In this document: one piece after another, positions 1 through 59,867 of the stretch
Position numbering within the stretch: position 1 is the first letter of the stretch
Layout of the letters: every line of letters starts with the position of its first letter
Assembly (NCBI RefSeq): GCF_003258295.1
Contig: NZ_QKYN01000112.1
Location: forward strand, 1-59,867
From: Streptacidiphilus pinicola
GTDB taxonomy: Bacteria > Actinomycetota > Actinomycetes > Streptomycetales > Streptomycetaceae
Length of the DNA: 59,867 bases
Direction of reading: 5' to 3'
Notes under the pieces: model-generated
Told to the model about the DNA's origin: nothing
Databases searched by the model: none
The model's input: only the letters and a program-made list of their open reading frames with translations
Program-made: the position numbers and the translations under genes

Positions 1-1689
1 GGCGTCGAGGAGGGTGTCGGCGAGGGGTTCCAGGGCCGGGGCGGTGGTGTGGGCGGTGCGCAGGAGGGTGAGCAGGCGGGCGACGGAGTCGTCGTAGGGT
101 TCGGTGCGCTCCTCGATCAGGCCGTCGGTGTAGAGCAGCAGCGTCCCGCCCGGGGCGAGGTGGTGCTCGGTCAGCGGGTAGTGCGCCGAAGGGTCGATGC
201 CCAGGGGTGGGCCGCCCGGCAGGTCGAGTTCGCGCGGGTCGCCGTCCGTGCCGGTCAGCACGGGCAGCGGGTGGCCCGCGCGGGCGGCGAGGAGGCGGCC
301 GGTCGCCGTGTCGAGGGTGACGTAGCAGCAGGTGGCGAAGAGGCCGGTGTCGAGCTCCGCGAGCAGCCGGCCGGTGCGTTCGAGCACCACGCCGGGGTCG
401 TGGCCCTCGCGGGCGAAGGCCCGCAGCGCGACGCGCAGTTGGCCCATCACGCCGGAGGCGTGCGCGCTGTGGCCCTGGACGTCGCCGATCACCAGGCCGA
501 CGCGCTCGCCCGCGCCGTCGTGGTCCAGCTCCAGCACCTCGTACCAGTCGCCGCCGACCTCCATCCCGGCCGTACCCGGCCGGTAGCGGGCGGCGACGGT
601 GTGGCCCGCGATGTCCGGGACGCGGCGCGGCAGCATCGCGCGCTGCAGTTCGGTGGCACGCTGGTGCGCCGCGTCGAAGTGCAGGGCGCGGCACAGGGCG
701 TGCGCGATGATGCCGCTCAGCGCCGTGAACGTGGCCCGCAGCGCCTCGTCGAAGCGGCGCACGCCGGAGTAGCCGACGATGCAGCCGCCTATGCGGTCGC
801 CCGCCGCGATCAGCGGCAGCACCGCCCAGGAGCGGACCAGCGGGCGCTGCCCGGGCGGGGGCGGCGCGGAGACGCCCTCGACGAAGACCGGCTGCTCCTG
901 CTCGATCGCCCGCCGCATCACCGCCGTGGCGGCGGGACGCAGCGGGTGCAGTGCCTCGGGCTGCGGCTGGTGCAGCGGGCGGGCGCCGAGGTTGACCAGC
1001 TCGCCGTCAGGCGTGAGGTGGATCAGGAAGGTCTCGGCGTTGAGAGCCGGCCGGGCGATGTCGGTCAGCACCCGCATCACGTCGGCCGCGGTGGTGGCCC
1101 GGGAGAGCGCGCGGGTGATCGTCAGCAGGAACCTGTCGGCGCTCTGCGGGTCGTCATCGGGCCCGGGGGCGGTGGACGGGGCTGCGGGCGGGGCGGACGG
1201 ATCCGGCGGGTCGGGCGCCGGGCCCGTCAACGACGGTGTGGCGTGGGCCGGGTAGCCGGGGTCGGGGCCGTCGTCGGTGCGGTCGATGACCAGGCCGACC
1301 ACGCGCGCGGGCCGCCCGTCCGGACCGAGCAGGACCTCGCCACGCTCCTCGATCCGCCGCACGCCGCCCTCGCGTTGCACGATGCGGTAGCGGTTGCGGT
1401 ACCGGCCGCCGCGCTCCAGCACCTCGGCGGTGGCGGCCGCGAGCCGCGCCGCGTCGGAGGCGTGCAGGGCGGCGAAGAACGCCTCGGCCCGGCCGTTGAA
1501 GTCCTCCGGGGCCACCCCGACGAGGTCGCAGACCGCGTCGTCCCAGTGCAGGGCGCCGGTGGCCAGATCCCAGTGGAAGGCGCCGGCGCGGGCGGCCCGC
1601 ACGGATTCCGGCAGCAGCGGCCGCGCCTCCTGTGCCAGAGCTGATGGCTCCGGTTCCACCTGTCCCCGTTCCACGAACGCCTGCCTCAT
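1..1689 (-). CDS. PAS-GAF-PP2C (SpoIIE-type) protein phosphatase, 3' end cut by window edge
   Basis: The reading frame starts at ATG 1689 and stays open to base 1, so 563 codons are visible and the C-terminus lies outside the window. Residues about 28-130 form a PAS domain (a WDLATGALHWDD segment, then a PAC-like region with RNRYRIVQREGGVRRIEERG). An Ala/Pro-rich linker follows, then a GAF domain (about 170-320). From about 330 comes a SpoIIE-type PP2C phosphatase: ELQRAMLPR, GGDWYEV, GLVIGDVQGHS and LLLYTDGLIEER are the metal-binding and core motifs. Such proteins dephosphorylate anti-anti-sigma factors in partner-switching networks, with PAS and GAF as input sensors. No membrane segment is visible. 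It is separated from the 2-MIB operon by a palindromic region and is probably unrelated to it. Family assignment is firm; the signal sensed is unknown. Confidence 0.9.
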   Translation of the reverse strand, partial: MRQAFVERGQVEPEPSALAQEARPLLPESVRAARAGAFHWDLATGALHWDDAVCDLVGVAPEDFNGRAEAFFAALHASDAARLAAATAEVLERGGRYRNRYRIVQREGGVRRIEERGEVLLGPDGRPARVVGLVIDRTDDGPDPGYPAHATPSLTGPAPDPPDPSAPPAAPSTAPGPDDDPQSADRFLLTITRALSRATTAADVMRVLTDIARPALNAETFLIHLTPDGELVNLGARPLHQPQPEALHPLRPAATAVMRRAIEQEQPVFVEGVSAPPPPGQRPLVRSWAVLPLIAAGDRIGGCIVGYSGVRRFDEALRATFTALSGIIAHALCRALHFDAAHQRATELQRAMLPRRVPDIAGHTVAARYRPGTAGMEVGGDWYEVLELDHDGAGERVGLVIGDVQGHSAHASGVMGQLRVALRAFAREGHDPGVVLERTGRLLAELDTGLFATCCYVTLDTATGRLLAARAGHPLPVLTGTDGDPRELDLPGGPPLGIDPSAHYPLTEHHLAPGGTLLLYTDGLIEERTEPYDDSVARLLTLLRTAHTTAPALEPLADTLLDA

Positions 1690-1716
1690 GCTGCCGCACG
1701 CGCCCGAGGGCCGGGG

Positions 1717-1775
1717 CGTAGTCGCCGACTGGTGATCGGTTGATCACATCAGATCACCCGATTATGGCGACTACG
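1717..1775. promoter_or_regulatory. Nested inverted repeats between phosphatase gene and 2-MIB operon
   Basis: The outer arms CGTAGTCGCC (1717-1726) and GGCGACTACG (1766-1775) are perfectly complementary. Inside them GTGATC (1732) and GATCAC (1742, 1752) half-sites recur at 10-bp steps, one helical turn apart; 1732-1747 is a perfect 16-bp palindrome with a 4-bp centre. On the minus strand a CATAAT hexamer (1766-1761) could be the -10 box of the phosphatase gene. The element could be an operator for that gene, a terminator for the upstream 2-MIB operon, or both. Confidence 0.5.
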
Positions 1776-1801
1776 TCCCGGCCTGGGCTATCGGCGCGCC
1801 G

Positions 1802-2674
1802 TCAGATGCGGTCGGCGGCGATGAGGAGGTATTGGAAGCTGCCGTCCTTGTAGGCGTCGAGGAAGGCCTTTTCGATGCCGGTGGTGAGGTGGGACTGGGC
1901 GCGCAGTTCCCAGTAGGGAATGGTCGCGGCCGTCAGGTCGATGACGCTGACGGGGACGAGGCGGTTGGCGGCCATTTCCTTGAAGTAGGTGCTGCGGGGG
2001 TGGATGTCGCAGATGTAGTGGGCGTTGATCTCGCTCACCGCGCGGGAGGGGAGGCCGTAGGTGTCGTTGTAGCAGCCGGTGATGGTGACGTAGCGGCCGC
2101 CGCGCTTGAGCTGGCGGGCGTGTTCGGCGAAGAGCTGGGAGAGTTCGACGTACATGGTGGACTCGTTGTTCCAGATGCCGTCGAAGGCCGCGGTCTCGAA
2201 GCCGGTGTCGAGCATGTTGCGCAGGTGGAAGCGGACCTTGTCGGCGACGCCGTGTTCCTTGGCCTGGAGGTTGGCGAACTCGACCTGGTGGCTGGAGATG
2301 GAGATGCCGTCGACCTGGCAGCCGAAGCGCTGGTTGGCGACCAGGCTGCCGCCGCCGCGGCCGCAGCCGGCGTCGAGCAGGCGGCCGTCGGCCGGGATCG
2401 GCCCCAGATGGTCCGCGAGCAGCTGCGCCTGCACGCTCTCCAACCGGTGCAGCTCCCGGACGGTGCGCTCCTCGCGGGTGTCCTCGGGTCCCTCCAGGAC
2501 GGACCAGTCGGGCTCACCGATGCCGTAGTGGTGGTGGTAGAAGCCGTCGACCTCGCCCAGGCGCAGGTTGACGGGGTTGCGCTCGGCGTTCCAGTAGGCC
2601 GCGACGGAGTCCTGGTAGGGGCTGGTACGCACGGACTGGGACGGGAGGACAGCACTCTTCTCGCTGAGGATCAC
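1802..2674 (-). CDS. Geranyl diphosphate 2-C-methyltransferase (2-MIB pathway)
   Basis: This SAM-dependent enzyme of 290 residues methylates C2 of geranyl diphosphate, giving the C11 substrate of 2-methylisoborneol synthase. The SAM-binding motif I reads LLDAGCGRGGGS. The segments NLRLGEVDGFYHHHYGIG, WNNESTMYV and the C-terminal end DGSFQYLLIAADRI are typical of the family. The chosen start is GTG 2674, which has GGAG about 10 bases upstream and gives the usual family length. An alternative ATG at 2755 overlaps the 2-MIB synthase stop codon (ATGA) and would add a His-rich 27-residue extension; it has no Shine-Dalgarno but would be translationally coupled. It is the last gene of the encapsulin / synthase / methyltransferase operon. 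Confidence 0.93.
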   Translation of the reverse strand: MILSEKSAVLPSQSVRTSPYQDSVAAYWNAERNPVNLRLGEVDGFYHHHYGIGEPDWSVLEGPEDTREERTVRELHRLESVQAQLLADHLGPIPADGRLLDAGCGRGGGSLVANQRFGCQVDGISISSHQVEFANLQAKEHGVADKVRFHLRNMLDTGFETAAFDGIWNNESTMYVELSQLFAEHARQLKRGGRYVTITGCYNDTYGLPSRAVSEINAHYICDIHPRSTYFKEMAANRLVPVSVIDLTAATIPYWELRAQSHLTTGIEKAFLDAYKDGSFQYLLIAADRI

Positions 2675-2751
2675 AGCTTCTTGTCTCCGGTTCTCGGTGA
2701 TCGTGATGTGGTGCTGGTGGAGCAGGTCGTGCTGGTGGAGCGGGTGGTGGC

Positions 2752-3894
2752 TCATGCGGCGGCAGCGCCGTCGCCGCCGTGGTAGCGGGCGCTGGTGCGG
2801 TGCCACGTGTGGCTGCCGCCCATCCAGGCCCAGACGCCCGCGAGGAAACGCTTGAGCTCGGGCGAGCCGAGCGCGCTGAGCGCGGCGGACTCGGCCTCGA
2901 TGGTGTGCATCAACTCGTCGTGGATCAGCGCCGCCTGGTCGACCGCCTCCTGGAGGGTGCAACCGTCCTCGGCCGCGATCAGGTTGGGCAGGTTGGTGTC
3001 GGTCGGGTCCTCCTTGGCCATCGAGTACAGGTCGTTGAGGAGGACGTTGGCGACGCCGGCGTAGAGGTAGGTGCGGCGCACCCGGTGGTCGGCGAACTCG
3101 TGGGCGGGCAGCTCGTATCCGCCGACCGGGTCGACCAGCACCATGCACGGGAAGAAGGCGTTCTCGTACCGGTGCAGCAGGTACTCCCAGACGGCCGGCG
3201 TGCGGCCGGACATCCGCCACTCCGCCTCCTGGCCGTAGCCGACGAACATGATGGCCAACTCGTGCCGCAGCCGGGCGACCTGGGTCGGGTTGGCGATCGT
3301 CGACAGCAGCGTCAGCGCGGAGCGGAACGCCTTCAGCACCGGCTCGGCGGCGACGACCTGCTCGAACTGCCCGTAGTAGCGCGGTGGCAGACGCACCGGG
3401 TCGACGACCGCGTGCGCGAGGGCGACCCGGTTGCCGATCAACTCCGGCCTGGTGTCCTCGCCCTCGTCGACCCAGTGGTCGTCCACCGCCCACTCCGCCA
3501 GCCCGCACCGGGCCGCGGCGAGCAGCCGGTCCGGGTCGTCGGTGTCGGGGTGGGCCAGCATGAACAGCCGGCCGAAGTCGTGCGAGCGCAACCGCTCCAA
3601 GCGGCCCTGGAACAGCCCCATTTCGTCCGCCCAGGCCACCAGCCGGTCGTTGACGACCCGCCCGAGCGCCGGGTCGTCGCGGACCGCCTCCGGGCAGTAG
3701 AGCGGCGGCACGGTGACCGCGCTGCCGGTCGCCTTGGGAGCTTCCGGGGCCTCGGGGGCTTCGGGTGCCAGGGGATCCGGCGCGGCGGCTTCCGGGGCCG
3801 CCTCGGCCTCCCGGAAGAGCCGGACGGCGGTGGTGCCGGGACCGGCCGGGCCGGAGAGGATGCGCCCCAGCAGCCCCTCGTCGAGGTGCAGCAT
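2752..3894 (-). CDS. 2-Methylisoborneol synthase (class I terpene cyclase)
   Basis: The protein has 380 residues and cyclises 2-methyl-GPP to the earthy odorant 2-methylisoborneol. The Mg2+-binding motif is DDHWVDE (138-144) and the NSE/DTE-type motif is NDLYSMAKE (287-295); the basic RRTYLY segment (about 273-278) fits the usual pyrophosphate-sensing region. The first 60 residues contain a short conserved-looking block (LGRILSGPAGPGTTAVRLF) and then an Ala/Pro/Glu-rich low-complexity stretch with repeated EAP units. In family 2B encapsulin systems such an N-terminus is the cargo-loading region, which fits the shell gene 18 bases upstream. Start ATG 3894 has AAGGA about 11 bases upstream. Assignment rests on sequence motifs plus the synteny with the methyltransferase. 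Confidence 0.94.
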   Translation of the reverse strand: MLHLDEGLLGRILSGPAGPGTTAVRLFREAEAAPEAAAPDPLAPEAPEAPEAPKATGSAVTVPPLYCPEAVRDDPALGRVVNDRLVAWADEMGLFQGRLERLRSHDFGRLFMLAHPDTDDPDRLLAAARCGLAEWAVDDHWVDEGEDTRPELIGNRVALAHAVVDPVRLPPRYYGQFEQVVAAEPVLKAFRSALTLLSTIANPTQVARLRHELAIMFVGYGQEAEWRMSGRTPAVWEYLLHRYENAFFPCMVLVDPVGGYELPAHEFADHRVRRTYLYAGVANVLLNDLYSMAKEDPTDTNLPNLIAAEDGCTLQEAVDQAALIHDELMHTIEAESAALSALGSPELKRFLAGVWAWMGGSHTWHRTSARYHGGDGAAAA

Positions 3895-3912
3895 CGTGGT
3901 TCCCGTCCTTGC

Positions 3913-5334
3913 CTACGCGTGCGGAGCCGCGATGTCGACGTTCTCGAGGATCCCGATCGCGTCCGGGACCAGGATCGCCGCCGAGTAGTACGCGGTGACC
4001 AGGTAGGAGATGATCGCCTTCTCGTCGATGCCCATGAAGCGGACGTTCAGGCTCGGCTCGACCTCGTCCGGCAGGCCCAACTGGTGCAGGCCGACCACGC
4101 CCTGGTTGTCCTCGCCCATGCGCATGGCCATGATCGAGGTGGTGTGCCCGTCCTCGATCGGCAGCTTGCCGCAGGGGTAGATCGGCACCCCGCGCCAGGC
4201 CGGGATCCGGTGGCCGTTGCGGTCGATGGTGTCCGGGTAGAGGCCGCGCCGGTTGCACTCGCGGAAGAACGCCGCGATCGCCTTGGGGTGGGCCAGGAAC
4301 ATGGTGGTGCTGCGCCGCATGCTGAGCAGCTGGTCCATGTCGTCCGGGGTGGGCGGCCCGGACCAGGTGCTGACCCGCTGGTCGTAGGCGGTGTTGTGGA
4401 GCAGCCCGAACTCCCGGTTGTTGACCAGCTCCCACTCCTGCCGCTCGCGGATCGCCTCCACGGTCAGCTTGAGCTGCTGCTCGGTCTGGTTCATCGGCTT
4501 GTTGTAGAGGTCCGCGACCCGGGAGTGGATCCGCAGCACCGTCTGAGTCAGGCTCAGGTCGTACTCGCGCGGGGCGAGTTCGTAGTCCACGAAGGTGTTC
4601 GGGATGACCGGCTCGCCGTCGTGGCCCGCACTGAGGTCGATCGGCGCCTCGCCCTTGCTGTTCGTCGCGCGCTGCGACTCGGCGACGAACCGCTGGATGT
4701 GGTCCCGCAGTTGCGGCGCGCGGTCGAACAGGTCCAGCACGCCGGACCAGGGCAGCACCATGATGGTGCCGGACGTCGACGCCCGTGCGGTGTGCAGCCA
4801 GAGCGGGTCGCTGGTCAGCACGGCCTCGTCGCCGAGGTGGTCGCCGTCGGTCAGCACGCCGAGGACGTTGGTGTCGCCGTACTTGCCCGTGCCCAGCCGG
4901 TCGATCCGGCCGTGGGCGACGATGAACACCTCCTCGATCGGCGAGCCCTCCTCGACGAGCACCTCGCCCGCGTGGAAGTCCCGCACCTGGAACCGGGAGG
5001 CGAGCTCCTCGAGCACGGCCATGTCGTCGAAGTCGCGCAGCGCGGGGATCTCCCGCAGCGTCTCCGGCACGATCCGCACGTCGTCGGCCCCACCCTGCAC
5101 GAACCCGACGCGTCCGCGCCCCACCGCCAGCGTCAGCCGCCGGTTGACGCGGTAGGTGCCGCCGGCGACGTTGACCCACGGCAGGTTCTTGAGCAGCCAG
5201 CGTGAGCTGATGCCCTGCATCTGCGGTGTGGACTTGGTCGTGGTCGCCAGGTTGCGCGCGGCGCGGGTACTGAGGCTCTGCTGGTCGGGAGCTCCGTCGA
5301 CCCCTGCGGGGCTCTCCGTGGCCTCCATGGACAT
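3913..5334 (-). CDS. Family 2B encapsulin shell protein with inserted cyclic-nucleotide-binding domain
   Basis: The protein has 473 residues. The flanks (RAARNLATTTKSTPQMQ and LKNLPWVNV near the N-terminus; SLNVRFMGIDEKAIISYLV near the C-terminus) match HK97-fold family 2 encapsulins. Roughly residues 100-225 are a cNMP-binding domain inserted in the fold (FHAGEVLVEEGSPIEEVFIV, then a phosphate-cassette-like region). It has no helix-turn-helix, so it is not a Crp-type regulator although homology searches often label it so. The shell is expected to enclose the terpene cyclase encoded next. ATG 5334 is preferred over ATG 5355 because GAGGAGGT lies 7 bases before it. Established: family 2B shells carry this domain and package 2-MIB synthases. 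Inferred: same role here. Confidence 0.92.
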   Translation of the reverse strand: MSMEATESPAGVDGAPDQQSLSTRAARNLATTTKSTPQMQGISSRWLLKNLPWVNVAGGTYRVNRRLTLAVGRGRVGFVQGGADDVRIVPETLREIPALRDFDDMAVLEELASRFQVRDFHAGEVLVEEGSPIEEVFIVAHGRIDRLGTGKYGDTNVLGVLTDGDHLGDEAVLTSDPLWLHTARASTSGTIMVLPWSGVLDLFDRAPQLRDHIQRFVAESQRATNSKGEAPIDLSAGHDGEPVIPNTFVDYELAPREYDLSLTQTVLRIHSRVADLYNKPMNQTEQQLKLTVEAIRERQEWELVNNREFGLLHNTAYDQRVSTWSGPPTPDDMDQLLSMRRSTTMFLAHPKAIAAFFRECNRRGLYPDTIDRNGHRIPAWRGVPIYPCGKLPIEDGHTTSIMAMRMGEDNQGVVGLHQLGLPDEVEPSLNVRFMGIDEKAIISYLVTAYYSAAILVPDAIGILENVDIAAPHA

Positions 5335-5461
5335 GAGTGCGACCTCCTCGGTCATCGGGCGTGATTCCAGTAAGCGACACGTGAGTTGGCTGTGGGGGTG
5401 GCGCGGGGGGTGGGGGTGTTGAAAGTTGCGCGGCGTTGAACAGGCCGGGCCGGTAGGGCCC

Positions 5462-6766
5462 TCAGGCCTGGACGCACACCTGCTGGACCCGGCCGAGCAG
5501 GCCGCGGCCCGCCGCGGTGGAGTGGAAGGGCCGCAGTCTGCTGCGCAGCGTGCGCACGGCGCGGTCCGCCCGCGCGCTGCGCAGCAGCGGATAGTCGTCA
5601 AGGAAGGCGTGCCAGGCGGTGCAGGCCTGTTCCAACGCGCCCCCGTCCAGCAGCAGTTCGCCCAGGCGGGCGGCGCCGACCGCCCGCGTCCGGCGCTCCT
5701 CCGGCGGGCGCAGCTGCAGGGAGCGCCGCAGGGCGGCGACCGCGCCGGCCCGGTCGCCGAGGGCGCTGAGGACCTCCGACTCGTGGTCCTCGTGGGCGGC
5801 CCGGTGGTAGTCACCGGCGCCCTCGGAACGGCCCAGCAGTTCGGCGGAACGTTGCAGCACGGTCAGCGCGCGCCGCCGCTCCCCGCGCGCCGCCGCGGCG
5901 ACGGCCAGCTGTCCGGTGACAGCCGCCGCGAGCCAGGTCGGCAGCCGCGTGCGCAGCGCGGAGGCGGCCTCCGCGAGCTCCAGGGCGTGCTCGCGGTGCC
6001 CGAGCGCCTGGGCCTGCACGCTCAGCCCGCGCAGCGCAGCGGCCTGGCCGGTCGGGTCGTCGGCCTCGGCCGCGAGCAGGGTGGCGGCCTGGTAGTAGCC
6101 CTGAGCGACGCCCTGCCGGTGCTCGTCGAAGCACATGGAGCCGGCCAGGCAGGCGAGCGCGGAGGAGACCAGCAGCAGCTCCCGCCGCGCCTTGGGCGCG
6201 GCCGGCGCCGCGAGCCAACCGGCGACGCTGCTGCGCAGGAAGCCGGTGAGGGCCGCGCGCGAGTGCCCGCCACCGAAGGCGGAGTCGACGGTGGTGAAGG
6301 TCCGCAGCATGTCCTGCGCGGCGCGCGTGTGGGAGACCGTCACCCGCTCCGTTGCCGCACCGGTCGTCCCGTGCGCGGAGCCGGGGGCGGATAAGGAGAC
6401 CGGGGTGGGCGCGGCGAGCCGGTAGGGGCGCGTACGCGGCTGGACGGTGTCGAGCTCGGTGAGGTCGTGCAGGGCCGTCCGGGGCGTCGGACCCTCATCC
6501 GATGCGGTGGGCGCAGGGGCGAAGCCGACGTCCGCGAGGTGCAGCGGACGCCCGAGCTGCCGGGCGAGCGTCTCGGCGACGACGGCCGCGACGGCGGCCA
6601 GCGGGCGGGTGCCGCCCATCCAGTGGGCGACGGAGGTGCGGTCGTATCGCAGCGTCAGGCCGATCTCGGCTCCCGCCCGGTTCACGGCTCGGGCGAGAGC
6701 GGCTCCGCTCCAGCCGGCCTCCTGGGCGAGCGCACGCAGGCGTGCGTTGGGGTGCCGTGGCGCCAT
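5462..6766 (-). CDS. Streptomycete HTH/TPR-type transcriptional regulator
   Basis: The protein has 434 residues. The N-terminus (about 5-60) contains a divergent helix-turn-helix typical of streptomycete regulators, with RALAQEAGWSGAALARAVNR followed by YDRTSVAHWMGGTRP. A Pro/Thr-rich linker leads to about 280 residues of alpha-helical, Ala/Leu/Arg-rich sequence that looks like degenerate tetratricopeptide repeats. It ends 127 bases upstream of the encapsulin gene on the same strand, so it is a plausible regulator of, or first gene in, the 2-MIB operon. The 5335-5461 gap could hold a separate operon promoter. DNA target and ligand are unknown. Confidence 0.8.
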   Translation of the reverse strand: MAPRHPNARLRALAQEAGWSGAALARAVNRAGAEIGLTLRYDRTSVAHWMGGTRPLAAVAAVVAETLARQLGRPLHLADVGFAPAPTASDEGPTPRTALHDLTELDTVQPRTRPYRLAAPTPVSLSAPGSAHGTTGAATERVTVSHTRAAQDMLRTFTTVDSAFGGGHSRAALTGFLRSSVAGWLAAPAAPKARRELLLVSSALACLAGSMCFDEHRQGVAQGYYQAATLLAAEADDPTGQAAALRGLSVQAQALGHREHALELAEAASALRTRLPTWLAAAVTGQLAVAAAARGERRRALTVLQRSAELLGRSEGAGDYHRAAHEDHESEVLSALGDRAGAVAALRRSLQLRPPEERRTRAVGAARLGELLLDGGALEQACTAWHAFLDDYPLLRSARADRAVRTLRSRLRPFHSTAAGRGLLGRVQQVCVQA

Positions 6767-7254
6767 GGTCGTGCAGTCCTCCGGTCCTGAGGGGTGGGGA
6801 CCGGCTCACGTTCGCGGGTCCTCGTCCGATAGATGAACCGTTCCGTCCGCATCGACGCGCGGGTCGCGCAGCGCAAAGGAGCGCGGCCCGGCGCACCCGC
6901 CTCACGCGCGCTTGGCCATGACAAGCCGTGGACGATCCGTCAACCGGTCATGTTCGACATGTACACGACGCCAGTGGTGACCGTGGGCGTCCCGGGTGGG
7001 CGCTCGACGACCAAGATCGATCAGAAGCGGTCGGCGGAGGCCGTTCGACCTCGGTCGTCGGACCGGCGCACGGCGTGGTGAAGGGGCGCACGTTCGAAGC
7101 GCCGGACGACCCACTGTGCGCCCCCGGCCCCGTGCCTCCGCCATCCGGGCCAGTCCGGCGCGCGCTCACCGTCCGCGCGGGCGATGCTGACCATCCGACG
7201 GCTCGTCACCCGGACCCGTCCCCGGGACTCGTCACTCCAGAGAGGACGCTGGCC
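6767..7254. other. Intergenic region without a convincing gene
   Basis: This is the divergent gap between the TPR regulator and the DUF4389 gene. Short open frames cross it in several phases, but none has a plausible start with ribosome-binding site, or protein-like composition. It must hold two promoters. Small dyads are present, for example CATG-N5-CATG near 6952-6964, but I cannot assign boxes with confidence. Confidence 0.5.
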
Positions 7255-8046
7255 ATGGCTCAGCAGCAGCTGTGGGCGCCCCCGCCCCCGATGCCGAACG
7301 GCGAGGTCCTCCCGGAGCTCGACGTGCCCGCGCCGGCCGCGCAGCGGCGCTGGACCGTGCTGCTGCGCTGGCTGCTGGCGATCCCGCACTACATCGTGCT
7401 GGCGGTGCTGGGCTTCGTCGGCTTCTTCGTGGTCGTCGCCGGCTGGTTCGCCGCGCTCGTGCTGGGCCGGCTGCCCGGGCCGATCGCCCGCTACCTCACC
7501 GGCCTGCTGATCTACCAGACCCGGGTCTCCGCCTACAGCATGCTGCTGGTCGACCAGTACCCGCCCTTCGCCTTCGACGCGCCCGGCTACACCGTGCAGG
7601 TCGACGTCCGTCCGGCCGAACTGAACCGGCTCGCGGTGCTCTTCCGGCTGATCCTGATGATCCCGGCGGGGATCGTGCAGAGCCTGGTCACCACCGGCTG
7701 GTACGTGGTCGCCCTGGTCATCTGGATCGTCACGCTGGTGCTGGGCCGGCTGCCCGAGCCCGCCTTCGGCGCGACCGCGGCCACCGTCCGCTTCGCCATG
7801 CGGTTCGGCGCCTACGCGTCGATGCTGACCGCGGCCTACCCCAAGCGCCTCTTCGGTGACGAGTCGCTCGCGCTGGCGGAACGCCGCTCGGCGAGCCGGC
7901 CGCTGCTGCTGTCCACCGGGGCCAAGGTGCTGGTCGTCGTCTTCCTGGTGCTGGGCCTGGCCAACTCCGCCTGGAGCTCGGCGGTGAACTCGGGGAACAA
8001 CAGCAACAGCACCACGGCCACGACCGGCGCCGGTCCCGCCCACTGA
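7255..8046 (+). CDS. DUF4389 domain membrane protein
   Basis: The protein has 263 residues with a Pro-rich N-terminus, then two paired hydrophobic blocks. The first (about 43-80, WLLAIPHYIVLAVLGFVGFF) and second (about 125-165) are followed by the near-identical motifs VLGRLPGPIARYL and VLGRLPEPAFGATA, so the protein is internally duplicated as in DUF4389 proteins. A final helix lies near 225-245 and the C-tail is Ser/Asn/Thr-rich. Start ATG 7255 has AGAGAGGA about 8 bases upstream. It stands alone, 43 bases before tenA. Function of the family is not established. Confidence 0.82.
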   Translation: MAQQQLWAPPPPMPNGEVLPELDVPAPAAQRRWTVLLRWLLAIPHYIVLAVLGFVGFFVVVAGWFAALVLGRLPGPIARYLTGLLIYQTRVSAYSMLLVDQYPPFAFDAPGYTVQVDVRPAELNRLAVLFRLILMIPAGIVQSLVTTGWYVVALVIWIVTLVLGRLPEPAFGATAATVRFAMRFGAYASMLTAAYPKRLFGDESLALAERRSASRPLLLSTGAKVLVVVFLVLGLANSAWSSAVNSGNNSNSTTATTGAGPAH

Positions 8047-8089
8047 CCCGGATCGGCCGCGCCCGGCCGGATATGGCAGGGTCTGCGGC

Positions 8090-8740
8090 ATGAGCCTCAC
8101 CGACGACCTGTGGTCCGACATCGAGTCGATCTACGCCGAGATCCTGCAGCACCCCTTCGTGCGCGGGCTGACCGACGGCACGCTGCCGCGCCCGGCGTTC
8201 CGGCACTTCGTCGAGCAGGACTCGCTCTACCTGCGCGACTACGCCCGCGCCCTCGCCCTGTGCGGGGCGCGCGCCCCGCAGGCGGCGGCGCTGCAGGCCT
8301 TCGTCGAGGACGCGGTCGGTGCGCTCGCGGCCGAGCAGGAGATGCTGGCGGGCTTCGGCGCGGAGCTCGGCGAGGAGCTGGGGCAGCTGGTCCTGCCGAC
8401 CACCCGCGCCTACACCAGCCACCTGCTGGCCGTCGCCCACGGCGGCAGCTACGCCGAGGCGGTCGGCGCGGTGCTGCCCTGCTACTGGATCTACGCCCGG
8501 GTCGGCGCGCACCTGCTGGAGAAGTCCTCCCCGGACCGGCTCTACGCCCGCTGGATCGCGGCCTACGGAGACGAGGCCTTCCAGTCCGTCGTCCGCCGGG
8601 TCCTGGAGCTGACCGACGCCCTGGGCGCCGAGGTCTCCCCGGCGGAGCGGGCGCGGATGCGCGAGCGGTTCGTCACCTCCTCCCGCTACGAGTGGATGTT
8701 CTGGGACGCGGCCTGGCAGGGCGAGCGTTGGCCCGTCTGA
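8090..8740 (+). CDS. tenA: TenA-family protein (thiaminase II / aminopyrimidine aminohydrolase)
   Basis: The protein has 216 residues, the usual length for TenA. Members hydrolyse aminomethyl-pyrimidine breakdown products of thiamine for salvage, or thiamine itself. Visible family features are the early LQHPFVRGL segment, the FVEQDSLYLRDYAR region carrying the substrate-binding Asp44, the nucleophile region LPCYWIYARVG with Cys131, and a C-terminal RYEWMFWDAAW segment with the conserved Glu. The next gene overlaps its end, suggesting cotranscription. No thiamine riboswitch is recognisable in the short 43-base leader. Confidence 0.88.
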   Translation: MSLTDDLWSDIESIYAEILQHPFVRGLTDGTLPRPAFRHFVEQDSLYLRDYARALALCGARAPQAAALQAFVEDAVGALAAEQEMLAGFGAELGEELGQLVLPTTRAYTSHLLAVAHGGSYAEAVGAVLPCYWIYARVGAHLLEKSSPDRLYARWIAAYGDEAFQSVVRRVLELTDALGAEVSPAERARMRERFVTSSRYEWMFWDAAWQGERWPV

Positions 8741-9414
8741 CCGGTCGACGGCGTCTGGCCGGTCGACGGCGTGTGGCCCTGCTCGTCCTCGCCGCGGCGG
8801 TCGTGGCCGTGACGGCGGTGCTCGGCGCCTCCGAGGCGCAGCGGTTCGCCACCCATCTGCTCGCCCGGTCCGACCCCTTCTCCTCCCTGCCGGCCGTGTC
8901 GGCGGGCGCCGCGTTCGTGCTGCTCTACGCCGCCGCGACGGTCGCGCTGGTGCCCAAGCCGGTGCTGAACCTCGCGGCGGGCGCGTGGTTCGGCCTGGCC
9001 GAGGGCCTGCCGCTGGCCGTCGCCGCGACGACCCTCGGCGCGGCCGCGTCGTTCCTGCTGGGCCGCGCGGCTCTGCGCGGACGACGCCTCGGATTCCTGG
9101 AGCGTCGCGGCTGGTCCACGCTGGACCGGGAGTTGAGCGACCGCGGCTTCCGCTCGGTGCTGGCGCTGCGGCTGCTGCCGGTGCTGCCCTTCGCCGCGAT
9201 CAACTACGGCTGCGCGGTGGGAGGCACCCGCCTCGCCCCCTTCACTGCGGCGACCGCCCTCGGCGTCGTCCCGGGCACCGCCGCCCTCGTCCTCGCGGGC
9301 GCCACGGCCTCCGCCCCCAGCGCCACCGGCACCTGGTCCTCCCTCGCCGCCCTCGCCCTGCTGACCTGCGTCACCCTCGCCCCTCGCCTGCGTCGCCGGG
9401 CGGCGCAGCCGTAA
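8728..9414 (+). CDS. TVP38/TMEM64 (VTT/DedA-like) membrane protein
   Basis: About 228 residues if translation starts at TTG 8728, overlapping tenA by 13 bases with AGGG six bases upstream; GTG 8773 is the alternative. There are about five hydrophobic helices. The segment VPKPVLNLAAGAWFGLAEGL followed by FLLGRAALR and RLLPVLPFAAINY is the VTT-domain signature (re-entrant loop with a Gly/Ala-rich turn and conserved Arg and Pro). Family members are implicated in lipid translocation. The N-terminal TGRRRLAGRRR is produced by an 18-bp tandem duplication (8741-8776) right at the overlap. The exact start is uncertain. Confidence 0.8.
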   Translation: MARLTGRRRLAGRRRVALLVLAAAVVAVTAVLGASEAQRFATHLLARSDPFSSLPAVSAGAAFVLLYAAATVALVPKPVLNLAAGAWFGLAEGLPLAVAATTLGAAASFLLGRAALRGRRLGFLERRGWSTLDRELSDRGFRSVLALRLLPVLPFAAINYGCAVGGTRLAPFTAATALGVVPGTAALVLAGATASAPSATGTWSSLAALALLTCVTLAPRLRRRAAQP

Positions 9415-9475
9415 CCACGTTCGAACCGGCATCATGGTGCGAGTACGACACACACGCCACGGGGGAGGGGCGCGC

Positions 9476-9571
9476 ATGCGCGAGCCGTACGAGCTGGAGG
9501 TCCGCAGGCCGGGCCGGGGACGCGCGGGGTGGGAGGCGCTGCGCCGTGCCCTCCGCGCGGCGCTCGCGTGA
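9476..9571 (+). CDS. Candidate 31-residue small ORF translationally coupled to the next gene
   Basis: ATG 9476 is preceded by a strong GGGGGAGGGG Shine-Dalgarno. The frame encodes 31 residues rich in Arg, Leu and Ala (begins MREPYELEVRRPG) and ends in a TGA overlapping the GTG start of the following membrane gene (GTGA). That geometry is typical of translational coupling, so this is either a small protein or a leader ORF. No homologue is recognised. Confidence 0.45.
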   Translation: MREPYELEVRRPGRGRAGWEALRRALRAALA

Positions 9572-9972
9572 GGGCGTACGGGACGCGCTGGATCCGCTGG
9601 ATCTGGGCGATCGGTTTCGCCGAGGGCGCGTGCATGCACGTCTGGTACCTGGTGCAGGGCGGGCTGCACGCGTTCCGGGGTGAGCCGATCGTCATCCAGC
9701 TGTTCTTCCACGCGGAGCTGCTGCTCGATCCGCTGGTGCTCCTGCTGATGCTCCGCCGGAGCCGGGCCGCGGCGTGGTTGGGGCCGGCGGTGCTGCTCTG
9801 CGACACGGTCGCCTTCTGGTGGCTCTGCTGGGACGACCTGCTGCGTCACCCCGCGGCGTACCTGAAGCTGACCGGCCTGCCCGCCGTCACGGTGTTCGGC
9901 CTCTTCGTGCTGATCACCGCCGTGCCCCTGCATCGCGCGTACGCCGCGCGGCGGGTGCCGCTGATCGACTGA
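9568..9972 (+). CDS. Small multi-pass membrane protein, function unknown
   Basis: The protein has 134 residues from GTG 9568, which overlaps the stop of the preceding small ORF. Four hydrophobic stretches are visible: near WIRWIWAIGFAEG, LLLDPLVLLLMLRR, WLGPAVLLCDTVAFWWLCW and VTVFGLFVLITAVPLHRAY. The cytoplasmic ends are basic. GTG 9529 would extend the N-terminus by 13 residues but lacks the coupling and a Shine-Dalgarno. I do not recognise the family. Confidence 0.65.
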   Translation: MRAYGTRWIRWIWAIGFAEGACMHVWYLVQGGLHAFRGEPIVIQLFFHAELLLDPLVLLLMLRRSRAAAWLGPAVLLCDTVAFWWLCWDDLLRHPAAYLKLTGLPAVTVFGLFVLITAVPLHRAYAARRVPLID

Positions 9973-10013
9973 ACGCGTGGGGTGCTACCCCGGATCGTGG
10001 TGTTCACCGTATC

Positions 10014-10036
10014 CCTACCGGTCCGTCACAGGTAGG
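10014..10036 (+). promoter_or_regulatory. Inverted repeat and likely promoter region of the secreted Asp-box protein
   Basis: CCTACC (10014-10019) and GGTAGG (10031-10036) form a 6-bp dyad with an 11-bp centre; TAGGCT at 10033-10038 could be a -10 hexamer. A separate GGGGT-N3-ACCCC hairpin at 9979-9991 may terminate the upstream gene. Confidence 0.35.
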
Positions 10037-10127
10037 CTCTCCGCGTCCCGACGGGCCGTCAGGCCCGCGGTGCAGCACGGGCCCGCACAGTCGAGAACTG
10101 ACGAGAACCGACACATTCGGGGGTTTC

Positions 10128-11708
10128 ATGCGCATCCGTACCAGGGCTTCACTCGCCGCCGTCGCGTGCGCCGCACTCGCGGTCGTCGCCTCCGCAGCGG
10201 CACCGGCCGGCGCGGCCGGTAACGGCCACAGCGGCTACCTCGGCAGGGTCTCGCCGGGTGACCCCTACGCCTCCTGCAACATCAGCGGCGACGGAACAGG
10301 CACCAACTACCCCGGTACCGCGGACGAGCCGTGGGTGGCCGCCAACCCGCGCGACCCGCACCAGGTCATCTCGATGTACCAGCAGGACCGCTGGTCCAGC
10401 GGTGGCGCGCGCGGCGTGGCCGAGAGCTGGAGCAGCGACGGGAAGCACTTCCACCACGTGGCCCTGCCGTTCACCCACTGCACGCCCGGCGGGCTCGACT
10501 ACCAGCGCGCCTCCGACGCCTGGGTGAGCTTCGGGCCCGACGGCACCGCCTACGCCAGCGCGCTGGTCTTCGACGCCGCCACCAACCGCAACGGCGTCGC
10601 CGCCGCCACCTCCTACGACGGTGGGCGGACCTGGAAGCACCTCACCAAACTGATCGACGACAACGACGCGGCGATCGGCAACGACAAGAACTCCGTCACC
10701 GCCGACCCGAACCACGCCGGCGTCGCCTACCAGGTGTGGGACCGCCTCGACCAGACCACCGGAGCGAACGCGAGCTTCACCGGTCCCGCGTACCTCTCCG
10801 TCACCCGTGACGGTGGCCGTACCTGGTCCAAGGCCCGGCCGTTCGTCGACACCACGGCGGTGCCGAACTCGCAGACCATCGGCAACGTCATCGTCGTGGA
10901 CCGCCACTCCGGCACGCTCTACGACTTCTTCACCAGCATCACCTACACCGACGCCACCGCGAACACCGTGCTGGACAGCCACTACGCGATGGTGACCTCG
11001 CACGACCAGGGCCGCACCTGGAGCAAGCCCGCCCGGGTCACCAAGGACAGCTCCGTCAACGAGGTCGACCCGAACCTGCCCACCGACCCGAACGGTTCGC
11101 TGCGCGCGGGCGGCGGCCTCGGCAGTGTCGCGATCGACCCGGTCACCGGTGAGCTCTACCTGGCCTACGAGGGCTCGGACTTCAGCGGCGGCAAGTTCGA
11201 CCAGGTCCAGCTGGTCCACTCGACCGACCACGGCCGCACCTGGTCGGCGCCGGTGCGCCTGAACCAGTCGCCCAACACGCCGGCGTTCACGCCGACCATC
11301 ACGGTCGACGCGCACGGCACCGTCGCGGTGACCTACTACGACCTGCGCTACCTGCAGCCCGGCAACGTCACCACACTGCCGACGGCGGGGTGGCTGCTCA
11401 CCTTCCCGCGCGGCGGGGAGGCGAACCCGGTGGAGCGTCAGATCACGCCGGTCTTCGACTGGTTGCTCGCCCCGATGGCGGGCGGCCACATGCTCGGCGA
11501 CTACGCGGGCCTGACGACGGACGGCCCGTTCGTGCGCCCGGTCCTCGTGGAGACGAACACGCCCGCGGCGGGCGTGAACACCGCGGACGCCTTCTCGGGC
11601 CTCTACAGCCCGTCGAGCCTGCACGGTCCGGGCGGCTTCGTCGGCCCGAAGCTCACCGCGACGGGGAAGAGCGGCGTCGCCCGCGTCTTCGACCGACTGC
11701 GTCGCTGA
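10128..11708 (+). CDS. Secreted sialidase-like / BNR Asp-box repeat protein
   Basis: The protein has 526 residues. It begins with a Sec signal peptide (MRIRTRASL, hydrophobic Ala/Val core, cleavage near APAGAAG). Four Asp-boxes of the form S/T-x-D-x-G-x-T-W are visible: SYDGGRTW, TRDGGRTW, SHDQGRTW and STDHGRTW, each in a blade of a predicted beta-propeller. The usual sialidase Arg triad and FRIP motif are not evident, so enzyme activity is not implied. Secreted actinobacterial members of this type are often sugar- or cell-wall-binding. A perfect hairpin terminator follows directly. Confidence 0.8.
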   Translation: MRIRTRASLAAVACAALAVVASAAAPAGAAGNGHSGYLGRVSPGDPYASCNISGDGTGTNYPGTADEPWVAANPRDPHQVISMYQQDRWSSGGARGVAESWSSDGKHFHHVALPFTHCTPGGLDYQRASDAWVSFGPDGTAYASALVFDAATNRNGVAAATSYDGGRTWKHLTKLIDDNDAAIGNDKNSVTADPNHAGVAYQVWDRLDQTTGANASFTGPAYLSVTRDGGRTWSKARPFVDTTAVPNSQTIGNVIVVDRHSGTLYDFFTSITYTDATANTVLDSHYAMVTSHDQGRTWSKPARVTKDSSVNEVDPNLPTDPNGSLRAGGGLGSVAIDPVTGELYLAYEGSDFSGGKFDQVQLVHSTDHGRTWSAPVRLNQSPNTPAFTPTITVDAHGTVAVTYYDLRYLQPGNVTTLPTAGWLLTFPRGGEANPVERQITPVFDWLLAPMAGGHMLGDYAGLTTDGPFVRPVLVETNTPAAGVNTADAFSGLYSPSSLHGPGGFVGPKLTATGKSGVARVFDRLRR

Positions 11709-11715
11709 GCTGGTC

Positions 11716-11751
11716 GAGGGGCGCGGGGACCGAGAGGTCCCCGCGCCCCTC
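11716..11751. terminator. Bidirectional rho-independent-like terminator
   Basis: A perfect 16-bp stem, GAGGGGCGCGGGGACC, pairs with its complement across a GAGA tetraloop. It lies exactly between two convergent genes (stops at 11708 and 11756). It lacks a long T tract, as is usual in streptomycetes. Confidence 0.9.
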
Positions 11752-11755
11752 AGTG

Positions 11756-14080
11756 CTACTCGTTGTGCAGCACCTGGGCGATGGTCAGCCGTGCCGCCGC
11801 CCGGGAGGGGATGAGCGCGCCGAGGGTCGCCAGGACCACGCCGGAGAGCAGGAGCAGGGCGATCGCGCCCGGGTGCCAGACCTCCACCATGGGGGCCGGG
11901 AAGGCGATCCCGCCGGCCCGGCCGGTGATCGGCACGACCAACGCGTGCGCCAGCACGCCCAGCGGGACGCCCAACAGGCCACCGGCCAGGCCCAGCGCGC
12001 CCATGGAGGCGACCATCATCACCGTCACCTGACGTGGCGTCATGCCGATCGACTTCAGCATGCCGAGGTCGCGACGGCGCTCCCGGGCGTTCAGCACCAC
12101 GGTGTTGAAGACACCCAGCGCCGCGACCGCGCCCAACAGCAGCGTCAGGATGGTCGAGGAGGCGATGGCGGTCGTCGCTCCGGCGTTGACCGTCACCTTG
12201 GCCGACGGGCGCAGACCGGGGTCCGCGGCGCGCACCGCTCGGCCGTACGCGCCCACGTCGGTGCCGGACGCGAGCCTCACCAGGTACTGGCGGCCGGTGA
12301 GGGTCGGGCTCACGGCCAGCGCGGTGGACCAATCGGTGAAGACGTAGTCGGGGTCGCCGGAGAGGGTCTCGCCGACGACGGTCACCGGCTCCTGGCGACC
12401 GGCGGTCTGCAGGGTCAGCCGGTCACCCAGCGACACCCCCCACTCCTCCAGGAAACCGGGCGGCGCGACGATCTCGCCGGGCCCGTGGAACGAGCGCCCC
12501 TGCACCACCAGCGCTCCGACGTCGGCGGAACTGCCCCGGTACGCCCTGAGGTTCAGCCCCTTGGCGTGACCGGCCAGGCGGGCCGGGGCGTAGGTGGTGG
12601 CAGTCACCTGCACGGCGCCGGGCAGCGAGCCGAGCAGGGACTGGATCTGCGGATCGGTGTGCGTCGGTGGCGTCATGCCGAACTCCGCGCGGCCGGTGTC
12701 CACCTCCACCTGGTAGCTGCCGTTGCCCTCCTCCGCGTTGCCGTAGGCGGTCATCGTGGCGGCCAGCCCGTTCGCGAAGGTCACCGTCGCGACGCCGAGG
12801 ACCACCGCGGCCAGGGTCAGCGCGCTGCGCCCGGGGCGGGCGAACGGCAGGCCGAGGCCCAGGCTGACCGAACGCGGCAGCCGCGTCGCGGACAGCCGCC
12901 GCTGGATGCCGAGCGCCCGGCCGCCGCGCGGCGCGCTGCCCGCGCTGATCGCCCGTGCCGCGGACAGGCCGCGGGCCCGCAGCGACGGCAGCAGCGCGGC
13001 CAGGACCACCAGCAGCGGCATGCCGAGCAGCGCGACGATGTTCACCCACGCGCTCAGGCCCAGGCTGTCGGCAAGGAACGCCCCGTCGACGCCGTGGAAG
13101 ATCTGCTGCAGCAGCGGTTGCTCGGCCAGGTCGCCCAGCGCGGTGCCGAGCAGACAGCCGACGACCGCCGGCACGGACACCATGAGCAGGTAGATCGCCA
13201 CCACCTGGTTCGGGGTGAAGCCGAGCGCCTTCAGCACCCCGATGTGGCGGAAGCCGGAGACCACCGCGCCGCTCACCACGTTGCCGACGATGAGCGCGGA
13301 GACCAGCAGCCCGAGGATCCCGAAGACCATGAGGAACGGAACGAAGGCGCTCGGGACGTGCTCCACGGCCCGTTCGAGGTCGAGGTATGACTGCGTGGCG
13401 GTGAGCGCCCCGCCGGGCACGGCGGCCCGCAGCGCGGCAGTGTCGGCCCGGATCTCGGCGTCGCCGTCCGCGTGCGCGAACCGGTACAGCAGCTGCACGG
13501 AGGTCGGGTGCAGAGCCGTGATCTGGCTCGGCGACACCCATGCGTCGGCGCTCTGACTGACGCTGGAGGCGAGCCCGACGACGGTGAGCGGGACGCCGCC
13601 GACGGTGACCCGGCTGCCCAGCGCCGCGTGCGGTCCGTCGTGGTCGAGGCCCGGGGGCGAGCTGAACACCACCTCCCCGGGCCCGGTGGCCCAGTGGCCC
13701 GACCACAGATTGACCCGGTCCACCGGGCCGGCCGGATCGGCGCGGCCCACGACGGTGACGGGGCCGGGGTCGTGCACGGTCACCGGCTGGTCCAGGGTCG
13801 CCACGGCCTGGTCGAACGGCCCGGCGGCCGCCGCGACGCCCGGCATGCGTGTGGTGTCCGCGAGTTGCCCGGGCCGGGTCTTGGCCGCGTCGAAGGTCGC
13901 GGTCACCTGCGCGCCCTGCTGCCGCGCGAAGGCCCGCTCGAACGGCGCCGTGGCAGCGTCCAGCAGCCCCAGGGCGACCACGATCGTCATCGTCGAGACC
14001 AACACCACCAGGGCGATGACGAGGGTCTGCAGCCTGCGTCGCCGCACCGCCGCGCGGGCGGCCTGCCAGACGGCCCTCAT
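11756..14080 (-). CDS. FtsX/MacB-type ABC transporter permease
   Basis: The protein has 774 residues. It has an N-terminal helix (QTLVIALVVLVSTMTIVVALG), a large extracellular MacB-like domain, three helices near 250-400, a second helix/periplasmic domain unit, and three C-terminal helices ending in RLTIAQVLHNE. This duplicated FtsX architecture is typical of exporters of lipoproteins, peptides or antibiotics rather than importers. ATG 14080 overlaps the TGA of the ATPase gene (ATGA), so the pair is coupled. The divergent two-component system suggests envelope-stress or antimicrobial-peptide responsive expression. Confidence 0.88.
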   Translation of the reverse strand: MRAVWQAARAAVRRRRLQTLVIALVVLVSTMTIVVALGLLDAATAPFERAFARQQGAQVTATFDAAKTRPGQLADTTRMPGVAAAAGPFDQAVATLDQPVTVHDPGPVTVVGRADPAGPVDRVNLWSGHWATGPGEVVFSSPPGLDHDGPHAALGSRVTVGGVPLTVVGLASSVSQSADAWVSPSQITALHPTSVQLLYRFAHADGDAEIRADTAALRAAVPGGALTATQSYLDLERAVEHVPSAFVPFLMVFGILGLLVSALIVGNVVSGAVVSGFRHIGVLKALGFTPNQVVAIYLLMVSVPAVVGCLLGTALGDLAEQPLLQQIFHGVDGAFLADSLGLSAWVNIVALLGMPLLVVLAALLPSLRARGLSAARAISAGSAPRGGRALGIQRRLSATRLPRSVSLGLGLPFARPGRSALTLAAVVLGVATVTFANGLAATMTAYGNAEEGNGSYQVEVDTGRAEFGMTPPTHTDPQIQSLLGSLPGAVQVTATTYAPARLAGHAKGLNLRAYRGSSADVGALVVQGRSFHGPGEIVAPPGFLEEWGVSLGDRLTLQTAGRQEPVTVVGETLSGDPDYVFTDWSTALAVSPTLTGRQYLVRLASGTDVGAYGRAVRAADPGLRPSAKVTVNAGATTAIASSTILTLLLGAVAALGVFNTVVLNARERRRDLGMLKSIGMTPRQVTVMMVASMGALGLAGGLLGVPLGVLAHALVVPITGRAGGIAFPAPMVEVWHPGAIALLLLSGVVLATLGALIPSRAAARLTIAQVLHNE

Positions 14081-14808
14081 CCGGCCCGCTCCAGGCTGCG
14101 CTCGCCGGCCACCCGGCCGTCGGCGAGGTCGACGACGCGGTTGGCGCACCGGGTCGCCAGCCGCGGGTCGTGGGTGACCAGCAGCAGCGTCTGCCCGATC
14201 TGGTTCAGGTCCAGCAGCAGGTCCATCACCTGCTCGCCCGCGTGACTGTCCAGCGCCCCGGTCGGCTCGTCGGCCAGCAGCAGGGCCGGACGGTTCATCA
14301 GCGCGCGGGCGACCGCGACCCGTTGGCGCTCGCCGCCGCTCAGCACCGCCGGGTAGGCGTTGCGGCGGTCGGCGATGCCGAGCTCGTCGAGCAGTTCCTG
14401 CGCGCGGCGGCGCGCCTGGCGGGCCGGCGTGCCGGTCAACTGGGCCGCCAGCGCCACGTTGTCCAGGGCCGAGAGGTCGTCGAGCAGGTTGAAGAACTGG
14501 AACACCATGCCGATCCGGCGCCGCCGGAACAGGGCGAGCCCGGTCTCGTTCAGCCCGGTCAGGTCCTCCCCGTGCACCACGACCCGGCCGCTCGACGGGC
14601 GGTCCAGCCCCGCGACCATGTTCAGCAGCGTGGACTTGCCGCAGCCCGAGGGGCCCATCACCGCGACCGCCTCTCCGGCGCGGATCTCCAGGGAGACCCC
14701 GGCCAACGCCTCGGCCTCACCGAACTCCTTGCGGACCTCTTCCAGTCGCACCACCACCTTGGGCGTGGCGCCGTTCGCGGCGGCTTCGTTCACCGATCGA
14801 CTCGTCAT
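14077..14808 (-). CDS. ABC transporter ATP-binding protein (MacB/LolD class)
   Basis: The protein has 243 residues. Walker A is GPSGCGKST, the signature is LSGGERQRVAVARAL, Walker B is LLLADEPTGALD, and the switch His is in LLLVTHDPRLA. The ADEPTGALD form is characteristic of the LolD/MacB/FtsE class that partners FtsX-type permeases, matching the overlapping permease gene. ATG 14808 was chosen because upstream codons are composition-poor; GTG 14793 is a possible alternative. It powers the exporter encoded next. Confidence 0.92.
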   Translation of the reverse strand: MTSRSVNEAAANGATPKVVVRLEEVRKEFGEAEALAGVSLEIRAGEAVAVMGPSGCGKSTLLNMVAGLDRPSSGRVVVHGEDLTGLNETGLALFRRRRIGMVFQFFNLLDDLSALDNVALAAQLTGTPARQARRRAQELLDELGIADRRNAYPAVLSGGERQRVAVARALMNRPALLLADEPTGALDSHAGEQVMDLLLDLNQIGQTLLLVTHDPRLATRCANRVVDLADGRVAGERSLERAG

Positions 14809-14852
14809 GCCCCGCAACGTACGGTCGGCGGGGCCGCCCGGGCATCCCACCC

Positions 14853-14904
14853 CGGGTGCAAGCCGGGCCGCACGTCATCCCGTGGATGTAGGCGCCTGCA
14901 CCCG
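14853..14904. promoter_or_regulatory. Dyads in the ABC / two-component divergent promoter
   Basis: CGGGTGCA (14853-14860) and TGCACCCG (14897-14904) are perfect complements. Between them CATCC-CGT-GGATG (14876-14888) is a short perfect dyad. The divergent gap is only 138 bp, so these are good candidates for the binding site of the adjacent NarL-type response regulator. Confidence 0.4.
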
Positions 14905-14946
14905 CCGTACGACGCGTGCCGCCGCTGGATCTGGGAGGGTGGCCGG

Positions 14947-15807
14947 GTGCGGGGATCATGGATGGACGGGCTGGTCGCGGTGCTCGTCGTGGCGTGCGTG
15001 GCGGCGGGATGGCTGGGCGTGGCCCTGGTGCGGGAGCGCCGCGCCGGGCGGCGGGCGCTCGGGGACCGGGGTTGGCTGCTGGAACGCGAGCGCGAGAACG
15101 CCGCGCAGGCCGCCGTCGCGGCGGAGCGGGCGCGGATCGCGCGGGAGTTGCACGACATCGTCAGCCACAACGTCAGCCTGATGGTCGTCCAGGCGAGCGC
15201 GGCCCGCGAGGTGCTGGCCGTGCTGCCCGACGAGGCGGCGGCGGCGCTGCGCGCCGTCGAGGACGCTGGCCGCGACACGATGACGGAACTGCGGCACCTG
15301 CTGGGCCTGCTGGCCCCCGCGCAGGACGGCTCCGAGCCGGAGGGAGAGGCAGCAGGGGCCGCGGACGGGGAGCTCCCCGAGGGCCTCGCACCCCAGCCCG
15401 GCCTGGACCGGCTGGGCTCGCTCGTGGACCGCGTCTCCTTCGCAGGAGTCCCCGTCGAGGTGCGGATCCTGGGCGAGCCGCGGCGCCTGCCGGCGGGCGT
15501 GGACGTGACCGCGTTCCGCATCGTCCAGGAGGCGTTGACCAACGCCCTGCGTCACGGGGATGGTGGCAGGGCCGAGGTGACGGTCCGTTACGCCGACGCC
15601 TCGCTGCGCGTCGAGGTGCTCACCACCGGCGCCAGCGTTCTCCTGGGGGGCGAGGGCGCGCCCGCCAGGACCGCCAACCCCGGTGCGGGACGCGGCCTGA
15701 TGGGCCTGCGCGAGCGGGTCGGCGTCTACGGTGGCGAGCTCGACGCCCGGCGCCGGCTCGGCGGCGGCTACCGGGTCCGCGCCCGGATCCCGTTGGAGCG
15801 CGCGTGA
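14947..15807 (+). CDS. NarL-type sensor histidine kinase with a single membrane helix
   Basis: The protein has 286 residues. One N-terminal hydrophobic segment (LVAVLVVACVAAGWLGVALV) is followed immediately by a HisKA_3 dimerisation domain with the phosphorylated His in ARIARELHDIVSHNVSLMVV. A HATPase_c domain comes next (FRIVQEALTNALRHG as N box; GRGLMGLRERVGVYGG as G box). Most such kinases have four to six helices, so this one is short and resembles intramembrane-sensing kinases dependent on a partner, possibly the adjacent exporter. Start GTG 14947 has GGGAGGGT six bases upstream. Its TGA overlaps the regulator start. Confidence 0.9.
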   Translation: MRGSWMDGLVAVLVVACVAAGWLGVALVRERRAGRRALGDRGWLLERERENAAQAAVAAERARIARELHDIVSHNVSLMVVQASAAREVLAVLPDEAAAALRAVEDAGRDTMTELRHLLGLLAPAQDGSEPEGEAAGAADGELPEGLAPQPGLDRLGSLVDRVSFAGVPVEVRILGEPRRLPAGVDVTAFRIVQEALTNALRHGDGGRAEVTVRYADASLRVEVLTTGASVLLGGEGAPARTANPGAGRGLMGLRERVGVYGGELDARRRLGGGYRVRARIPLERA

Positions 15808-16505
15808 GTACGCCGGAGGCGGCTGAGACCGAGCGGGTGCCGCGCGTACTGATCGCCGACGACCAGGAGCTGATCCGCACCGGCTTCCGGCTGATCCTCA
15901 CCAGCCGCGGCATCGAGGTGGTCGGCGAGGCCGCCGACGGCGTCGAGGCGGTGGCGGCGGCGCGCCGACTGCGTCCGGACGTCGTGCTGATGGACATCCG
16001 CATGCCCAACCTCGACGGCCTGGAGGCGACTCGGCGGGTGCTGGCCGCCGACCCCGCCTGCCGGGTGCTCATCCTCACCACCTTCGACCTGGACCGCTAC
16101 GTCTACGCGGCACTGGCGGCCGGCGCGAGCGGCTTCCTGCTCAAGGACGTCACCGCCACGCACCTCGCGGCGGCCGTCCGCCTGGTCGACACCGGCGACG
16201 CGCTGCTGGCCCCCTCCATCACCCGCCGCCTGGTCGAACGCTTCGCCTCGGCCGACCGCGCACCCGGCCCCCAGCCGGCCGCTCCAGCGACCCCCGCGCT
16301 GGACGCGCTCACCCCACGCGAACGCGAGGTGCTCACCCTCGTCGGCCGCGGCCTCTCCAACGGCGAGCTCGCCACCGCCCTCACCCTCAGCGAGGCGACG
16401 GTGAAGACCCACGTGGCCCGCATCTTCAACAAACTCGCCCTCCGCGACCGCGCCCAGGCGGTGGTCCTCGCCTACGAGACGGGCCTGGTCAGGCCGGGCT
16501 CGTAG
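15804..16505 (+). CDS. NarL/LuxR-family response regulator
   Basis: The protein has 233 residues from GTG 15804, overlapping the kinase stop (GTGA). The receiver domain has the acidic pair at 19-20 (IADDQELI), phospho-acceptor Asp64 (VVLMDIRMPN) and the conserved Lys in FLLKDV. An Ala/Pro linker leads to a LuxR-type HTH (LTPREREVLTLVGRGLSNGE, then LSEATVKTHVARIFNKL). It should be phosphorylated by the kinase upstream and probably controls the divergent ABC exporter. Confidence 0.94.
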   Translation: MSTPEAAETERVPRVLIADDQELIRTGFRLILTSRGIEVVGEAADGVEAVAAARRLRPDVVLMDIRMPNLDGLEATRRVLAADPACRVLILTTFDLDRYVYAALAAGASGFLLKDVTATHLAAAVRLVDTGDALLAPSITRRLVERFASADRAPGPQPAAPATPALDALTPREREVLTLVGRGLSNGELATALTLSEATVKTHVARIFNKLALRDRAQAVVLAYETGLVRPGS

Positions 16506-16525
16506 CGCGGAGCCTGAGCGGGGGC

Positions 16526-17494
16526 TCAACTCCCGGCGAGCAGCCGGGCGCCGAGCGTGGTGCAGGTGTGGCGGGCGTACTTGCCGTCCCGGGCGGTGGC
16601 CACCAGCCCGGCCGCGCGCAGGGTCTTGGCGTGGTCGGAGGCGGTCGCCGCGCTGATGCCGAGGTGGCGGGCCAGGCCCCCGGTGGTCTGCGGCCGGGCC
16701 AGCAACTGCAGCACCTGGGCGCGGGTCGGACCGAGCAGCGCCGCCAGCGGATCCGCACCCGCCTCCGGCGGGGGGACCAGCGGCAGCGGTGTCAGCGCCG
16801 GGTAGACCAGCAGCAGCGAGCCGTCCGGGTGGGGGGCCCGCAGCGGCGTGCCGCGCCACAGCAGGGACGGCATCAGGGTGAGGCCGCGTCCGGACAGCGT
16901 GAGGTGGGCGTCGCCGCCGGGGCGCGGCAGCCGCAGGACGGTGCCGTCCTCCCAGTCGGCTCCCGGGACCAGACCGGCCAGCATCGCCTGCAGCCCCTGG
17001 GAGATGAGCACTTGCGCGCGCCAGGCGACGTCGGCCGCGAACCCGGCCTGGATCCGGGGCCACCAGGGGGGAAGCACACGGCGCAGCAGCGCGTCGAGGG
17101 AGAGCTGCAACTCCCGCCAGGCACGCGCCTCTCCGGCCGCGAGGGCGACGGCGCGCGGCGGCAGCTGGGCCAGACCGCGCCAGGTGTACCGCAGATCCTC
17201 GTCCACCAGCGCCCGTGGCGTGCCGAGGACATGCGCGAGCGCGTCCTCGCCGTCGGGCAGCGGGGGATCGAGGAACAGCGGTCCGAGGCCGTCGTCGGGA
17301 CGTAACAGCTCGAGCAATCCGCCGACCGCGGAGGGGAGTTCACCGGCGAATCGGTGTCGCCAGCGGGCCAGGGCCTGGTCCGGGCTGCCGGCGCGCACCA
17401 GCGTCAGCGCCAGCATGCCCTCCACCAACGGTGAGGGCGCGGGCGCGAAGCGCACCCGGAGCAGGTCCTCGGGTGTGAAACGCATCCGCAGCAT
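16526..17494 (-). CDS. ArsR-like winged-helix regulator with long N-terminal domain (DUF5937-like)
   Basis: The protein has 322 residues. The DNA-binding domain is C-terminal (about 250-320): LLGPTRAQVLQLLARPQTTG, GLARHLGISAATASDHAKTL, then AGLVATARDGKYARHTCT as the wing. The first 240 residues are an uncharacterised domain found with such regulators in actinobacteria, beginning MLRMRFTPEDLLRVRFAP. ATG 17494 is preferred to ATG 17500 because the GAGGGGG ribosome-binding site lies 6 bases before it and abuts the first ATG. It is divergent from a small secreted protein gene, which may be its target. Confidence 0.82.
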   Translation of the reverse strand: MLRMRFTPEDLLRVRFAPAPSPLVEGMLALTLVRAGSPDQALARWRHRFAGELPSAVGGLLELLRPDDGLGPLFLDPPLPDGEDALAHVLGTPRALVDEDLRYTWRGLAQLPPRAVALAAGEARAWRELQLSLDALLRRVLPPWWPRIQAGFAADVAWRAQVLISQGLQAMLAGLVPGADWEDGTVLRLPRPGGDAHLTLSGRGLTLMPSLLWRGTPLRAPHPDGSLLLVYPALTPLPLVPPPEAGADPLAALLGPTRAQVLQLLARPQTTGGLARHLGISAATASDHAKTLRAAGLVATARDGKYARHTCTTLGARLLAGS

Positions 17495-17586
17495 GGCCAT
17501 CCCCCTCGAAGCCCTCCTCAGCCTGGCACGATTCGACCGTGCCCGAAAGGATCGCGTCGCGGTTGCGGCAGGCGCAGTCTCGACGC

Positions 17587-18132
17587 ATGAAGACGTCCCA
17601 GAGAACCCGCCGCACCGTCGGCGCGCTGCTCGCCGGCGGACTCGCCCTCGGCCTCGCCCTCCCGGCGGCGGCGGCCTCCGCGGCAGCGCCGCAGGACCAG
17701 CCCGGTCCCTGGCAGCCGTACCGCAGCGGCACGTTCACCGATCCTGCCGGCACCGCCTGTGCCTTCACCCTGACGGGTGTTCCGGTGTCGGACCGCGAGG
17801 AGATCCGCACTCTGGCCGTGGACAGCTCGGGGGAGCCCACGGAGCAGGAGATCAAGGGTCAGCTCGTGGTCCGCTACACCAACGAGTCCAACGGCAGGTC
17901 GGCGGACGAGAACCTGACCGGGGTGGGGTGGTTGTACTACCACGCCGACGGCAGCCAGACCTGGGTGATCTCCGGTCACTTCGGGATGGGCATCCACCCG
18001 GGCAACCCGTACTCCGCGCCCGGCTACTGGATCCTGAACGGAAGGATCACCCTGCAGATCGACACCGCCCACCACTCCTACGTCTCCGCCCACGACGGAA
18101 CCACGGAGGACCTCTGCGCCGAGCTCACCTGA
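17587..18132 (+). CDS. Small secreted protein, unknown function
   Basis: The protein has 181 residues. A clear signal peptide (MKTSQRTRR, Leu/Ala core, cleavage near AASAAAP) precedes a mature domain of about 150 residues rich in Gly, Thr, Tyr and Trp, which suggests beta structure. Two cysteines (in GTACAFTL and EDLCAEL) could form a disulfide tying the two ends. GTG 17539 would extend the N-terminus by 16 residues, making an unusually long n-region, so ATG 17587 is preferred although its ribosome-binding site is weak. Family not recognised. Confidence 0.7.
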   Translation: MKTSQRTRRTVGALLAGGLALGLALPAAAASAAAPQDQPGPWQPYRSGTFTDPAGTACAFTLTGVPVSDREEIRTLAVDSSGEPTEQEIKGQLVVRYTNESNGRSADENLTGVGWLYYHADGSQTWVISGHFGMGIHPGNPYSAPGYWILNGRITLQIDTAHHSYVSAHDGTTEDLCAELT

Positions 18133-18157
18133 CGTACGGCAGGGCCCACGACGTGGG

Positions 18158-18193
18158 CAGGGCGCGGGACGCCGTACGGCGTCCCGCGCCCTG
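18158..18193. terminator. Bidirectional terminator, perfect 36-bp palindrome
   Basis: The arm CAGGGCGCGGGACGCCG is followed by TA and its exact complement, between the convergent stops at 18132 and 18207. A smaller GCCCAC/GTGGGC hairpin lies just before it. Confidence 0.9.
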
Positions 18194-18206
18194 TTCCGTC
18201 AGACCC

Positions 18207-19892
18207 CTACTGCGCGTTGCGGCAGGGGTTGCCGTCGAGCACGTTCCGGAAGTCGTTGTAGAGGTAGTGCGGTCCGCCGACCCCGGGGTAGACCAGGCCG
18301 AGCAGCCCGCCGAACTCCGCCTGCGAGGAGCCGCCGAAGTGGTTCGTCGTGCCGGGGATGTGGGCGCCGCCCTCCTGCCACACGCACGAGCCGTCCATCC
18401 GGGTCGTGGTGAAGTACGGGTAGAACTGGGCGCCGGGCGGCGGGTTGACGCAGTTGGCGCCGGTCGTGCGGTTGCACGGGACGGGCAGGGTGCCGTTGTC
18501 CTCGATCCGTGGGAGGTCGGTCTCGAAGGCCACCCGCTGGAACTGCTGTCCGTCGCGGAAGGTCGGGCTGGAGAAGATGATCGGCGACGGCTTGGTCGCC
18601 CGGTCCGCGGCCGGGTTCCCGGTGCCGGGCCAGGTCAGCTGGTAGGGCACGCCGTTGTAGTCGTCGTCCGTCGGCGCGTTGCCGACGCAGCCGCCGATCC
18701 GGGCCAGCAGCGAGTCGCTCGGGTTGAAGCAGCCGTTGTCGTCCGCGTCGAGCGTCGAACCACCGGCCGCCTGTGTGCAGTTGCCGGTGTTCGGGTCGGC
18801 CGCGGCGCAGTACTCGAAGTGGCCGGTCTCGTCCGCGTAGGCGGTGCTGTACGAGTGGGCCGTCCACGGCACCCGGGTCTGCTCGCTGGAGGTCGAGTAC
18901 ATCGGGTGGTAGGCGGACGGGAGCGTGGTGCAACTGGTCGCCGTCGGGTCGTACTTGAGCTGCGCGAAGCCGTTGGCCACGGACGCGGTCATCGAGCCCC
19001 GGCTGTGCGCGGTCTGGTCGTCGATCTCGACCTTGAACCCGGCGCCGGTGTCGAACATGTGCAGCTTCAGCACGTCGCCGGAGTTCATGAAGTAGTCGTG
19101 CGCCGCGTCGAGGTTGAAGCGGTTGTTGTTGGTCGGGTCGGCGGGCGAGGTCGCCTGCCCGTTCTTGGTCAGGAAGGCGAAGTTGACGTACTCGACGCCC
19201 GCCGCGTTGAGGCAGGACGCGTTGTTGTCGACGCCGGTGTTGTAGTTCCGGGAGAGGCTGTCGATGTTCAGCGCGGCGCACCACTTGGTGGCGTCACAGC
19301 TGCTGCCGGCCGGCCACGGGGCCCAGCCGGGCGGGTAGAACTGCATCTCCATGTACGCGCCGCCCGGGTGCTTGCCGATGTAGTGCGGCGAGGCCGGGTC
19401 GCTGTCGTTGTAGATGTTGCTGTCCGAGTCCGGCTTGCAGGCCGCGTTGCCCTGGCCCGGTCCGGGGGCGGACTGGTCGTCGCACATCGCCATGCCGAAC
19501 CAGAAGGCGGGGTGCAGCTGGAAGTTCCAGGTGCTGCCCGAGCCGTCCTGCTTCGGCTGGGTCTTCGGGTCGGTGGGCAGGCGCACCGTGTAGGTGTCGT
19601 TGTTCCCCGAGCCGGCCTTGTTGCTGTAGAAGAGCACGGAGGGCTCGTCGTGCCCGACGTAGTGGCCCTCCCCGTAGAGCGTTTCGCTGTCCTCGACCTC
19701 GGTGCACCAGCTCATGTTGCTGCCGCAGTCGTGGTGGGCGGCGTGCGTGCCGGCCGTCCCCGCGCTGCTTCCCGCGGTCGTCGTCCCGGAGGCGGCGGCG
19801 TTGGCCGCGACGGGGGCGACGGTGAGGGCAGCCAGCGCCGTCAGCGCCGAAATGCCCACCTGCAGTTTCTTCTTGACGTTCCGTGGACCCAC
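18207..19892 (-). CDS. Large secreted cysteine-rich protein, function unknown
   Basis: The protein has 561 residues from GTG 19892, with GGGAGGAG just upstream. The signal peptide runs to about ANAAASG. The mature part contains 16 cysteines, an even number compatible with eight disulfides, and is rich in Asn, Asp, Gly and aromatic residues, as in extracellular beta-sandwich or lectin-like proteins. The TNNNRFNLD and GSGNNDTYTVRLPTDP segments look like surface loops. I see no known catalytic motif. A possible promoter, TCGACA-N18-TAGGTT, is read leftward from 19999 to 19970. Confidence 0.75.
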   Translation of the reverse strand: MGPRNVKKKLQVGISALTALAALTVAPVAANAAASGTTTAGSSAGTAGTHAAHHDCGSNMSWCTEVEDSETLYGEGHYVGHDEPSVLFYSNKAGSGNNDTYTVRLPTDPKTQPKQDGSGSTWNFQLHPAFWFGMAMCDDQSAPGPGQGNAACKPDSDSNIYNDSDPASPHYIGKHPGGAYMEMQFYPPGWAPWPAGSSCDATKWCAALNIDSLSRNYNTGVDNNASCLNAAGVEYVNFAFLTKNGQATSPADPTNNNRFNLDAAHDYFMNSGDVLKLHMFDTGAGFKVEIDDQTAHSRGSMTASVANGFAQLKYDPTATSCTTLPSAYHPMYSTSSEQTRVPWTAHSYSTAYADETGHFEYCAAADPNTGNCTQAAGGSTLDADDNGCFNPSDSLLARIGGCVGNAPTDDDYNGVPYQLTWPGTGNPAADRATKPSPIIFSSPTFRDGQQFQRVAFETDLPRIEDNGTLPVPCNRTTGANCVNPPPGAQFYPYFTTTRMDGSCVWQEGGAHIPGTTNHFGGSSQAEFGGLLGLVYPGVGGPHYLYNDFRNVLDGNPCRNAQ

Positions 19893-20066
19893 GAGCTCCT
19901 CCCTCTCCGCTCGCGGCGACGCTGCCGGGAGCGGTGCCCTGGTACCGGCCGGATCTCAAGCCGCAGGCGAACCTAGGTGATGCCTGTGAGCCTTGTCGAG
20001 AGAACTGACTGACTCCGTTTCAGCTCGGAGTCGGCGGGACGGATGGTGAGGCCGGCCGCCAAAGTA

Positions 20067-20088
20067 GGAGAAATCTGCACATTTCTCC
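20067..20088. promoter_or_regulatory. AT-rich perfect inverted repeat in divergent promoter region
   Basis: GGAGAAAT (20067-20074) and ATTTCTCC (20081-20088) are exact complements with a 6-bp centre. It lies about 45 bp upstream of the DUF998 gene in the 240-bp divergent gap. It stands out by base composition and is a good operator candidate. Confidence 0.45.
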
Positions 20089-20134
20089 GCGTGGGACCAC
20101 TGCGAAGCGCGGGCGGCGTGCTTACCGTGGGTTG

Positions 20135-20998
20135 GTGCGACCTGTTGCATGGTGGGCCGTGATGTCCTCGGCGGTCGCGCCGTTGGTGCTGGTCAGCGGC
20201 TGGCTGGTGGCGGCGACCCTGCAGGGGCCCGGTTACGACCCGCTGACGGACACCATCAGCGCCCTGGCCGGCACCGGGGCCGTCGATCCGTGGCTGATGG
20301 CCGGGGCCATCGGCGTACTCGGCCTGTGCCACCTCGTCACCGCGCTGGGGCTGCGCGCCGCGGGCATCGCCGGGCGGCTCGCGCTGGCCGCCGGGGGAGT
20401 GGCGGCGCTCCTGGTCGCCTTCTCGCCGGTGCCGCTCAGCGGCGGCTCGATGCGGCACAGCGCCTCCGTGGTGGTCGGCTACTGCTGCCTCGCGGTCTGG
20501 CCGGCGTTCGCCGCGTACCGACGGCGCGACCGTGAGTCCTGGGCGCTCCAGCCGGGGCTCTCCGTCGCGGTTTCGGTGGTGTTCCTGCTCGGCGCGCTCT
20601 GGTTCGCCGAGGAGGAGTGGGGCCATGGCGCGGCGGGCCTGGCCGAACGGGTGCTGACCGGCGGGCAGGCACTGTGGCCACTGGTCGTCGTGACCTCCCT
20701 CCTGCTCCCGGCCTGGGGCCGCCACCCGGTGGCGGAGGCCGTCGCGGTCCGGGATGCCTGGGGCGGCGGCCGGGTGCAGGCTGGAGGCATGAGCGCGAAC
20801 ACACTGGTCACCGTGCACGCGGTCGTGCGCGGGCCCCGCCCCTTCCGTCGTGTCGAGATCCAGGGCTACGACGCCGGCCCGGCCTTCCGCCCCGAGGACG
20901 TCCTGCGGCTCTGCCGGGACCGCGGCCACCAGGACGTGAACCTCGACGACCCGACGCAGGTGACCTGGGTGGGTGGCGACGCGCGGACGTGGTCGTAG
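20135..20998 (+). CDS. DUF998 family membrane protein with an extra C-terminal domain
   Basis: The protein has 287 residues from GTG 20135. TACCGT at 20124-20129 could be a -10 box placing the transcript start at the GTG, so the message may be leaderless. About six hydrophobic helices span 1-215, with the DUF998-like segments GPGYDPLTDTISALAGTGA and PVPLSGGSMRHSA. After residue 218 the sequence becomes hydrophilic (ANTLVTVHAVVRGPRPFRRV to the stop) and looks like an independent domain of about 69 residues. ATG 20790 could start it as a separate protein, but GGAGG is only one base away, too close. Either a fusion or two overlapping products is possible. Confidence 0.72.
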   Translation: MRPVAWWAVMSSAVAPLVLVSGWLVAATLQGPGYDPLTDTISALAGTGAVDPWLMAGAIGVLGLCHLVTALGLRAAGIAGRLALAAGGVAALLVAFSPVPLSGGSMRHSASVVVGYCCLAVWPAFAAYRRRDRESWALQPGLSVAVSVVFLLGALWFAEEEWGHGAAGLAERVLTGGQALWPLVVVTSLLLPAWGRHPVAEAVAVRDAWGGGRVQAGGMSANTLVTVHAVVRGPRPFRRVEIQGYDAGPAFRPEDVLRLCRDRGHQDVNLDDPTQVTWVGGDARTWS

Positions 20999-21026
20999 CG
21001 GCGGTGCGGGGCGTCTGGCTGGGGCG

Positions 21027-21057
21027 TTGACATTATGCAGGTGAATGCCTGCATAAT
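21027..21057 (+). promoter_or_regulatory. Promoter with embedded operator for the ArsR-SRPBCC gene
   Basis: TTGACA (21027-21032) is a consensus -35. A perfect dyad of ATTATGCAGG (21032-21041) and CCTGCATAAT (21048-21057) fills the spacer and overlaps the -10, read as CATAAT (21052-21057). The GTG start is seven bases after the -10, so the transcript is probably leaderless. A repressor on the dyad would occlude RNA polymerase completely; the ArsR-type product of the gene is the obvious candidate. Confidence 0.78.
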
Positions 21058-21063
21058 TGCAGA

Positions 21064-21861
21064 GTGAGCCTGCCCCCCAGTCCCGACGAAGCCGGCCTGG
21101 ACGCCGCCTTCAAGGCGCTGGCCGATCCGACGCGGCGGCTGCTGCTGGACCGGCTGCGCGAGCAGAGCGGCCAGACCCTGCGCGAGCTGTGCGAGCGCCT
21201 GGCGATGACCCGCCAGTCCGCGACCCAGCATCTGGACCTGCTGGTCCGGGCGAACCTGGTCACCGTGGTCCGGCGCGGCCGGGAGCGGCTCCACTACCTC
21301 AATCCAGCGCCGATCCACGAGATCGAGCAGCGGTGGATCTCGGAGTTCGACCGTCCCCGCCTGCAGGTGATCAGCGCCGTCAAGCACCTGGCAGAGGAGC
21401 GCGCCATGAGCGTCCCCAGCGTCCCCACCTATGTCTACGTCACCTATGTCCGCGCCTCCGCCGCGCAGGTCTGGGAGGCCCTGACCTCGGCCGACCTGAC
21501 CGCCCGTTTCTGGGGCCACGCCAACGTCTCGGACTGGCGGCAGGGCTCCCGCTGGGAGCACGTGCGCACCGACGGCTCCGGCGTCGCCGACGTGGTCGGC
21601 CGCGTGCTTGCGGCGGAGCCGCCCACCCGGCTGGTGATCACCTTCGACGACGGCGACGACCCCTCCGTCGTCACCTTCCTCGTCGAGCCGCACCAGGACA
21701 TCGTCCGGCTCACCGTCACCCACGAGAACCTGGCCGACGCGGAGGCGCTCGGCGCGGTCTCGCACGGTTGGCCGGCCGTCCTCGCCAACCTCAAGTCGCT
21801 GCTGGAGACGGGCGAGGTGTTGCCGCAGCAGCCCTGGGAGATGGCGCCGGCCAAGGCCTGA
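21064..21861 (+). CDS. ArsR-type HTH fused to SRPBCC (AHSA1/ATPase-activator-like) domain
   Basis: The protein has 265 residues. Residues about 12-110 are an ArsR winged helix (FKALADPTRRLLLDRLREQS, then RLAMTRQSATQHLDLLVRAN and VVRRGRERLHYLNP as wing). Residues about 122-255 are an SRPBCC/START-like hydrophobic-pocket domain (YVYVTYVRASAAQVWEALTS, LTARFWGH). In other bacteria these are usually two adjacent genes; here a single protein could sense a hydrophobic ligand in the pocket and derepress itself. No CXC metal-binding motif of metal-sensing ArsR proteins is seen. GTG 21064 is preferred because it sits at the expected transcription start. Confidence 0.86.
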   Translation: MSLPPSPDEAGLDAAFKALADPTRRLLLDRLREQSGQTLRELCERLAMTRQSATQHLDLLVRANLVTVVRRGRERLHYLNPAPIHEIEQRWISEFDRPRLQVISAVKHLAEERAMSVPSVPTYVYVTYVRASAAQVWEALTSADLTARFWGHANVSDWRQGSRWEHVRTDGSGVADVVGRVLAAEPPTRLVITFDDGDDPSVVTFLVEPHQDIVRLTVTHENLADAEALGAVSHGWPAVLANLKSLLETGEVLPQQPWEMAPAKA

Positions 21862-21948
21862 GCCGCGCGGAGGGCTGTGCCGAAGGTCTCATCGTTCGGG
21901 GGCCTTGGGCCGGTCACGGCGCGCATCCGGGACCGTATGTTGGAACGC

Positions 21949-22275
21949 ATGTCCGAGATACGGTTCGCGCCCCTGGCTCGACTCGCCGACGCGTACGGCA
22001 CGCGCTTCGCCGAGTTCGCCTTCGAGCCGGGCTTCGTCGCGGCCGTCGACCAGCACGTCGCCGATCTGCGGGAACGGCTGCGGGGCCCGTCGCCCGACCT
22101 GACGGCCGAGGCGCCGGACCCGGAGGACCTCTCCGACTACGCCCTGGGCTTCCTGGACGCGCTGGAGGAGATCGGCTGGCGGGAGCCGGTCGGCCACGAC
22201 TACGCCGTGTGCCGGCTCACCGCCGTCTGCTGGCTGGTCCGCGAGCACCGGCTGCTGGAGCCGGACGCCGCCTGA
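21949..22275 (+). CDS. Conserved hypothetical 108-residue soluble protein
   Basis: It begins MSEIRFAPLARLADAYGTRF and is acidic and helical, with a WREPVGHDYAVCRL core and no membrane segment. ATG 21949 may be leaderless: TATGTT at 21936-21941 could be its -10. ATG 21937 and GTG 21877 are in frame upstream but lack ribosome-binding sites. Family not recognised. Confidence 0.6.
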   Translation: MSEIRFAPLARLADAYGTRFAEFAFEPGFVAAVDQHVADLRERLRGPSPDLTAEAPDPEDLSDYALGFLDALEEIGWREPVGHDYAVCRLTAVCWLVREHRLLEPDAA

Positions 22276-22296
22276 CCCTCCACCGACCGCGCGCGG

Positions 22297-23142
22297 TCAG
22301 GCCATCGGCGGCGTCTCGCCACCGCCCTGCTCGCCCCGGTCGCCGCGGCTGGACTCGATGTCCCGCGCCGGCTGGTTGCGCATCGCGTCCTCGCGGCCGG
22401 CCTGGTAGGCGCTGCCGCCGCCGCGCAGGCGAGCGGTCTCCTGCTCGGCCGAGCCGAGCCAGCGCTCCCAACGGGACCGCATCGGGTTGATCATGCTGCC
22501 GCCGAAGCCGACGATCACCGTGCCGACGACCGCCGCGAGCGCGGCGATCAGCAGCGGGCCGGTGATCGCGGTCGCGATGCCCGCCTGACCCAGCGCCGCG
22601 ATGGCGCCCAGGAAGACGATGACGGCCCAGGCGATCCGGGCGACCGCGGGGCCGTAGGAGGCGTTGGACAGCGCGTTGCCGACGATGTCACGGACCGCGT
22701 TGGCGATGGCCATCGCGACCACGACGATGACGATGGCGACCAGGCCCTTGGGCAGCCAGTTGACGATCCCGGCGATCATGTTGCTGATCGGGTTGGGGCC
22801 GAAGACGCCGAAGGCGAGCTGCAGGGTCATCAGCAGGATCGCGTAGTAGACGACCTTGGCGATGATCCCGGTCATGTCGTACTTGGACCCCTGCAGGGTC
22901 CGGGCGATGCCCGCCCGCTCGGCGACCTTCTCCGAGCCGAGCCTGCGCATGAAGCGGTCGAGCACCTTGCCGATGAAGCGGGCGATGATTCACCCGATGA
23001 CCAGGATCGCCAGGAAGCCGATGAACTTCGGGACGAACGAGATCACCTTGTTGAAGGCGTTGGTGAAGCCGCTTCCGAAGTCGACGGACAGCGCCAGTTG
23101 CTGTGCCTGGCCGTGCGCCGCTGTCAAGAGTTGGTTGGTCAC
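22297..23142 (-). pseudogene. Mechanosensitive-channel-like membrane protein interrupted by one TGA
   Basis: A frame with a good start (GTG 23142, GGAGGT upstream) encodes MTNQLLTAAHGQAQQLALSV and runs to LVIG at a TGA (22992-22990). The same frame then continues uninterrupted as IIARFIGKVLDRFMRR and 225 more residues to the natural stop. The interruption falls inside the first membrane helix, where related proteins carry Trp (IGWIIA), so TGG to TGA is the simplest explanation. The remainder has four or five helices and the small-residue-rich helix of MscS-like / TM_helix (PF05552) proteins, then a polar tail. The downstream part could still be made from GTG 22965, losing the first helix. Either a real nonsense mutation or a base error. 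Confidence 0.8.
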
Positions 23143-23308
23143 TGCCCCGACCTCCGTGCTGAGGCGCCCCCGTGGGCGCGCCGATCCCCCGATGGTGGAT
23201 CCAGCGTTGCCCGGTCACGGATCGTGCGCCCGTCGGCGGAGCCGCCCGGGTGACGCCCCGTCCGAAGGCCACCCACCTGGGCGCGCCCCGCGCCCCCGGG
23301 GACCGGGG

Positions 23309-24520
23309 TCAGTCCCAGAGGCGGGCGGGGTCGGTGATGACGCGTTGGGTGGTCAGCAGCGCCGCGCCGAGGAGGGGGCCGCGGCGGCCGAGGCGGGAGG
23401 GGCGCAGGGTGTCCGGATCCCAGGGGCGGACCCGGACCCGGGCCGTGAGCTCCGTGGTCATCGCGGGCAGCAGCCAGGGGGCGAGCTCGGTGTACGCGCC
23501 GCCGAGCACGATCGCCGCCGGGTCGACCAGGTTGACCGCGGAGGTCAGCGCCGTGCCGAAGGCCTCGCCCGCGCGGGTGAGCGCGGCCAGGGTCGGCGCG
23601 TGGCCCTCCCGGGCGCGGTCGACGAGCGCGGCGACGGGGTCGCGGTGCGTCCCGCGCACGCCCGCGGCGCGCAGCACCGCGCGGGCGCCGGCGTACTGCT
23701 CCAGGCAGCCGCGCGCGCCGCAGGAGCAGCGGGGGCCGTCGGTGTGCACGGGCACGTGGCCGAGCTCGCCCGCGTAGCCCGCCGCGCCGCGGAAGAGCCG
23801 GCCGTCGATGACGAGCGCCGCGCCGATGCCGGTCTCGGCCGAGATGTGCACGAGCGTGTCGGCAGGCTCGCCGCCGCGCCACAGCTCCGCCAGCGCGCCG
23901 AGGTTGGCCTCGTTCTCCAGCTCGGGCGCGCGCAGCGCCGCGGGCCAGTGCTCGGCGGGGACGACGCCGTGCCAGCCCAGGTTGGGGGCGTGTTCGACGG
24001 TGTCGTGCGCGGGGCCGAGGACGCCGGGCACGGCCAGCACCGCGCCCTCGATCCGCAGGCCCAGCGCCAGCGCCTCCCGCGTGCTCGCCGCCGCCAGCTC
24101 CGCGAGCTCGCCGAGCACCTGCTCGGCCGGACGGGAGCGGTTCAGCGCCGGGACCCGGTGCCACACCCGCGGCTCACCGCGCAGGTCCACCACGCACGCG
24201 CCCAGATGCGCGGGCCCGACCTCCAGACCGAGCCCGGCCGGGCCGCGGTCGTGCAGGGCCAGGGCGCGTCCGGGCCGCCCGGCCTTGCCGCTGGCCTGTG
24301 TCTCGCCCTCGACCAGCAGCCCGGCGCCGAGCAGCTCGTCGACCAGGCTGGAGACGGCCGCCCGGGTGAGCCCGACGCGTCCGGCGACGGCCGCCCGCGA
24401 GAGAGGGCCCGAGGCGGCCACCGTGGACAGGACCAGGGCGAGGTTCTGACGGCGCATCCCCTGCTGGGACGCGGGCCGGCGCGGCCCCTCGGGCGTTGCG
24501 GCGGGCGAGGCGGTGGGCAA
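23309..24520 (-). CDS. xylR: ROK-family transcriptional repressor, probable xylose regulator
   Basis: The protein has 403 residues starting at TTG 24520 with GGAG eight bases upstream. A winged HTH occupies about 25-75 (LSRAAVAGRVGLTRAAVSSL). The ROK sugar-kinase-like domain follows, with NEANLGALAE, the DxGxG-related AETGIGAALVIDG, and the zinc motif CSCGARGCLEQYAG. ROK regulators bind a sugar or sugar phosphate and release DNA. The position 31 bases after xylB and next to xylA makes xylose the likely inducer. Confidence 0.87.
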   Translation of the reverse strand: MPTASPAATPEGPRRPASQQGMRRQNLALVLSTVAASGPLSRAAVAGRVGLTRAAVSSLVDELLGAGLLVEGETQASGKAGRPGRALALHDRGPAGLGLEVGPAHLGACVVDLRGEPRVWHRVPALNRSRPAEQVLGELAELAAASTREALALGLRIEGAVLAVPGVLGPAHDTVEHAPNLGWHGVVPAEHWPAALRAPELENEANLGALAELWRGGEPADTLVHISAETGIGAALVIDGRLFRGAAGYAGELGHVPVHTDGPRCSCGARGCLEQYAGARAVLRAAGVRGTHRDPVAALVDRAREGHAPTLAALTRAGEAFGTALTSAVNLVDPAAIVLGGAYTELAPWLLPAMTTELTARVRVRPWDPDTLRPSRLGRRGPLLGAALLTTQRVITDPARLWD

Positions 24521-24551
24521 GGACGCTTCTCCGTTCCCGTGCTCGTTCGGA

Positions 24552-26051
24552 TCACGCGGGGCCGGCCGGGGTTCCGGCCGGAGCCTGCAGGGTCGCGGCT
24601 CGGTGCAGCGTATCGGTGATCTTCGCCAGGGCCACGTCGTCCCGGGGGACCGGCTCCAGCAAGGGGCCGTCGGCGGTGCCCCAGCGGCGAGCCACCGCGT
24701 CGGCCGGCTCGCCGGTCAGCAGCGCCGCGGCCTGCGCGGCGGCGCCGAGCGCGACCAGCTCCTGCGCGGCGGGGATCCGCAGCGGGCGGCCGGAGAGCCG
24801 CCGCACGGTCTCCTGCCAGGCCCGCCCGCGCGCCCCGCCGCCGATCAGGAGCAGCGGCTGCTGGGGGTCGTCGGCTGCGCCGCCCGCGCGCAGCACTTCG
24901 CCCAGCGCGGTGAGCAGCGCGTGCGCCGCGCCGTCGTAGGCGGCCTGGAGCAGCTGGCCCGCGGTGGTGTCGTGGCGCAGGCCGTGGACCAGGCCGCTGG
25001 CGCCCGGCAGGTTGGGCGTGCGCTCGCCGTCGAGGTAGGGGAGCACGACTGCGTCGCCGCCCGGCTCGACCGCCTCGCGGTCCCGGCCGAGCAGCGTGGC
25101 GAAGCGGTCCACGGCGAGCGTGCAGTTGAGCGTGCAGGCCAACGGAAGCCAGCCGCCGAGCGCGTCGGCGAAGCCGCAGACCGTGCCTGTGACGTCCTGC
25201 GGACGCCCGGCGGTCGCGGCGTAGACGGTGCCGGAGGTGCCCAGACTCAGCACGGGCACGGCCGAGCCCGCCGACCCCGAGCCGGCCGATGCCGTGCCGG
25301 CTGCCCCCGAGCCGGCCGAGGCGGAGAGCCCGAGGCCGATCGCGGCGGCCATGTTGTCGCCGGTCCCGGTCGCGACCGGGATGCCGGCGCGCAGCGGCCC
25401 GTCGCTCCCGCGCACGACCCCGGCCCGCGCGCCGGGGGAGAGGACCTCGGGCAGCATCGCGACGTCCAGGCCGATCCGGTCCAGCAGCGCGGTGTCGTAT
25501 CCCTCCGGTGTCCACCAGCCGGTGCCCGAGGCGTCGCCGCGGTCGGTGACGGCCACGCCGGTGAGCCGCTCGGTCAGGTAGTCGTGGGGGAGCCGGACGG
25601 CGGCCGTCCGCGCCGCGGCCGCCGGCTCGTGCGCCGCCAGCCAGGCCCACTTGGCGGCGGTGAACGCGGCGGTCGGCACGCTGCCGGCGCGCTCCGCCCA
25701 GCGCCGCGCGCCCAGCTCGGCCACCAGCGCCTCGGCCTGCGGCGCGGAGCGGACGTCGTTCCAGAGCAGCGCCGGGCGCACCGGGCGACCTGCCCGGTCC
25801 AGCGTGACCAGGCCGTGCTGCTGACCGGCCACGGAGACGGCCTCGGCGCGTTCGGCGTAGCCGGTGGCGGCGACGGCCCGCAGCAGCGCCCGCCACCACT
25901 GCTCCGGATCGCTCTCCCGGCCGAACCCGGTGCTGACGGTGTGCTCGGCCCGGCCCAACCCGAGCACCGCGCCCGTCCCCGCGTCCACGGCCAACGCCTT
26001 GGTGGACTGCGTGGAGCTGTCCACCCCGATCACGATCCGGGCTGTGGTCAT
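24552..26051 (-). CDS. xylB: Xylulokinase
   Basis: The protein has 499 residues and phosphorylates D-xylulose to xylulose 5-phosphate. FGGY-kinase features are visible: VIGVDSSTQSTKA (phosphate 1), VAGQQHGLV (substrate site), and the catalytic Asp232 in ATGTGDNMAAAIG. SLGTSGTVY is phosphate 2 and LLLIGGGARG the adenosine motif. Residues about 242-264 are an Ala/Gly/Ser-rich insertion (repeats of SAGSG and GTA) produced by GC-rich near-tandem DNA between 25257 and 25324, in a loop just before phosphate 2. It is divergent from xylA across an AT-rich gap. Confidence 0.94.
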   Translation of the reverse strand: MTTARIVIGVDSSTQSTKALAVDAGTGAVLGLGRAEHTVSTGFGRESDPEQWWRALLRAVAATGYAERAEAVSVAGQQHGLVTLDRAGRPVRPALLWNDVRSAPQAEALVAELGARRWAERAGSVPTAAFTAAKWAWLAAHEPAAAARTAAVRLPHDYLTERLTGVAVTDRGDASGTGWWTPEGYDTALLDRIGLDVAMLPEVLSPGARAGVVRGSDGPLRAGIPVATGTGDNMAAAIGLGLSASAGSGAAGTASAGSGSAGSAVPVLSLGTSGTVYAATAGRPQDVTGTVCGFADALGGWLPLACTLNCTLAVDRFATLLGRDREAVEPGGDAVVLPYLDGERTPNLPGASGLVHGLRHDTTAGQLLQAAYDGAAHALLTALGEVLRAGGAADDPQQPLLLIGGGARGRAWQETVRRLSGRPLRIPAAQELVALGAAAQAAALLTGEPADAVARRWGTADGPLLEPVPRDDVALAKITDTLHRAATLQAPAGTPAGPA

Positions 26052-26090
26052 GTCTGCTGTGTCCTCTCGCTTCCCCTGGCGGCCCTTGCA

Positions 26091-26107
26091 TACTAATTTG
26101 TTTATTG
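26091..26107. promoter_or_regulatory. AT-rich xylA/xylB control element
   Basis: TACTAATTTGTTTATTG is strikingly AT-rich for this genome and lies in the 84-bp gap between the divergent xylB and xylA genes. It resembles the T-rich half-sites (TTTGTTTATT-like) used by xylose ROK repressors. It is the likely operator of the ROK protein. Confidence 0.6.
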
Positions 26108-26135
26108 CCATGACGAATAGAGGCTGGAGCCATCC

Positions 26136-27308
26136 ATGAGCAACGACTCCCTGGTCCCCACTCCCGCGCACAAGTTCACCTTCGGCCTGTGGACCGTCGG
26201 CTGGCAGGGCCGCGACCCGTTCGGCGACGCGACCCGCCCGGCCCTCGACCCGGTCGAGAGCGTGCGGCGCCTGGCCGAGCTCGGCGCCTACGGCGTCACC
26301 TTCCACGACGACGACCTGATCCCGTTCGGCGCCTCCGACGCCGAGCGCGAGGCGGCCGTCAAGCGCTTCCGCGCGGCGCTCGACGCGAGCGGCCTGCGGG
26401 TGCCGATGGCGACCACCAACCTGTTCACCCACCCGGTTTTCAAGGACGGCGCGTTCACCGCCAACGACCGCGACGTGCGCCGCTACGCGCTGCGCAAGAC
26501 GATCCGCAACATCGACCTGGCGGCCGAGCTCGGCGCCTCCGTCTATGTCGCCTGGGGCGGCCGCGAGGGCGCGGAGTCGGGCGCCGCCAAGGACGTGCGG
26601 ACCGCGCTGGACCGGCTCAAGGAGGCCTTCGACCTGCTGGCCGAGTACGTCGAGCAGCAGGGGTACGACCTGCGCTTCGCCATCGAGCCCAAGCCGAACG
26701 AGCCGCGCGGCGACATCCTGCTGCCGACGGTCGGCCACGCGCTGGCCTTCATCAACGAGTTGCAGCGCCCCGAGCGCTTCGGGGTCAACCCGGAGGTGGG
26801 CCACGAGCAGATGGCCGGGCTCAACTTCCCGCACGGCATCGCCCAGGCGCTGTGGCACGGCAAGCTGTTCCACATCGACCTCAACGGCCAGTCCGGCATC
26901 AAGTACGACCAGGACCTGCGCTTCGGCGCGGGCGATCTGCGTCAGGCCTTCTGGCTGGTCGACCTGTTGGAGTCGGCGGGCTACGACGGCCCGCGCCACT
27001 TCGACTTCAAGCCGCCGCGCACCGAGGACTTCGGCGGGGTGTGGGCCTCGGCGGCCGCGTGCATGCGCAACTACCTGCTGCTGGCCGAGCGTTCGCGTGC
27101 CTTCCGGGCCGACCCGGAGGTCGTCGCGGCGCTCGCGGCGGCCCGCCTGCCCGAACTCGCCCGCCCCACGGCCGAGGACGGCCTCGCCGCGCTCCTGGCC
27201 GACCGCCGCGCCTTCGAGGAGTTCGACGCGGACGCGGCGGCCGCACGCGGCATGGCCTTCGAGGCGCTGGACCAACTGGCGTTGGAGCACCTGCTCGGCG
27301 CCCGCTGA
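26136..27308 (+). CDS. xylA: Xylose isomerase
   Basis: The protein has 390 residues, the class I length of streptomycete enzymes. It interconverts D-xylose and D-xylulose with two divalent metals. The catalytic His57 is in [13 protein letters not shown], the metal-binding Glu in [14 protein letters not shown], and further ligands in [17 protein letters not shown] and [13 protein letters not shown] 26136 has a GGCTGGAGCC site upstream. It is divergent from xylB, so the two are probably coregulated by the ROK repressor. Confidence 0.97.
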
Positions 27309-27336
27309 GCCAGGGCCCGGGTTGACCTGAGGCGTC

Positions 27337-27352
27337 GGACGGGCGCCCGTCC
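27337..27352. terminator. Bidirectional terminator after xylA
   Basis: GGACGGGCGCCCGTCC is a perfect 16-bp palindrome, extended by TGAGG/CCTCA partial pairing to 27328-27359. It separates the convergent stops of xylA and the NACHT gene and touches the latter's stop codon. Confidence 0.75.
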
Positions 27353-27356
27353 GCCC

Positions 27357-29870
27357 TCAGCCCTCGGTGCCGGGGGCGGCGAAGCGGGCGGGGGCGTAGC
27401 GGCGGCGGTGCTGTTCGCGGAAGGAGTGGCCGAGGTGGTGCTGCAGCCGCAGGTGGCGGAACTGGTAGACCGCCCCCGTCTGGCGCAGCACCCCGCGCCG
27501 GTAGGCGTCGTCCAGGAACGCGATGGTGTTCCAGGGCAGTCGGCCGGTCAGCGGGAGCCAGAGCCGGGTGAGGACCAGCCACTGCCCCCACGCGGTGAAC
27601 GCGATCGCGCAGGAGCACGCGCCGCCCAACCCGCCGATCGTGCCGACGATCAGGCCCACGGTCAGCCCCCAGGTCATCGGGCCGAAGGCGTACTGGAGCA
27701 CGTCGCAGACCGCGAACCCGCCGAAGGTGATCGCCAGGGCCAACACCGGACCGAGGACGAGGAGCTGCCGGCTCACCGTCGCACGATTGGCGGCGAGCAG
27801 GCCGATCGGGGTCGCGGCGGCCGAGGTGTCCAGCGGCGCCTCCAGGGTGGCCATCAGCGCCAGGGTCAGCCCCGCGGCGATGCCGAAGATCAGGCCGAAG
27901 GCCAGCATGTTGACCAGGGTGGCCCGGACGACCGCCCAGTTGTCCAGCGGCACGTTCAGGTACAGGCCGCGTTCCACGGTGATCGCGGCGGCGGTGCCCG
28001 CGCCCATCGCGAAGCCGCCGAGCAGCACCGCGCTCAGGCGGCGCGGGGTCAGCCGCACCGGCCCCCGGTGGGCCGCCAGGTTGCGCCGGGAGAGCCGCAG
28101 TTGCATCCGGGCCGGCTCGAAGGGCTGGTCGGAGCGGACGACCAGGACCGCGTAGAGGAGTCCGAAGGACACCCCGACCACCGGCCCCATCAGCAGTCCG
28201 TCGAGCATGACGAACCAGAGCGCGGCCGAGGAGGTGAGCAGGCCGACCAGCCAGTCGGCCAAGATCATGGAGACGGTCGAGACCAGGACCACGGCCAGCA
28301 CCCGCAGGGCGCGCGGGAGCGAGTCGCCGATCCGCCACCAGGCGAGGTCCTGCTGCTCCCGCTCGCCGCCGACCATGTGGTGGGCCAGGTAGCCGAGCCA
28401 GCGCTGGGCCCGCTCCGCGTCCCACTCGCGGCGGCGCGCCCGCCCACCCGTCGGCCGCTCCGCCGTACGGCGCCGGTAGAGCGCCGGGACGAAGCCCGCG
28501 AGCAGGTGCTCCTCCAGCGCGTGCGCGGTGGGGAACCGCTGCTCGTCGAGGAGTTCGGTGGGATCGCGGTGGCGTCCGTCGCTGTACATCGTCCGGGCCA
28601 GGGTGACCATCAGCGGTGTGCTGAGCACGGCGGCCAAGGTGGTGGCGGCCCGCGTCCGACGGGCGCGCAGCGCCTCCAGCACCTCGTGCCAGAGCGGTGG
28701 GGACGCTCCGTCCCGGTCGGCGGCGCCCGCGAGCGCGTCCAGGGCGGCGGGACGGGCGGTGCGGGGCAGGTAGTCCACGACATGATCGACCGTCAGGTCG
28801 GTGAGCTCGATCGCGGCCGCCAGGACCAGCGGGGAGCCCGCCGCCTGCGCGGCCTCGGCGAACTCGGCGCGTCTGCTGGTGAGTACCAGGGGCAGCAGCG
28901 CGGTGTTGAGCTCCTCCAGGGCGGCGGCGCGCAGTCCCTCGGCGATCTCGTCGAAGCCGTCGAGCACGGGCAGGATCACGTCTCCCTGCACCAGCGCCGC
29001 GGCCATGCTCGCCCCGCTGGGGACGCGCCGGGCCAGATGTGGATGGTCGCGCAGCAGCAGGTCGACCATCCAGTCCCGCAGCGTCGTCGTGGTCGGGTCC
29101 CAGGAACCGAGGCTGAACACCACGGGCACCCGGTCGGGGAAGCCCGGTGGCTCCAGCAGGTCCAGCGCGAGCCGGATCGTGAGGATCGACTTGCCCGAGC
29201 CGGCGCGGCCCAGGATCACCAACCGGCCGGATCGGATGGCCCGGTAGGACTCCGCCACGCCGCGCAGATCGCCCTCGAGCGGCGCGGCCGGAGGCCCGTC
29301 CCCCTCGGCGGGCACCCCGCCGGAGGTGAGCCGCTCCACGTTCGCGCGGTGGTCGGCCAGGCCCGGAGGCGCGGCCTGCCAGCGCACCGGCAGCGCGAAC
29401 GGGTCGTGCACGCGCCGCTGTTCCTCCTCGCGTTGCAGCCGCCGTCGCACCTCGCGCGCCAACTCCTCGGCGGCGTCGGCCAGCTCGCCGCGCAGCGGCG
29501 CGGGCGCGGGGACGGGGGTGCGCGCGGGCGCCACGGCGGGCCCGATGGGTTCCGGTGGTTGCTCTGCCGTAGTGGCGGGTTCGGTGGGCGCGACGGGTTC
29601 GGCCGGCGCGACGGGAGCTCCGAGCTCCGGTTCGTCGTCGCGCTGACGCACGCCGGTGAGCGTCGCGGCCAGGCGCCTGCGTTCCTCGGGACTCGCGTTC
29701 AGGGCGTCCGCAAGGAGGTTGACGGTACCGAGGCGATGGTCCTTCAGGCGGCCTGTCTCCAGGCGGCGGATGGTGCTGACGCTCACCCCCGACTCGTGTG
29801 CCAACTCCTCCTGTGTCAGTCCGGCCTGGTTCCGCAGGCCGCGCAACAGCGGGCCGAGCCGTTCCGTCAC
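27357..29870 (-). CDS. XRE-HTH / NACHT-type NTPase / polytopic membrane protein
   Basis: The protein has 837 residues. Residues 1-70 are an XRE helix-turn-helix (LTQEELAHESGVSVSTIRRL). A Pro/Ala/Glu-rich linker spans 80-130. A STAND/NACHT NTPase follows, with Walker A GRAGSGKS (221-228), Walker B VILPVLDGFDE (298-308) and an Arg-containing sensor LVLTSRRAEF. From about 505 onward there are at least eight hydrophobic helices in two groups separated by a basic loop, then a basic C-terminal tail with YRRGVLRQTGAVYQFRHLRL. The combination suggests a membrane-anchored signalling or immunity switch that might also bind DNA. GTG 29870 has GAGAGGG upstream. The MerR gene is 37 bases upstream on the same strand. 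Confidence 0.85.
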   Translation of the reverse strand: MTERLGPLLRGLRNQAGLTQEELAHESGVSVSTIRRLETGRLKDHRLGTVNLLADALNASPEERRRLAATLTGVRQRDDEPELGAPVAPAEPVAPTEPATTAEQPPEPIGPAVAPARTPVPAPAPLRGELADAAEELAREVRRRLQREEEQRRVHDPFALPVRWQAAPPGLADHRANVERLTSGGVPAEGDGPPAAPLEGDLRGVAESYRAIRSGRLVILGRAGSGKSILTIRLALDLLEPPGFPDRVPVVFSLGSWDPTTTTLRDWMVDLLLRDHPHLARRVPSGASMAAALVQGDVILPVLDGFDEIAEGLRAAALEELNTALLPLVLTSRRAEFAEAAQAAGSPLVLAAAIELTDLTVDHVVDYLPRTARPAALDALAGAADRDGASPPLWHEVLEALRARRTRAATTLAAVLSTPLMVTLARTMYSDGRHRDPTELLDEQRFPTAHALEEHLLAGFVPALYRRRTAERPTGGRARRREWDAERAQRWLGYLAHHMVGGEREQQDLAWWRIGDSLPRALRVLAVVLVSTVSMILADWLVGLLTSSAALWFVMLDGLLMGPVVGVSFGLLYAVLVVRSDQPFEPARMQLRLSRRNLAAHRGPVRLTPRRLSAVLLGGFAMGAGTAAAITVERGLYLNVPLDNWAVVRATLVNMLAFGLIFGIAAGLTLALMATLEAPLDTSAAATPIGLLAANRATVSRQLLVLGPVLALAITFGGFAVCDVLQYAFGPMTWGLTVGLIVGTIGGLGGACSCAIAFTAWGQWLVLTRLWLPLTGRLPWNTIAFLDDAYRRGVLRQTGAVYQFRHLRLQHHLGHSFREQHRRRYAPARFAAPGTEG

Positions 29871-29907
29871 CGCGGCGCCCTCTCTCTTCCTCGGTTACGG
29901 TCCTGGT

Positions 29908-30600
29908 TCACGATTCTAGCCGTTGACTGTCCGTCAACAACCGGCCGTCCGGCTCGTGGGCCAGGCCGTAGCGCCGTGCCGTCTGTTCCTCCTGCGCGAT
30001 GCGGTGCAGGGCGGTGAGGGCGGGTTCCATGAGAACGGCGCCCAGGACCGCGAACTCGACGCGTTCCTCCTCGGTCGGGTGGGCCTCCATGAGGTCGAGG
30101 TCGAGGTCGGCCATCCGCTGCATGAGTTCGGCGTAGGGGATGACGATGTCGGCGCTGTCGGCGTAGCCGAGCCGGCGGAACGCGGCCAGGGCCAGGACCA
30201 GCGAGCGGTACGACGGCGAGATGGTGCGCAGCGCGAGGGCGTTGGTCCAGCCGAGCCGTTCCAGGAGGGCGTCGACCTCCTGGCGGACGCCGCGGATGTG
30301 CTCGTCCTCCTCGTCCGGCTCGCGCACCTGGGGCAGCGCCCACAGCGCCGCGCCGAGCCGGAGCGAGCGGCCCAGGGAGTGGTCGTCGATGTGCCCCAGC
30401 ACCTCGCGGACCGTGGCCACCGGGATCCGGCCGACCTGGATCATCGCCCGCACCAGACGCAGGCGGCGCAGGTGCTCCTCGTCGTACTCCGCGGTGCTCG
30501 CGTTGATCTGCCGGCCCGGCGGCAGCAGTCCTTCGCGCAGGTAGAACTTGATCGTCGCGGTGGAGACCCCGCTGCGCTTGCTCAACTCCGCCAACCGCAT
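29908..30600 (-). CDS. MerR-family transcriptional regulator
   Basis: The protein has 230 residues. The N-terminal MerR HTH is clear: MRLAELSKRSGVSTATIKFYLREGLLPPG, followed by the second wing with the Tyr-containing AEYDEEHLRRLRLVRAMIQ. A helical region (about 85-215) replaces the short metal-binding loop of classical MerR proteins, so it probably senses an organic ligand or protein. It precedes the NACHT-membrane gene by 37 bases and is likely cotranscribed with it. ATG 30600 is preferred over an upstream GTG because the HTH starts at once. Confidence 0.85.
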   Translation of the reverse strand: MRLAELSKRSGVSTATIKFYLREGLLPPGRQINASTAEYDEEHLRRLRLVRAMIQVGRIPVATVREVLGHIDDHSLGRSLRLGAALWALPQVREPDEEDEHIRGVRQEVDALLERLGWTNALALRTISPSYRSLVLALAAFRRLGYADSADIVIPYAELMQRMADLDLDLMEAHPTEEERVEFAVLGAVLMEPALTALHRIAQEEQTARRYGLAHEPDGRLLTDSQRLES

Positions 30601-30645
30601 CGCACGCGCCTTTCTGGTGGAGGCCCTTGCACCACCCTCTCGGGG

Positions 30646-30690
30646 AGTGACACTATCCAACCATCGCGTACAGGGGTAGTGACGCTATCC
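30646..30690. promoter_or_regulatory. Direct-repeat operator upstream of the MerR gene
   Basis: AGTGAC(A/G)CTATCC occurs twice, at 30646-30658 and 30678-30690, exactly 32 bp (three helical turns) apart. The pair lies 46-90 bases upstream of the MerR start, where its promoter must be. Regulator binding to both copies would be on the same DNA face. Confidence 0.55.
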
Positions 30691-30710
30691 GATCGGGGGA
30701 TCTCGTGACC

Positions 30711-30780
30711 GGTCATCAATGACCTGCTGCTGACCTGTGCCTTTGTCCTTCCCGCCGCAAACATCGGGGTGTGAACACCC
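30711..30780. promoter_or_regulatory. Two short perfect palindromes before the small-gene cluster
   Basis: GGTCATCAATGACC (30711-30724) and GGGTGTGAACACCC (30767-30780) are both perfect 14-bp dyads with 2-bp centres, in the promoter region of the gene starting at 30806. Either could be an operator. Confidence 0.4.
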
Positions 30781-30805
30781 GTCAGCGACGAGATGAGGAG
30801 GAGGC

Positions 30806-31033
30806 GTGGCCTACCGCTACTGGTGCGGGGAGTGCGGCTTCAAGACCCCGTGGCTCACCCAGTCCGAGGGCGAGCAGAGACAGATCGAGCACTACGCCTC
30901 GCGCCACCCGGGGATCGAGCCGGGCGGCCAGGTGGAGGTCAACCGGAAGAACCCGGGCGGCAGTGGAGGCTGCCTGACAGCCGTGGCCATCGTCGTGCTG
31001 CTGCTCCTCGTCGCGGCCTCCTGCCACCACTGA
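30806..31033 (+). CDS. Small zinc-ribbon-like protein with C-terminal membrane anchor
   Basis: The protein has 75 residues from GTG 30806, with GAGGAGGAGG directly upstream. The N-terminus MAYRYWCGECGFKTPW has a CxxC knuckle with aromatic neighbours; a His-rich IEHYASRHPG segment may complete a metal site. The C-terminus (CLTAVAIVVLLLLVAASCHH) is a membrane helix ending in Cys-His-His. First gene of a plus-strand run up to 32917. Function unknown. Confidence 0.72.
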   Translation: MAYRYWCGECGFKTPWLTQSEGEQRQIEHYASRHPGIEPGGQVEVNRKNPGGSGGCLTAVAIVVLLLLVAASCHH

Positions 31034-31095
31034 CCGAGACCGCACCACCGAACCCGAACCGTCGTCAGAACCCAAGCCGAAACGGGGAGTCCGCC

Positions 31096-31491
31096 ATGGA
31101 CGAACTCATGCACAAGCTCGTCTCCGCCGTCCTTGTGGCGCTGCTGTTGACCGTCGTCAGCGCGATCAGCGTCGCCACCCGCAAGCGCAAGGTCGCCCGC
31201 GCCGAGGGGGCGGCGCCGGCGCCGGCCGAGGACCCGACCCAGGCGCTGCTGCGCGAGGCCCGGAACCACGACCTGCGCCGCGACGAGCTCGCGGCCCAGG
31301 GCCACACCGCCGAGGCACTCGGACACGCGCGCGCCGCCGCCGAACGCTGGCGCCTGCTCACCGACCAGCGCCCCGGACGCTTCCTCGCCGAGCGCCGCGC
31401 CGCGCTCGCGTCCCTGGCCGGGCTGCTCACGGTGGCCGGCCACGAGAGTGAGGCGACCCGCGCCCGGATGGAAGCCGACTCGCTCGTCTGA
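31096..31491 (+). CDS. Small membrane-anchored helical protein
   Basis: The protein has 131 residues. A single helix (about 7-27, KLVSAVLVALLLTVVSAISV) is followed by a basic stop-transfer KRKVAR, an Ala/Pro linker, and about 80 residues of Ala/Arg/Leu-rich helices resembling one or two tetratricopeptide repeats (DELAAQGHTAEALGHARAAA). It sits 62 bases after the zinc-ribbon gene and GGGGAG precedes ATG 31096. Not recognised beyond this. Confidence 0.66.
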   Translation: MDELMHKLVSAVLVALLLTVVSAISVATRKRKVARAEGAAPAPAEDPTQALLREARNHDLRRDELAAQGHTAEALGHARAAAERWRLLTDQRPGRFLAERRAALASLAGLLTVAGHESEATRARMEADSLV

Positions 31492-31558
31492 GCAGGGCCT
31501 CCGCGTCGGAGTGCCCTCGACCGTCCCCGACTCCCGACCGTTCGAAGGAAGAACGAGC

Positions 31559-32203
31559 ATGCCCAGTGCCCTGTGGTCCGGACGCTCCGCCACCGCGCAC
31601 GGCGCCGCACCCGACCTGGGGCGCGCGCTGGCCCGTGAACTCGGGCTGGACCGCGCCCCCGACGTCGGCGTGCTGCCGGCGGACACCACCGCCTCCCCGG
31701 CGGGCAGCCTGCTGCCGCCGCGCGAGCGATACAGCGGGATGCCCGCGCCCACCCATGCCTACCTCTACGTCGACGCCACCCGTCCGCGCCCGTTCGAGCT
31801 GCGGGCCGCCCTGCTGAGCGGTCGCACCCTGCGCGGCCGCAGCATCGGGCTGGGCGCCCTGCTCTACGCGGTGCCGCTGCGGGCCAAGGTCGCCACCCAG
31901 GTCGCGTTGACCGGCGGCGGGCCGATGGGTCCGCAGCGCTTCGGCGGCGATCCGAAGGCCGCCGCGCGTCTGAACGCCGACCCCGAACTCGCCCGTCAGG
32001 CGGCAGCGGTGTCCGTCACCCGGGCCGGGCCCGACACGCGCCACACCTGGGAGGTCGATCGGCTCCTCGTGGTCGAGCCCTACCCGGGCGGGGCGGTCCT
32101 GCTCGCCCGCACGCTCCACCGCGCCACGACGCCGCAGTGGGAGGTCCGCGCGCCGGCCCTCCTCGACCTCGCGGCGCGCATCGAAACCCTGCTCGTCGGT
32201 TGA
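31559..32203 (+). CDS. Hypothetical soluble protein of the small-gene cluster
   Basis: The protein has 214 residues from ATG 31559 with AAGGAAG eight bases upstream. It has no signal peptide and only weakly hydrophobic stretches (SIGLGALLYAVPLRAKV). The C-terminal half alternates short hydrophobic strands (HTWEVDRLLVVEPYPGGAVL), suggesting an alpha/beta domain. Position in a same-strand run with two small membrane proteins and a lipoprotein suggests a shared role. Family unknown. Confidence 0.62.
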   Translation: MPSALWSGRSATAHGAAPDLGRALARELGLDRAPDVGVLPADTTASPAGSLLPPRERYSGMPAPTHAYLYVDATRPRPFELRAALLSGRTLRGRSIGLGALLYAVPLRAKVATQVALTGGGPMGPQRFGGDPKAAARLNADPELARQAAAVSVTRAGPDTRHTWEVDRLLVVEPYPGGAVLLARTLHRATTPQWEVRAPALLDLAARIETLLVG

Positions 32204-32254
32204 CCCGGCGGCACCGCACGACACCCCCACCACGGATGGCAGGAGAAACCTCAG

Positions 32255-32917
32255 ATGACGACCGAACGCGAGCCGATGCCGCCCCGGACCAGGCCCCGGG
32301 CGGCGCGCCGAGCGGCGCCGCGGCGGCCGGAGCAGACGTCGGACCGGACATCTCCGCCGTCGTCGGGCGGATCCGCGCGGGCTCGGCGGCCCGCCCGCGC
32401 GAGGCTGGTCCCGCTCGGCGCGCTGGGGGCGGCGGCCCTCGTCCTCGCCGCGGTGACGGGCTGTCAGAGCTCGTCGGGCTCGGACCCGTACGCGATGCCG
32501 TCGGACACGTACACGGCGCCGGTGGACCCGAACCCGACGCCCACCGACCCCGACACCGCACCGGTGGACCCGAACCCCACCCCCACCGACCCCGACACCG
32601 CGCCGGTGGACCCGTACTCGCCCCCGGCGGACACCACGCCGCCCTCGCCCAGCCCCTACGACTCGGGCACCTGCCTCAACGGCACGCTGCCGGACTCGAC
32701 GACGGCGCAGACCGTCAACGACGTCAACCAGGTCGACTGCTCGGCCGACGACGCGCACTACAAGGTGATCCAGGTCTTCTACGAGACGACCGACCTGAGC
32801 CGCTGCGACGACGTGTCGGACACGCAGTACTCCTTCTCCTCTCAGGTGACCTGGAACGGCGCGACCATCAACTCCTACGTCTACTGCCTCGTCGGCCTCG
32901 GCTCCTACGCCCGCTGA
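32255..32917 (+). CDS. LppU-like lipoprotein with Pro/Thr/Asp repeat linker
   Basis: The protein has 220 residues. A long basic n-region (about 50 residues) precedes the hydrophobic segment and lipobox LAAVTGCQSSS, so the mature N-terminus would be Cys69. A linker made of PVDPNPTPTDPDTA units follows, then an approximately 90-residue C-terminal domain with four Cys (GTCLNGTL, QVDCSADDAHYKV, SRCDDVS, VYCLVG). Cys-rich domains with DCS-DAHYKV are typical of actinobacterial LppU-type lipoproteins. ATG 32255 has GGAG upstream. The long n-region is unusual; a downstream start is possible but none has a good ribosome-binding site. Confidence 0.72.
   Translation: MTTEREPMPPRTRPRAARRAAPRRPEQTSDRTSPPSSGGSARARRPARARLVPLGALGAAALVLAAVTGCQSSSGSDPYAMPSDTYTAPVDPNPTPTDPDTAPVDPNPTPTDPDTAPVDPYSPPADTTPPSPSPYDSGTCLNGTLPDSTTAQTVNDVNQVDCSADDAHYKVIQVFYETTDLSRCDDVSDTQYSFSSQVTWNGATINSYVYCLVGLGSYAR
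32519..32618 (+). repeat. 42-bp in-frame tandem repeat inside the lipoprotein gene
   Basis: Two full units (32519-32560, 32561-32602) and a partial third from 32603 share the start CCGGTGGACCCG. They encode the PVDPNPTPTDPDTA linker units. Copy number can vary by slippage without a frameshift because 42 is divisible by three. Confidence 0.85.
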
Positions 32918-33008
32918 GCGCCTCGCTCGGCGTGACCGATTCCTTTCCGGCCCCGCCCGAGTCTCAACTCTGCGGGCCGGAAACTCCGGCCGCACCGAGG
33001 AGGCCATC

Positions 33009-33563
33009 ATGCGCAGGATCAAGGCGGGCGCGTTCGTGACGCTGGACGGCGTGGTCCAGGACCCGGGAGGCTTCGGCGAGCTCGACGCGGGCGGCTGGGC
33101 GCTGCCGTACTTCGACGAGGCCGCGCGGGAGCACTCCACCCGGCAGCTGCTGGAGAGCGAGACCTTCCTGCTCGGGCGGGAGACCTTCGAGATCGTGGAG
33201 AAGGCCTGGTCGGCCAATACCGGCCCGTACGCGGAGGCGATGAACGCCATTCCCAAGCTCGTCGTCTCGCGGACGCTGCGGGGCCCGCTGTCCTGGAACG
33301 CGACCGCTCTCACCGGGGAGGCGGCCCGTACCGTCGCCGAGCTCAAGCGGGGCGAGGGCGGGGACATCATCATGTACGCCAGCTTCAGGCTGCTGCGGAC
33401 CCTGCTCCGGGAGGACCTGGTCGACCAGCTGACCCTGGGCGTCCACCCGGTGGTCCTCGGCGAGGGCAAGCGGCTCTTCGACGGCGCGCAGCCCTTCGGA
33501 CTCCGGCTCGTCTCCGCCACGCCGAGCGCGACCGGGGTCGTCTCGCTCACCTACGCGCGGTAG
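33009..33563 (+). CDS. Dihydrofolate reductase / RibD C-terminal family protein
   Basis: The protein has 184 residues. It begins MRRIKAGAFVTLDGVVQDPG, the usual opening of RibD_C-like stand-alone reductases, with LLGRETFEIV, NAIPKLVVSRTL and the nucleotide-binding GEGGDIIMYASFRLLRTL. It may bind NADPH, but the substrate of these solitary homologues is unknown. GAGGAGG precedes ATG 33009. Only 11 bases separate it from the sigma factor gene, and this pairing with SigJ-type factors suggests an operon. Confidence 0.88.
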   Translation: MRRIKAGAFVTLDGVVQDPGGFGELDAGGWALPYFDEAAREHSTRQLLESETFLLGRETFEIVEKAWSANTGPYAEAMNAIPKLVVSRTLRGPLSWNATALTGEAARTVAELKRGEGGDIIMYASFRLLRTLLREDLVDQLTLGVHPVVLGEGKRLFDGAQPFGLRLVSATPSATGVVSLTYAR

Positions 33564-33574
33564 CGTCGGCCGGG

Positions 33575-34489
33575 ATGGGTGACTTCGCCACCGACACCGA
33601 GCCGTACCGGCGCGAGCTGCTCGCGCACTGCTACCGCATGCTCGGGTCGGTGGACGACGCCGAGGACGTGGTCCAGGAGGTCTACCTGCGGGCCTGGCGC
33701 GGGTACGGGGCCTTCGAGGGCCGCTCCTCGGTGCGCGCCTGGCTCTACCGGATCGCCACCAACGCCTGCCTGACCGCACTCGCGCACCGGAGCCGACGCG
33801 TGCTGCCGTCCGGGCTCGGCGCTCCCGCCGACGATCCGTCGGCGCCGCCCGTGGCCGCGGAGGCGCGGTGGATCCAGCCTGTGCCCGACGCCATGCTCGA
33901 CCCGGCCGTCATCGTCACCGAACGGGAGAGCCTGCGGATCGCCATGATCGCCGCGCTCCAGCGGCTGCCCGGCCGTCAGCGCGCGGTGTTCCTGCTGCGG
34001 GACGTGCTGGCCTGGCCGGCGGCGGACGTCGCCCAGGTCATGGGCGTCAGCACGGCGGCGGTCAAGAGCACGCTGCAGCGCGCGCGGGCCCAGCTGGCCG
34101 AGGAGCCGCCGGACGTCGAGGAGTCGGTCGAGCCGGGTGAGCTGGAGGGTGTGCTGGCGAGCTACATCGCGGCGGTCGAGGACGCGGACGGCGCCGCCCT
34201 GGAGCGGCTGCTGCGCGCCGACGCCCGGGTGGAGGCCACCCCCTGGCGCACCTGGTTCTCCGGCCGTGCCACCTGCGTGCGCTACCTGGTGGAGCAGGTC
34301 CTCGGGGCGCCGGGGGACTGGCGGCTGCTGCCGACCGCCGCCAACGGCCGGCCGGCGGCCGTGGGGTACTTCCGGGGCCAGGCCTACGGAATCCTGGCGC
34401 TGACCGTCACGCCGACGGGCATCGCGGGCGTCCACGCCTTCGTCGGCCCGGAGCTGGTCCGGCGCTTCGGCTTTCCCGCCGCGCTGTGA
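33575..34489 (+). CDS. SigJ-type ECF sigma factor with SnoaL-like C-terminal domain
   Basis: The protein has 304 residues. Region 2 is about 8-75 (LLAHCYRMLGSVDDAEDVVQ, FEGRSSVRAWLYRIATNACL); region 4 is about 120-170 (QRLPGRQRAVFLLRDVLAWP, STAAVKSTLQRARAQL). From about 185 there is an NTF2/SnoaL-like domain (LASYIAAVEDADGAALERLL, WFSGRATCVRYL) that replaces a separate anti-sigma factor and modulates activity in this ECF class. Cotranscribed with the reductase-like gene. Its target promoter is not apparent. Confidence 0.9.
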   Translation: MGDFATDTEPYRRELLAHCYRMLGSVDDAEDVVQEVYLRAWRGYGAFEGRSSVRAWLYRIATNACLTALAHRSRRVLPSGLGAPADDPSAPPVAAEARWIQPVPDAMLDPAVIVTERESLRIAMIAALQRLPGRQRAVFLLRDVLAWPAADVAQVMGVSTAAVKSTLQRARAQLAEEPPDVEESVEPGELEGVLASYIAAVEDADGAALERLLRADARVEATPWRTWFSGRATCVRYLVEQVLGAPGDWRLLPTAANGRPAAVGYFRGQAYGILALTVTPTGIAGVHAFVGPELVRRFGFPAAL

Positions 34490-34598
34490 GCGGTGCGGTG
34501 GGTGAGCCGTGGCGTCGTGCCCGGTCAGACGGGGGCGACCCCTCCAACGGCCCCCACCGGGCCCGGATCGACCAGGACGCGGACAAGCGTCCCGAGGC

Positions 34599-35432
34599 TC
34601 AGGGCTTGCGGGCGACGCCGACCGCGGCGAGGCGGAGGACCGGGTGGGCGTCGTGGGAGGGGGTCTCGTCGTCGGGACGCCACTCGGCGACGGTGACGAC
34701 GCCCGGCGGGACGAGCTCGAGGCCGTCCAGGAAGGCGGCGACCTCGGCGCTGGTGCGGAACTGTCCGCGCCCGACGCCTTGGCGCAGCATCGCCTCCGCC
34801 TGCGCCGTGTCGGCGTCGACCTCGGGGCCCGCGGTGATCAGGTGGTGGACGAACACGTAACTGCCGGACGGGAGTTCGTCGACGAGGGCGCGGACGACGC
34901 GGTACGGGTCCTCGTCGTCGAGGACGTAGTGGAGGATGCCGCAGAGCAGCAGGCCGACGGGGCGCTCGAAGTCGATGTGGGCGCGCAGCACGGGATCGGC
35001 GAGGAGCTCGGCGGGGTGGCGCAGGTCGCCGTCGGTGACGACGGTTTGCTTGTTGTCCGCCAGCAGCGCGCGGGCGTGGGCGAGCACGGCCGGGTCGTTG
35101 TCGACGTAGACGACGTGGGTCTCCGGGGCGCTCCGCTGCGCGACCTGGTGCACGTTCTCGGCCGTCGGCAGGCCGGAGCCGATGTCGATCAGCTGCCGCA
35201 GCCCGGCCTCGCGGACCAGGAAGTCCACCACCCGTCGCAGCACCGCGCGTTGCTGCTGCACGCCGAGGTGCACCTGCGGCAGCGCCTGGGCTATCCGGTC
35301 GCCGAGGGCCCGGTCGGACTCGAAGTTGTCCTTGCCGCCCAGCAGGTAGTCGTAGACGCGGGCGATGTTCGGCGGCGGGGTTTCCACGGGTGCTCCACTG
35401 GGTGCCGGGCTCGGGTGATCCGTGGCGATCAT
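34599..35432 (-). CDS. DUF574-type SAM-dependent methyltransferase
   Basis: The protein has 277 residues. Family landmarks are NIARVYDYLLGGKDNFESDR, LIDIGSGLPTAENVHQVAQ (SAM-binding loop), VVYVDNDPAVLAHARALL (acidic ribose-binding residue) and GLLLCGILHYVLDDEDPYRV. This family (PF04672) is greatly expanded in streptomycetes and its substrates are unknown. ATG 35432 begins just upstream of the Pro-rich segment. No operon partner. Confidence 0.92.
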   Translation of the reverse strand: MIATDHPSPAPSGAPVETPPPNIARVYDYLLGGKDNFESDRALGDRIAQALPQVHLGVQQQRAVLRRVVDFLVREAGLRQLIDIGSGLPTAENVHQVAQRSAPETHVVYVDNDPAVLAHARALLADNKQTVVTDGDLRHPAELLADPVLRAHIDFERPVGLLLCGILHYVLDDEDPYRVVRALVDELPSGSYVFVHHLITAGPEVDADTAQAEAMLRQGVGRGQFRTSAEVAAFLDGLELVPPGVVTVAEWRPDDETPSHDAHPVLRLAAVGVARKP

Positions 35433-35455
35433 AGAGCCGGCGTCAGCGGTGGAAC

Positions 35456-35503
35456 GTCCCCGGCCGGGGATGGGGCCCGGCGGCCCCCACCCCCGGCCGG
35501 GAC
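35456..35503. terminator. Long GC-rich hairpin
   Basis: About 21-bp imperfect arms beginning GTCCCCGGCCGGGG and ending CCCCGGCCGGGAC pair around a CGGC loop. It follows the stop of the papain-like gene on the minus strand and precedes the methyltransferase start. Confidence 0.65.
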
Positions 35504-35540
35504 GACTCGAAGGCCTCGCGGGCGCGAGGCCCGGGGCGGG

Positions 35541-36269
35541 TCAGATCTGCTTCAGGTCCGCCGTCAGCGTGGCGATGTCGATGCCGTTGACCCGCCCGGC
35601 CTCGCGGTACTCCTGGGCGAGCACGGCCCAGGCCTCGTCCCCGTAGGTCTGCCACCAGTCCCAGGCCACCTGCTGCACCGCGCCCCAGGTGACCACGTAG
35701 AGCCAGTCGGCGTCGTAGCCGAGCAGCGGGATGGCGTGGCCGCCCTCGATCGGCTGGGTCTGCCAGTCGCCCTCGAGCGTCCAGGGCAGGCCGTCCTGGA
35801 ACTGGGTCGGCGCGTTGGCCGGCACCTGGATGCCCGCGTAGACGCCGCCGAAGAGCGCGATGGTCTGCTTGATCGCCTTCTGCGCGTGGACGTTGACGGG
35901 GGCGTAGGCGAGGATCCTGTTGCCCCACAGCCCCGAGGCCTGCCAGGCGGCCAGCACCTGCGACTCGACCAGGCCGGAGTCCTTGCCGCCGGAGAGCTGG
36001 AAGTACTGGGCCACCACCTGCTGTTCGGTCGGCACCTGGTCGCCCTGGCCGGTCTGCGCGTTCCAGGACTGGATCAGGTGTGCGGCCGCGGCCATGGTGC
36101 AGTCGCCGTACTGGTCGTTGCCGTCCATCGGCCAGTTGCTGACCTTGGTGGCCCAGTCGACGGATGTCGGCGGCGCCGGCAGTTGCTCTGTCGCATAGGC
36201 GGTGAACTGCTTGAGACCGACCGGGAACTGAGGCCCGAGCTTGCCGTACTTTCCTGCGTCGCGCGCCAT
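35541..36269 (-). CDS. Papain-like (C1-type) cysteine-peptidase-fold protein
   Basis: The protein has 242 residues with no signal peptide. The segment NDQYGDCTMAAAAHLIQSWN places Cys57 at the start of a helix as in papain-fold enzymes. GGHAIPLLGYDADWLYVVTW supplies the downstream His and an aromatic-rich strand; the usual Asn is replaced by a Thr/Trp context (VVTWGAVQQ), so the catalytic triad may be incomplete. GGAGGT lies 10 bases before ATG 36269. It might act as a protease, transglutaminase-like enzyme or inactive binding protein. Solitary gene. Confidence 0.68.
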   Translation of the reverse strand: MARDAGKYGKLGPQFPVGLKQFTAYATEQLPAPPTSVDWATKVSNWPMDGNDQYGDCTMAAAAHLIQSWNAQTGQGDQVPTEQQVVAQYFQLSGGKDSGLVESQVLAAWQASGLWGNRILAYAPVNVHAQKAIKQTIALFGGVYAGIQVPANAPTQFQDGLPWTLEGDWQTQPIEGGHAIPLLGYDADWLYVVTWGAVQQVAWDWWQTYGDEAWAVLAQEYREAGRVNGIDIATLTADLKQI

Positions 36270-36453
36270 GGTGCGCTGTACCTCCGGGGGTGGTGGCCCG
36301 ACTGGCTGTGGACGCATTCCACCATTCCAGATCAACTCGGCATGTACCAGACATTTGGGGACACACGTCCGAGTGAACCCGGTCGAGCCGCGCTGACCTG
36401 CGCTGCTGGGGTGGGAGGCTCGTCGGAGCGGACGTGGAAGGGGAGACGAGGTC

Positions 36454-36760
36454 GTGGTGGCGGGACGATCGCGCGGCGCGGTGGCCGGTGCGCTGGTGGC
36501 AGTGGTCGTCGCGGCCCTGGCTGCGTGCGGCGGGAGCAGTGTCACCCGGGCGACGTCCACGCAATCTCTGGGTCCAGCCGCCCTCGCCCGGCCATGTGCC
36601 GGGCTCCGGCCCGGCGAACCCCAAGGACGACGTGGAGTCGGCGCTCCACGACGCCGTCTGCTCGGGGCAGGTGAGCCTGTCCGCCGCGCAGTCTGCGATC
36701 GCGACCAACTGGACGACCGCGCTGGCGACCCTGCGGGTCACCCCCTCGCCGCGTCGCTGA
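36454..36760 (+). pseudogene. Scrambled lipoprotein remnant (signal peptide and C-terminus in different frames)
   Basis: From GTG 36454 (GGGGAG upstream) one frame encodes a lipoprotein signal: VVAGRSRGAVAG, hydrophobic Val/Ala core, lipobox LAACGGS. Protein-like sequence then switches to the next frame: from 36560 it reads RNLWVQPPSPG, then DDVESALHDAVCSGQVSLSA and QSAIATNWTTAL to the TGA at 36760. The NLW-x-P ... KD-x-E-x-x-LH-x-x-VCSG ... AIATNW pattern is a C-terminal signature of streptomycete secreted HNH-like proteins. The middle of such a protein is missing, so an internal deletion plus frameshift is likely. The end overlaps the convergent monooxygenase gene by 23 bases. Confidence 0.45.
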
Positions 36761-37978
36761 CGCCGCCGTTCCGGGTGGCCGAGAGGAGGTGGGGCGGCTG
36801 CCAGTCGAACATGGGCGCCGCGCCGCGGACCACCGCGGACTCCGGCAGGCGCCCGGCCAACGCCAGCGCCGTGTCCCGCAGGGTCACGGCGACGCGTGAG
36901 CGCACCGCGACCGCGCGCGCCACGCGTGCCGACCGGCGCACGACGCCGGTCGTGCGCGGCAGCCGCGCGGTGGAGTAGGCATCCAGCGCGGAACCCAATC
37001 CGGTTGCGGTCCAGGCGGTGTGAGCGAGCGTCACCGCATCCTCCAGGGCCTGGCAGGCCCCCTGGCCCTGGAACGGCGTCATGGCGTGCGCGGCGTCACC
37101 GAGCAGGGCCACCCGTCCGTGGTGGAAGGCGGGCAGCGGCGTGACCATCTCGAACACGTCGTTGCGCAGCACCAGTTCCGGTTGTGCGGCGGCGAGCAGT
37201 CCGGGCAGCGGCGCGCACCAGCCGCCGAAGCGGCGCAACAGCTCGGCCCGTTCGTCGCCGTCCGCGGCTCGCGTCCCGGCCGGGGCGAGCGCCGCGGCGT
37301 AGAGGTAGGTGCGACCGCCGGGGAGTGGCAGGACACCGGTCAGCGCACCGGGACCCCAGACCTCGCCGAGCGGCCCGGGGCGGGCGTCGCGCGTCGGGAT
37401 GACGGTGCGCCAGGTCGTGAAGCCGCTGTAGCGCGGGGCCGGGTGTCCGGGGAAGAGCAGACCGCGGGCGGGGGAGTGGATCCCGTCGGCGGCGACGACC
37501 AGCTCGGCGGTGTGACGCGTGCCGTCGGCCAGGGCGAGGACCGCCGGACGGGTGGGGTCGTCGGGGACCCCCGGGTCGAGCACGCGCGCCTCGCTGCCCG
37601 TGTGCAGGGCGCCGGTGGGCAGTTGGCCGGCCAGCAGGCGGACGAGGTCGGCGCGGTGCATGACCGCCAGCGGATCGCCGAAGGCGTGGGCGATTCCCTC
37701 GCCGCTGGTCCGGGCGAGCCAGCGGCCGCTCGGGGGCGGCGCAGTCCGCCCTCGCCCTGGACGGCGGCGACCCGCCGTACCTCGTCGCCGAGCCCGAGGA
37801 CGTCCAGCGCGCGCAGCGCGTTCGGCGCGATCCCGAGCCCGGAGCCGACGGGCTCCAGCGACTCGGCCCGCTCGTGCACCTGGACGTCCCATCCGACGGC
37901 CAGCAGGGCGAGGGCTGCCGCGAGGCCGCCGATCCCGGCGCCGATGACGTGGGCCTGCGGCCGGTGCGTCCCGTTCAT
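36738..37978 (-). pseudogene. FAD-dependent aromatic monooxygenase, frameshifted
   Basis: The N-terminal part starts at ATG 37978 (AGGAGG upstream): HVIGAGIGGLAAALALLAVG is the FAD-binding Rossmann motif and GSGLGIAPNALRALDVLG is typical of salicylate-hydroxylase-like enzymes. Near 37732-37736 the frame shifts by one base in a run of five G (C on the coding strand). The other frame continues SGRWLARTSGEGIAHAFGD, with ELVVAADGIHSPARGLLFPG and VALLGDAAHAMTPFQGQGAC (second FAD motif) to the stop. The total is one base short of an intact frame (1241 bp), so a single deleted base explains it. It may be a real pseudogene or a homopolymer sequencing error. The divergent TetR gene is its likely regulator. 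Confidence 0.85.
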
Positions 37979-38005
37979 GCGCGGCCTCCTTGCTTCACTA
38001 TGGAT

Positions 38006-38031
38006 GTAGTCCAACGTACTACGATCGTAGT
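38006..38031. promoter_or_regulatory. TetR operator between monooxygenase and regulator genes
   Basis: ACTACGATCGTAGT (38018-38031) is a perfect 14-bp palindrome. A further GTAGT at 38006-38010 pairs with ACTAC at 38018-38022, so GTAGT/ACTAC half-sites alternate three times. The element fills the 75-bp divergent gap and must overlap both promoters. Confidence 0.75.
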
Positions 38032-38052
38032 GAGGAGTGGAGAGGAGGCATG

Positions 38053-38646
38053 ATGCGGACCATGACCTCGCCGCGCGCCCGCCTGATCGCCGACACCGCC
38101 GTCACCCTGCTCGCCGAGCGGGGGCTCCGCGGCCTGACCCACCGGGCGGTGGACGAGGCGGCCGGTCTCCCGCCCGGCTCCACCTCCAACCTGGCCCGCA
38201 CCCGCGCGGCCCTGCTCACGCTGGCCCTGGAGCATCTCGCGCAACTGGAGGCCGCGCCGCTGACGCCGTCCCTGCCGGTCGGCTCGCTCACCCCCGACGC
38301 GGCCCGCGGCCTGCTCGCGGGGCTGCTGGTGGAGGGCCTCGGCACGGCGCTGGGCCCGGGCCGGCCGCTGACCCTGGCGCGGTTCGAACTCGCCCTGGAG
38401 GCAGGCCGGGACGGAGAGGTCCGGGCCCGCTACGACGTGCTGGGCGGGGGCTTCCGCGACCTCGCGGCCTCGCTGCTCGCGGCGTCCGGCTGCCCGGACG
38501 CCGAGGGGCGCGCGAGGTACCTCGTCGCCTGGTGCGACGGGATCCTCTTCAACGCGACGGCAGGCTCGGGGCAGGCGCAGCCGCCGGGCGCACGGGAGTT
38601 GACGGAGCAGGTGGAGCTGATGCTGCGCACCCTGCTGGCACCCTGA
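38053..38646 (+). CDS. TetR-family transcriptional regulator
   Basis: The protein has 197 residues. The HTH is near the N-terminus: LIADTAVTLLAERGLRGLTH, RAVDEAAGLPPGSTSNLART. The rest is helical, with a WCDGILFNATAGSG segment in the ligand domain. ATG 38053 gives the best spacing to AGGAGG (38043-38048); ATG 38050 and 38062 are alternatives. Divergent to the FAD monooxygenase with a strong palindrome between them, the classical arrangement for repression of a detoxifying oxygenase relieved by its substrate. Confidence 0.9.
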   Translation: MRTMTSPRARLIADTAVTLLAERGLRGLTHRAVDEAAGLPPGSTSNLARTRAALLTLALEHLAQLEAAPLTPSLPVGSLTPDAARGLLAGLLVEGLGTALGPGRPLTLARFELALEAGRDGEVRARYDVLGGGFRDLAASLLAASGCPDAEGRARYLVAWCDGILFNATAGSGQAQPPGARELTEQVELMLRTLLAP

Positions 38647-38692
38647 GGCGCCGCGCCGCCGACCGGCCGCGGCTCAGCGCCAGGTTCGCCGG

Positions 38693-39958
38693 TCAGCCGA
38701 GCTCGGCCAACCGGCTTTCCAGGAAGGCCCGTTCGGTCTCGTTCGTGGTCAACTCCAGTGCCTCGCGGTAGGCGTCCGCCGCCTCCGGGATGCGGGCGAG
38801 ACGGCGCAGCAGATCGGCACGGGCGGCGTGCATTGGCTGGTAGGCCGCCAGGGGTTCGCGCAGCGCGTCGATCGCCGCCAGGCCCGCGTCCGGGCCGGAG
38901 ACCTCGGCCAGGGCGACCGCGCGGTTCAGCGCGACCACCGGAGTGGGGGCCAGCCGCAGTTGAAGGTCGTAGAGGGCCAGGATCTGCTCCCAGCGCCGCC
39001 GTTGGTCCAGCGTCTCGTCGCTGTGCACGGCGTTGACCGCCGCCTGCACCTGGTACGGGCCCGGGGCGCCGCGGCGCAGGCAGGCGCGGACGAGCGTCTG
39101 GCCTTCGGCGATCTCGGCGTGGTCCCACCGCCCACGGTCCTGCTCGGGGAGCAGGACCAGCGTGCCGTCCGCGCGGGTGCGCGCCGCCCGGCGCGCGTGC
39201 GTGAGCAGCAGCAGGGCCAGCAGGCCGACGGCCTCCGGCTCGTCGGGCATCAGCTCGACCAGCACCCGGGCCAGGCGCAGCGCCTCCGCGCACAGCTCCT
39301 CGCGGACCAGCGCCTCACCGGCCGAGGCGTTCCAACCCTCGTTGAATACCAGGTAGATGGTGTCGAGCACGCCCTTCAGCCGGTCGGGCAGCTCCGCCTC
39401 ACGCGGGACGCGGTAGGGGATGCCCGCCTCCTTGATCTTGCGCTTGGCGCGGACCAGGCGCTGGGCCATGGTCGCCTCGGGCACCAGGAACGCGCGGGCG
39501 ATCTCCGCGGTCTGCAGCCCGCCCAGCAGTCGCAGCGTCAACGCGACCTGGGCGGCGGGCGCGAGCGCGGGGTGGCAGCAGGTGAAGAGCAGCCGCAGTC
39601 GGTCGTCGGACACGGGCCCCTCCTCTGCGGCGCGTTCCTCCGGGGTGGCCGTCGTCGCGTCGATCAGCTGCTGCGCCTGGCGGTGGCGGTCCTGCCGGGA
39701 CGCCTCACGGCGCAGCCGGTCGACGGCACGGTTGCGCGCCGTCGTGGTGATCCACGCACCGGGGTTGGGCGGCAGGCCGCGCTGCGGCCACTGCTCGAGC
39801 GCGACGGTGAAGGCGTCCTGCACCGCCTCCTCGGCGAGGTCGATGTCGCCGAGGAAGCGGATCAGGGCTGCCACGCAGCGGCCGTACTCCTCGCGGAAGA
39901 CCCGTTCGGTCTCGCGGCGGCCGGCCGGCTGCTCGTCGTGGGCGCGGTCGTCGGACAC
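38693..39958 (-). CDS. ECF42-group sigma factor with TPR-like C-terminal domain
   Basis: The protein has 421 residues. Region 2: VFREEYGRCVAALIRFLGDI, DLAEEAVQDAFTVALEQWP, GAWITTTARNRAVDRLRRE. Region 4: LTLRLLGGLQTAEIARAFLV, PEATMAQRLVRAKRKIK. A long C-terminal domain (about 190-421, with YLVFNEGWNASAGEALVREE and TPR-like helices to RAFLESRLAELG) is the hallmark of ECF42, and is required for activity in characterised members. GTG 39958 lies 9 bases after the stop of a YCII/DGPF gene, the conserved ECF42 partner. Confidence 0.93.
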   Translation of the reverse strand: MSDDRAHDEQPAGRRETERVFREEYGRCVAALIRFLGDIDLAEEAVQDAFTVALEQWPQRGLPPNPGAWITTTARNRAVDRLRREASRQDRHRQAQQLIDATTATPEERAAEEGPVSDDRLRLLFTCCHPALAPAAQVALTLRLLGGLQTAEIARAFLVPEATMAQRLVRAKRKIKEAGIPYRVPREAELPDRLKGVLDTIYLVFNEGWNASAGEALVREELCAEALRLARVLVELMPDEPEAVGLLALLLLTHARRAARTRADGTLVLLPEQDRGRWDHAEIAEGQTLVRACLRRGAPGPYQVQAAVNAVHSDETLDQRRRWEQILALYDLQLRLAPTPVVALNRAVALAEVSGPDAGLAAIDALREPLAAYQPMHAARADLLRRLARIPEAADAYREALELTTNETERAFLESRLAELG

Positions 39959-39967
39959 CCGGTCGGC

Positions 39968-40339
39968 CTACAGCTCCGCCGTGTCGTCCTGGAACGGACG
40001 CACCTCGACGGGACCCTGGCAGGCCTTGCTGCCCGCCGCGGCCAGCGCGAGCGCGGCGTCGAGGTCGGCGGCCTTGACCACCCAGAAGCCGCCCAGGTGC
40101 TCCTTGGTCTCGGCGAACGGGCCGTCGGTGGTGAGCACCTTGCCGTCCGGCTGGGTGCGCACGACGGTGGCGACGTCCGCCGGGAGCAGACCGCCGGCGA
40201 AGACCCAGGCGCCGTCGGCCTGGAGCTTCTTGTTGAACACGTCCACGTCCTGGTACATGGTCTGCATGGTCTCCGCGGACGGCGGCTCCTGACCCTCGAC
40301 CATGTGGACGGAGAGCAGGTACATCTTCGTGGCGCTCAT
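39968..40339 (-). CDS. YCII-related (DGPF-domain) protein
   Basis: The protein has 123 residues. It carries the DGPF motif in VLTTDGPFAETKEHLGGFWV, which defines the family found upstream of ECF42 sigma factors. MYLLSVHMVEGQEPPSAETM is the usual opening strand. Biochemical role unknown; dimeric alpha-beta fold expected. GAGGAG lies before ATG 40339. Cotranscribed with the sigma factor and apparently read from an ECF42-type promoter upstream. Confidence 0.93.
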   Translation of the reverse strand: MSATKMYLLSVHMVEGQEPPSAETMQTMYQDVDVFNKKLQADGAWVFAGGLLPADVATVVRTQPDGKVLTTDGPFAETKEHLGGFWVVKAADLDAALALAAAGSKACQGPVEVRPFQDDTAEL

Positions 40340-40403
40340 GGCGAACTCCTCGTTGCGGTGCGGTGCGTTGCGGATCCGGCGTTCTGCCGGGCTGATACCA
40401 CCA

Positions 40404-40431
40404 CTACGAACGGCCCCCCGCCGGATCGACA
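40404..40431 (-). promoter_or_regulatory. Putative ECF42-dependent promoter of the YCII-sigma operon
   Basis: Read leftward, TGTCGA (40431-40426) is followed after 17 bases by CGTAG (40408-40404), about 65 bases before the YCII start. TGTCGA is the -35 element reported for ECF42 promoters of YCII/DGPF genes. The -35 sits in the loop of a CCCCGCCGGA / TCCGGCGGGG hairpin (40416-40442) that may also terminate the phosphatase gene. Confidence 0.6.
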
Positions 40432-40473
40432 CTCCGGCGGGGAGAACTTCGAAGATTTTTCCGGGAGTGTCTT

Positions 40474-42465
40474 TCAGGGCCGCAGACGCACCCGCGCCGC
40501 CAGGACGGCGATGTCGTCCTCGGCCTCGCTCGGCGTGGAGCTGTGCAGCGCGGCGTCGAGCAGGTCGTCCAGGTCGCCCGCGGCGGGCAGGGGGAGCGCG
40601 GCCAGGCGCTCCAGGGAGACGTCGATGTCCTCGTGGCGCCGCTCGACCAGCCCGTCGGTGTAGAGGAGCAGCACGTCGCCCGACCCCAGCTCGCGCACCA
40701 GCTGCTGGTAGCCGCCGACGCCGGTGCCCAGCGGGGGACCGCTCGGTACCGGCACCAGCTCGGTCACGCCGTTCGGGGTCACCAGGGCGGGCGGCAGATG
40801 CCCGGCGCTGGCGAAGGTGACGCGGTTGCGCGGCGGATCCACGAGTGCGAGCAGGCAGGTGGCGGGGCGGGCGGCGTCGTTCTCGGAGATCATCGCGTCC
40901 AGCTGACGCAGGATCCGGTGCGGCGGCAGGTCCATCACCGCGACGTAGCGCAGCATCGACCGGTAGGTGCTCATGTCGACGGCGGCCTCGACGCCGTGTC
41001 CCATGACGTCGCCGATCACCAGCAGGGTCCTCCCGAAAGGGAGCCGCACGCTCTCGTACCAGTCGCCGCCCACCACGGAGCTGCTGCCCGAGGGGAGGTA
41101 GCGGCAGGCGATCTCCATGTTCGGGTGCGGGTTGGCGGGCTCGGCGAGCAGCGCGCGTTGCAGCTCCAGGGCGATGCCCTGGGAACGGGTGTAGCGGCGG
41201 GCGTTGTCGATGCTGAGCGCCGCGCGCGCGGCCAGGTCCTCGATCAGCGCCAGGTCGTCGTCCGAGAATTCCGCGCCGCGCGCGAGGATCAGCGCGCCGA
41301 CCAGGTGGCCGCGCGCCGCCAGCGGCACGGCCACCACGGAGGCGATCCCCGCGGCGCGATAGACCTCCAGGGTGGCCGGGTCGGAGATGGCCGCGGCCCC
41401 CTCCGCGCCCTCGTCGATCGCGGCCAGGTCCAGCACCACCGGCTTGGCGGCGACCAGGCTCCTGGTGACCAGCGACCCCTCGCGATGGCGCACCGACTCG
41501 CCCGGGTGCGCCAGCGTGGCGAGCTGCTGATGCAGTTCCGGCCGCCCCGCGACGGCCGCGCGCAGCAGCCGCACCGTGCCCAGCGGCATGCCCAGCCGGT
41601 GGTCCGGCACCCCGGGCGGCAGGATGTCGACGGTCGCCAGGTCGGCCAGCCCCGGCACGGTGAACCCGGCCAGCTCGGCGCAGGTCGTGTCGGTGTCGAG
41701 CGTGGTCCCGATCCGCTCACCCGCCGCCGTCAACGTCGCCAGCCTCCGCCGCGCCCGCAGCTCCCCCTCCGGCGGCGCGGAGGCGGGCGCCATGGCCTCC
41801 CCGCCGCGCCCCGAGACAGCGACCGAAGCGCCGGCGGGGGTGACAGCTTCCGGGCCGTCAGGCGCCGTCGCCGGAACGGCCTGCGCGGCGGTGGCACCCG
41901 CGGGTCCCACACTCGGCGTGGCCGGAGCCTCCTGCGTGGCGTCGAGGAGGGCGACGACGAGGACGAGGGGGGTCTGGGCGCCCGTTCCCGGGTCGGGGGC
42001 GACGCGCTGGAGGCGCATGCGGATGGGTTCGTGGGTGGGGCCGGCGACGAGTTCGCGGGTTTCGCCGTCGGCCAGGACCAGCGCGGCGGCGTGGGCGGTG
42101 GCGGCCGTCTCGCCGAAGCCGGACGCACCCGCGCGGCTGAGCGCCGTCGCGGTGAGCGGCGCCCCGGCGGAGGCCTCCGGGGGCAGGCCGGTGAGGCGCA
42201 GGAAGGCGTCGTTGGCGTAGCGCCAGCGCAGCTCCGCGTCGAGCAGGGCGACGCCCACCGGGAGGGCGGCGAGCACCTGCGACGGCAGCCCCGTCGCCAC
42301 GGCGGCGGGCTCGGCCGGACCCCGCGCATCGGCCATGACTGCGTCCGCCGCGTCGTCGGCTGCCGCGGCGGCGTCCCGCTTCGGGGCCTCCGCGCCCACG
42401 TTCTCCCCTCGTCCCCCGGTCGGCAGAACTGATTCCATGATCGCCCCGAGCCGCGGGCGACGCAT
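40474..42465 (-). CDS. PAS-GAF-PP2C (SpoIIE-type) protein phosphatase
   Basis: The protein has 663 residues. An Ala/Asp-rich N-terminus precedes a PAS domain (about 62-180: LAALPVGVALLDAELRWRYA, LPPEASAG). An Ala/Pro/Gly-rich linker follows, then a GAF domain (about 245-420: LATLTAAGERIGTTLDTDTT, VVAVPLAARGHLVGALI). The C-terminal PP2C/SpoIIE domain (about 440-660) has metal-binding GGDWYESVRLP, LLVIGDVMGHGVEAAVDMS, FASAGHLPPAL and LLLYTDGLVERR, ending with EDDIAVLAARV. ATG 42465 has GGGGAG nearby. Same architecture as the truncated phosphatase at the left edge. Acts in partner-switching sigma control; signal unknown. Confidence 0.9.
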   Translation of the reverse strand: MRRPRLGAIMESVLPTGGRGENVGAEAPKRDAAAAADDAADAVMADARGPAEPAAVATGLPSQVLAALPVGVALLDAELRWRYANDAFLRLTGLPPEASAGAPLTATALSRAGASGFGETAATAHAAALVLADGETRELVAGPTHEPIRMRLQRVAPDPGTGAQTPLVLVVALLDATQEAPATPSVGPAGATAAQAVPATAPDGPEAVTPAGASVAVSGRGGEAMAPASAPPEGELRARRRLATLTAAGERIGTTLDTDTTCAELAGFTVPGLADLATVDILPPGVPDHRLGMPLGTVRLLRAAVAGRPELHQQLATLAHPGESVRHREGSLVTRSLVAAKPVVLDLAAIDEGAEGAAAISDPATLEVYRAAGIASVVAVPLAARGHLVGALILARGAEFSDDDLALIEDLAARAALSIDNARRYTRSQGIALELQRALLAEPANPHPNMEIACRYLPSGSSSVVGGDWYESVRLPFGRTLLVIGDVMGHGVEAAVDMSTYRSMLRYVAVMDLPPHRILRQLDAMISENDAARPATCLLALVDPPRNRVTFASAGHLPPALVTPNGVTELVPVPSGPPLGTGVGGYQQLVRELGSGDVLLLYTDGLVERRHEDIDVSLERLAALPLPAAGDLDDLLDAALHSSTPSEAEDDIAVLAARVRLRP

Positions 42466-42575
42466 CCGCTCCCCCCGGTCCGACGTCCATCTTGCCCGAG
42501 TGCCCGGGCGACACGCGCCCCGGGACGGGGTACCTGTGAGCGGAATCGCAGTGGGACAGAATCCGGTAAGGAAGC

Positions 42576-42605
42576 TTTACGTTCTTGTCGGGATGTTGTC
42601 ATGAT
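42576..42605 (+). promoter_or_regulatory. Possible promoter of the secreted beta-helix gene
   Basis: TTTACG (42576-42581) and CATGAT (42600-42605) are spaced 18 bp in an AT-richer segment. The GTG start follows 8 bases after the -10, suggesting a leaderless transcript. Confidence 0.35.
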
Positions 42606-42613
42606 GTCCTGCC

Positions 42614-44176
42614 GTGAGCATCAGCCATAAGCGCCGTCAGCGGCGCAGCATCCTCATCGCCTCGGTGGCGGCCGTCGTGGCCGGCGCCGGGATCTACGCG
42701 GCCGCCGGCGCCGGCGCCTCCGTGACCGGGCCCGTCGCCGCGGCCAGGGCCGGGACGAACTGGATCTCCTACACCGGCGGCAAGCTGGTCTACGGGCACG
42801 ACGCGCAGGGCAACCGCGTCCCCGACTACTCCGCCGCGGGCTACGAGGGCGGCGGCGTCGCCCTGCCCGTCGCCGCGGTCAGGCAGCAGGTCGGCTCGCC
42901 CAGCGGCAAGGACGACACCGCTCGGATCCAGGCCGCGATCAACGCGGTCGCCAAGCTGCCGGTGGGCGCCGACGGGCTGCGCGGCGCGGTGCTGCTCGCT
43001 CCGGGCCAGTACCGGATCGACGGGACGCTGACCATCGACGCCTCCGGCGTGGTGCTGCGCGGCTCCGGCAGCGGGACCGGCGGGACCGGCCTGGTCGCCC
43101 ACGGCGCGACCGCCCGCACCCTGATCACCGTCGGCGGCAGCTCCCGCTACACCGCCGTCGGCACCCCGACCGACGTGACCGACTCCTACGTGCCCGTCGG
43201 CGCGACCTCGCTCGACGTCGCGAGCACCGCAGGGCTGAAGGTCGGCTCCGAGGTCGTCGTGCAGCGGCCCACCACGCAAGCGTGGCTCGACGCCATCGGC
43301 ATGCAGAGCCTGTGGAAGCCGAACTGGAGCCTGTACTCCGAGCGCAAGGTCACCGCGATCAGCGGTCACCGGCTGACCCTGGACGTGCCGCTGACCACCG
43401 CGCTGGAGCACCGGTACACGCAGGCCACGGTCTACCGCTACACCTTCCCGCGGATCGACCACGTGGGCCTGGAGTCCCTGAGCGCGGACGGTCGGGCGAT
43501 GGCCGCCGACCCGAACTACGCCAAGGACTTCTACGGCTCCAGCCTCTCCTCGTTCGGCGCCGTCCAGGACTCCTGGGTACGCGACGTGACGGGCTATCAC
43601 TTCGGGCAGAACGGCGTGACGGGCCTCGGCTCGCAGAGCCGCCGGATCAGCGTGCTGCACACCGCGACGCTGGACATGCTGGTCAACAACGCCACCTCGG
43701 CCCGCTCCGACGGCTACACGCTGGAGGGGCAGCAGAACCTCGTCCAGGACTGCCTGGTGACGGCGTCGAAGATCCACGCCTTCACCACCGAGGCGCGCCA
43801 GTCCGGCCCGAACGTCTACTCGCGCTGCACCGCCAAGCTGACGCAGACCGCGTACGACTCCGGCGGCCACCAGCGCTGGGGCAGCGGCACGCTCTACGAC
43901 CAGGTCACCGTCGCCGGCACGCTGCTGCTGGTCAACAACGGCACCCGCGGCACCGGCCACGGCTGGTCGGACGCCAACAGCACCGCGTGGAACTGCGTCA
44001 CCACCGGTGGCTACGAGGTGCAGCAGCCGGCCACGGCGCACAACTGGGCCTTCGGCTGCACCGGCCCGCTGCTCTCCGGTTCGAACGGCGAAGTGGTCAG
44101 CAACGGCAGTCCCGTGCCGCCGGCCAGCCTCTACGACGAACAGTTGCGTGAGCGCGGGCTGCGCCCGGTCGGCTGA
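42614..44176 (+). CDS. Secreted right-handed beta-helix (pectate-lyase-like fold) protein
   Basis: The protein has 520 residues. A basic n-region (MSISHKRRQRRS) and hydrophobic segment (ILIASVAAVVAGAGIYAAAG) form a signal peptide or anchor. SGKDDTARIQAAINAVAKLP and LLAPGQYRIDGTLTIDASGV are typical of the start of a parallel beta-helix, with repeated short strands such as ISVLHTATLDMLVNN, NLVQDCLVTASKIHAF and TRGTGHGWSDANSTAWNCVT. This fold occurs in pectate lyases, hyaluronan lyases and phage tail spikes; the substrate here is not predictable. Divergent from the phosphatase gene. Confidence 0.78.
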   Translation: MSISHKRRQRRSILIASVAAVVAGAGIYAAAGAGASVTGPVAAARAGTNWISYTGGKLVYGHDAQGNRVPDYSAAGYEGGGVALPVAAVRQQVGSPSGKDDTARIQAAINAVAKLPVGADGLRGAVLLAPGQYRIDGTLTIDASGVVLRGSGSGTGGTGLVAHGATARTLITVGGSSRYTAVGTPTDVTDSYVPVGATSLDVASTAGLKVGSEVVVQRPTTQAWLDAIGMQSLWKPNWSLYSERKVTAISGHRLTLDVPLTTALEHRYTQATVYRYTFPRIDHVGLESLSADGRAMAADPNYAKDFYGSSLSSFGAVQDSWVRDVTGYHFGQNGVTGLGSQSRRISVLHTATLDMLVNNATSARSDGYTLEGQQNLVQDCLVTASKIHAFTTEARQSGPNVYSRCTAKLTQTAYDSGGHQRWGSGTLYDQVTVAGTLLLVNNGTRGTGHGWSDANSTAWNCVTTGGYEVQQPATAHNWAFGCTGPLLSGSNGEVVSNGSPVPPASLYDEQLRERGLRPVG

Positions 44177-44188
44177 CGGCCCTGCTGG

Positions 44189-45928
44189 TCACGCCTGGCC
44201 CGCGGGCAGGTCCGGCTTGGTGAGGAAGCGCTTGAGCTTCTGCCAGGGCCAGGTGTTGATCACGTCGTCCGGGCCCAGCCAGGCGCGTTGGGCCGTGCCG
44301 ACGCCGAAGCGCGGGTTGGCCAGTTGGACCGTGGAGTGCGCGTCGGAGTCGATCGAGAACCGCACGCCCGCCGAGCGGGCCGCCCGGACGTGCTCGTCGT
44401 TGAGGTCCATCCGGCCCGGCGCGCCGTTGATCTCCAGGGCGGTGCCGGTCCGCGCGGCGGCCGCGAAGACCGCGGGCCAGTCGACGTCGATCGGGGCGCG
44501 CCGGCCGACCCGGCGGGCGCTCGGGTGGCCGATGACGTGGACGTGCGGGTTCTCGCAGGCGCGGATCAGGCGGCGGGTCTGCGTGGCGCGGTCCGCGCCG
44601 AAGTGGGAGTGGACCGAGGCGACGCAGACGTCGAAACCGGCCAGGAACTCCGCGGGCCAGTCCACCGAGCCGTTGGGGCCGATGTTCAGCTCTGTGCCGT
44701 GGAGCAGTCGCATCCGCCCGTAGCCGCCCGCGAGTTCCCGCAGCCGGGCGCGCTGGGCCAGCATCTTCTCGTCCGTCATGCGCTGCATGACGAGGTCGGG
44801 CGCGTGGTCGGTCACCGCGTAGTACGCGTAGCCGCGGGCCTTCGCCGCGGCGAGCATGTCCTCCAGGGAGGCCACGCCGTCGGTGAGGTCGGTGTGGGTG
44901 TGCAGGTCGCCGCGCAGGCCGCGCTCGGTGACGAGCACGGGCAGCTCGCCCGCCGCCGCGGCCTCGACCTCGCCGAGGTCCTCGCGCAGCGTCGGCGGGA
45001 TCCAGGCCAGGCCGAGCGCGGCGTAGACGTCCTCCTCCGTCGCGGAGGCGACCGTCGCGCCGGTCTCGTTGTCGAACAGGCCGTACTCGGAGAGCTTCAG
45101 CCCCGCTCGGACGGCCCGGGTGCGCAGCTTGATGTTGTGCGCCTTGGACCCGGTGAAGTAGACCATCGCCGCCCCCCACGCCTCGGGGGCGACGACCCGC
45201 AGGTCGATCTGCAGGCCGGCGGCGGTCCGCACCGACGTCTTGGTCGGGCCGCTGACGATCACCTCGGCCACCGCGGGCAGCGCGACGAAGGCCTCCGTCA
45301 GCGGCGCCGAGTCGTGCGCCGCGGCCAGGACGTCCAGGTCGCCCACCGACTCCCTCAGGCGGCGCAGCGAGCCGGCCCACTCGCAGCGCAGGCAGCCGGG
45401 GACGTCGCGCAGCGTGGCCGTCACCTCCTCCGCCAGGGAGGTGGCGGTGCCCAGGTCGGCGCGCCCGGCGGCGGCGTGCAGCACCGCCAGGCCGTGCAGG
45501 ATGTTCTCCTCCGTGCGGCCGCCGAAGCCCGGCAGGTCGTGCAGCCGGCCCGCCTCCGCGGCGGCGCGCAGCTCGTCCACGCTGGAGACGCCCAGGTCCT
45601 GGTGGAGCGTCAGTGCCCGCTTCGGGCCCAGGCCGGGCACCTTCATCATCGCGCGGACGCCGGGCGGGATCTTCGCGCGCAGCTTCTCGACAGCCTCCAG
45701 CGTGCCGGTGCGCCGGACCTCGTCGATCTTGCCCACGGTCGACTTGCCGACGCCGGGGATCTCCAGGATGTCCTTCGGGTCCATCGCAGCCAGGTCGGTC
45801 GGCCAGCCGCCGATCGCCCGCGCGGACTTCTCGTAGGCGCGGGCCCGGAACGCGTCCCCGCCGATGATCGTCAGTAGGTCCGCGTACTCCTCGAGCAGCG
45901 CCTGGACCTGGTCGTTGAGCCGGGCCAT
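44189..45928 (-). CDS. polX: DNA polymerase X family protein with PHP domain
   Basis: The protein has 579 residues. The order is HhH motifs (LEIPGVGKSTVGKIDEV, KVPGLGPKRALTLHQDLGVS), the polX nucleotidyltransferase core (WAGSLRRLRESVGDLDVLAA with the catalytic acidic pair), and a C-terminal PHP domain. The PHP part has the metal-binding motifs DLHTHTDLTDG, YYAVTDHAP, SVHSHFG and a final IDSDAHS, all retained, so 3'-5' exonuclease / AP-endonuclease activity is plausible. Such enzymes serve gap-filling base-excision repair. It starts 4 bases after the stop of a small zinc-ribbon gene, so the two form an operon. Confidence 0.95.
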   Translation of the reverse strand: MARLNDQVQALLEEYADLLTIIGGDAFRARAYEKSARAIGGWPTDLAAMDPKDILEIPGVGKSTVGKIDEVRRTGTLEAVEKLRAKIPPGVRAMMKVPGLGPKRALTLHQDLGVSSVDELRAAAEAGRLHDLPGFGGRTEENILHGLAVLHAAAGRADLGTATSLAEEVTATLRDVPGCLRCEWAGSLRRLRESVGDLDVLAAAHDSAPLTEAFVALPAVAEVIVSGPTKTSVRTAAGLQIDLRVVAPEAWGAAMVYFTGSKAHNIKLRTRAVRAGLKLSEYGLFDNETGATVASATEEDVYAALGLAWIPPTLREDLGEVEAAAAGELPVLVTERGLRGDLHTHTDLTDGVASLEDMLAAAKARGYAYYAVTDHAPDLVMQRMTDEKMLAQRARLRELAGGYGRMRLLHGTELNIGPNGSVDWPAEFLAGFDVCVASVHSHFGADRATQTRRLIRACENPHVHVIGHPSARRVGRRAPIDVDWPAVFAAAARTGTALEINGAPGRMDLNDEHVRAARSAGVRFSIDSDAHSTVQLANPRFGVGTAQRAWLGPDDVINTWPWQKLKRFLTKPDLPAGQA

Positions 45929-45932
45929 GGGC

Positions 45933-46160
45933 TCAGCGTAGGTCGGCGGCCCCGGCGTCGCCGCCCGAAGCCGTACCGCCCGAAGCCGTACCGCCGGAAG
46001 CCGTGCCGCCCAGGGTCGCGCCGCAGCGCCAGCAGCGGGTCGGACGGGCCTCGTCCTGCACCGCGTCGCACTCCGGGCACAGCCGGTGCAGCCAGCAGGC
46101 CGGCTCGCCGCCCTCCTCCGGCTCCTCCCGTCCGAGGAGTTGGTCCTCGTTCTCGCTCAT
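45933..46160 (-). CDS. Small zinc-ribbon protein with Gly-Gly-Thr-Ala-Ser repeats
   Basis: The protein has 75 residues. An acidic N-terminus precedes a four-Cys knuckle pair, HRLCPECDAVQ and TRCWRCGATLG, of the zinc-ribbon type. A tail follows with three GGTAS units, encoded by a 15-bp tandem repeat. ATG 46160 is chosen; GTG 46169 would add three residues. Four bases separate it from polX, so it is probably translated from the same message and may be a DNA- or protein-binding accessory. Confidence 0.7.
   Translation of the reverse strand: MSENEDQLLGREEPEEGGEPACWLHRLCPECDAVQDEARPTRCWRCGATLGGTASGGTASGGTASGGDAGAADLR
45961..46005. repeat. 15-bp tandem repeat, three units
   Basis: CCGCCCGAAGCCGTA occurs exactly at 45961-45975 and 45976-45990, with a two-mismatch third copy at 45991-46005. 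It lies in the 3' end of the zinc-ribbon gene and encodes the GGTAS units. Multiples of 15 keep the frame, so copy number may vary among strains. Confidence 0.9.
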
Positions 46161-46260
46161 ACCTGTCACGTTAGCGCTGGAGGGAGGCGGTGCGGGTGCC
46201 GGTGCGGGCGGCCCGATCTACGGTATGAACGTGTCTGAATCGGGTGAAACAGGTCATCAC

Positions 46261-46899
46261 ATGCGCCTGGGCGGGCGGATGAGTTCCGCCGGCAGCGTGT
46301 TCTGGGCGTTGCTGCCGTTGTTCACCGTCGGGATGGGGACGGCGGCCGTGGTCGGCTGGGCCGGGTGGCGGCTGCGCTCCCGGGCGGTGGCCGCGCTGGC
46401 CGCCGTGGATGCCGCGGTCACCGTGGTGGCGCTGTGGCTGGCCCAGGCGCCGCCCGACACCGCACGGAACAACACCGCAGGGGCGTTGATCGCCGTGCTG
46501 CTGGTGGGCGGGGGACTGGCGACCACCTTCGCGGTGCGCCCCCGGCTGATCGGACCGTCCGTCCAGGACCCGGCCCTCACCGCCGCGCTCGACCGGCGGG
46601 CCCGCCGGGTGCGCGCCCGCGAACTCGCCGAGCGCGATCCGGCCCTGGCCCGCGAGCTGGGCATCGGCCGGCCCGACCTGGCGCACCAGTACGACGACGG
46701 TGGTCTCGCCGACGTCAACCACGTGCCGGCGCCGGTGCTGGCCGGCCTGCCGGGCATGACGCCCGAGTACGCCGACCGGATCGTCGCGGCACGCGGCGAG
46801 CGCGGCGGCTTCGGCAGCGTGGCCGAGCTGGAGGTCTGGGCGGACCTGCCGCGCGGCGTCGCCGAGGAGCTGTCCGACCGGCTGGTGTTCCTGCCCTGA
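46261..46899 (+). CDS. Membrane protein with C-terminal helix-hairpin-helix (ComEA-like) domain
   Basis: The protein has 212 residues. Three N-terminal helices are visible (VFWALLPLFTVGMGTAAVVG, VAALAAVDAAVTVVALWLA, ALIAVLLVGGGLATTF). A basic linker rich in Arg precedes a helix-hairpin-helix domain (DVNHVPAPVLAGLPGMTPEY, ADRIVAARGERGGFGSVAEL). Such motifs bind DNA non-specifically in ComEA, but in membrane proteins they may be structural. ATG 46261 has AGGT seven bases upstream; ATG 46225, GTG 46231 and ATG 46279 are alternatives. Confidence 0.7.
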   Translation: MRLGGRMSSAGSVFWALLPLFTVGMGTAAVVGWAGWRLRSRAVAALAAVDAAVTVVALWLAQAPPDTARNNTAGALIAVLLVGGGLATTFAVRPRLIGPSVQDPALTAALDRRARRVRARELAERDPALARELGIGRPDLAHQYDDGGLADVNHVPAPVLAGLPGMTPEYADRIVAARGERGGFGSVAELEVWADLPRGVAEELSDRLVFLP

Positions 46900-46970
46900 G
46901 GCGTTCTCCGGTGTCGCCACCTTCACACTCCTTCACAGCCGTCCGTGGTCATCTTTGCGTCAACGCCGGA

Positions 46971-47007
46971 TAACCTGGGCGCGACAGGAGCGTGACGAGG
47001 AGGCACC
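46971..47007 (+). promoter_or_regulatory. -10 box and Shine-Dalgarno that decide the P-type ATPase start
   Basis: TAACCT (46971-46976) is a plausible -10, placing the transcript start near 46983 and excluding upstream in-frame TTG 46955. GAGGAGG (46997-47003) then sits 5 bases before CTG 47009. Confidence 0.5.
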
Positions 47008-47008
47008 A

Positions 47009-49729
47009 CTGACCCAGCCGGCCGGGACGAGCGATCTGCAGGTGCTGCGCGCGCTCGAGACCGGCCTGGGCGGACTGGACGAGTGGCAGGCCGAGCTGCG
47101 GCTGGTCGAGTGCGGCGAGAACACCCTGCCCGCCCCCGCCGCGCCCTCGTGGTCGCGCCGTGTCGCCGCGCAGGCACGCGACCCGTACGCCGCGACGCTC
47201 TGCCTGCTCGTGGCCGTCACCTGCCTGTCCGGCGCCTACGGCAGCGCCGCGGTGCTGTCCGTGCTGGTCGTCGCGGGCTGCGCGCTGCGCCTGGTCGGCG
47301 AGGTGCGGGCGGAGCAGGACGCCGCCGCGCTGCGCACGCTCGCCGAGGGGACCGCGACCGTGCTGCGCCGCCGCTCGGGCGCCGACGGCGCCGCGGACCG
47401 GCCGCGTGCCAGGGAGCTTCCCTTCGACCAGTTCGTGCCGGGCGACCTGGTCCGGCTCGGGCCGGGCGACCGGGTGCCCGCGGACCTGCTGCTCGTGCGC
47501 TCCAGCGGGTTGACGCTCGACCAGTCGGCGCTGACCGGCGTCAGCCTCCCCGCGGCCAAGCGCGCGGCCGGGGCCTCGACCGCCGCCGCGTCCGGTCTGC
47601 GCTCACCCGACAACGAGCGTCTCTGCCTGCGCGGCAGCACCGTCGTACGGGGCACCGGCAGCGGGGTGGTCGTCGCCACCGGCGCGGACAGCTACCTCGG
47701 CGGACGGCCTGCCCCCGACCCCGGAACCCTCGGAACGCCCGTGCCCGAGAGGCCGGAGGCGACCCGGCACACCCCGCGTCGGACCGCGTTCGACCGCACC
47801 GCGCGGGCCGTGTCCGGGCTGCTGCTGCGGCTGACGCTGCTGTCCGGAGCGGCCGGTCTGCTGGTCGGGGCGCTCGCCGAGGGCCACAGTTGGGAGGTCG
47901 TCCCCTACGCGGCGGCCGTCGCGGTCGGACTGACCCCCGAGATGCTGCTGCTCGTGGTGACCGCCGCGCTGGCCCGCCAGTCCGACCGGTTCCGGCGCGG
48001 CGGCGTCTACGCCCGCCGGCTCACCGCCGTGCACGACCTCGGCACGCTCGACGTGCTCTGCACCGACAAGACCGGCACGCTCACCCGTGACCGGCTCACC
48101 CTCGACGCCGGTCTCGACCCCGAGGGCAACCCCGATCCCGGGCCCGCCCACTGGGCCGCCGTCACCAGCCTGGTCTGCGCCGACCTCGGCGACCCGCCGC
48201 TGGTCGACTCCGTGGACGAGGCCCTGCTCGACGCCGCCTGGGAGGCGGACCCTGGCTTCGCGGACCGCCTGACCGGCCTCCTGGCCGTCCCGTTCGAGCC
48301 GAGCCGCCGGATCGCCGTCGCCCTGGTGCGTGGACCGGTCGGGCTGGGTTCCGCGACCCTCTCCGTCACGGGCGCGGTCGAGGACGTACTGGCCCGCTGC
48401 GCGAGCGAACGGGTCGACGGCGGGGAGCGGCCGCTGACCGAGGCCCGCCGCGCCGCGGTCGTCGCCCTCGCCGACGCCCGCGCCGCCGACGGCCTGCGCG
48501 TGCTGGCCGTGGCCACGGCCGAGACGGAGGCCCCCGCCGCAGGCCCGGGCGTTCGCACCGCCCGACGTCGCGCCGAGGACCCGTACGGGCTCACCCTGCT
48601 CGGCCTGGTCTGCCTCGCCGACGCGACGGAGCCGGACGCGGCCGCCGCCCTGGCCGACCTCGCCGCCGCCGGCCTCACCGTGAAGATCGTCACCGGCGAC
48701 CGGGCCGGAGCCGCCGCGCACGTCTGCCGGGCGGCCGGCCTCGTCCCCGGCACCCCGCTGCTCGGCCCCGAGGCCGACGCCCTCGACGACGCCAAACTGC
48801 GCCGCGTCGCCGAACGGACGACCGTCTTCGCACTCTTCGCCCCCGCGCAGAAGGCCCGGCTGGTCCGCGCGCTCCAGGCGGCCGGTCACACCGTCGGCTT
48901 CCTCGGCGACGGCCTCAACGACATGCCCGCGCTCCGGGCCGCCGACGTCGGCGTCAGCTCGCCCGCAGCGCTCGACCCCGGCCCGCGCCGCAGCGCCGAC
49001 CTCGTCCTCGGCGCGGACGCCCTGCCCCACCTCGCCGGCGCGCTCCGCGCCGCGCGCACCGCCGTCGCCAACGTGGGCAACTACCTGCGGATCACGCTCG
49101 CCTCCAACCTCGGGAACGTGCTGGCGATGCTGGCCGCGGGCGCGGTCGTGCCCTTCCTGCCGATGCTCCCGGCCCAGGTGCTCACCCAGAACCTCTGCTT
49201 CGACCTCGCCCAGCTCTCGCTCGCCTTCGACCGCCCCCTGCGCGACGGCGGCGCGACGGCGGCCCCGCGCCGCCTCACCCGCTCCGATCTGGCGCGCTAC
49301 GCGCTCCTCTTCGGCGTCGTGAACGCCTGCGCCGACCTCGCCACCTTCGCGCTGCTGCGCTCCGTCACGGCGGGCCTGCACGTCGCGCACTCGGAGGTGC
49401 TGTTCCACTCCGGCTGGTTCACCGAGAACCTGATCACCCAGGCCGTCACGGTCCACCTCCTGCGCACCGGCGCGCGCCGCTCGGACGGCTGGTCCCCGGC
49501 GTCCTGGCCGGTCCGCGTCGCGAACCTCGCCCTCGTCGTCATCGGCGTCCTGCTGCCCGCGACCCCGCTCGGCGCGGCGCTGGGGCTGCGCCTGCTGCCG
49601 GGCGAGTTCTACGCCTTCCTGGGCCTGATCCTGGCCGGTTACGCGGCGGCGCTGCTGGCGGCCCGGCGCTTCGTGGCACTCCCCTCCAAGGGCGAGCGGC
49701 TCCTTCGCCCGGTCGACGCCGCCACCTGA
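47009..49729 (+). CDS. MgtA-like cation-transporting P-type ATPase with altered A-domain motif
   Basis: The protein has 906 residues if read from CTG 47009, the only codon well spaced from GAGGAGG; GTG 47042 is a canonical alternative without a ribosome-binding site. The phosphorylated Asp353 is in CTDKTGTLTRD. VGLTPEMLLLVV is the MgtA-type M4 motif, and TVKIVTGDRAG and GFLGDGLNDMPALRAADVGV are ATP-binding hinge motifs. The actuator motif, normally TGES (TGEA in MgtA), reads TGVS (176-179), losing the Glu that drives dephosphorylation. About ten membrane helices are visible, six C-terminal. Mg2+ import is the family role, but the missing Glu makes normal turnover doubtful. Confidence 0.85.
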   Translation: MTQPAGTSDLQVLRALETGLGGLDEWQAELRLVECGENTLPAPAAPSWSRRVAAQARDPYAATLCLLVAVTCLSGAYGSAAVLSVLVVAGCALRLVGEVRAEQDAAALRTLAEGTATVLRRRSGADGAADRPRARELPFDQFVPGDLVRLGPGDRVPADLLLVRSSGLTLDQSALTGVSLPAAKRAAGASTAAASGLRSPDNERLCLRGSTVVRGTGSGVVVATGADSYLGGRPAPDPGTLGTPVPERPEATRHTPRRTAFDRTARAVSGLLLRLTLLSGAAGLLVGALAEGHSWEVVPYAAAVAVGLTPEMLLLVVTAALARQSDRFRRGGVYARRLTAVHDLGTLDVLCTDKTGTLTRDRLTLDAGLDPEGNPDPGPAHWAAVTSLVCADLGDPPLVDSVDEALLDAAWEADPGFADRLTGLLAVPFEPSRRIAVALVRGPVGLGSATLSVTGAVEDVLARCASERVDGGERPLTEARRAAVVALADARAADGLRVLAVATAETEAPAAGPGVRTARRRAEDPYGLTLLGLVCLADATEPDAAAALADLAAAGLTVKIVTGDRAGAAAHVCRAAGLVPGTPLLGPEADALDDAKLRRVAERTTVFALFAPAQKARLVRALQAAGHTVGFLGDGLNDMPALRAADVGVSSPAALDPGPRRSADLVLGADALPHLAGALRAARTAVANVGNYLRITLASNLGNVLAMLAAGAVVPFLPMLPAQVLTQNLCFDLAQLSLAFDRPLRDGGATAAPRRLTRSDLARYALLFGVVNACADLATFALLRSVTAGLHVAHSEVLFHSGWFTENLITQAVTVHLLRTGARRSDGWSPASWPVRVANLALVVIGVLLPATPLGAALGLRLLPGEFYAFLGLILAGYAAALLAARRFVALPSKGERLLRPVDAAT

Positions 49730-49734
49730 CGGGC

Positions 49735-49843
49735 GAGGGCGCCCCAGGGGGTTGCTCGTGCCCACTCTGAGGGCACCTTCCTGTGCGGGTGCCTCCCCGC
49801 CGAGGGCTGCGGGACAGCCGCACCGGCAGAGCGTCGCGCCCTC
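49735..49843. terminator. Convergent intergenic dyads
   Basis: GAGGGCGC (49735-49742) and GCGCCCTC (49836-49843) are exact complements enclosing a GGCACC/GGTGCC hairpin (49772-49793). This sits between the convergent ATPase and exonuclease genes and probably ends both transcripts. Confidence 0.45.
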
Positions 49844-50702
49844 AGGCGGTGCCTCGGGGCCACTCGGGCGCGCGTTCCCGGGGGCGCCAGGTGTGATGGG
49901 GTGTCGTGGTGTCGTCGTGGGGCGACTCCGCTGCCGGCCCTCGGCCGGGGGTGCCCCCAGCGGGTGGGCGGCGAGGGGCGGAGGGGACCAGGGCCGGGAC
50001 CGGAGCCAGGGCGGCCGGGGCGGGAAGGCGGCCCCGGTAGCGGAGGGCGGTCGGGGCCTGGGCCAGGAGCGCGGCCAGGACCTCGGCCGTGGCGCGGCAG
50101 TCGCCCAGGGCGGTGTGGGGAGCGTCCACCGCGGCGGCGGTCAGGCTGCGGTGGAGGGCGGCCAGGCCGAAGCCGGAGCCGGCGAGCTGCGCGCGGGCGG
50201 TCACCAGCGTGCACAGGCCCGGCCACCGCGGGACCGGACGCCCCGCCCGGCGGAACTCCGCCGCCAGGAACGCGTCGTCGAAGGGCAGGTTGTGCGCGAC
50301 GACCACCGTGCCGGCCAGCAGGCGCTCCAGCTCGGGGGCGATCTCGGCGAAGGTGGGCGCGCCATGGACCTCCGCCGCGGCTATGCCGTGGATCGAGGTC
50401 GCCCCCATCGGGCCCTGCGGATCCAGCAGGGTCGCGTACTCGTCCAGCACTCGGCCGTCCGCCCGGAAGCGCACCACGCCGACCTCGCAGACCCGGTCGA
50501 CGCCGGGCCGCAGGCCCGTCGTCTCCAGATCCACGGCCGCGAACACCAGCGCGCGCGGGTCGACGACCCGCCGCCGGGAGCGCGTCAGCGAGCCCGCGTC
50601 GAAGCAGCTCAGCGACGCCCGCCGGCGCCCGCCCGCCCGGCCGGACCGGCCCAGGCGGCCGAGCAGGCGCCGGACCCCGGCCCGCAGCTGTGAATCGCGC
50701 AT
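49842..50702 (-). CDS. DnaQ-like DEDD 3'-5' exonuclease
   Basis: The protein has 286 residues. Exo I is FAAVDLETTGLRPG (Asp and Glu ligands), Exo II is VVVAHNLPFDDAFLAAEFRR, and Exo III is HTALGDCRATAEVLAALLA, so the DEDDh residues are all present. A basic 45-residue N-terminal extension and a Pro-rich disordered tail (about 225-286) flank the core. Stand-alone proteins of this type act in proofreading or nucleic-acid turnover. ATG 50702 has GGGAGAG upstream. Confidence 0.9.
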   Translation of the reverse strand: MRDSQLRAGVRRLLGRLGRSGRAGGRRRASLSCFDAGSLTRSRRRVVDPRALVFAAVDLETTGLRPGVDRVCEVGVVRFRADGRVLDEYATLLDPQGPMGATSIHGIAAAEVHGAPTFAEIAPELERLLAGTVVVAHNLPFDDAFLAAEFRRAGRPVPRWPGLCTLVTARAQLAGSGFGLAALHRSLTAAAVDAPHTALGDCRATAEVLAALLAQAPTALRYRGRLPAPAALAPVPALVPSAPRRPPAGGTPGRGPAAESPHDDTTTPHHTWRPRERAPEWPRGTA

Positions 50703-50918
50703 CGTCTTCTCTCCCGGCCCCGCACCTCTGGGCGCCTCGGGCTGTTCCCCTGATCTTTCTCGCAATGTAGCCGCCGGGTCTGACAGCCGCCGTCCGGATC
50801 CCGCCGACACGAAAAGTGCCGCGATCTGTCCGTTCCGGCGTCGACGCGCCTACCCTGGAGGCGTCCGGCACGGACAAGTGCCGGGGCGCGGTTCTGTGCT
50901 CTCGCGGAGGCGATCACC

Positions 50919-51863
50919 GTGCGATCTCGCTCTTCTTCTCCCCGCTCCCGGTCCCGGTTCGCCCCGGACCGCCAGCTCACGGTGCGTATGGTCACCGTGG
51001 TGTTCCTCCTGGGCCTGCTCTACGTCGTCTTCGCGGCGGTGCTGATCGCGCTGCTGAAGTCGGCGGTGCTCGTCGTGTTGATCGCGGGCGGTCTGCTCGC
51101 CTCGCAGTTCTGGTTCTCGGACCGGGTCGCGCTCTTCGCGATGAAGGCGCGCGAGGTCACCCCCGAGGAGGAGCCGAGGCTGCACGGCGCCGTCGACCGG
51201 CTCTGCGCGCTCGCGAACATGCCGAAACCGAAGGTGGCCGTCGCCGACACCGAGCTGCCCAACGCCTTCGCCACCGGACGCAACGCCGACCACGCCGTGC
51301 TCTGCGTGACCACGGGCCTGCTGCGCCGTCTTGAGAGTGACGAGCTGGACGGGGTGCTCGCCCACGAGCTGTCGCACATCGCCCACCGGGACGTCGCGGT
51401 GATCACCGTCGCCTCGTTCCTCGGCGTGCTCGCCGGCCTCGGCGTGCGGATCGGCTTCTACTCCGGCCTGGTCGGCGGCCGGGGACGCCGCGACCAGAAC
51501 ACCGCGATGATCGTCGCCGCCGTCGTGGTGGTCTCGGCGGCCGTCTACGCGCTGAGCTTCATGATGATCCGCGCGCTCTCCCGCTACCGCGAGTTCGCCG
51601 CCGACCGCTCCGCGGCGCAGCTGACCGGACGCCCGTCGGTGCTGGCCTCCGCGCTGGTCAAGGTGAGCGGCGAGGCCGGCCGGATCCCGGTCAAGGACCT
51701 GCGCACCGCGCAGGCGTTCAGCGCCTTCCTCTTCGCTCCGGTGCCCTCCGGCGGCGAGGGCGAGGGGGAGTCGAAGCTCGCCCAGCTCTTCTCCACCCAC
51801 CCCCCGCTCCAGTCCCGCCTCGACGCGCTGGAGCGCATCTCCGCGGACCTCGGCGAGTCCTGA
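50919..51863 (+). CDS. htpX: HtpX-type M48 membrane zinc metalloprotease
   Basis: The protein has 314 residues. Two N-terminal helices (MVTVVFLLGLLYVVFAAVLI and SAVLVVLIAGGLLASQF) precede the protease domain with HELSH (149-153) and the third zinc ligand in YREFAADRSAAQLTG. Two further hydrophobic segments surround residues 160-215. HtpX homologues degrade misfolded membrane proteins. GTG 50919 has GGAGG nine bases upstream. Slightly longer than E. coli HtpX owing to a Ser/Arg-rich N-terminus. Confidence 0.93.
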   Translation: MRSRSSSPRSRSRFAPDRQLTVRMVTVVFLLGLLYVVFAAVLIALLKSAVLVVLIAGGLLASQFWFSDRVALFAMKAREVTPEEEPRLHGAVDRLCALANMPKPKVAVADTELPNAFATGRNADHAVLCVTTGLLRRLESDELDGVLAHELSHIAHRDVAVITVASFLGVLAGLGVRIGFYSGLVGGRGRRDQNTAMIVAAVVVVSAAVYALSFMMIRALSRYREFAADRSAAQLTGRPSVLASALVKVSGEAGRIPVKDLRTAQAFSAFLFAPVPSGGEGEGESKLAQLFSTHPPLQSRLDALERISADLGES

Positions 51864-51879
51864 GGCCGCCGCCCCGGCC

Positions 51880-52335
51880 TCACAGCGTCCGGGTCATGAA
51901 GGTGCTCAGCGGGTCGGGCCGGTAGTCGGCGAACGGTGCGCACTCGGCGAAGCCGAACTTGGCGTAGAGGCGGCGCGCGGGCAGGAAGAACGCGGCGGAG
52001 CCGGTCTCCAGGCTGACCCGCGTGAAGCCCGCCGCCCGCGCCTCGCCGAGGATGTGCTCCAGCAGCAGCGTCGCGACGCCCCCGCGCTTGCGGGCGACGG
52101 CTGTCCGCATGGACTTGAGCTCGGCGTGCCGGGCGTCGAGTCGCTTGAGCGCGCCGCAGCCCACCAGTTCGGCGCCGTCGTGGACGGACCAGAAGGTGAC
52201 CTCGGGGCGGCGCAGTCCGTCCAGGTCCAGCGCGTGTTTGCTCTCCGGCGGCGAGATCTCCCGCATCTGCCGCACGTGCTCCTCCAGGAAGCCCACGATC
52301 TGCGGACCCGACAGGTCGTCGACAGCGATCTTCAC
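51880..52335 (-). CDS. GNAT-family N-acetyltransferase
   Basis: The protein has 151 residues. Motif A is SMRTAVARKRGGVATLLLEH (Q/RxxGxG/A-like acetyl-CoA pyrophosphate loop: RKRGGVA). Motif B is RRLYAKFGFAECAPFADYRP. The C-terminal FMTRTL is usual. EHVRQMREISPPESKHALDL near the start resembles the YitI/PsiE-type putative acetyltransferases that recognise small amines. GTG 52335 has AGAGGAA eight bases upstream. Substrate unknown. Confidence 0.9.
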   Translation of the reverse strand: MKIAVDDLSGPQIVGFLEEHVRQMREISPPESKHALDLDGLRRPEVTFWSVHDGAELVGCGALKRLDARHAELKSMRTAVARKRGGVATLLLEHILGEARAAGFTRVSLETGSAAFFLPARRLYAKFGFAECAPFADYRPDPLSTFMTRTL

Positions 52336-52585
52336 GCGTGGCGTTCCTCTCCCGTGACGTTCCTCAGTGACATACAGACAAGTCGATTCAGATGTCCGGT
52401 GCGTTACGGCGCCGCCGCTGCGCCGACGGGTGGGCCGGGTCGCCGGTGCGGGCAGGGCGTGTGAGCATCGGGAGAACGGGGTGCGGGGACGGAGGGAGCG
52501 CGCGGCGTGCTGACGTCCCAACGGGCGTTCGTCGGCGCGAGGCTCGGCCTGGACCTGCGCCACCTCACCGGCCACGCCGCCCGCA

Positions 52586-52680
52586 CGTTGCACTCTCCAG
52601 GGGCGCGAGGCTCTGCCAACCTGCGGCTCCGCCGCGGGCGGTTGATCCAACAGAGCCCCGCGCCCCTGGAGAGTGCAACG
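52586..52680. repeat. 95-bp long inverted repeat (MITE/REP-like or terminator)
   Basis: The 30-base arms 52586-52615 and 52651-52680 are complementary with one mismatch; each contains CACTCTCCAGGGGCGCG. The 35-bp centre holds a further GCGGC/GCCGC hairpin. It follows the dodecin stop on the minus strand and could end that transcript, but it is much longer than usual terminators and its AGGGGCGCGGGG core recurs at the terminator 11716-11751. Between 52336 and 52585 I see no gene. Confidence 0.85.
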
Positions 52681-52694
52681 TCCCCCGTCGGCCG

Positions 52695-52910
52695 TCAGGC
52701 GGACTCGTCGAGGCGGAAGCCGACCTTGAGGCCGACCTGGAACTGCTTGACCTCGCCGTTCTCGATCGAGCCGCGGACCTGGGTCACCTCGAACCAGTCC
52801 AACCCGTGCAGGGTCCTCGCCGCGCGCCCGAGCGCACTGCGGATCGCTGCGTCGACGCCCTCCGACGACGTGCCGACGATCTCGGTGACGCGGTAGGTGT
52901 GGTCGCTCAT
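52695..52910 (-). CDS. Dodecin family flavin-binding protein
   Basis: The protein has 71 residues, the canonical dodecin length. It reads MSDHTYRVTEIVGTSSEGVD, then AIRSALGRAARTLHGLDWFE and FQVGLKVGFRLDESA. HGLDWFEV carries the aromatic Trp that stacks on flavin and QVGLKVGFRL is the last strand. Dodecins form 12-subunit flavin/CoA storage shells. ATG 52910 is preferred over ATG 52922 because GGAGG lies five bases before it. Confidence 0.95.
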   Translation of the reverse strand: MSDHTYRVTEIVGTSSEGVDAAIRSALGRAARTLHGLDWFEVTQVRGSIENGEVKQFQVGLKVGFRLDESA

Positions 52911-53075
52911 CTCAGCCTCCATCGATGGTCAGCTCACTCCACCTTCGCGCAGGGTGCCACCACCCGCCACGCGGGCCCGCTCACCCGGACGGCGCGGCCC
53001 GGCTGCGGCGTCGGCGCGGCCTGCGTAGCGTCGGAGCAGGGCCGACAGGCCCGCCGCCGAGCCTCGGGAGGACGC

Positions 53076-53411
53076 ATGTCCCGCAGCCGAACCGTCGCAG
53101 TCCTGCTGGGCGGGGTCGCGCTCGTCGTGGCGCTGGCCGGGTGCTCGGACCCGCCGCAGGGGACGGTGACCGCGACGAACAGCGACGGGTCCGTCGTCCA
53201 GATCGTCTCCAACCCGGCCGCCACCTCCTGCCACCGGTTCGCGCCCATCGGCGTGACCGCGGTGATGGACGGCACGCTCGCCGACATGCGCCTGTACGCG
53301 TCCGCGAACTGCACCGGCACGAACGACTACCTCTCCACGAACACATCCGTCGGCGGCGGACCCGGCGGCCTCGCTCGGGTTTTCCGCAGCTACGCCTTCG
53401 TGGGGCAGTAG
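53076..53411 (+). CDS. Small lipoprotein, unknown function
   Basis: The protein has 111 residues. The signal (MSRSRTVAVLLGGVALVVA) ends in lipobox LAGCSD, giving a mature lipoprotein of about 88 residues. The mature part has a cysteine pair (ATSCHRFAPIG, SANCTGTNDYL) and a Gly/Thr-rich beta-like composition, resembling peptidase-inhibitor or beta/gamma-crystallin-like folds only vaguely. GGGAGGA precedes ATG 53076. Confidence 0.75.
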   Translation: MSRSRTVAVLLGGVALVVALAGCSDPPQGTVTATNSDGSVVQIVSNPAATSCHRFAPIGVTAVMDGTLADMRLYASANCTGTNDYLSTNTSVGGGPGGLARVFRSYAFVGQ

Positions 53412-53418
53412 CAGGGCC

Positions 53419-55008
53419 CTACAACCGCGGCACCGCGTCCAGGAGGGCGCGGGTGTACGCGTGCTGAGGCTCGGTCAGCTTCGCGGCCGCCAGGGTCTCG
53501 ACGATCTCGCCCTGGCGCATCACCGCGACGCGGTCGCTCACCGAGCGGACCACGGCGAGGTCGTGGGCGATGAAGACCAAGGTCAGGTCGAACTCCTCGC
53601 GCAGTTCGCGCAGCAGCCCGACGACCTGGGCCTGGGTGGTGACGTCGAGGGCGGAGACCGGCTCGTCGCAGACGATCAGCTTGGGGCGCAGGATCAGCGC
53701 GCGGGCGATCGCCGCGCGTTGGCGCTGGCCGCCGGAGAGCTGGTGCGGGTGGCGGTCCGCGTGGTCGGAGGTCAGGCCGACGCGCTCCAGCAGGCCCACG
53801 ACCTCGGCACGCAGCTTCGCCTCGTCGCGCTCGCCGCGCACCCGCAGCGGCTCGGCGACCGAGTCGCCGATCAGGCGGCGCGGGTTGAGCGAGGAGGTCG
53901 GATCCTGGAAGACCATCTGCAGCTCGCGCCGCCGACGGCGCAGCTCCCCGCCGCGCCAGGAGGCGAGGTCCGCGCCCTCGAAGCGGACGACGCCGCTGCT
54001 CGGGTCCTGCAGGCGCACCAGGGTGCGACCGAGTGTCGACTTGCCCGAGCCCGACTCGCCCACGATGCCCAGGGTCTCGCCCCGACGCACCGTCAGGTCG
54101 ACGCCGCGCAGCGCCCGGACGGAGCCGAAGTCGACGCGCAACCCCTCCACCTCGACGAGGACGTCGTCCGCCGCCGGTGCGTCCCGCTCGGGCAGTGGGG
54201 CGTCCAGTCGTGGTACCGCCTCCAACAGGGCGCGGGTGTACGGGTGCTCGGGGCGGCCGAGCAGCGCGCCCGTGGCGCCGCGTTCGACGGCCCGGCCCTG
54301 CCGCAGCACCACGACCTCGGCGGCCAGGCCGCCGACCACGCCGACGTCGTGGCTCACCAGCACCAGCGCCATGCCGGTCTCCGCGCGCAACTCGTCGAGC
54401 AGGCGCAGGATCTGGGCCTGGACGGTGACGTCCAGCGCGGTGGTCGGCTCGTCCGCGACCAGGACGCGGGGGCGCAGGGCCAGGGCCATCGCGATCAGCA
54501 CGCGCTGGCGCATGCCGCCGGAGAACTGGTGCGGGTAGTCGCGGGCCCGCTTCGGGTCGATGCCGACGCGCTCCAGCACCTCCACCGTGCGCTGCCGGGC
54601 GTCGGCGCGGGAGGCGCCGGTGTGCAGGCGGTAGGCGGTGGCGATCTGGGTGCCGACGCGGCGGTACGGGTCCAGGCTGGTCAGCGGCTCCTGGAAGACC
54701 ATGGCCAGCTCCGGGCCGCGCACGGTGCGCAGCTCGGTGTCGCTCGCCCGGTTCAGGTCGAGCGCCGGACGGTCGGGGCGGTGCAGCAGCACGGCGCCCT
54801 CGACCCGGGTCGGGGTGCCGCGGTGCAGGCCGAGCAGGGCGAGCGCGGCAGCGGACTTGCCGGAGCCCGACTCGCCGACCAGGCCCAGCACCTGACCCGG
54901 CGCCAGCTCGAAGGAGAGCCCGTCGAGCGCGGTGACCGGTCCGGGGTGGATCACGCGCAGGTCTTGAACCTGCAGGACGGTTTCGACCTGCAGAACGGGG
55001 TCGGTCAT
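53419..55008 (-). CDS. Double ATP-binding protein of peptide/nickel-type ABC importer (DppD-DppF fusion)
   Basis: The protein has 529 residues with two complete ATPase domains. First half: [55 protein letters not shown]. Second half: [56 protein letters not shown]. Each half ends in the oligopeptide-type motif [14 protein letters not shown] or [17 protein letters not shown] 55008 begins 2 bases after the permease stop. It energises the importer encoded upstream. Confidence 0.95.
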
Positions 55009-55010
55009 GG

Positions 55011-55997
55011 TCAGATCCTGACTCGGGGGTCGAGCGCCGCGTGCAGCAGGTCGGCGACTGTGTTGGCGACGACGATCAGCGCGCCCGCCAGCAGGGTGAT
55101 CCCGCAGACCACGGGCAGGTCGACGGTGCTCGCCGACTCGACGGCCAGCTTGCCGAGGCCCGGCAGGCCGAACATGGTCTCGGTGAAGACGGCCCCGGCC
55201 AGCACCATCCCGATGTCCATGGCCGCGACCGTGACGACGGTCGGCAGCGCGCCGCGCACGGCGTGCCGCAGCACGATCCGGCGCTCCGGGTAGCCGTAGG
55301 CGCGCAGGGTGCGGATGTGGTCCTGGTTCAGCGTCTCCAGCACTCCGGCCCGGGTGAGCCGGGTGTAGCCGGCCGCGGAGACGAGCGCGATGGCGAGCCA
55401 CGGCAGCAGCAGGTTCTGCGCCCACTGCGCCGGATCCTCGGTCAGCGGCACGTAGTTGGGGAAGGGCAGGAGCTGCAGCCAGACGCAGGCGCCCATGAGC
55501 AGCAGCAGCGCCATCACGAAGACCGGCGTCGAACCCAGGGTCAGGATCACGGCGTTGACGACCCGGTCCCGCAGGCGTCCGGGCCGCAGCGCGGCGTAGA
55601 GGCCGGTGCCGATGCCGAGCAGTAGCCAGATCGCGGCCGCGCCGAGCGCGAGCGAGACGTCGACCGGCAGGCGGTCGAGCAGCATCTGGGTCACCGACTC
55701 GTTGCTCTGGTACGAGTAGCCGAGGCAGGGCGCGGAGCACCAGACCGTGGACGGGCCGGTGCTGAAGCCGTGGCCGAGCGCGAGCGTGGTGAGGAAGGTC
55801 CAGAACTGCCGCAGCACCGGCTGGTCGGTGCCGAGCGCGTGCCGTACCTGCGCCAGCTGCGGCGCAGTGCAGCCCTTGCCGCAGGCGAGCTGTGCCGGGT
55901 CGCCGGGCATCGCGTAGAAGAGCAGGTAGGACAGGGCGGCGAGGGCCAGCAGCACGGCGACGGCGCCGAGCAGCCGGCGGAGCAGGAATCGGATCAC
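55011..55997 (-). CDS. Peptide/nickel ABC transporter permease (DppB type)
   Basis: The protein has 328 residues. It opens IRFLLRRLLGAVAVLLALAA as in DppB/OppB and has six helices; the EAA loop is visible as RTLRAYGYPERRIVLRHAVR with LTRAGVLETLNQDHI before it. An extracellular segment between helices 1 and 2 has four Cys (LACGKGCTAP, VWCSAPCLGYS), unusual for the family. GTG 55997 overlaps the stop of the second permease gene (GTGA). Confidence 0.93.
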   Translation of the reverse strand: MIRFLLRRLLGAVAVLLALAALSYLLFYAMPGDPAQLACGKGCTAPQLAQVRHALGTDQPVLRQFWTFLTTLALGHGFSTGPSTVWCSAPCLGYSYQSNESVTQMLLDRLPVDVSLALGAAAIWLLLGIGTGLYAALRPGRLRDRVVNAVILTLGSTPVFVMALLLLMGACVWLQLLPFPNYVPLTEDPAQWAQNLLLPWLAIALVSAAGYTRLTRAGVLETLNQDHIRTLRAYGYPERRIVLRHAVRGALPTVVTVAAMDIGMVLAGAVFTETMFGLPGLGKLAVESASTVDLPVVCGITLLAGALIVVANTVADLLHAALDPRVRI

Positions 55998-57037
55998 CGG
56001 GCTTCCCCCTTCTTGCCCGCGGCCTGCTTCCGGCGCCCGCGCCGCGTGTGGGCCGGGACCGGTGACTTCGGGTCGAAGGCGACCCGCAGTGCCTCGCCCA
56101 GCCCCGCGAAGGCGAGGACGCAGACCAGCAGGGTCAGCGCCGGGACGAGCACGTAGGTCGGGTCGACCTGGAACCAGGTCGTGGACGTGGAGAGCATCTG
56201 CCCCCACGAGGACGTCGGCGGCCGTACGCCCAGGCCGAGGAAGGAGAGGCCCGCCTCGGCGACCATGTTCTGCGGGATCACGATCGCCGTGTAGGTGGCG
56301 ACCGGCGCGACCAGGCCCGGCAGGATCTCGCGGCGCGCGATGCGCCAGCTGCCGGCGCCGGTCAGCACCGCGGCGGCCACGTACTCGCGTTCGCGCAGCA
56401 CCCGCGTCTCGGCGCGGACGATGCGGGCGATCGGCGCCCAGCCCAGACCCGTGAGGATCAGGCCGAGCAGCAGCGGCCGCGGGAACGACTGCGGGACGAC
56501 CGCCAGCAGCGCGATGGAGAAGAAGAAGGTCGGCAGCGCCAGCGCCAGGTCGGTGACCCGGCTGAGCAGGGCGTCCACCCAGCGGCCGCCCCGCCGTCCG
56601 TCCGCCAGACCGGCGGCCAGACCGACCAGCAGGCCCAGCAGCAGCTGGCCGAGCGTCGCGCCGAGCGCGACGCCCAGGGAGACCCGGGCGCCGTAGACCA
56701 GCCGGGCGAACAGGTCGCGGCCGGTGGTGGGCTCGACGCCCAGCCAGTGCTGGGCGCTGATTCCGCCGAACGTGCCGTTCGGGCTGCCGCCGGTTGCGGA
56801 GTTGAGCAGGGTGTCGTGGAAGGAGTTGGGGTCCTGGCCCTCCAGCGCGGCGAGCCAGGGAGCGGTCAGCGCCACGAGGACGAGCAGACCCACGGTGACC
56901 GCGGCGGCGCGCCCGCCGCGGCGGGCCCACACTCCGGCCGCGCCGCCGGCCGGCCGCTGCGCCCCGGTGGGGAGCGCGGCGGCCGACTCGACGGCGGCAC
57001 CGGGTTCGGTGCTGGTGAGCGTCACGTGACCACTCAT
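55994..57037 (-). CDS. Peptide/nickel ABC transporter permease (DppC type)
   Basis: The protein has 347 residues. A 45-residue Ala/Gly-rich N-terminus precedes the usual DppC opening; HWLGVEPTTGRDLFARLVYG is the strongly conserved post-helix-1 signature. The EAA loop is YVAAAVLTGAGSWRIARREI. Six helices are visible, followed by a basic C-tail. The ATG shares one base with the TGA of the binding-protein gene, so translation is coupled. Confidence 0.93.
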   Translation of the reverse strand: MSGHVTLTSTEPGAAVESAAALPTGAQRPAGGAAGVWARRGGRAAAVTVGLLVLVALTAPWLAALEGQDPNSFHDTLLNSATGGSPNGTFGGISAQHWLGVEPTTGRDLFARLVYGARVSLGVALGATLGQLLLGLLVGLAAGLADGRRGGRWVDALLSRVTDLALALPTFFFSIALLAVVPQSFPRPLLLGLILTGLGWAPIARIVRAETRVLREREYVAAAVLTGAGSWRIARREILPGLVAPVATYTAIVIPQNMVAEAGLSFLGLGVRPPTSSWGQMLSTSTTWFQVDPTYVLVPALTLLVCVLAFAGLGEALRVAFDPKSPVPAHTRRGRRKQAAGKKGEAR

Positions 57038-58752
57038 CACTTGACCGAGACCGAGGCGATGTCGTACCAGCCGCGCCACTGGTCCAGGTAGGCGTTCTTG
57101 ACGTGCGAGCCGTACAGGACGCTGGTGGCCTCCTCGTACAGCGGCACGGTCAGCGCCAGCTTGCCCAGCTGGGCGTCGAGCGCGGCCCACTGCTGCTGCG
57201 CGGCGGTGTAGTCGGTGATTTGGTTGATCTTGTCGATCTGTGCGTTCACGGCCGGGTCGTTGTACTGGGCCAGGTTGAAGTTGCCGCCGCCGGTGACGAT
57301 CTGACGGCCGTCGAAGATCGGCGTCAGGAACGGGCCGCCGCTCGGCCAGTCGGCGCCCCAGCTGGTCAGGGTGAGCGCGGGTTGGGTCGCCGGGGTGTTG
57401 ACGGTGCTGTTGAAGTCCGCGTCGCTGAGCGGCTGCAGCTGCAGGGTGATGCCGGCCTTGGCGAAGGCCTGCTGCAGCGCGGTCGCGGCGGGCGCGCCGG
57501 TGTTCACGTCGTCGGTGTCGTAGGCGAGCGGTACGGTGATGCCGTTCGGGTGGCCGGCCTGGGCCAGCAGCTGCTTGGCCTTCGTCGGGTTCCCGGTCGC
57601 GCCCGCGGGGAAGTAGTCGTAGTCCTGGTGAGCCGCCGTCAGGCTCTCCGGGGTGAAGGTGGTGCTGGGCACGGCCAGCTGGGTGCCGCCCTCGGCGTTG
57701 ACCAGGGCGGTGCGGTCCACGGCGTAGGAGAGCGCCTCGCGCACCAGCTGGTTGTCGAACGGGGCCTTCTTCAGGTCGAAGGCCAGGTAGAAGATCTGCG
57801 GGAACTTGCCGGTCACCACGCGCTTCTTCAGCGCCGGGTCGGCGGAGACCCTGGCCAGGGTCGGCGCGTCCAGCGAGGTGTCGGTGGTGATGGCGTTCGC
57901 GTCCTGGCCGACGGAGGCGCTCAGGCGCTGGTTGATGACGGCGGAGGAGAGCCCGAGCGAGATGTCGATCCGGTCCGGGCAGGCCAGGCGCTGCTGGTCG
58001 GTGCTGCGCGACCAGTAGCTGTTGCGGACGAGGTCGAGCTCCTTGCCCTTGGTGAAGCCCGCGATGCTGTAGGGGCCGGAGGAGACGGGGTCGGCGTTGT
58101 ACTCCTTGCCGGTGTCCTTCGCCTTGGGCACCGGGGCGAACTGCGTCTCGGCCGCCAGATAGGGGAAGTCGCCCTCGCTCTTGCGCAGGTGGAAGACGAT
58201 GGTGCTCGGGTCGGGCGTCGCGATGGAGGCCAGGTCGGTGGTGCCGCCGCCGTACGGGCCCTGGTAGTCGGCGCCGCCGACCAGCCAGTCGCGCAGGTAG
58301 GGCGGGCCGCCCGCCAGCTGCGGGGAGAAGGAGCGCTCGACGCCGTACTTGATGTCGGCGGCGGTGATCGGTGTGCCGTCCGCGTACTTCAGCCCGGACT
58401 TGAGGTGGTAGGTCCAGACGGTGGCGTTCTGGCTCGGCGTGCCGGTGTCCGTGGCCAGGTCCGGCACGACCTTGGTGCCGTTGGTGCCGGCCACGCTCTG
58501 ACGTGTGGTCAGGGTGCGGAAGAGCAGACGCGGGATGGCGCCGCCGCCGGAGGTGTAGAGCACGGCCGGGTCGAAGCCCTTGGTGTTCTTGGCGCTGTCG
58601 AGGACACGCAGCGTGCCGCCCTGGCAGTTCGCGGCCGAGAACGCGTCCGAGGAGCTCGCGGAGGAGCTGCTGCCGGCGCCGCAGGCGGCGAGGGAGCCGG
58701 TCAGGGCGACAGCGGTGGCGGTGAATAGCGCTATTCGGGCAGGGCGAAGCAT
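57037..58752 (-). CDS. Family 5 extracellular solute-binding lipoprotein
   Basis: The protein has 571 residues. The signal peptide ends in the lipobox LAACGAG. TLRVLDSAKNTKGFDPAVLY and LVPDLATD-type segments start the mature domain, with FRTLTTRQSVAGTNG, LKYADGTPITAADIKYGVER (family 5 signature region) and VREALSYAVDRTALVN. It should capture peptides, or less often metal complexes or glycans, for the downstream permeases. The operon order is binding protein, DppC-type, DppB-type, double ATPase. It lies 176 bases downstream of the candidate leader ORF. Confidence 0.94.
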   Translation of the reverse strand: MLRPARIALFTATAVALTGSLAACGAGSSSSASSSDAFSAANCQGGTLRVLDSAKNTKGFDPAVLYTSGGGAIPRLLFRTLTTRQSVAGTNGTKVVPDLATDTGTPSQNATVWTYHLKSGLKYADGTPITAADIKYGVERSFSPQLAGGPPYLRDWLVGGADYQGPYGGGTTDLASIATPDPSTIVFHLRKSEGDFPYLAAETQFAPVPKAKDTGKEYNADPVSSGPYSIAGFTKGKELDLVRNSYWSRSTDQQRLACPDRIDISLGLSSAVINQRLSASVGQDANAITTDTSLDAPTLARVSADPALKKRVVTGKFPQIFYLAFDLKKAPFDNQLVREALSYAVDRTALVNAEGGTQLAVPSTTFTPESLTAAHQDYDYFPAGATGNPTKAKQLLAQAGHPNGITVPLAYDTDDVNTGAPAATALQQAFAKAGITLQLQPLSDADFNSTVNTPATQPALTLTSWGADWPSGGPFLTPIFDGRQIVTGGGNFNLAQYNDPAVNAQIDKINQITDYTAAQQQWAALDAQLGKLALTVPLYEEATSVLYGSHVKNAYLDQWRGWYDIASVSVK

Positions 58753-58858
58753 CGTGGTGTCCTTGGTCGGGCGACGGCCCGGGCAGGGGGAGTCCGCGCG
58801 GCGGGGCGCACGCGCGGCGCGGCACGGCGGCAGGGGCCGCGCCGGAAAGGGGGGAATT

Positions 58859-58950
58859 CTCAGGTGCTGAGACCTGGCTGCTCAGAATGCGGCAGCAGGA
58901 GGAACGAGCGGGCAGCGGCCCGCCTGCGTCAGCGACAACAGAAGTTGTCG
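58859..58950 (-). promoter_or_regulatory. Candidate attenuator region with several hairpins
   Basis: Read leftward: hairpin CGACAAC-TTCT-GTTGTCG (58950-58933) within the leader ORF end. Next GCGGGC-CGCT-GCCCGC (58923-58908) starts six bases past its stop. Then come two mutually exclusive short stems, CAGGT/ACCTG (58876-58861) and CTCAG/CTGAG (58871-58859). Overlapping alternatives after a leader ORF are what a translation-dependent attenuator would need. Confidence 0.45.
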
Positions 58951-59030
58951 GACACGCTGTGCGCACACATCGCCAGCAGCGTGACCTGGTAGGTCGGCTG
59001 GACGGGGGCGAGGTGGTGGTGCGCGTGCAT
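58929..59030 (-). CDS. Predicted 33-residue leader peptide ending in tandem Cys
   Basis: From ATG 59030 the frame encodes MHAHHHLAPVQPTY, a short hydrophobic stretch with MCAHS, and ends DNFCCR before TGA. All three cysteines use TGT, a rare codon in such GC-rich DNA where TGC dominates. The ATG is nine bases after a TACAGT -10, so it may be leaderless; ATG 59036 is an alternative two residues earlier. It precedes the peptide ABC operon with no gene between, and the two tandem Cys codons lie in the 3' arm of a perfect hairpin. This resembles cysteine-responsive attenuation leaders of actinobacteria, but the sequence itself is not one I recognise. Confidence 0.55.
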   Translation of the reverse strand: MHAHHHLAPVQPTYQVTLLAMCAHSVSDNFCCR

Positions 59031-59038
59031 GGTCATGG

Positions 59039-59068
59039 ACTGTAGGGGGGCTGAATAAGGCCAGTCAA
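59039..59068 (-). promoter_or_regulatory. Strong promoter for the leader / ABC importer operon
   Basis: Read leftward, TTGACT (59068-59063) and TACAGT (59044-59039) are spaced 18 bp, close to the vegetative consensus. It sits directly after the stop of the rhomboid-like gene, and transcription would begin at or next to ATG 59030. Confidence 0.7.
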
Positions 59069-59079
59069 CATGACGGTGT

Positions 59080-59775
59080 CTAGGATCTCGCATGCCGGAA
59101 CCAGTTTTGGACAGCGTGGACGGTGGCGACCGGATCCCACGAGCCCGGCCGACTGCGCGTCAGCGGGTAACAGGCCAGGCCCAGCAGCAGCGCGCTGAAG
59201 TGGCCGACGCTGGTGAAGTCGCGGCTCCGGACGACGCCGAGACCGTAGAAGACGAGCAGCCCGACCAGGTAGAGGTACCGCCACGGCTTGGCGATCAGGT
59301 AGACCAGCACCGCCTCGACCCCCGCCAGCGCGTAGCTGACGCCGTAGTCGAGGGTGAAGCGCGCCTTCTCCGGCGCCATGCCGTGGTTGATCGCCCAGGA
59401 GAGCACGCCTTCGCTGATGTACGTCGCGCCGACGTGCGTGATGAGCACCACCGCGAGCCAGCGCGCGGTGCCCAGCCAGCGCTCGGCCGGCACGTGGAAG
59501 ATGTTGTAGAGCACCAGGTAGAACCACCACCCGCCGCCGGCGATGTAGAAGGCGCTGGTGATCAGCACCCGGACCGGCTGGGTCGAGAGGTAGTGCAGGT
59601 TGGTGGAGTGCCGCTGCAGGATCCGGTCCGCCGTGTGCGGATCCACGTGCCGGATCACCACGGTCGTCACGAAGAGGATCAGCAGCCAGATGAAGGTGCC
59701 GGGAGCCCTGCGGACGTAGGCCCACACGGCCCGTCGGCCCCGACCGATCCGGCCCCCCGCCGCGACGAGTTCCAT
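59080..59775 (-). CDS. Rhomboid-like multi-pass membrane protein
   Basis: The protein has 231 residues with six hydrophobic helices: TFIWLLILFVTTVVIR, VLITSAFYIAGGGWWFYLVL, WLAVVLITHVGATYISEG, YALAGVEAVLVYLIA, LYLVGLLVFYGLGV and GHFSALLLGLACY. The topology and the LITSAFYIAGGGWWFY and GHFSALLLGL segments match the actinobacterial rhomboid-like family. The catalytic GxSG motif is replaced (DYGVSYALAG at the expected position keeps a Ser but not the Gly pattern), so protease activity is uncertain. AAGGGATC precedes ATG 59775. The 92 bases to the window end show no gene. Confidence 0.78.
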   Translation of the reverse strand: MELVAAGGRIGRGRRAVWAYVRRAPGTFIWLLILFVTTVVIRHVDPHTADRILQRHSTNLHYLSTQPVRVLITSAFYIAGGGWWFYLVLYNIFHVPAERWLGTARWLAVVLITHVGATYISEGVLSWAINHGMAPEKARFTLDYGVSYALAGVEAVLVYLIAKPWRYLYLVGLLVFYGLGVVRSRDFTSVGHFSALLLGLACYPLTRSRPGSWDPVATVHAVQNWFRHARS

Positions 59776-59867
59776 GATCCCTTGTAACCCGGACGGCGGA
59801 CGGGGGCAACCGCAGGCCGCGTAGCCTGTGCCGGTCGTACAGGTCCGCGGCGGGGCTCGCGGACACG

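Follow-up and report, generated by a model that had tools for sequence, protein, structure and literature searches.

The importer operon and its leader ORF

The window analysed here is a 59,867-nt stretch of the Streptacidiphilus pinicola genome, and the features described below lie on its minus strand (Table 1). Genes for a binding protein, two permeases and an ATPase follow one another in close succession, and they were assigned to the SBP_bac_5/Opp-Dpp importers by a PF00496 match of the binding protein above the cut-off, by PF00528 matches in both permeases and by two separate PF00005 matches in the ATPase. Among solved structures, the closest in sequence to the binding protein is 2wok (clavulanic acid biosynthesis oligopeptide binding protein 2). 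Upstream of the binding-protein gene lies a short ORF, the leader, whose stop codon is 176 nt from that gene; the same distance has a median of 192 nt in Streptomyces-type leaders (n = 80). An alternative in-frame ATG is found 6 nt upstream of the leader ATG (at 59036) and would give a peptide beginning with MTM. The gene upstream of the leader promoter is rhomboid-like (PF20401, 59080-59775), and some 12 nt separate its end from the promoter. Since that gene shares the strand and ends at 59080, read-through transcription into the leader is possible. A search of Rfam with positions 58600-59200 returned nothing at the gathering score and two sub-threshold matches, the better with an E-value of 2.9.

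Table 1. Positions of the leader, its predicted RNA elements and the importer genes in the window.
Feature	Positions	Strand	Description
Leader promoter	59039-59068	-	-35 TTGACT at 59068-59063, 18-nt spacer, -10 TACAGT at 59044-59039
Leader ORF	58929-59030	-	33 codons; ATG at 59030, TGA at 58931-58929; peptide MHAHHHLAPVQPTYQVTLLAMCAHSVSDNFCCR; homologues at the equivalent place in relatives
Conserved peptide core	58938-58985	-	VTLLAMCAHSVSDNFC; last residue is the DxxC cysteine (TGT 58940-58938)
Hairpin I	58933-58950	-	CGACAAC-TTCT-GTTGTCG, 7 bp; overlaps the tandem TGT codons
Hairpin II	58903-58930	-	Begins inside the stop codon; analogous, non-identical hairpins in many relatives
Shine-Dalgarno sequence of the binding-protein gene	58760-58764	-	AAGGA; longest contiguous upstream partner 4 bp
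Solute-binding lipoprotein, family 5 (SBP_bac_5)	57037-58752	-	571 aa; PF00496, 230.5 bits (cut-off 32.4)
Permease, second of Dpp/Opp type, DppC-like by position	55994-57037	-	PF00528, 96.1 bits
Permease, DppB-like	55011-55997	-	PF19300, 135.9 bits; PF00528, 136.3 bits; four conserved Cys in an early loop
Fused double ATPase, DppD-DppF type	53419-55008	-	PF00005, two stretches

The first-pass annotation of this DNA had described a 33-codon ORF with three rare TGT Cys codons, two of them in tandem just before the stop. The codons are as described: the Cys codons at 58967-58965, 58940-58938 and 58937-58935 are all TGT, whereas ten further long ORFs of the window have 37 Cys codons, of which one is TGT and 36 are TGC. 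The tandem pair is confirmed as well, except that it does not adjoin the stop codon directly, as one Arg codon (CGC) stands between them.

The same annotation had read the cysteines of the DppB-like permease as a hint of a Cys-rich or thiol substrate. These cysteines (ACGKGC ... WCSAPCLGYS) are kept in all 23 rows compared (21 distinct), including those of six loci at which no leader was detected. Their conservation is independent of the leader and therefore provides no evidence for a Cys-rich substrate, and we abandoned that argument. The loop cysteines possibly form disulfides. A recurring gene neighbourhood of the importer was seen at six loci (L176, L177, L179, L180, L182, and L183). To judge by sequence starts, it contains what we take to be a glycosyltransferase-like gene and, in several cases, presumably an epimerase-like gene; a presumed MoeZ/ThiF-like gene, named in the same way, lies near the importer in L177 and L179.

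Promoter placement

TTGACT-18-TACAGT was the sole promoter-like site in positions 58740-59120, with a mean of 0.0 sites in 50 shuffles, and the end of its second hexamer is 8 nt from the leader ATG. The near-consensus promoter that had been proposed a few bases before the ORF was thus recovered. For comparison with relatives, the window's group consists of the window's own genome and four named Streptacidiphilus, and the Actinospica-type group of three Actinospica-family genomes and two of the window's own genus; the names Mycobacteriaceae for family f6 and Streptomyces for genus g9 were inferred. A search for a TANNNT -10 box worked for the leaders of the window's group, the Actinospica-type and f6; in f6 the box ends 7 nt upstream of the start in 15/15 leaders (2.3 expected). 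In Streptomyces-type leaders it was found in 10 of 87, against 18 expected, and this failure led to the test for TTGAC. That element was present 38 nt upstream of the ATG in 5/5 leaders of the window's group (0.1 expected by shuffling), 35-37 nt upstream in 79 of 87 Streptomyces-type leaders (1.3 expected by shuffling) and 36-37 nt upstream of the start in 5/5 Actinospica-type leaders (0.1 expected), and in none of the 15 f6 leaders. The promoter spacing fits transcription from, or near, the leader start codon, and the leader in the window is probably leaderless or nearly so.

Linkage of leader and importer

Relatives of the binding protein were collected at 17 loci, two of which (Treponema and Hyphomonadaceae) are distant and were set aside. 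A related leader is located upstream at nine of the 15 retained loci (four Streptacidiphilus, two Actinospica, two Streptomyces, and one Actinacidiphila), and none was present in the ORF lists of the 600-900 bases upstream at the other six (Actinomadura and Paractinoplanes; L037, L038, L042, L044, L045, and L046). A profile of 23 positions built from nine leader peptides (A1) matched in 205 of 391 Streptomycetales genomes at an E-value of 0.05 and in 198 at E < 0.001; a close homologue of the binding protein occurs in 194 of these 391 genomes (E < 1e-170). At the cut-offs of E < 0.001 for the leader (seven weaker matches excluded) and E < 1e-170 for the binding protein (56 weaker matches excluded), 193 genomes have both, five have the leader only, one has the binding protein only, and 192 have neither. 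The gene in the single genome with the binding protein only lies at a contig edge. The five leader-only genomes, read by eye, have kept the leader intact but lost most of the operon that follows it.

We also read 97 distinct Streptomycetales leaders in their context, and in 95 of them an SBP5 gene follows; the two exceptions, like L117 within the 95, represent what a deletion has left of the importer operon. Conservation of the ORF in relatives with the same operon, which had been suggested as a check on the first reading, is borne out by these 95 loci and by the 193 genomes with both genes. Judged by this conservation, the leader is not a chance frame. An intact leader with most of the importer operon gone was noted by eye at the Streptomyces-type loci L116, L117, L118, L190, and L191, and at L033 (S. 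neutrinimicus) a run of N, either an assembly gap or a masked stretch, separates the leader from the binding-protein gene. A tblastn search of plasmids with the leader core gave no match, and a 20-base degenerate pattern gave only background in the window's own genome (seven matches vs 11 in the control).

The peptide core and the TGT codon

The leader peptides share the C-terminal core L-x-L-[IL]-[GA]-[VM]-x4-[VL]-[ASC]-D-x-x-C and are variable in their N-terminal half. The filter used to collect them demanded [VL][ASC]D..C at most four codons from the stop; the invariance of D and C within the collection is therefore by construction, but that of the codon is not. In hand-chosen alignments, D and C were invariant in 9/9 and 14/14 rows. 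Leaders that passed the filter have 0-2 residues after the core, and a few others have 5-10: L087, L136, and L215 have five, ten, and five codons, respectively, between the DxxC TGT and the stop, so the distance from TGT to stop is not absolute.

The codon of the DxxC cysteine is TGT in 112/112 distinct leaders, and also in 14/14 further loci, seven that the filter had dropped and seven found later. The inner Cys codons of the collected leaders are TGC in 67 cases and TGT in 11. Where an extra Cys follows DxxC directly before the stop, its codon is TGC (18/18); in five leaders in which the DxxC cysteine is itself the last residue, it is TGT. Most leaders end with an NGC codon (Arg, Cys, Ser, or Gly), suggesting that the nucleotides around the stop are constrained besides the peptide. 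The TGT preference could arise from pairing in a CGACA/TGTCG hairpin or in the hairpin after the stop, and slow wobble decoding of UGU is another possible cause. The genome also encodes Cys leaders of a different type (see below), and their first Cys codon is again TGT; this favours a codon reason, on the basis of a handful of cases.

Over 17 codons, pN/pS was 0.53 for 97 Streptomycetales leaders and 0.38 for 15 f6 leaders, which places the peptide under selection, but of moderate strength. Third codon positions are constrained too.

RNA structure around the leader stop codon

Hairpins I and II are both present in the minimum-energy fold of the leader, and the fold of the 178-nt leader (-73.2 kcal/mol vs a shuffle mean of -62.3 kcal/mol, z -2.86) is better than that of 200/200 shuffles. 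A perfect CGACAAC/GTTGTCG hairpin and a second hairpin after the stop had been proposed from the letters of the sequence, and both stand in the fold of the window; as conserved features they fare differently. The exact 7-bp hairpin I is confined to a few close relatives, and elsewhere a 5-bp CGACA/TGTCG core is often found, whereas hairpin II is conserved in part, with counterparts in many but not all relatives. There were no terminator-like sites in 58740-59120, that is, no intrinsic terminator of the kind that a classical trp-type attenuator has.

The contiguous stem of hairpin II averaged 5.6 in the 87 Streptomyces-type leaders vs 4.8 after shuffling, and was singly significant in 10 of them; it was significant in 3/15 f6 leaders and in 0/4 and 0/5 of the remaining groups. 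Covariation was examined with an anchored test, whose rule 63 of 87 Streptomyces-type leaders fit (24 were excluded). Among the five inner pairs of the post-stop hairpin, the second covaried clearly (5/2000 shuffles) and the first weakly (134/2000), and the other three gave no signal. No pair covaried in the 11 of 15 f6 leaders that fit the rule, which perhaps selects the wrong partner there. Covariation of the stems, the other comparison that had been called for at the outset, was thus clear at a single pair in Streptomyces-type leaders. RNAalifold on mixed alignments gave no usable result. In three of four f6 leaders examined, a long hairpin runs from the last Cys codon to past the stop.

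Pairing of the Shine-Dalgarno sequence with the leader showed no excess over shuffles in the window's group (0/3) and a slight excess in two Streptomyces-type groups (5/39 each, with 1/39 and 2/39 in the control window); in f6 the count was 2/15, with 0 in the control. Sequestration of the Shine-Dalgarno sequence by the leader was not clearly seen and was dropped as a reading: duplex energies were no better than those of shuffles, and the excess in stem score was only slight. An in-silico ribosome footprint raised access to the Shine-Dalgarno sequence by more than 0.1 in 12/78 Streptomyces-type, 5/15 f6, and 0/3 window-group leaders, and lowered it in four, two, and one of them, respectively. 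A Rho-dependent readout, as proposed in 2005 for mycobacterial cys leaders in the part of that paper available to us (PMC1262725), is possible for the leader in the window.

Related leaders and the genes behind them

The NCBI model NF042937 ("Ms4533A family Cys-rich leader peptide", cut-off 31 bits) matched Streptomyces-type leaders at the same locus with 54.5 and 41.6 bits, and one Actinospica-type leader with 26.8 bits. The window peptide gave no match at E ≤ 1, nor at E ≤ 10 with the longer start, and its genome (G000) had none; the peptide is thus a divergent homologue rather than a formal member. Its core with the DxxC end is homologous to the Ms4533A-type core. Across the class, NF042937 matched in 40 of 394 genomes at an E-value of 0.01, 35 of them over the cut-off, and in none of 14 controls, and profile A3 matched in 13 of 396 genomes of the phylum.

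Behind the f6 leaders, the next gene is SubI-like in 15/15 loci, the query having been one of these genes; from its sequence, we take it to be sulfate-binding-protein-like. One f20 genome has the same leader core (LALFAV-VADxxC) before a Pfam Sulfatase gene (213.5 bits; L215, G678:C82:17500-20500). This leader has RRVAR after the DxxC cysteine, and TTGACT is positioned 36 nt before an in-frame GTG and 27 nt before an ATG.

Three other Cys leaders in the window's own genome scored 32.2, 27.1, and 33.7 bits with NF042934 ("putative leader peptide", cut-off 27 bits). The genes behind these three are one of nitrite/sulfite-reductase type, one of TauD type and one that resembles amino-acid ABC permeases below the cut-off only. 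The leaders (L210, L212, and L214, and also L207 and L209) are of the HVDL type with TGT as the first Cys codon, and a ribosome-read cysteine regulon formed by the HVDL-type leaders of this genome is possible. NF042936 (Ms4527A) matched below its cut-off only, and did so in one of the 14 control genomes as well. Because the genes behind such leaders are largely about sulfur, the family 5 importer may be sulfur-related too; it probably supplies a sulfur or cysteine source.

A model for control of the importer and its alternatives

We consider it likely that the 33-codon ORF acts in cis as an attenuator that responds to cysteine and controls an importer whose substrate probably supplies sulfur, and that it is a divergent homologue of the Ms4533A type. 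This reading starts from the observed ORF, the position of its promoter, the invariant TGT codon, the conserved peptide and the linkage to the operon. Stalling of the ribosome, the direction of control, the readout (translation or transcription) and the substrate class are what we infer on top of these. Because the ORF is homologous to leaders that NCBI already groups under the name of a Cys-rich leader from mycobacteria, cysteine-responsive stalling is the most likely mechanism. With the transcript starting at or beside the leader ATG, ribosomes would enter at the 5′ end of the mRNA. Given enough cysteine, they would cross the TGT codons, end at the TGA and leave, and the RNA structures past the stop would hold the importer operon low. 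When Cys-tRNA is scarce, the ribosome would halt at the conserved DxxC TGT, and its footprint would occlude both the stop codon and the upstream (5′) arm of the post-stop hairpin, which could then not form. The importer operon would be expressed as a consequence, and the importer would take up a sulfur or cysteine source. Built on homology and anatomy, this appears to be the best model. Several points count against it: NF042937 misses the window peptide, the single Cys codon of 25/86 Streptomyces-type leaders is thin for a sensor of hungry codons, and the conservation of the peptide core exceeds what such a sensor requires. The lack of a terminator-like site, the small or absent excess of Shine-Dalgarno pairing, the few leaders opened by the in-silico footprint and the possible read-through from the rhomboid-like gene, all described above, weigh on the same side.

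The main rival of codon sensing is an arrest peptide, in which the conserved nascent chain would stall the ribosome via the exit tunnel. The stall would then be modulated by cysteine itself, by a metabolite related to it or by release at the stop codon, and not by plain lack of Cys-tRNA. It would account for a core common to leaders before three unrelated kinds of gene, for pN/pS values below one half and slightly above it, and for the single-Cys leaders just mentioned. Part of the peptide conservation could, however, be an RNA constraint, given that third positions are constrained as well, and the HVDL-type Cys leaders of the same genome have another peptide with the same TGT habit, which favours codon sensing. 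We think an arrest peptide unlikely as the explanation of the window leader. Far less probable is that the ORF merely aids downstream translation by ribosome delivery or reinitiation. Such a role has been proposed for Actinobacteria leader genes near the structural gene, in the accessible part of PMC4833913, but the effect concerns very short distances, compared with 176 nt here and the median of 192 nt in 80 Streptomyces-type leaders, and it does not predict an invariant TGT. A function of the small peptide in trans is more improbable still: the core is conserved and five genomes keep the leader despite a largely deleted operon as read by eye, yet the deletions in these cases may have happened recently, leader and operon are elsewhere linked almost without exception, and the peptides vary in their N-terminal half. 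GC-rich DNA commonly contains short ORFs and stems, but a chance ORF and hairpin in a 5′ UTR is contradicted by the conservation, the linkage, the TGT invariance and the promoter spacing, and we regard it as negligible.

A wider reading, which we put forward only tentatively and think somewhat improbable, is that the Ms4533A-type leader would be a portable arrest module for sulfur limitation, made of a nascent-chain core and a single obligatory TGT and placed before unrelated sulfur-acquisition genes (a sulfate-binding protein, a sulfatase, and a family 5 importer) in different actinobacterial lineages; the importer would then be an unrecognised uptake system for organosulfur compounds or cysteine peptides. 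To return to the attenuator, it would link the supply of cysteine or sulfur to a widespread importer, whose binding protein has a close homologue in 194 of the 391 Streptomycetales genomes, and so offers a direct hypothesis about what is transported. One type of leader peptide is used before unrelated genes. Leaders with a single and strictly TGT Cys codon make the choice between codon sensing and nascent-chain arrest testable. The current NCBI model NF042937 misses divergent members of the family.

Comparison with known leader systems

The papers searched, mostly from outside subscription journals, contained no description of a Cys leader upstream of a family 5 importer, and this agrees with the first-pass annotation, which knew of cysteine attenuation in mycobacteria and of no example with such an importer. 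The mycobacterial precedent is documented in the available parts of two papers. Cys leaders were predicted in 2005 before mycobacterial and P. acnes cys operons and B. longum cbs (PMC1262725), and a Cys leader at another locus is ribosome-occupied in M. smegmatis (PMC4633059). As far as the available text of PMC1262725 goes, those leaders resemble the present one in being short ORFs with Cys codons near the stop, in having no terminator found and in the possible role proposed for Rho; they differ in their downstream genes, and no Streptomyces Cys leader is reported in that text. The accessible portion of the S. lividans re-annotation (PMC8079986) has eight leader peptides, none of them termed Cys-dependent there. 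One of these, the metL (metNIQ) leader MSTTSDRTPATEATTTPGARCMCRRMCAF, is assigned to methionine in the same portion of PMC8079986 and has three Cys interleaved with Met. It might also read cysteine. Since an NCBI model already matches the Streptomyces-type leaders, the peptide family is not new; the leader looks functional and is of a known kind, with a divergent peptide and in a new setting before this importer.

Polycysteine leaderless short ORFs of M. smegmatis located before an operon were reportedly described by Canestrari in 2020, with a cysteine response by ribosome stalling proposed, and the mycobacterial readout is said there to be sequestration of the ribosome-binding site. The leader in the window is similar to those in being a short, probably leaderless ORF with Cys codons ahead of an operon. 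It differs in that its own group showed no sign of sequestration, and Streptomyces-type leaders showed a weak one. In arrest peptides of the TnaC type, the leader peptide is conserved and has a key Asp not far from its C-terminal end. The conserved peptide of our leaders and the Asp close to its C terminus are comparable; no evidence for sensing of a free amino acid or for a Rho site, as in the TnaC type, was found for the window leader.

Peptides of the NF042934 and NF042936 kind occur in the same genome, have TGT as the first Cys codon and in some cases precede sulfur-related genes, but their motif is HVDL-x-RV-S-x-x-C, unlike the LxLIxV-VAD core. The Ms4533A family is also among the closest known systems. 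It differs from the case in the window in that the window peptide falls below detection and is followed by a family 5 importer, and the Streptomyces-type leaders often have one Cys and no run of them. The likeness lies in the Streptomyces-type and f6 leaders, which match the profile, and in the core, the DxxC TGT and the layout of a promoter directly before the leader, which are shared.
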